Below are positions 1 to 24,917 of a stretch of 24,917 nucleotides of DNA, in pieces. Numbering within the stretch: position 1 is the first letter of the stretch; every line of letters starts with the position of its first letter. A program made the position numbers and the translations under genes. This stretch comes from Monosiga brevicollis MX1 (lineage: Eukaryota > Opisthokonta > Choanoflagellata > Craspedida > Salpingoecidae): contig NW_001865053.1 of the NCBI RefSeq assembly GCF_000002865.3, positions 904,097 through 929,013 of the forward strand, given 5' to 3'. Below the pieces are notes generated by a model that was not told the origin of the DNA, did not search any database, and saw only the letters and a list, made by a program, of their open reading frames with translations.

Positions 1-1
1 C

Positions 2-3000
2 CGGACGCTGATCACACAGAAGCTCATCAACCTGGAAATCGAGGCCGTTTATGGCTCCAAGGTCAACGCCGACCTGCCCCCCGTCCTCCAGGTACGAATC
101 AATTGGAGGGCACCTGCACACTCTTTTGCAGCGTGCGCCCACGCGCACGCGTTGTGCTTCGAAGCCTCGTGCACTCGCGTCCAGCACATGAACTTGTCGT
201 TCTTCTCATCCCTCCTCCTAACCGCCATTCTTGCCGGTCGAAACATCAGGCCGATCCTCTTCATCGCTGCATTGGTGCCCTGGTCTACGGCTGCCGCCTT
301 GTTATCATTCCAGCGCATGCTCTCCAGCCACGGTGTGTAACATGAAAATGTGCACGGCTGATCATTATTGTTGTGATATCTCAAAGAACGGATTTTTGTT
401 CCTTCCTTCCACCTCCAACTGTTTTTGTGCAGGACAAATGTGCAATTTCGCGTGATTGATCTAGAGGTGGGTGGTTCATGCCTTCGCATTTTGCAGACCA
501 CCACAGAGCTTTTCTCGAGAAGCACAAGCGGTCTCTTTATCCTCTCTGCTCTCGGTCTCATCATCGAATTTTGTAATGATTTGGGTTGCGGCTTTGATGT
601 AGAAACTCTCATCGCCCCTGGGTCAAGCCAAGAGCTTTTGTTTTCTGACGGGCTATACCACGCCCACAGCGTTGCTTCTGCATGAACCGCGCCCTGTTTG
701 GGTTGGGTACGTTGCGCATCTCCATTGCTTGCATGTCCAACCATGATGTGCGTCAGCTCACTGCCCCACTTTGCAATGCGCCTACAAAGACGGCATGCAG
801 TGGGTCGAGATAGCTGTGTCTTGTCTGCCTTGAGCTGTGAACTGGACACAACAGATGACTTTGCACCCACCGTTTGGGCTAAAGATAGTCTACCATCCGA
901 CTGCTTTGGTAGGCTAAGCTAACACCGCCTGCATTATAAACCCCATCTGCTTTTCTCAGCCTGTCGTCATTCGGCTGCTATTTCCACAGCTTTGGTGCCC
1001 ACCCCGCAGCCATTAGGCGGCGCTTTGATCGTGTCACCCAACATGGTCTTGCATACGAATCAGGTATGTCGGGTCGTTAGAGACACCCTTCATAATATAA
1101 ACTGTGTCCTCTGCGATGTGGCACACAGGGGCGACTTTTGTGATGCTCGGGGGTTTTTTTTTGGTGTTAAATCATGATAGGCAAGCAGCAGCGCTGTTGC
1201 CGTCAATGCCATTGCAGCCCGCGCCACTGGCTATCCACACACCACGCAGGTTGGTGATATTTCCTGCTGCTGCAGCTTGGCGAGGCAGCTTCTTCGGCCT
1301 GATGCTCGCTCCACGTCTTTGGGAGTCTCGATTCGAATCTGCTTGACCGACACCATTGTCTCCTAGGCGGGCTTGAGCCTGAATCTTGACAACGCCCGTG
1401 TGACGTTCATCACGAGCGTTGACGCCATTTTCTCTCTTCAGTCTGGTCAACTCTATCGCATCGGCTTGGTACGCCTCATCGTTCCCTTGCCCATCAATTT
1501 TCCTTTTATCCCTGGTTGACAGCTCCGCTGGTCCCTTCCGTCATTCTAATAATTGTCTTGCAATCGTCTTTGCTCACTTCATCCTCCAGCAAAGCGAAGG
1601 GCGCATGGTGCGCAATTTTGTCTTTCAAGATCTGGGCACAGCAACTTTGCCCGCTTGCATCACATCCTGGGGCACAGACTTGGTCTTTGTTGGCACTCGC
1701 ACTGGCCTGTTAGTAGTGCTCCTGCGTGCTTCCGCACCGCTCATTGCATTATCTAGCTGATGTCCAACTCGACTATCCTCTCGTCTGCGTAGTGACTCCG
1801 TGCTGCTGGGCATGGCACCTGAGCAGAGGTCCGACGACGGCACACCGGCCCCAAAGCGCCCTCACAAGGCTGTTGCATCCCGGTGCGTTGTGACCTGCTT
1901 CGCCACCCCCCTCTTTTCTCGACTACAGCACTCATTGGCCAGTGTTGCTCACTTTCTTGCGTTTGGCATTGCAGCTCTACCGAAGACTTGGATATCTATG
2001 GCGCTGATCTGCATCATCGTGGCCAAGGACAGCGAAACTACATGGTCCATGTGCTTGATCGCTTACCCAATCTGGCCCCAGTCTTGGCCATCACCCCCGT
2101 GCGTGAGCTCTGACATTTGCCGTCAATATTGCAGCCACTTGTGCCACTTTTGCCACGCATGCACCCTCGGCGCCCCCCCTCATTCTGGTCGCTCTGTGCG
2201 TTGGGATCAGGCTTTGCCAGCTTCCGTGTCAGTTGAAGATGGGTTGCATGGACGACCGCCGATTGATACTCTTGTTACAGCTGGGCGGGATGATCATGCC
2301 AGTTTGGCGCAACTCTATAACGGGTTTCGACCCAAGGTGTGTTGCAGAATAGACGCACGGTTCTGATTGCTCAAACCCTTGGTCTGAGCCAGCATCTCGT
2401 CTTTGTTTGGGACGTTTGAGCAAAGTCATCACCGTTCATTGTTTTCAGGTGCAACTGAGTACACAAGAGTTTTCCAAGACGCGCGACGTGTGGGCTTTAC
2501 ATGTCCCTGTCAAGGGTAATCGGAGTGGTGAGCTGAATTGTCATGTTGTGAAGCGTGCCTTGCCCAGCCATATCTGTATTCAGGATTCTCGGCCTCGGTT
2601 CTTCTTTCCAGCGTGTCTTCTGTTGTCCAACTGTTTCACATGCTTTCTCTCATGATTCGGGTCGCAGATGCTGCCGACAAGGGGTCCCGTCGCTCGCATG
2701 GGGCCCTCATTCTATCACAGGTGAGTGCGATCGTTCAGCCTTTTGTGTTGCCAGCTCGGCTTCACCGGGCCTTATCTGCGCGGCATGTGTCTATGCTTGT
2801 CGTCATAGTCGTCTGGAACGGGCGTCCTGGCAATCCGCAATGGCCTGAAAACGTCACCGATCAACAGACTGGTGTGTAGCGTCAGCCCACCTCCCGTGTG
2901 CTTCAATTGTGTCTCCTTTCGGCTCTCTTGCCACGTTTCTTGTCCTCGTATCACCTTTAAGCAAAGGGGTAGTCCGCGCCTGGCACTCATTCTTGACATT

Positions 3001-6000
3001 TAATCAATGGTAGCCTTTTCTACGTCTTATCGTACAGTGCTTGCGGCCAACATGCAAGGGTAAAGCACGCCTCGCCACCATTGTCAAGACAGCTGACCTT
3101 TGTCTTGCCATCTCGCTTGGCCTGTACTTTGGCAAATATCTTACGTTGATTTGGTCGTCGTCATGTTGCTTCGCATTCCGATCATCAGGTCCAACTTTAT
3201 CTTGCAGGTCACCAGTCGAGCTCTCTTTCTGACCCGCGGCTTTGAACGGGTATGTACACTTCTTTCTGCTCTGAAGTTTTTCGATTCCTTACCACTGGCC
3301 ACCCAGTACCGCATACTCCTCACCACGAGCACCGTGCACTTTGGACCACGCTGTGTACTATATCCCTCGACTCATCTTGTTTTTTGGCCTTGGGAAAATG
3401 TCAGCTGGCAGAAATTCGCGTGCCCGGTGGGCAGAAGATTCGTAGCGCCAGTGTGGCCGACCCGTTCGTCATGACGCTCATGAGTGACCACTCGGTTCAC
3501 GTTGGTCTTGTTTCGCTTGTTCTGACACCATTTGCCATCTTCATCTCTTTTTCCACTTTTGCTTTTGATTCACCTTCGCAATCATTGCTTGGCAAACTTA
3601 CAATCTCACATCAATGGGGGCTCTACAGATGTTTGTGCTCAACCCAGTCACAAAGACGTTGGACCATATTGAGTGCACGCCGTGCTGGCAAGGTCGGCCC
3701 CTTTGCAGGACGCTATTGCTGGCCAAGTGTTGAAATCAAATTTTGAAGACACAGCCATCTCATTTCATTCTCTGGCTCATGTGTCCATGTTTAGGTGTGG
3801 TGAAATCAATCACCTTGTGCCAAGATGTCAGTCGCATCTTACATCTTCACTCAGGTGAGAGTTTTGAAAAGCGCAGCAAGCACGGTCTATATGTGCAAGG
3901 CACCGACTCAGTGAGCTCTGTTTGCTCTGGCAGCTGCGTTGCTTGATGAACTTAAGAATGAGAGTGAGCAACGGCTTGAGTCTGCTTCAACGGCCACCCA
4001 ATCAAGTGCGGTTGTAGAGGCAACACCAAACTCAACAGAGGTTGAAGGGGCCACTGCTCAGCCGGCAACCCGTGGCATGCTCGTGGCCGACGATGAAGAC
4101 GATTTCCTGTATGGCGAGGCTGAAGCGGAGCCAGACACAAAAACGACCATGCCTACGCCCACGCCAACTGTCTCCAAGCCAGGCCAAAATGTAGCACCGT
4201 CACAGGTAGTCGCTTGGCTCATAGATCAACTTTTGTTGCTTGATCTGAGCACGCACTATGACTGACGCAAGTTTCTCACCAAAACATGGGGTTTGCTGCC
4301 TGCTAGACTATGGCGGAAAGCGCAACATACGGAATTTTTGATGCTGCTGAGCTCGGTCCTAGCGTTGCAACCAGCGATGACTATGCGGCACCAACTTACT
4401 GGGCCTTGATCACTACTGAAAGTGGTGCACTTTATATTTGCACGGTGAGAGAAGCGGCTTGCTTTGTTCAAGATGCCCTTTCGCCAAGCCATTGCTCTCA
4501 CTTTTGTGTGACCTTCTTTCTGACAGGTCCCCGATTTGAAGATCGCATTCCACTGTCCCTCCTTTGGAGACGGCCATTCGCTCGTGTGGGATCGCTTGCC
4601 CAACCAGGCCATCCCTCAAGCTGGCGATGGCGCGGATGCGCCGGACGAGGCTAGGAACGACGACGATGCACACGGCAGCGAGGAATACATAGTTGAAACT
4701 TTATTGATTGGGCTGGGTCAAGGGCAACGACCTCATCTCTTAGCTCGAACGGTATGCTGCTTGGCACACCCCATTCTTGTTTGAAGCCGTCCATACCTCA
4801 CCATTTTTTTGATGTTCATCGCTCTCAATCACAGAGCGATCATCATCTATTGATGTACGAGGTGTTTCCGGTCGTTCCCTCGGTCACGGAGGCGGTGCGT
4901 GGTTATGATTGGGCGGCATTGCTTGACTTCTTTTGTTGTTTGGTGTGTGCGAGTGTCTGTGGCCCATGTTGAAGGTGCTCACCGTCACGCTGGTGCAGGC
5001 GGCGACCGTAGGACGGCTCAGTGTGCGATTGCGCAAGATACATCAAGCTCCTCTTTGTCTTTTTGAGGAAGACATCAGCCAGGTTCAGACTTTGGCCGAG
5101 CACGACCGGGGTCTATCGTCTTAACTGGCTCACAATGGCCTTGCATGAAACTGTAGAGTGTGCGGCGCCTCAAGCCCTTTCAAAACATTGCAGGATGCGA
5201 CGGCGTTTGTGTCACCGGCCCACGCCCCCTTCTAGTTGCTTGTGGGCATCAACTCAAGGTGTGAAGCTGACAAACTTGCTCTGCCTGTACTGTCACAAAC
5301 TGAATTCAAGTTTGCTCACGCATGTTTTGGCTTGCACCGGGCCGTCGAACATTCGACCGGGTAAGGCCATCACCATCGTGCCGCTGGCCTTGGAGGATGC
5401 AGTCAAGACCTTTCATCCTCTGCACATGGATGATGTTGAAAACGGCTTTATTTACTTTACAAAAGCGGTCAGTCAGCATCAGCCCGGACTCTTGTTGGGC
5501 ATGCAGTGTGATGGGATTCCCACTGTCTCTGCTTTTTTTGACCCTACTCAAAACTGCTCTTCTGTGATCTCATGGTCGAATTGACTGGACTGGTGTGAAT
5601 CATTCACGGCCAATCTACTCCAGGGAACGTTGTGCTGTGCCACGGCTCCAGATGGTCTCATGTTAAACCGTGGCGTTTTGGCACGTCGGGCGGTGCTGGG
5701 TCGTACCATCCAAAAGGTACGGGAAGCTGCGCCAGCTGGGATGATGTCATGATGGCATACGCTTACGTTTCTGTCATGCTTGACCACCGACTCCCCAAGA
5801 TCGCTTTTGATCTCGACAGCCGTTTGGCGGCGCTGCTCTTGATGGAGCCGGTATGTTACGAAGAAGGTGGCGTTCTCTCGTACAAGGCGTGAGACATTGC
5901 CTTCCCTTAATTACATTTCTTGCCATGCATCAGCGGCCGGAGCTCAAGCCGTCTCGCGGCAACAACGATCCCCCCTCCAACGAGCTTCCCAACATTTCTT

Positions 6001-8375
6001 ACCGTGCGTATCTTCTCCAGACAAAACCCTCCATGTGCAGATTCACGCTTTTTGTGCCTCACAGCTGTCATGTATCCCATTGTAATAGGGCCGGATGAAC
6101 CCAAAGCCCTGACTCCCTTTTTTCAACTGCAGCTTTTGTCGCCCAAATCCATGAAGCTTCTTCCAGACACTCGGTTCGACCCATGCCCGGTCGCGAGCAG
6201 CCTGTTCTGCCAACTTGGGCAAGTAGCGCTCTATCTCATGCTTGCACCTGCCCTTCAGTATTGAATATGATTTGCATCACCACGTGACCTCCTTTGCGGC
6301 CGTGCGCCTATCTTCAAGCTTGAACAGCACCGGCAAACAGGTTTGTCTTTCTGCCTGTTCCACCCGGGCTCTGGGTGATTTTGTCGGCTCAAAGGTGTGA
6401 GCTGAATACACTGTGGCCCGTTTCCTTACTTCATATGTCCTGGATAGAATTACATTGCAGTCGGTGTGACATTGCTGGAAGGTCAACGCGCCACCACAAC
6501 GGGCTTTGTACGCTTCAAATCCCAGGCTGCGTTTGCGGATTTCTTTCTCACATCTAGAGCTGGCATTGTGCTAATGCTGGTGGGCACCAAAATCTTATAG
6601 GTGGACTTTTACACTGTGGATGTGCATGATGGCAAGGAAACTCGCCTCGAGGTGAGACATCCAATCTCAAACGGCACTTGGGACTTGGCGACATGTGGGC
6701 AAAACACCACAGGACGTTTTTAAGCATCTTCATCACATTGGTGCATGGTGATCTAGAAACGAGCCAGCTGCAAGCAGCCTGGGTGTGTGTCGGCCATGGA
6801 TTGTACCGAGGATGGCTTTCTTGTAGCAGCCGTGGGCCAGCGCTTGGGGTCCAAGGTACGCCACTCAGCCTGTGTGGTCATTTGGCGCTGCAGTCGTGGT
6901 GCAAGCAAATCCTTCAACTCGTGTCCAAGTTTAATTTCATGCCGCTGCTGCCAATGTAGATTTACGTATGGAACTTTCAAGACGGGCAGGAATTGCAACC
7001 TTTGGCGTACTTTGAAGCCGGGGTGAGAACCTGCTGACCGTTGGGGACCGTACTACCTGTAGAATCTGACACGCGAATAACTTTTGCGCATCTTTCCGGT
7101 AGATCTACACCTCATGTATCCGAGTCATTAAGAATCTGGCCATTGTTGGAGACTACGAGTCGGGCGTCCAGTTACTGCGATTTTCCAGGGTTAGTTTGCC
7201 GTGTTTCGGCATTGCGGGCTGCAACATTTGCCCATCGCTTGACCACCTGCCAAACTCAAAAAGTCTTTGCATATGGTAATTGGCGTGTCATCTCGTGCCC
7301 GGTTTAGCAAAAAGGCCTGCAGCAAATGCCGGTATTTCGAGGCACCAAGCACCGCTTTTATTCCTTGGTCAAAGTGGGCGCAGATCCTCACAAATCAAAG
7401 TATGTTGTTGGTTCATTTGCTTTCCTCGAATCCCGTCATCATCAGGGAGCGATCGACGTTGTTTCTCGTCTTGGAGTAGCCCGACTCGTTGTTGCATTTG
7501 TAGCTTCGTGTCCATACGTGGGCGTTTGTGTGACCGCCTTTTGTTTGGTTTTGGGTGCATAGTTGTTACTGCGCCGACTTTGTGGTTCGCGAAAGCGATT
7601 TGGCCATGATCTACGGTGATGCAGATGGCAACCTGGTTGCGCTGGACTACGATGCTGACAGTCAGTTTCGATGGTCTCGTGATGCACCTTGCGCCCAAGT
7701 TATTTGTGCGATACCGTGGCACGAGCTCAGTATGTGTGTTGGTATCATGGTATGTTCTGCGATCGCTCCCCGGGTTGCTGCAGGTCCTGACACGCGTGGC
7801 GGGCGCATTCTCGTGCGCTCTGCCAACTTTCACTTGGGCACGCGACTGAGCGCCATGTTGCGCTTGCAAGCGGCGCCCGTGGTGCGAGCACCGGGCGGAT
7901 TGGCAGAAGCACAAAAGTGCCACGTTGTCCACACCTTTGGGATTGAGGGCCAGCAGGGCGTGGTGATCCCATTGCATGAGGCCGAGTATCGCCGCCTGGA
8001 GATGCTGCAGAAAAAGCTGGTGTCGCATTCGTCACTTGCGGGCCTGCATCCATTTCAATTTCGGTTTGTCAAGACGTTTTTTTTTTTTTCCTTAATTGCT
8101 TGGCATTGGCGTCGTGGGGCAGCGGCTATCCCATGGCATGTTCCCCGGTCATGTCAAGTAACTCATCAATGATTGCTGGGTGGTGTAGTGCCTTCAAATC
8201 ATCCATCTGGCGACCCCGTTCATTTGCCCAAGGCATTTTGGATGGTGCTCTTCTTCGCCAATACTTTTGCTTGGGTCGGCGTGAACAGCTGGACGTTGCA
8301 GAGCAGCTTGGTGTCTCAGCCCAACAGCTGGAGCGAGACATGGCTCATGCCTTGGACGCGGCCTTTTATCTTTGA
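2..8375 (+). CDS. CPSF1: Cleavage and polyadenylation specificity factor subunit 1 (CPSF160), 5'-partial, 41 exons
   Basis: CPSF160 is the scaffold of the module (with WDR33, CPSF30 and FIP1) that recognises the polyadenylation signal in the nucleus. I followed similarity to human CPSF1 from exon to exon. Exons: 2-91, 250-332, 433-466, 603-706, 790-908, 990-1063, 1181-1249, 1367-1468, 1590-1708, 1793-1882, 1975-2098, 2211-2336, 2449-2515, 2668-2720, 2809-2875, 3038-3059, 3189-3249, 3405-3500, 3629-3692, 3795-3854, 3934-4205, 4307-4444, 4527-4751, 4835-4894, 4999-5110, 5194-5258, 5366-5467, 5624-5716, 5800-5850, 5934-6003, 6089-6173, 6259-6340, 6448-6507, 6601-6651, 6757-6855, 6960-7022, 7103-7189, 7308-7399, 7563-7660, 7784-8063, 8189-8375. 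All introns are GT-AG and all phases agree, giving 1,331 residues plus stop. Landmarks: ALVYGCRLVIIP, GYTTPTALLLHEPRPVW, the acidic DDEDDFLYGE, and the CPSF_A end ILDGALLRQYF. Roughly the first tenth lies left of the window. Weakest calls are the starts of exons 4 and 38 and the donor of exon 15. Confidence 0.93.
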
Positions 8376-8638
8376 GCAGGCGCGCAGACCCCAGCAACAG
8401 TTGAAAATGCGCGGGCCGAGACGCGCAAGCCAGATTGCAATTGACTTGTGAGTCAATGATACTCTCGTTGTGGGGCATCAATTCTATCAGATCCATCATA
8501 AGATAGCAGAAACAAGCACATTATATATACGTATACACACACAAAAGGAGGACCCGGGCAGAGGGAGTGAGCGGTGACAATAGCACAAAACAGTTCAGCT
8601 CAGCAACTCTTTCACCCGGATCGTTGGTCGAGCTCTTT
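8376..8638. other. Convergent intergenic spacer, CPSF1 / small ER-type gene
   Basis: This 263-bp stretch separates two convergent stop codons and should hold both 3' UTRs. No canonical AATAAA is visible on either strand. An AT-rich alternating purine/pyrimidine run with a CA tail lies at about 8520-8545. I see no ORF or structured RNA. Confidence 0.6.
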
Positions 8639-9086
8639 TTAGAGTTCCTTGTGAAGGCGTTCTTGGATGCGCTTTGTGCGGCGGTTTTGTTTCTCCTTTA
8701 GTTCAAGCTCTTGTTGGCGCAGGTAGTCGAGGTTGGCCTGGGCATCATCAAGCATGTCTTGGATAGCATCGCGATGCTTGTACATGTCGTCCTTCTCACC
8801 TGAGAACTTTTCGTAGTCGCGCTGCGTATTTGATCAACATGAATCCCTGAGGTGGTGGGGCCAACGCAGCGGTCAGTCCCAAAGCACTCTCTGCCTTGCA
8901 GTGACGAACCTTGACCGAGCTTTTCAAAGCTTCCGCGTCTTGGAGAAGCGATTGCTCCACACTCTGCGCTGTGTTGGGCCAGTCCTTCCGGCTGCGGCCG
9001 GCCGTCGCCGATGGGAGCAGCAAACCAAGAAGCAGCAGCAATAGCACAAAGGCAGTGCGCCAGTCACCACGAGCGCATGACCACAT
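8639..9086 (-). CDS. Small secretory-pathway coiled-coil-like protein, C-terminal HKEL (unrecognised family)
   Basis: Two exons on the minus strand, 9086-8910 (59 codons) and 8821-8639 (60 codons plus stop), joined in phase 0 by a GTTCGT donor and a CGCAG acceptor. The 119-residue product starts MWSCARGDWRTAF. A leucine-rich hydrophobic core ending LLPSATAG follows, a typical cleavable signal peptide. The mature part of about 90 residues is strongly charged and predicted helical (RDYEKFSGEKDD, then YLRQQELELKEKQNRR), so a short coiled coil is likely. The last four residues, HKEL, resemble ER-retrieval tetrapeptides (KDEL/HDEL class), but Lys replaces the usual acidic or amide residue. The frame stays open upstream to a Met at 9230. 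I chose 9086 because it puts the signal peptide at the N-terminus. I do not recognise the family. An ER-lumenal role is inferred from the two ends only. Confidence 0.72.
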
Positions 9087-9900
<814 letters not shown>

Positions 9901-11616
9901 ATGGCGTCGCTCGCGGCCTATTTGGCCGCTAATTATGGCCCAAATGCGTCGGGTAAAGAGCCGGATGAGGGACGGCAGCGACGGAAGAAAAAAGTCAAGC
10001 GAGCGAAAGTCGTTCAAGGTCTCCGAATCCGAGATGCTGATGTGGATGCTCTGCCCTCTTCTGAGCGTCAAGTGATTGAAGATGATCCAGTCCTTGTGGA
10101 CGAGCAGGGACGTGAGATTTCGTTGACAATCAACGAGCAGCAAATCTTGCAGAGCGAACACCTCGGGCCATCTGCTGCTTCGACGGCCGACGCCTCGCCA
10201 CCACGCCGTCAGCGTCACGACAGCCCCGATGCCTCGCCACCGCGCCGTCAGCGTCACGACAGCCCCGATGCCTCGCCACCGCGCCGTCAGCGTCACGACA
10301 GCCCCGATGCCTCGCCACCGCGCCGTCAGCGTCACGACAGCCCCGACGCCTCGCCACCACGTCGTCAGCGTCACGACAGCCCCGACGCCTCGCCACCACG
10401 TCGTCAGCGCACCGGTGGCACGGACGCTTCACCACCACGACGCTCGCGAACAGCTAGCAAGCGGTCCGCTTCTCTCACAGATCAGAGCCACGAAGATGCG
10501 TCCCCACCCCGACGACGGGCCGCCAATACCTCCGACATTGAGGCCCAGCTCCAAAACCTAGCCGGTCTTCAAAATGCTGCTGCTTTACGTCAGGACCTAG
10601 AACTTCGTGCGGTGCGACCTTGCCTATCACCCAGACCTTGTTTTCGCGTGTTTTTCTCTATTCATCGTGACCATCTTCTCTCCCTGCTCTCCCCCCCCCT
10701 TTTTTTTTCCTTCCGGGGTACGCAGGCAGCAGAGCAGCGCATGCTAGATGCACTCGGGGATAGTGCTGGGCACGGTCAAGAGACCGTGCATCGTGATAAG
10801 AGGTATGTCAGTCAGATCTTCATGCCAATCTGTCTCCCAAGTTTCTTCGGCTCACTTGTTATGCTGCGACAGTGGTCGTCGACTTGATCCGAAGTTGGAG
10901 CGTCTGCGGAAGCGGGAGATGGAACAAAAACGAGAGGAGCTTGAGCAAGAACAAATGGAATGGGGCCGCGGGTGGGTTCATTGTCATGGCGCATCATTAT
11001 TTTGCCTTTTGTTCAGCTCATTTGCCTTGCCCTTCGTACAGTCTGAAACAAACTCGAGATGCTCAGGATCGCCGCGCAGAAATCGAGCACGAGATGAGCA
11101 AGCCACTGGCTCGATCTCGCAATGACGAAGATCTTAATAAAGTCGGTTTGCAGCTTGTCCTCACCCATCGCTTCTCCTTGCCCCATACGCTGTCCTTTCC
11201 TGGCATCAGGCCTCCACAGGCTGCAGCATCTTCTGACTTTGTGTGCTTTGCATTCTCTGATCATTGAGCGCAGATGCAAAGAGATGAAATTAGGGCCGAG
11301 GATCCAATGGCGGCCTACATTATGAAGCAGCGTGAGCAAGCTTCGGGCAAGCCGTCACGTCCTCGCTATCGTGGCCCACCCGCGCCTCCAAATCGGTTTG
11401 GTATTGAGCCAGGTCTGTCATGTCACGCCCACCCCTTGTAGTTAATTTTACAAGGAGTGCACGTCAAGTGACCCTTGCTTTTTGCCAATTTATGCAGGCC
11501 ATCGATGGGATGGACGAGACAGGTCGAATGGCTTCGAACAGCGCTGGTTTCAGACTAGAGCACGGGGCGCAGCAGTAGGCAAGGATGCCTACAAATGGTC
11601 CGTTGAGGACATGTAG
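9901..11616 (+). CDS. BUD13: BUD13 homologue, subunit of the RES (retention and splicing) complex, 6 exons
   Basis: BUD13, with SNIP1/Pml1 and RBMX2/Snu17, forms the RES complex that joins the activated spliceosome and aids pre-mRNA splicing and nuclear retention. Exons: 9901-10611, 10726-10802, 10873-10971, 11042-11141, 11274-11412, 11498-11616. All junctions are GT-AG with matching phases, giving 414 residues (human about 619). It starts MASLAAYLAANYG, followed by a basic KKKVKRAK segment, then eight DASPPRR motifs. The C-terminal half has the family blocks DKSGRRLDPKLERLRKRE, MSKPLARSRNDEDLNK and EDPMAAYIMKQ. It ends with RPRYRGPPAPPNRFG, GHRWDGRDRSNGFEQRW and the terminal KWSVEDM, nearly identical to animal BUD13. 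In yeast the equivalent Trp-containing C-terminal peptide docks on Snu17. The chosen ATG is the first in frame and matches the usual N-terminus. Confidence 0.95.
10189..10422 (+). repeat. 39-bp coding minisatellite in BUD13 exon 1 (DASPPRRQRHDSP)
   Basis: Five consecutive 39-bp copies encode DASPPRRQRHDSP with only a few synonymous differences (GAC/GAT, CCA/CCG, CGC/CGT). A sixth copy at 10384-10422 diverges at its end (RTGGT). Two looser DASPPRR motifs follow at about 10423 and 10494. The same 13-residue phrase is typical of animal BUD13. Confidence 0.95.
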
Positions 11617-12218
11617 CACAACTTACATAAATCGGCAAGCGGCTCTCTTGCTCAACGAGGCAACGCAGAATTGAAATGATGAAAACAAGCGACTGAAGCG
11701 CAGCTCGCTTCGCCAAGATATGCCGGCAGGAATGAAGCACAAGATATCGATTCTTTGATGCTCGAACATCTCAGGTGTACAACATAATACCATACAAGCT
11801 GTACATCCAGACACAAAGTAAGGCCCTGACTGGTTTCACGAGGCCTTCACAGCACACCTGACCGAACAAGTCATCATGCCAATTTCAAGCCCAAGGTTTT
11901 GGAGTTGAAATATTATATAGTATGCACACCCTCGCGCGTTGGGTCGCAAACGCAAGCTAAAAGTGACAGCATGCAAGTTCAGCACTGCCAAACCGTAACC
12001 AATACAAGGGAGGCCGGCAATCGTGCAGATCACACACCAAGTTGACAAGTCTCTCCGATCGAATGGACGGAAGAGTGTTGAGTTGACAGTCAAACAATAT
12101 ATGAACATCAAGCATGAAGCACACAGCCACAGACACAGACACAGCCACAGACATACAGATATGCACACTTTACAAAGCACCGACATACACCTGTACACGC
12201 GGCAAACACATCAGAGGC
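11617..12218. other. Convergent intergenic spacer, BUD13 / giant receptor gene
   Basis: About 600 bp lie between the BUD13 stop and the proposed last stop of the giant gene, presumably holding both 3' UTRs. I see no AATAAA, tRNA, conserved ORF or hairpin of note. A short CA-rich simple repeat made of ACAGCC and ACAGAC units lies at about 12118-12160. Open frames here are low-complexity by-products. Confidence 0.5.
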
Positions 12219-12523
12219 TTAGAGCCCTGTGGTCGGTTTGAGACGGTTAACGTGCGAGTACATCTCTTCCAGCTCCTCATCTATTGAGACAAAACAATGA
12301 ACAAATGAGATGGTCGATTCGATGAGTGCAATGTGCGACAAAACTGTTCACACGGAATGAGTCTCGCAATCGACAAAACGCACGGGTTTTCTGGCGTTCA
12401 AGAGTGCTCATAGCAACAGATTCGGAAGTTTCAGAAGGTGCATTGCTGCCCTTGCGGCGATGCTTCTTCTTCTTCTTCTTTTTGTCGACACGAGCGGCAG
12501 AGACAGGCACCGGCTCTTTAAAC
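12219..12523 (-). other. Two probable 3'-terminal exons of the giant receptor gene
   Basis: Exon 12523-12384 enters in phase 2 and encodes 46 residues, FKEPVPVSAARVD, a seven-lysine run, HRRKGSNAPSETSES and onward to ERQKT. It ends at a GTGCGT donor in phase 1. Exon 12280-12219 follows CTCAATAG and adds HEELEEMYSHVNRL, ending KPTTGL and stop. Both phases fit. No room exists upstream for a separate gene, so joining to the giant ORF is the simplest reading. The predicted total is 3,415 codons downstream of 22766. Confidence 0.68.
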
Positions 12524-15500
12524 CTAACAATAGTAAGTGAGGGGAAGGAGAGGGAAAAAAAAAAAAAAAAAAAGGGCGTGAATAAGAGCTAAGGAACAAG
12601 GGTTTGATGTCACAATGCAGATTTCAACAACAACAACAACAACAACTGTTGGAACATGAAGCACAAAAAACAAAAAACAAAACAAAAACAAAGCAAAACA
12701 AAAGATATTAATTGACGCACGTTACGGCATCTGGGTCCTCCGACGGCTCATCATCAATGTGCCCGGCTTCTTCGTCGAAATTAGCTTCGTCAAACTCCTC
12801 CTCTTGGTCACGATGGCGATGGGCAAAGGTATAATCCTCATCTTCACTATCCAAATCCTGCGCAGCGGCTTTAGCCTTGCGCGTAGCCATGCTATAATCA
12901 TCCTCCTCATCTTCAGCAACAGGGGCCACGCCAGTGGAAGCAGATCGGGGGGCCACAGCATGCTTGGCTGTTGATCGACCCTGTCGAGCCATCGCATAGT
13001 CATCCTCATCGTCTTGGGCTTCCGAGCTCACGGGAGCCGGCATGCCTCGCGTCTTGGCGACGGCAGCTAGGCTCGATTTACGACGTGCCATAGCATAGTC
13101 TTCGTCCTCATCTTCCTCGTCAATGCCAGCGCTTCGTACAGGCACAGCAGCCGACTTGCCAGCGCGTAGCATGCTCGACTTTCGTCGCGCCATGGCATAA
13201 TCGCCGTCGTCGTCGTCGTCGTCGTCTTCGACAACGTCATCATCACCACGACGGGCGCCTCCGCGTTGCATCAAGCTTGATTTGCGTCGTGCCATGGCAT
13301 AAACGTCATCATCTTCGCCGCTGTCGCCATCGCGGTGATGAGACCCAGCTGACTTGACAAAGCGCCGGTTCGCCATCGCGTAGTCGTCATCGTCGTCGTC
13401 GTTGTTGACTTGGCGGTTTGCAAAAGTGTAATCATCCTCGTCAATACCAGCAGCTCGGACACCGTTGGCAAAGCCGTAGTCATCGTCATCAAAGTCCGCG
13501 CCCGCCGCTGCATTGCGATTTGCAAAGGCATAATCTTCCTCGTCATCAATGCCCGCCAAGCCATAGATATCGCCGCCTGCACCAGCCTTGCTACGGCGTC
13601 GACCCTGGCCCACGTCGCCAGCAAAGCTGTAGTCACCATCGCCATCAGCACCAGAGACACCACCGGCAAAGTTGTAATCGCCTTCGTCCGCATCTCCGGT
13701 GTCATACTTGACGCCACCGGCAAAGTTGTAATCGCCTTCTTCCGCGTCTCCGGTGTCATACTTGACTCGGCCAGCAAACTGATAATCCCCGTCACCAATG
13801 TCACCCATGTCATACTTGGCGGCAAACCCATAGTCACCGTGGTCATCATTGGCGGCTTGCTCGTATTTGACACTGCGGTGATCACCCTCAGTGTAAGCAG
13901 CATAGTCATGTTCTCCATCCGAGGCGTTGCCGTACAGGCCTGCAGTACCTTCGGGCATCTCCTCATACATGGGCGCTCCATTCTCATCGTAGCCCACGAT
14001 GCGTGGCTGTAGATACTTGCGATCATCAGCATTCGGATCTGCGTAGGTATCGGAGCCAGGCCCACCCCGTCGATTCTCATCAAATAGGACATGGATACTG
14101 GGGCGCGAGCGCATGGTCTGCTCTTCCTTCTGCTTGCGCCGTCTCCATACCAGGGCAATTAACACAAGTGCCAAAATTATGAAAGCTGCAACGCCGATGA
14201 CCACGCCAAGTCCCAGAGCTGACTGCATGAATGACTCATTTCCAGGTTGGTCACCCGTGGAAGATTGGAGAATGAGGATTTCGTGACAACTCTGGTTGCT
14301 ATAGTTGTAGGTTGTCACAGAGCTGTTGGAGTCCACGCGAGGCGACGTGTAGGATCCCGACGTAGCGAAGCACATGAAGCTACCGGGCTGGGTCGCGTTT
14401 GTATCAACGATTACAACGACCTGTGCGGTCACCTGCGCAGTCGGTGCAAAGCTTGATACATTGACCGCCTCCTGCAGCTGAACGGTGTACGAGGCGTTGC
14501 CCGACACAGAGATGGCACCGAGCACTTCCTCAGCACGTACGACCGAACCACTTTCGTGAGTGACTGTGGCTGTAAAAGCCATGGTGCGCAGCCCGGATGT
14601 TGAGTTGACCTGCACAAAGTCGTGGGCGACGCGCACGATCGGGCGATAAAACACAAAAGATTGGCGCTGTGATGCCGATGAGTTGTCGCTTGCCGAGCCT
14701 GCGTCAAGGTAGAGCACCTGGCCATTGGGAAGATCAGCGTCAACAAGCTTGGCAGTAAATTCCACCACCAAGGTGTCGTTGCTCGAAATCACGTTGTCCG
14801 GAAAATTGGTCACTTCGCCGAAACGGAGAGTCAGCGTGTTGGCAGCCAAACTTTCGTTCACAGCTGCCCGTCGTCGGCGCGCGCCGGCAAAAAGATCAGA
14901 AGATGGGTCACTGCTGGCAGCGATGGTCATCAAGTTATCTTCCGACACATTGATCGTTGCCCCTGCGGCGCGTAGCTGCACGTCCACCAGAGCAAGATGT
15001 ACCCGCCCGTCGACAACAGATGGCACGTGCGCCGTCACTTCGAGCCCGCTGGCACGCCCTTCAGGCAGCTCAATTGTCACATTCGTCGACACGGCTTGCC
15101 CCATCACCAAGCCATTGGCCGGGGCTGGGCTGGAGTCACTGAGAGGCGTGGCCAAAACAACGTCTGGCATCTCACGCGTTGCCACGGTGAGGGCGAGTGA
15201 GCGATGCGCAGTGCGCAATGGCACGCTGGGACGTGTGAAGTACGTCAAGTTGCAGCGCGCAGAAAACGTCGAGGCCAGCAGGATGGCATCAGACATGCGT
15301 ACAGTGTAGCGAAGATCCAGGGTTTCACCCAAGTTGATGCGCGGCGTATTAAGTTGAACATCTTCCAACCCAGTGAAGGCCGCTATTGTGCCGCTCGGGC
15401 CATTCTCTGAGCTATTGGCAAAGTTGTCCACCGCTTGAAACTCCAGTGAGGCGTCCAGATTAGCACGCGTGACCACCACAAAAGCTGGCCACGTTGAAGT

Positions 15501-18500
15501 TGGAGCGTGTTCGATGTGATGCACTAGTTCATACAGATCACCCGCATCGCCAAGGGTAGATGCGGGGGACACTGTCCACGTATGCACGAGCTCGGGCGCA
15601 ACCACGTTGATATCGGTTTCAAAATTCGACTCGAGATTCACAAACGTGACGGCGACAGCAAAGTCACCTGAAACTCCACTGTACGTCACGCTGTCATCAT
15701 CTACCACCTGCACGACAATAGAAACCTGCAAGTCGTCCTCTGTGCCCACGTGCACGCTCTCAACAATGTTCTGAATGGCGCCAATGTCCAGGGTTACAAT
15801 GCCATTTTCCTCCACGGCTTCGGCTTCACCAAACGCGAACAAATCGCGGCCCAATGGCAGGGGCTGTACGTTGAGGCCAATGTTCTCGACGCCGGCACTG
15901 ACAGCCGAAAACATGGGGACACCCGTGGTTGGATTGCGCGGAAGCTCAATCTGTACGAGCAGGTCGCCGACACCACGCATGGCAATGGCAAATGTGAATT
16001 GGAGTTGCTCAGCAATGGTCACGTTCGGGAGCTGAGATTCGATGTCGTCAATGTCCTCGATAGTTACGTTAAGGTCTAGATAGACAACCCACAACGTGTT
16101 CCAGGTGGCAAAGTCAAAGTACTGGCGGCCACGACCCACATGAAAGCTGGAGTCGTATTGCAGAGCAACTGAATTGTTGATGTCTGCTCCACGCGGCGCA
16201 TCGGGTTCTACTCGAGCTTGAACCGTGAAGATGACCTCTTCTGTCTCTGACACATTGCCAAAGTAGTATTGTACAATCGTCTCCTGGCCCGATGCCACAG
16301 GCGTCGTTGTCAGAGCACGTGGGCTACTTGAGCCATACACGGTGCCCTCATAGACAAGGAAACGACCAAGCGTCACGTTGACTGATACGTCATGGCCAAA
16401 CGAGCGGGTCAATCGGACCTCAAAATCAACAGGCCCGCCTTGCTGCACGAACGGGTCTGTGAACTGGTCAATGTCGAGGGACAGCGTAGGCTCTGCCACA
16501 AGGAAATCAAGGCTGTACGCATCAGCAACTAGCGTTGCATTGTCAGCACCACTATACGTCAGCATGGTGGTTACGCGTAAGTCTCGCGTCACGGCGTTGA
16601 TGGGTTCATTAAGAACAAGCATGATCAGGTCAATCCATAAGCGGTCCGCTGACGATCGCCTGTTGTCTGGACGATTAAAGCACACACCCAGATCAAGGCC
16701 AAATACGTTACCACCGAGGTCGGCCAAGCTTTGTTCATGATAGTCTGTGCAAGCCAAGTTTGAGCCCACAAAAATGTTGTGGGACACCAAAGAAACACCT
16801 TCTGTTGGCAAAGAGATATTCAACGAGTAGTTGGAAACACCCTCGGGCAAAATGTACTCGAGTCGCTGATAAATAAATTCGTCCACCGTTACTGAGAGAT
16901 TTGCTGTGAAAGGGTTGGATGTGCTAACGTTGGTCATGTGCACAAGAGGCCCAGCCAGAGGAATGGCCAAGCCGGTGGCAGCTTTCACGTACGGACGGCC
17001 GGGGCGGAGGAAAATATCACGGCGATGCGAATCATAAGTCGCATTGAAGGCGGCAACCAAGCCCTCCGCTTTTGGGTGGATGAAATCAGTCACCACGGCA
17101 TCAATTGTGATCCATGTGCGTGAGGCATTGGGGGTGAGAGTGGGGATGGTCACCTCTAGGTATTGGGGTCCTAGCTGCTCATAGCCGTCTGCAAATGCAC
17201 CGACATCAATCGCCACGATTTCCACATAGGGGTGTAACTCGATGGACACGAGCATGTCATGGGCTGATGCCGTCGAGTTGGGCAAATGTGCCAGGCTAAA
17301 GCCGTATTTTACGATATCGCGCGCATCTGTGGGGTTCATGGCCATGGCGTCAACCGTTAAGAGGAGCTGCGGCTCGGCAATGGTAACATTATGCTCCTCG
17401 CGACGCGCCGTGGACACATCGTAGGCTTGGTGTGTGTAGCGAATTTCAGCGGCCAAAGGCAATTGTGCACCAAGGGTGTTCCTAGGATCATCGTCCACGG
17501 ACACTACTACGTAAGCCGCGATAATATCTTTCTTGTCAGCGACATTGTCGTAAATGTTCACGCACGAACCAAAGTCCAAGGCAAGTGTCGTGTTTGTGGC
17601 AGTGATGGCCGGGGGGGACACGGAACAAATGATGTTCTCTCCATACTCGTAGTTGAAGTCGTACGCAAACGTGGCAGGATCGCCAGCAAAGCCAACCTCA
17701 ACCGTTAAGTTGAGCGTCACCTCTGGTACCGTCACAAATGTGATCGTTGTGAATGTTTCATGAATGGTAGGGGCCCACTCGGGTGTGGCCAAGTCCGATG
17801 AGACGTAGGAACTAAGCTCAAGCGTGGGCTGATCGATGACGACAGGCACCGATGTGTGAGCTAGCGTATAAAAGCGACCTGGAAGGTCCGGGCGGAAACT
17901 ATAGTTGGCATGGCTATCGTGCAGACTGTTAGTGATGCAGGTGACACTCGCCATGTCTGGCAGGATGCGCTGCAGAATGCGGGCAGTAAAATTGACAAAA
18001 AGATAGCCATTGTCCACCGTCAGCAAATCCAGCGTCATGTGGATGGAGCGCCTGTCTTCCGAGACGGTCAGGTCAGGGTTCATCTGCAATTCCGTAACAT
18101 TCTCGATCACCAAATCTGGGTGGATCGTCAAGTTGACCGTAATGTCGTAGGCAGGGCCCAATGATGCTGGCGTGTGCGAAAGGTTGATGCCAAACTGGAC
18201 AACATCGCCAGCATCGGCTGGAACAGGCGTATCTTCTACTGAGGCAAAAAGATTAAGCAGGGGCTCAGAAATCGTGTAGCTCTCCAAGATGCTCATAGTG
18301 GGATCCAACGGCGTCAAGTCTAGCGCCCCAATGCTGTAGTACACGGTGCCGTGAATGCCCTTTGACTCCCCGTTGAAGTTGCGAGGAGCATCTTGGGGGA
18401 TGGCCTGAATCCAGACGATAATACGGTCTCGGTCATCTTCAACCTGGTCATAGAAATTGACGCAAGCGCCAAAGTCAAAGACGCGCGTGTCGCGTTGGAA

Positions 18501-21500
18501 TGCGACGGAGTCCACCGGGGCGCCGCTTGCGTTGCACTGAATCTGGCTCCCAATCGTAATGTCGAAATCCAAAAACTCCCAGTCTGAATATTCTTCCTCA
18601 TCAAACTGGAAACGGACTAACATGGTGCCTTCAGGCAGCGTCGCCGTGAGCTGGAGTCTCACTATTTCGTCGATGTTCAGCAGAGGCGGTGTTTGTGTTT
18701 CAGGCAACGACGAATTTAGCGTCTGAAGGACTGCAACTGCACGGTCTACCGTAACACGAGGCGCGTCCGTAGTGCGTTCATAGTCCCGTCCTGTGTTGGC
18801 CCAGATCTCGCCAGGATAGCTATCAAAATCATCGATCATTGTAGTAATAAGGTTACTATGATCAGGGACAACAGTTTGCAGCATACGCGCACGGAAGCTG
18901 AAATATTCCACCCCGTCGTTTGGTGTGAAGACAGGGGTATACCACGTGATTGTTCGGTTGTCCACCGCAATGGTATAGCTTGAACCCAATGAGCCGAGTT
19001 CACCACCATCCGGGATAACGTGTATTACATCATCAAGTTCTGCACGAACGTAAAGGTCAAACGCCGCAGACAACGGCGAGCCCGTGTAGGTCACGGAAAA
19101 GTTGAACGTGATCACATCGCCAGCATCGACTGGGGTCAACGGATCAGTGGTTGCCGCCAAAATAACGTCTGGTTCGTGCACGGTAACAGCTTGAGTATCC
19201 GAGTACTGCGTCGCATCGGCCGTCACACGGGCCGTCGCAGTAAGCACTGCTCCCTGCACCGCGAACGTGTCATCATCGACTTGGGCTACAACCTCGATTA
19301 TCAAAATGTCGTTGCTGTCCTCGACGTTATCGGGCGAATTGCGAAATTGACCAAAATCAAACAAGATTGTATAAGGTGACTGCTGAGCAACATGCGTCCC
19401 AGCCACGAGACTCGTGTCGATGTTGGCACCTACGTGCACTACCGATGCAGTGCGGTAAGAGATTCCATTTGGTAAAGTTACTAGAACGTTCGTGTTTGCC
19501 TCCACTTCTGGCATGGTCACGCTGACACGATACACGACTTGCTCATGCACGTTCACATCAGTACCCAACGTTTCTGCTACAATGGATGTGTTGTGCAGGT
19601 ATAAATCAATCTCTACAAAGTCCATTGTTGCCGTGATCACGTCAGCTACGTCGGGATACAGACCACCTTCGTTGTACTGACGTCCATTCAACGGAGCTGC
19701 TGAGGTTGGCACAGAGGCGTAGTCCAAACGAACCGAGGCAGCAATCACCTCTTCTGGCCGCACAGTTTCATCAACTCGTACGACGTAAACAAGGTATATC
19801 TCCGCCGAAGCCGAATTGTCCAGGTTCTCGACGGTAATCGTAAAGTAGGAGCTGTTGATTTTGTTGAAGACCCCACCTGCACCAGCAGTAACGATGGTCT
19901 GTACGGTTGCATCGTATACGTCATACTTAGTTGGAACATCGACATGGATGACAATCTTATAAGCCTGAGCTTGAGAATGGGTCATGTCATGAGTTACGCG
20001 CACCTGAAAGGTGACGTTGTCGCCCGCATCTGGCTCATATGGAGCCTGGTCATCAGAGATAATCACAGACAGACGCGGCTCAACAGCCCGAAATTGGCGT
20101 AAGGCATTGATGCTCACGCTGGCCGTGTTGAAGTCAGAGTCGATCGTCACGATGGGCCGGGTGATGGGGCTGGCCTCATTTTGCAAACCGCGATTCATCG
20201 GGTCATCGATTAAGCGAAGCACAATTCGATATGTAATCTGGTCGCCAGCATTGGGGCCGATCTGGTCAAATGTGTTTGTCACAACACCGTGGTCAAAGGT
20301 CAATGTTGTACCTGCAAAGCTGATGTCGGAACTTGACGCTAAGCTATCACCTGCGCCGGCCTTGGTGCTCGATATTTGGGAGCCAAATGAGTGCACCGTG
20401 GCTGTCAAAACTTCAAAGTTGATGGGAATGTCCAGTGTAGTCACCACATCAGTTTGAGACTCCGGCATGGTTAAGATGTAGTCAAAAGTGATCTCCTCCT
20501 CGATCGCCACATTGTACGGCGCAGACTCGGTGTTAGTATCCGCGTCGGCGCTCGTGACACCCACGTAAGACAGGGTTGCGCCATCGATGGTTGTTTGAAA
20601 CGTATTCGAGCCCGTGTTTTCACGACCCGGAAACTCATTGGCTGAAGGAGCCGTATCCCATCGATAGTCGATGTCATGAACCAACAAGTCTTCTGGTTCA
20701 ACAACTTGCAGTACTTGACCAACGACAGACGCATGCAAGCGTTCATTCAGATCCAAGCGCGCAACATAAATCTCCAGATGGTCAGCAAAGTGCTCAATAG
20801 AATCTGCACTTCGCCCCCCGTTGGCCAAGCAACTAGCAAGGGTCACACCCGCGGTGGCACTGTCCGTCGTGACACACCCCACGGTGTAATCGGGTTGAAT
20901 CTGCGAGCGCGGATCAAAGGTCACTGTCAAAAGCACGTCATAGGCCTGGGCAGCATAGCTTGAGCCATCGTGATAAAGCGTGTACTCGTAGGTGATGTTG
21001 TCACCAGCATCCCCACTGTAGGATCCAATTACATCGTATGATTGCAAGTTCGGTGCTTGAAGTCCTAAAGATGTAAAGGTGTCTCCAGTCGTGTACCCGT
21101 CCGCAGTCAATGTCACACTGTAATCAAGCGTTGAACCACGATCAACAGTGTTCAGCTTGGACGAATCCAGACGAACAAAGGCATCCACAACCACCTGGTC
21201 GATGCTATCGGGAATCTCGGAAGGCACATTAGCCGTCTCACCAAAAACAAATACAAAGTTGTTGTCTGACAAAAGAGCAAGGTCGCCAGGACCAGCTAGG
21301 GTTGGGGCTCCAAGTGAAATGTCGCTGTCAACCGAGACGATCGTGGCATTGAGGAGGGTGACATACGAGTCGTCAAAGGTATAAACCAAGCTAAGGTTGC
21401 TGTTCCCCTCAGGCAAGGTAATGAATGTGCGGAATGCAACGACCTCATCGATATAAAATTGCTCGTCTGGCATAGAGTCATCGATGGAAGTAAACGAGAT

Positions 21501-24500
21501 ATCGATAGATATGACTGGCCTATCCGTGTCCAGGGATACCACGCTTGGGCTAAGGCCCGCGATACGTCCCATGTTCGACCCAAAGCTGACAGCGGCAGAG
21601 TCGTAATGACCGCTTGCTGAGATTTGGTAGGTCGAGTCAGGGCGTACTGCTGATCCAGGAAGCATGACGGCTTCCCAAGTGATGAACAAGAGATCGCCCA
21701 AGAGCAAGCGTGGCACGTGAATGAAAAGCTGACGGTCAACGTCCGAGGTGACGAAAAAGAGCTCATTGACGACTGGCTCACAACCAAGCACGCACAGGAC
21801 TGATGCGCTGTCCACTTGAAGGCCGTCATCCAGCACCATGGTCAGATTGATATCGTACGCCACGGAATCAGACACTGGCTGATGAGATACATTGTAGTGC
21901 ATGAAAATGCGATCGCCAGCATCGGATAAAGTGTCAGCAGGATTGCGCGCCACGATAGCGAAGGTATCCAAGTCCAACTCAGGCTCAATCACGAGAAACG
22001 GCAAAATCGTAGGGATGAGGACAGTCTTTGTATCGTACCGAAGCTCAGCTGTCATTGTGAACGATGCGCCACGCTGAACAACCAGTGAGTCTTCGATATT
22101 GAAATACAATCTGACAACAAAAGTATCCGTCGAGGGAATGGCAGCATCAGCAACATTGTCAAACACATTGACAAGAGACGAGGAAAAAGAAAGGTAAACT
22201 CCATTCTCATCACCGACTTGCATAAAACCCGAATCAAGCGGCTGAGCCGATTCAAGTTCGAGGTGCCCATCGTAAACGATAGCAAGGACATCGTCAACAA
22301 AAAAGTCGCCATTGGAGATGTAAAAGTCGACTTGAATGTCGGTGGTGGCTTCGGGAAGAGTGACCGTGACATCGATCATGACCATCTCTCCAACTGAAAC
22401 GTTGTTTTGGAGAGTTTCGGAATGTGAGGTACCGAAAAAGGATAGAGTAGCGGTCGGAGCCGGTACCACCAGCACAGACCCCGAGTCCATTTCATAGCTA
22501 GCCACAACCGCAGGGTACGCCCGCGCAGACGCCTCCGTCAAACTCGAATACGTCAACGTGTTGTTGCCGACATCCGTCACATTCTCATCCGGCCGGATCG
22601 CCTGCACAACAACTCCGTTCCACGCCAGGTTCACCTGCTCAGTCACCAGCAAGCCCCGCGACAGCACAAGTTCCACCGTGCTGCCCACAAAGCTCACGTC
22701 TCCCGAGCAGTCCTCCGTACCCGCGCCCGTAATCGTACACGTCACGCTCCCAGACTCCACCGACATCGTCCCACAACATCGTACGCTGGCGCATCAGACA
22801 CCACCGCGTGGTCAATCGTCGCCGTAAACGCATACACGTCGCCCGCATCCACAGACGCGCCATCGTTGCCCACCGGCAGTGTTGTCGTGCGCGACACATT
22901 CAGCTCCGGCTCAACTACCGTCACCTGATCGCTCACCGACCCGCTGCCGATCTCGGTGCCATCAAACGTCACCCGGCTCACAACAATCGCCGTGTCGCCA
23001 CGCACGTTGCCGCCGTCCGACGCGGGCACGTACACTGTCACGTTCACGCGCACTCGGTCCCGCGCGGGCGCCAGCGCATCGTCCGTGTACGCGTTGGTCG
23101 TCTCGCCAAAGTCAAACGTAATCGTGTCGCCACTCACCGTCGCCGCGTCGCCCTCGTTCAGGCTCACGCTCGTAATGTCGCTGCCCATCGACTCAACAAA
23201 GCCACCCACGGCCACAAAGTTCGCCGAGCGTCCTGGGTCCGATGCCACCTGCACGCTCACAATAAGCGCACCCGCGCCATCCGGCAAGTCCACGTCCACG
23301 CCAAACGTCACCAGCTCCTCCAGTCCCGTAAACGGGTCGACCGTCGCCGCATCATTGCTCGACACGTACGCAATCGCCTGCTCCGGCTCTGTCGTTGTAA
23401 AATTTTGAAGCTCGGTATTCTTAAAATAATTGACTCCACCCATTGGTGCTGTGTCATAGGTGAAGCTTGTGTTGATACTATACTTTGTATTCCATCGAAC
23501 TTCACTTTCTGGCAGTAGTTGCACATTGAAAAGGAACGAAAAAACCTGTGGGAAGCTGCTTCTCATCTCTGTGATGGAGAAAAACACATCTTGCAGATCT
23601 GCCGCCTCAACAATGGTATATGTACCATCAGGGCAGAGCGGACAGTCGAATGAAGCTGGCATCAGCTTGCTGGAAATAGGTACGGTCGACTGCAGATCAA
23701 AGTTGAAGGCATCGCCATCTGATCGAATAAGCGTGACATTGTAAGACAGGATGTCACCAGCATCGGCCAGGGTTGGAGAAAGACTGGTGATAGAATCAAC
23801 ATTGGCTTCCTCAATCATCGCTGTGATGTTAAACAGCGTTGTCAAGCCATCAATAGTCACATTCACCGTGACGTTGACGAATTGATCATCGTAAGTGTGA
23901 TCCGGCTCGACAAGGAGCTCAAGGTGCACTTGGAGCAAATCAAACGAAGGACTTGCAGAAGCCGAGCGTTGTATAGAAACAAAAGGGAACTCAACTGAGC
24001 CAAGTGAAAGAGAGCCATTGCCGAGCGGGCCTGAACCGGCAATACCATCAGCAGGAAACTGAGAAACGAACGCGGAGTGAACGGAAAACTCTGGATCATC
24101 GAACGTGATAGAAACAAACACGTCGCCAAAGCCCTCAGGAACATACAAGTTTGTCAGAATGGTTAGCACCTCAGTCTTGAATAAAAGACCCGAATCAATA
24201 GAACCGAAGGAGGAGGAGTAAGAAATGTTGGAACTCGAAGGTAAGGTGCTCACGCTATCCGTCTCCTCGCCCAGCGAGTAGAATCGCCCCGCAATGTCGT
24301 CGTCGTCCGCAGGGCTGCTCTCAAACGTCGTGTTGGTCACCACATTGTACGTGCTGCCATACCGCACCGCGCTCGTAGGCGCAAGCGTCGCAGTCCACAC
24401 AACCGTCGCCGTCGCGCCCTCCGCAACGCGCTCAATCCGCACTGTCAGCACCGTCGAATCTGCCCCGTCCACAGACGAAGCAAAAGCGCCCGTGCATCCG

Positions 24501-24917
24501 GCGCTGCAGATCACGCTCCCCCCATTCACGGAAAGACCCGTGTCATGCACCGCAATCATCTCAACGTCATACGCGTCCACGTCCTGGCTCGGCCCCGGTG
24601 CCAGCGTGTAGCTAAACGACACTACATCACCGGCATCCAGGCCGCTCGTCGCACTCGTCACCTCAACCGTCTGCACCAGCGAGGGCTCCCGCACAACGTA
24701 GCTCAGCGTCTCCGCCGCCGATACCGCAGGCGTCTTGCCGTCATAGCTCAGCTCCGCACCCACTTGGATCGAGCTCCCGCGCACCGTCGGCGTGTCGTCC
24801 AACACATAAAACTCAAACTCAAGCACAATGTCGTCCTGCGAGTCCGATGTCTGGTCAAACACATTCTGCAACGTCGACAAGTCCGCGTAAATGCTGCCCG
24901 TCACAGGGTCCGTCGTC
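12219..24917 (-). CDS. Giant single-pass membrane receptor: DUF11/fimbrial-like repeats, TM helix, multi-tyrosine tail (N-terminus outside window)
   Basis: Coding runs right to left: a frame open from the window edge to 22742 (about 720 residues), then a 3,352-codon ORF from 22766 to 12708, with two likely 3' exons at 12523-12384 and 12280-12219. No signal peptide is in view because the start is beyond the edge. From the N-terminus the visible order is: about 12 ectodomain units rich in N-x-S/T sequons; a RRRR site (14868-14879); a transmembrane helix (14222-14145) followed by RRRK; and an acidic tail with 16 Y-x-[FLM]-A motifs. The layout is that of an adhesion or signalling receptor at the plasma membrane. 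I do not recognise an orthologue. Ectodomain residues resemble bacterial DUF11 repeats. The frame break near 22750-22790 may be an assembly error. Ligand and partners are unknown. Confidence 0.85.
12524..12720 (-). other. Probable 3' intron of the giant receptor gene, containing the main-ORF stop
   Basis: On the coding strand a GTGCGT donor, the form used repeatedly in CPSF1, follows the second base of the Thr codon in DPDAVT. The acceptor comes after a run of nearly 20 T, CCCTCTCC and TTACTATTGTTAG. The intron is 197 nt and holds a (GTT)n run. The stop at 12708-12710 lies inside it, so retention would give the short ending VTCVN. Confidence 0.7.
12822..13835 (-). repeat. Cytoplasmic array of 16 acidic Y-x-[FLM]-A motifs
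   Basis: Over about 1 kb the tail repeats an acidic run, then tyrosine, a small residue, Phe/Leu/Met and Ala. In order: YGFA, YQFA, YNFA, YNFA, YSFA, YGLA, YAFA, YGFA, YTFA, YAMA (five times), YSMA, YTFA. Membrane-proximal copies are followed by Gly, middle copies by NR or NG. Three distal copies read YAMARRKSS. Acidic residues just before Tyr are a classic tyrosine-kinase substrate setting, so the array probably forms many phosphotyrosine docking sites for SH2 proteins. Further tyrosines lie between this array and the membrane (YADP, YLQP, YEEM, YGNA, YEQA). Confidence 0.92.
13206..13226 (-). repeat. Seven-unit trinucleotide repeat coding an Asp run
   Basis: Seven GTC units on the plus strand (GAC on the coding strand) encode a poly-Asp stretch just before one of the YAMARRKSS copies. 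Triplet expansion may have built the acidic runs that precede the tyrosines. Confidence 0.9.
14145..14222 (-). other. Transmembrane helix of the giant receptor
   Basis: Twenty-six uninterrupted non-polar residues run from SALGLGVVIGVAAF to a Trp. RRRKQKEEQ follows at once, a stop-transfer signal. The basic flank puts the multi-tyrosine part inside the cell (residues 2849-2874 of the 3,352-codon ORF). It is the only clear hydrophobic helix in the visible protein. Confidence 0.93.
14868..14879 (-). other. Possible proprotein-convertase (furin-type) site RRRR in the ectodomain
   Basis: The segment reads DLFAGARRRRAAVNESL. It sits in a loop of the last PEG lobe, about 215 residues before the membrane helix. 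Other units have no similar basic insertion here. RRRR followed by small residues fits the R-x-[KR]-R furin rule. Cleavage is inferred. Confidence 0.45.
22490..23395 (-). other. GC-rich ectodomain block 2, one repeat unit long
   Basis: This block of about 0.9 kb again has C/G-biased third positions. Both flanks are AT-richer. It spans one PEG lobe plus one DAGD lobe, so both edges fall at unit boundaries. It also contains the only frame break seen in the gene. Confidence 0.7.
22742..22790 (-). other. Frame break in the giant receptor ORF
   Basis: The upstream frame reads through DAPAYDV and stops at 22742. The downstream frame opens just before the Met at 22766 and continues SVESGSVTC. In sister units about 15 residues separate AYDV from the S-V-x-C block. 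Here only 26 nt do, about 19 nt short. DAGD spacing across this unit is 926 nt, not a multiple of three, unlike its neighbours. It could be an assembly or sequencing loss, or a true mutation. Confidence 0.75.
24240..24917 (-). other. GC-rich ectodomain block 1 (runs to window edge)
   Basis: From about 24240 to the edge, third codon positions are mostly C or G, unlike the AT-richer coding sequence at 23396-24239. It holds the end of a PEG lobe and a whole DAGD lobe. The switch falls in the linker after the DAGD lobe, without a frame change. Confidence 0.7.

Follow-up and report, generated by a model that had tools for sequence, protein, structure and literature searches.

What could a receptor tail be used for when one tyrosine motif recurs sixteen times in it and the receptor appears to have no kinase of its own? 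Choanoflagellates are rich in the parts of phosphotyrosine signalling and little is known of how these parts communicate with each other; phosphotyrosine itself has been shown in these organisms by western blot (PMC11984502). The question is raised here by a locus of Monosiga brevicollis contained in a stretch of 24,917 nucleotides, referred to below as the window, which was analysed together with the genome of the organism (39.5 Mb, 57 contigs). The original prediction for this locus was that of a giant receptor with one transmembrane helix and sixteen tyrosine motifs behind it, which could form a lineage-specific docking code.

The gene and its topology

The window encodes approximately 4,000 residues of the protein (the window protein) in two overlapping frames, with a change of frame at 22742-22793 (Table 1). 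Since the window reaches the end of the contig, the 5' end of the gene and the N-terminus of the protein are missing, and the part that is present is already large enough to call the protein giant. The missing 5' end corresponds to the extracellular side, and the exons predicted at the 3' end are short.

One clear transmembrane helix lies ahead of the array, as had been foreseen. A second segment of 19 residues, at ORF residue 330, barely exceeds a hydropathy of 1.6 and was treated as soluble, and the ErbB1 transmembrane-juxtamembrane model matches the helix region weakly (18.4 bits, with a cut-off of 27.1). The sequons for N-glycosylation number 51 in 2858 residues of ectodomain versus 1 in the 478 residues of the tail, a split that fits the outside/inside topology read from the sequence.

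The tail, taken up to the in-frame stop, consists of 478 residues, including 27 tyrosines, and has a net charge of -65. No kinase domain was found by Pfam in the ORF at 12708-22793 (E up to 1). In the predicted splice model, which uses two GTGCGT donors, the in-frame stop is replaced, and the T-G-L C-terminus that this inferred model provides would fit the S/T-X-hydrophobic pattern of class I PDZ ligands (PMC8512817).

Table 1. Features of the locus, in positions of the window
Feature	Position	Strand	Basis or remark
Main ORF: ectodomain, transmembrane helix and tail	12708..22793	-	3361 aa, ORF reading
Further ectodomain sequence on the N-terminal side, in the other frame, cut by the contig end	22742..24916	-	
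Ectodomain of two-part repeats of about 300 residues	14688..24709	-	repeat alignment
R-R-R-R before AAV, last ectodomain unit	14868..14879	-	
Single transmembrane helix ALGLGVVIGVAAFIILALVLIALVW, then RRRK	14145..14219	-	hydropathy
Array of 16 Y-x-[FLM]-A motifs, spaced 11-34 residues	12822..13832	-	pattern count
Three composite Y-A-M-A-R-R-K-S-S-[LM] motifs	13071..13301	-	distal copies
YAMA copies before RRKSS	13290-13301, 13188-13199, 13086-13097	-	
Predicted exon 2, polybasic	12384..12523	-	splice sites only; intron 12524-12720 precedes
Predicted last exon, ends KPTTGL-stop	12219..12280	-	inferred splice model; intron 12281-12383 precedes

The ectodomain

The repeated unit of the ectodomain has a DAGD...AYD half and an LPE...DFG...D half. 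Ten units were aligned, with 18-28% identity to the first one, and one further unit, at the frame change, was omitted. The four arginines in the last unit are what we take to be a possible furin-type processing site.

The likeness of these units to the bacterial DUF11/TIGR01451 repeats consists of weak profile matches, all under the curated cut-offs. PF01345 (DUF11) matches one stretch (E 0.003, 22.5 bits, below the cut-off of 24.6), which is also the sole place in the genome where this profile matches with E up to 1, and TIGR01451 falls below its cut-off both in the window protein (0.009) and in the paralogue described below (0.0018). When Pfam was applied to the ten units, two weak families appeared, each in one unit of the ten (E 0.015 and 0.043). 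The comparison with solved structures gave no relative at E up to 1, and none of the 19 stretches of prokaryote genomes that fitted a pattern was confirmed. The profile matches suggest that the ectodomain may be an adhesive rod of the DUF11 type.

The tyrosine motif array of the tail

The sixteen predicted Y-x-[FLM]-A motifs were counted in the tail, and this number exceeds that of every one of 20,000 composition-preserving shuffles (mean 0.27, maximum 4). The complete ORF (12708-22793) has 17 matches, the additional one being located in the ectodomain (17859-17870). Of the 27 tyrosines of the tail, 16 belong to the array and the other 11 are outside it.

Tyrosine, [FLM] at +2 and the Ala found at +3 in 16/16 copies were required by the search pattern; the Asp that occupies position -1 in 14 of the 16 (Ile and Val in one each) was not. 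Position +2 is Phe in nine copies, Met in six and Leu in one, position +1 is small or polar, and position +4 is A, G, N, R, T or H, the residue after the motif being Gly in most proximal copies and Asn in several of the middle ones. The surroundings are acidic upstream of the motifs and, in the distal part, basic downstream (NR or RRKSS); the RRKSS stretches resemble sites for basophilic kinases. The claim that each motif follows an acidic run holds for 15 of the 16 copies, which have at least two D/E in -5 to -1, and fails for the I-Y-G-L-A copy (13554-13565), which has one.

Among the tyrosines outside the array there are one K-Y-D-M-G and two K-Y-D-T-G. The tail has a single Yxx[LIVMF] (YEEM) and two YxxP (YADP and YLQP), all of them outside the array, and NPxY is absent from it. 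When the class is widened to Y-x-[FLMIV]-[AG], it comprises 17 of the 27 tail tyrosines.

The age of the copies can be judged from their codons. At the third base the copies have, on average, a pairwise identity of 0.21 for the Ala at +3, which is the level of chance and for which all four codons are used, and of 0.50 for Tyr, the first and second bases being identical (1.0) through the choice of pattern; in the flanks beyond the motif pairwise identity is 0.23-0.49. The silent sites within the motifs are thus saturated, which argues that most copies are old. Except in the 54-base tandem repeat that occupies 13656-13787 (approximately 2.4 copies), they would seem to have been kept one by one. 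The Phe codons of the array are TTT in 9/9 cases, an outcome with a probability of about 0.03 by the codon use of the frame.

The motif class elsewhere in the genome

With the ectodomain as query, one other gene was found in the genome, at approximately 732381-746071 of contig C56, with 25% identity over 910 query residues (E 3.7e-41). This paralogue has EGF domains above the cut-off, units of the DAGD/LPE type, one transmembrane helix and a tail of 700 residues in which 12 of the 35 tyrosines fit Y-x-[FLMIV]-[AG] (shuffle mean 1.3, maximum 8, in 20,000 shuffles). The narrow pattern Y-x-[FLM]-A occurs three times (shuffle mean 0.31, maximum 5). Thirteen sites of the tail fit Y-[DEG]-[MILR]-[GA]; the nine with a final Gly comprise eight Y-D-[MI]-G and a single Y-E-L-G, and Y-G-[RML]-A accounts for the remaining four. 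Ile or Val precedes the tyrosine in 12 of these 13 sites, whereas Asp does so in 14 of the 16 motifs of the window protein, a difference that suggests different upstream kinases, which may feed a common reader. Searches of the genome for arrays with the tail of the window protein and with that of the paralogue each returned the query itself, short repeats being of the kind that may escape such searches.

The class is also found in receptor kinases. The 248 kinase residues of RTKC8 (taken from structure 8e4t) are encoded exactly (248/248), in three pieces, on contig C21, and the frame downstream contains the published Y1990 peptide ASDNELLYDMGRAEA; these two exact matches bear out the suspicion that the organism is a choanoflagellate. 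Within a single frame of 194 residues of the RTKC8 tail, LYDMG occurs five times in succession, one of the five being the Y1990 peptide; the accessible part of the published account mentions ten tail tyrosines and not this array (PMC10263333). Six RTKC-like loci, 50-56% identical to RTKC8 and selected after the motif had been noticed, have 11 of 28 tail tyrosines in the class (shuffle mean 1.06, maximum 6, in 10,000 shuffles), in tails that were delimited by hand up to a CAP-Gly-like part and, for one locus (L015), at an arbitrary point. Seven of these 11 motifs are L-Y-D-[ML]-G, and Y-D-[MLV]-G or Y-E-[FL]-A is present in the tails of 6/6 loci. A broader set of 30 kinase loci, taken from at least 169 matches, has 336 tyrosines in 3' ORFs, and 24 of these belong to the class, the 11 of the RTKC-like tails among them. 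These ORFs are putative exons, and two or more of the 24 tyrosines lie in CAP-Gly-like sequence.

Among tyrosines with at least two D/E in -4 to -1, the class is present in 0/24 of those in the 3' ORFs of the 30 kinase loci, in 15/17 of those in the window tail and in 7/15 of those in the paralogue. The proposal that receptor-kinase tails are free of the motif rested on this acidic filter and was discarded, as the unfiltered count gave Y-D-phi-G in RTKC tails.

Genome-wide, L-Y-D-[MIL]-G occurs 23 times versus 5 for the reversed pattern (8 of the 23 in the receptor kinase loci examined), and [IV]-Y-D-[IM]-G 12 times versus 5 (5 of the 12 in the array of the paralogue). For D-Y-[NSDG]-F-A the codon set tested shows no enrichment (18 versus 19), with 4 of the 18 in the window array and the other 14 as scattered singles, and the D-Y-A-M-A pattern is found in two places of the genome, both within the array. 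These counts, and those from the kinase loci, indicate that the Y-D-phi-G form is the recurring signal and that Asp-Tyr-x-[FM]-Ala looks special to the window tail; as D-Y-[NSDG]-F-A is unenriched outside the array, the D-Y-x-F-A variant could serve another use than Y-D-phi-G. The idea of a lineage-specific code has to be narrowed accordingly, the form that recurs being Y-D-[MIL]-G and not D-Y-[NSDG]-F-A.

As for possible partners, SH2 gives at least 114 matches in the genome and PK_Tyr_Ser-Thr at least 169, both counted by exon and the latter with Ser/Thr kinases among them, and PID (PTB) gives 13 (E up to 0.001). One kinase locus resembles HMTK1 in its HMD loop and its IMGVFEAT start, with EGQDYWQSK in the activation loop versus EGDQYWQSK in print. 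It lies next to one of the two genomic sites that contain 18 bases of a published HMTK1 primer; downstream of it there are 20 bases of the second primer, and the longer form of 34 bases was not found.

Comparison with known scaffolds and SH2 ligands

Two known scaffolds resemble the window protein: LAT, which has a tiny ectodomain and mixed tyrosine sites, and p130Cas, which is cytosolic. Like LAT, the window protein has a single transmembrane helix and a kinase-less tail with multiple tyrosine sites; unlike LAT, it has an ectodomain of more than 2,800 residues and 16 copies of one site. Pfam gives sub-cut-off matches alone for the window protein, and none of them is to LAT. The acidic tyrosine sites of LAT are described as recruiting SH2 adaptors and clustering (PMC5889215, PMC8791637). 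With p130Cas the likeness lies in the many copies of one tyrosine motif, 15 YxxP in a disordered substrate domain whose multivalency drives clustering (PMC8791637), but this motif, in contrast to that of the window array, is YxxP and is read by Crk/Nck; no kinship is expected.

Within the same organism, RTKB2, with six RM2 repeats, is also a receptor whose tail has tandem acidic tyrosine modules, but RM2 is a unit of approximately 80 residues on a receptor kinase, reported in RTKB kinases only (PMC3584944). As judged from two published peptides, EEVYGAVVD and EEVYEAIAD, RM2 has a hydrophobic residue at +3, in contrast to Ala in 16/16 copies, 11-34 residues apart, in the window array. The RTKC family shares the Y-x-hydrophobic-[A/G] class in its tails, but it has a kinase and, as published, mostly CAP-Gly (PMC10263333). 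Its tails show at most five copies, mostly with an aliphatic residue at -1 and Asp/Glu at +1, whereas the window protein has 16 copies, with Asp at -1 in 14, a small or polar residue at +1 and Ala at +3. The tests made on the sequences place the window protein outside the LAT, Cas, RM2 and receptor tyrosine kinase families. It falls, together with the RTKC8-like tails and the paralogue, in a group of tails with Y-x-hydrophobic-[A/G]. The literature search, by titles and the beginnings of abstracts, gave nothing on the window protein or the motif, and no phosphorylation or binding data for its tail; the paper of Manning et al. 2008, reportedly the main one on the M. brevicollis kinome, could describe it.

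The classes of SH2 ligands listed in Table 2 of one source are those with a hydrophobic +3, Asn at +2, a hydrophobic +4, pYxxQ and the SPT6 type (PMC9783222). All 16 motifs, with F/M/L at +2 and Ala at +3, lie outside these classes unless Ala is taken as a weak hydrophobic +3. The prediction that the motif differs from textbook SH2 ligands was right to this extent, as none of the listed classes combines a hydrophobic +2 with a small +3.

Several studies deal with the phosphorylation of comparable peptides. When the RTKC8 kinase was offered three peptides of its own tail, Y1990 (LLYDMG) was phosphorylated fastest (PMC10263333), and RTKB2 was most active, among four peptides, on E4YM4, an acidic run followed by Tyr and then Met (PMC3584944). 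In animals, the preference at -1 is for Asp, within an acidic environment, in the case of ZAP-70 and for Ile/Leu/Val in that of Src kinases (PMC5889215). From these preferences it may be proposed that different kinases act on the two giant receptors, which would share the same +2/+3 readout.

Proposed role and alternative readings

The recurrence of the class in the paralogue, in RTKC8 and in the RTKC-like tails, taken together with the phosphorylation of Y1990, makes a kinase-less phosphotyrosine docking tail the most likely reading; that the tail is such a scaffold, of high valency and working like LAT or p130Cas, is considered probable. The window protein would be a type I surface receptor or adhesion protein lacking a kinase, with a strongly acidic and probably disordered tail. 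Its clustering would bring receptor or cytoplasmic tyrosine kinases, and many of the 16 sites, mostly D-Y-x-[FM]-A, would be phosphorylated. A single kind of protein, reading pY-x-hydrophobic-[Ala/Gly] through an SH2 domain, could then occupy these sites in many copies, and this reader would gather adaptors and receptors into clusters. A PTB reader is less likely because the tail, despite 13 PID matches in the genome, has no NPxY. The readout would be common to the RTKC-family kinases (mostly L-Y-D-[ML]-G) and the paralogue ([IV]-Y-D-[MI]-G and Y-G-x-A).

Several observations count against docking: the lack of enrichment of D-Y-[NSDG]-F-A, the result of 0/24 for the class in the kinase loci under the acidic filter, the lack of a fitting class in the table of SH2 ligands, and the fact that the SH2 partner shown for a repeat tail of M. 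brevicollis belongs to a more ordinary pair, MbSrc1-RM2 (PMC3584944). We infer the phosphorylation, the reader, the clustering, the ligand and the disorder of the tail, and the protein might, on the same footing, have the hub role in choanoflagellate phosphotyrosine signalling that the original prediction gave it.

It has also to be considered that the motif may work without phosphate, as an acidic aromatic linear motif to which a trafficking or cytoskeletal protein binds, the number of copies providing avidity. Acidic aromatic motifs are common non-phospho ligands, and 16 of the 27 tyrosines of the tail are accompanied by the hydrophobic +2 and Ala +3. The array does not fit, however, the endocytic YXX-hydrophobic (YEEM being the sole Yxx[LIVMF]), NPxY or LIR patterns as they are usually defined. 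The related LYDMG unit is, moreover, a kinase substrate in vitro (PMC10263333), and this possibility is regarded as unlikely, if the best of the competing ones.

Somewhat less probable still is that the array docks Src-family kinases through an SH2 domain of the MbSrc1 type, the +2 and +3 residues serving for kinase recognition alone. This proposal overlaps with the docking scaffold and is encouraged by the RM2-6 repeat of RTKB2, which is phosphorylated in vitro by MbSrc1 and then binds the MbSrc1 SH2 domain (PMC3584944), but the hydrophobic +3 of the RM2 peptides is what Src SH2 prefers, and the array has Ala there in all of its copies.

A small chance is given to the array acting as a sink or buffer of substrate that, once phosphorylated, draws kinases, phosphatases or SH2 proteins off the RTKC receptors, in keeping with a motif class shared with the RTKC tails, present in more copies and with no kinase domain found; RRKSS, the predicted polybasic exon and the predicted T-G-L end resemble, on the contrary, a regulated scaffold. 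Drift of low-complexity sequence, by slippage in an acidic, Ala/Gly-rich tail and without selection for the motif, is very improbable: the 54-base tandem repeat and the poly-Asp and Gly/Ala-rich composition speak for it, but outside that repeat the spacers are dissimilar and unequal, the motif codons vary at silent sites, and the class is seen again in the paralogue and in the RTKC tails.

It is conceivable, although doubtful, that pY-x-hydrophobic-[Ala/Gly] is a docking alphabet of M. brevicollis itself, used in the RTKC kinases and in the two giant kinase-less receptors, with a class of SH2 readers that animals lack or never used in this manner. A long shot among candidate readers is the M. 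brevicollis STAT, for which the array would be a docking platform of up to 16 sites. The putative STAT peptide KKKASGYVMADIA contains Y-V-M-A (PMC3082566), which has the Y-x-M-A form of six array sites; if this is assumed to be the activating site of STAT itself, its SH2 domain would be expected to recognise pY-V-M-A when STAT dimerizes. HMTK1 gave no significant phosphorylation of this peptide (PMC3082566), and the peptide was not found in the 55 loci examined.

Significance

What is new is the motif class itself and the fact that kinases and kinase-less receptors have it in common: a repeated tyrosine motif, kept for a long time, spans both, and one of its units is a kinase substrate in vitro. 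The question of which SH2 domain reads what in a choanoflagellate becomes, in this way, a peptide-binding experiment, and the array would be an independent example, from outside the animals, of a phosphotyrosine scaffold of high valency.

Tyrosine Motifs in the Tails of Other Receptors

The tail of RTKC8, a receptor tyrosine kinase of M. brevicollis, contains an array of five L-Y-D-M-G repeats; the available portion of the paper describing this receptor gives ten tyrosines for the tail and makes no mention of the repeat (PMC10263333). A giant receptor encoded on C56 is a paralogue of the window protein, with EGF repeats and similar ectodomain units, and its tail carries a tyrosine array unlike that of the window protein and, in addition, a proximal stretch containing G-[IV]-Y-type sites.

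Three kinase loci of a separate receptor-kinase group (L029, L035 and L036, the last two being near-duplicates) have T-I-Y-D-[FL]-A-[IL]-D-D-[LM]-E-I shortly ahead of a stop codon, a motif that contains a Y-D-[FL]-A site. The receptor-kinase 3' ORFs of these loci and of L012 and L014 also hold acidic Y-x-N sites (DIYSNE, MYGNVD, EIYDNE and DIYDNE), which have the form of Grb2-type ligands.

The Window Protein and Its Neighbours

Phenylalanine at +2 of the array is encoded by TTT in 9 of 9 cases, an outcome with a probability of about 0.03 from codon use alone (96 TTT and 44 TTC in the whole frame). Elsewhere in the window, one exon encodes a CPSF_A domain, of the CPSF160/DDB1/SF3b kind, and the Bud13 match in a neighbour gene is sub-threshold.

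In the ectodomain, the reading frame switches at a point where no plausible intron was seen; either an indel introduced during sequencing or assembly or a genuine frameshift would account for this. Closer to the membrane, cleavage by a proprotein convertase at a four-arginine stretch is possible, and would yield a two-part receptor.

Coordinates of the features discussed (window positions unless a contig is named)
Feature	Position	Strand	Detail
CPSF_A exon	7534-8172	+	E 5.5e-14
Neighbour gene	9883-11267	+	DASPPRRxRHDSP repeats, 9883-10887
Bud13 match in this gene	10800-11264		E 0.0007; 20.4 bits, cut-off 27
Tyrosine array	12822-13832
Four-Arg stretch	14868-14879		~220 residues ahead of TM helix
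Frame change	22742-22793
RTKC8 (L056)	C21:291900-294600	-
Giant paralogue (L049-L051)	C56:732381-746071	-
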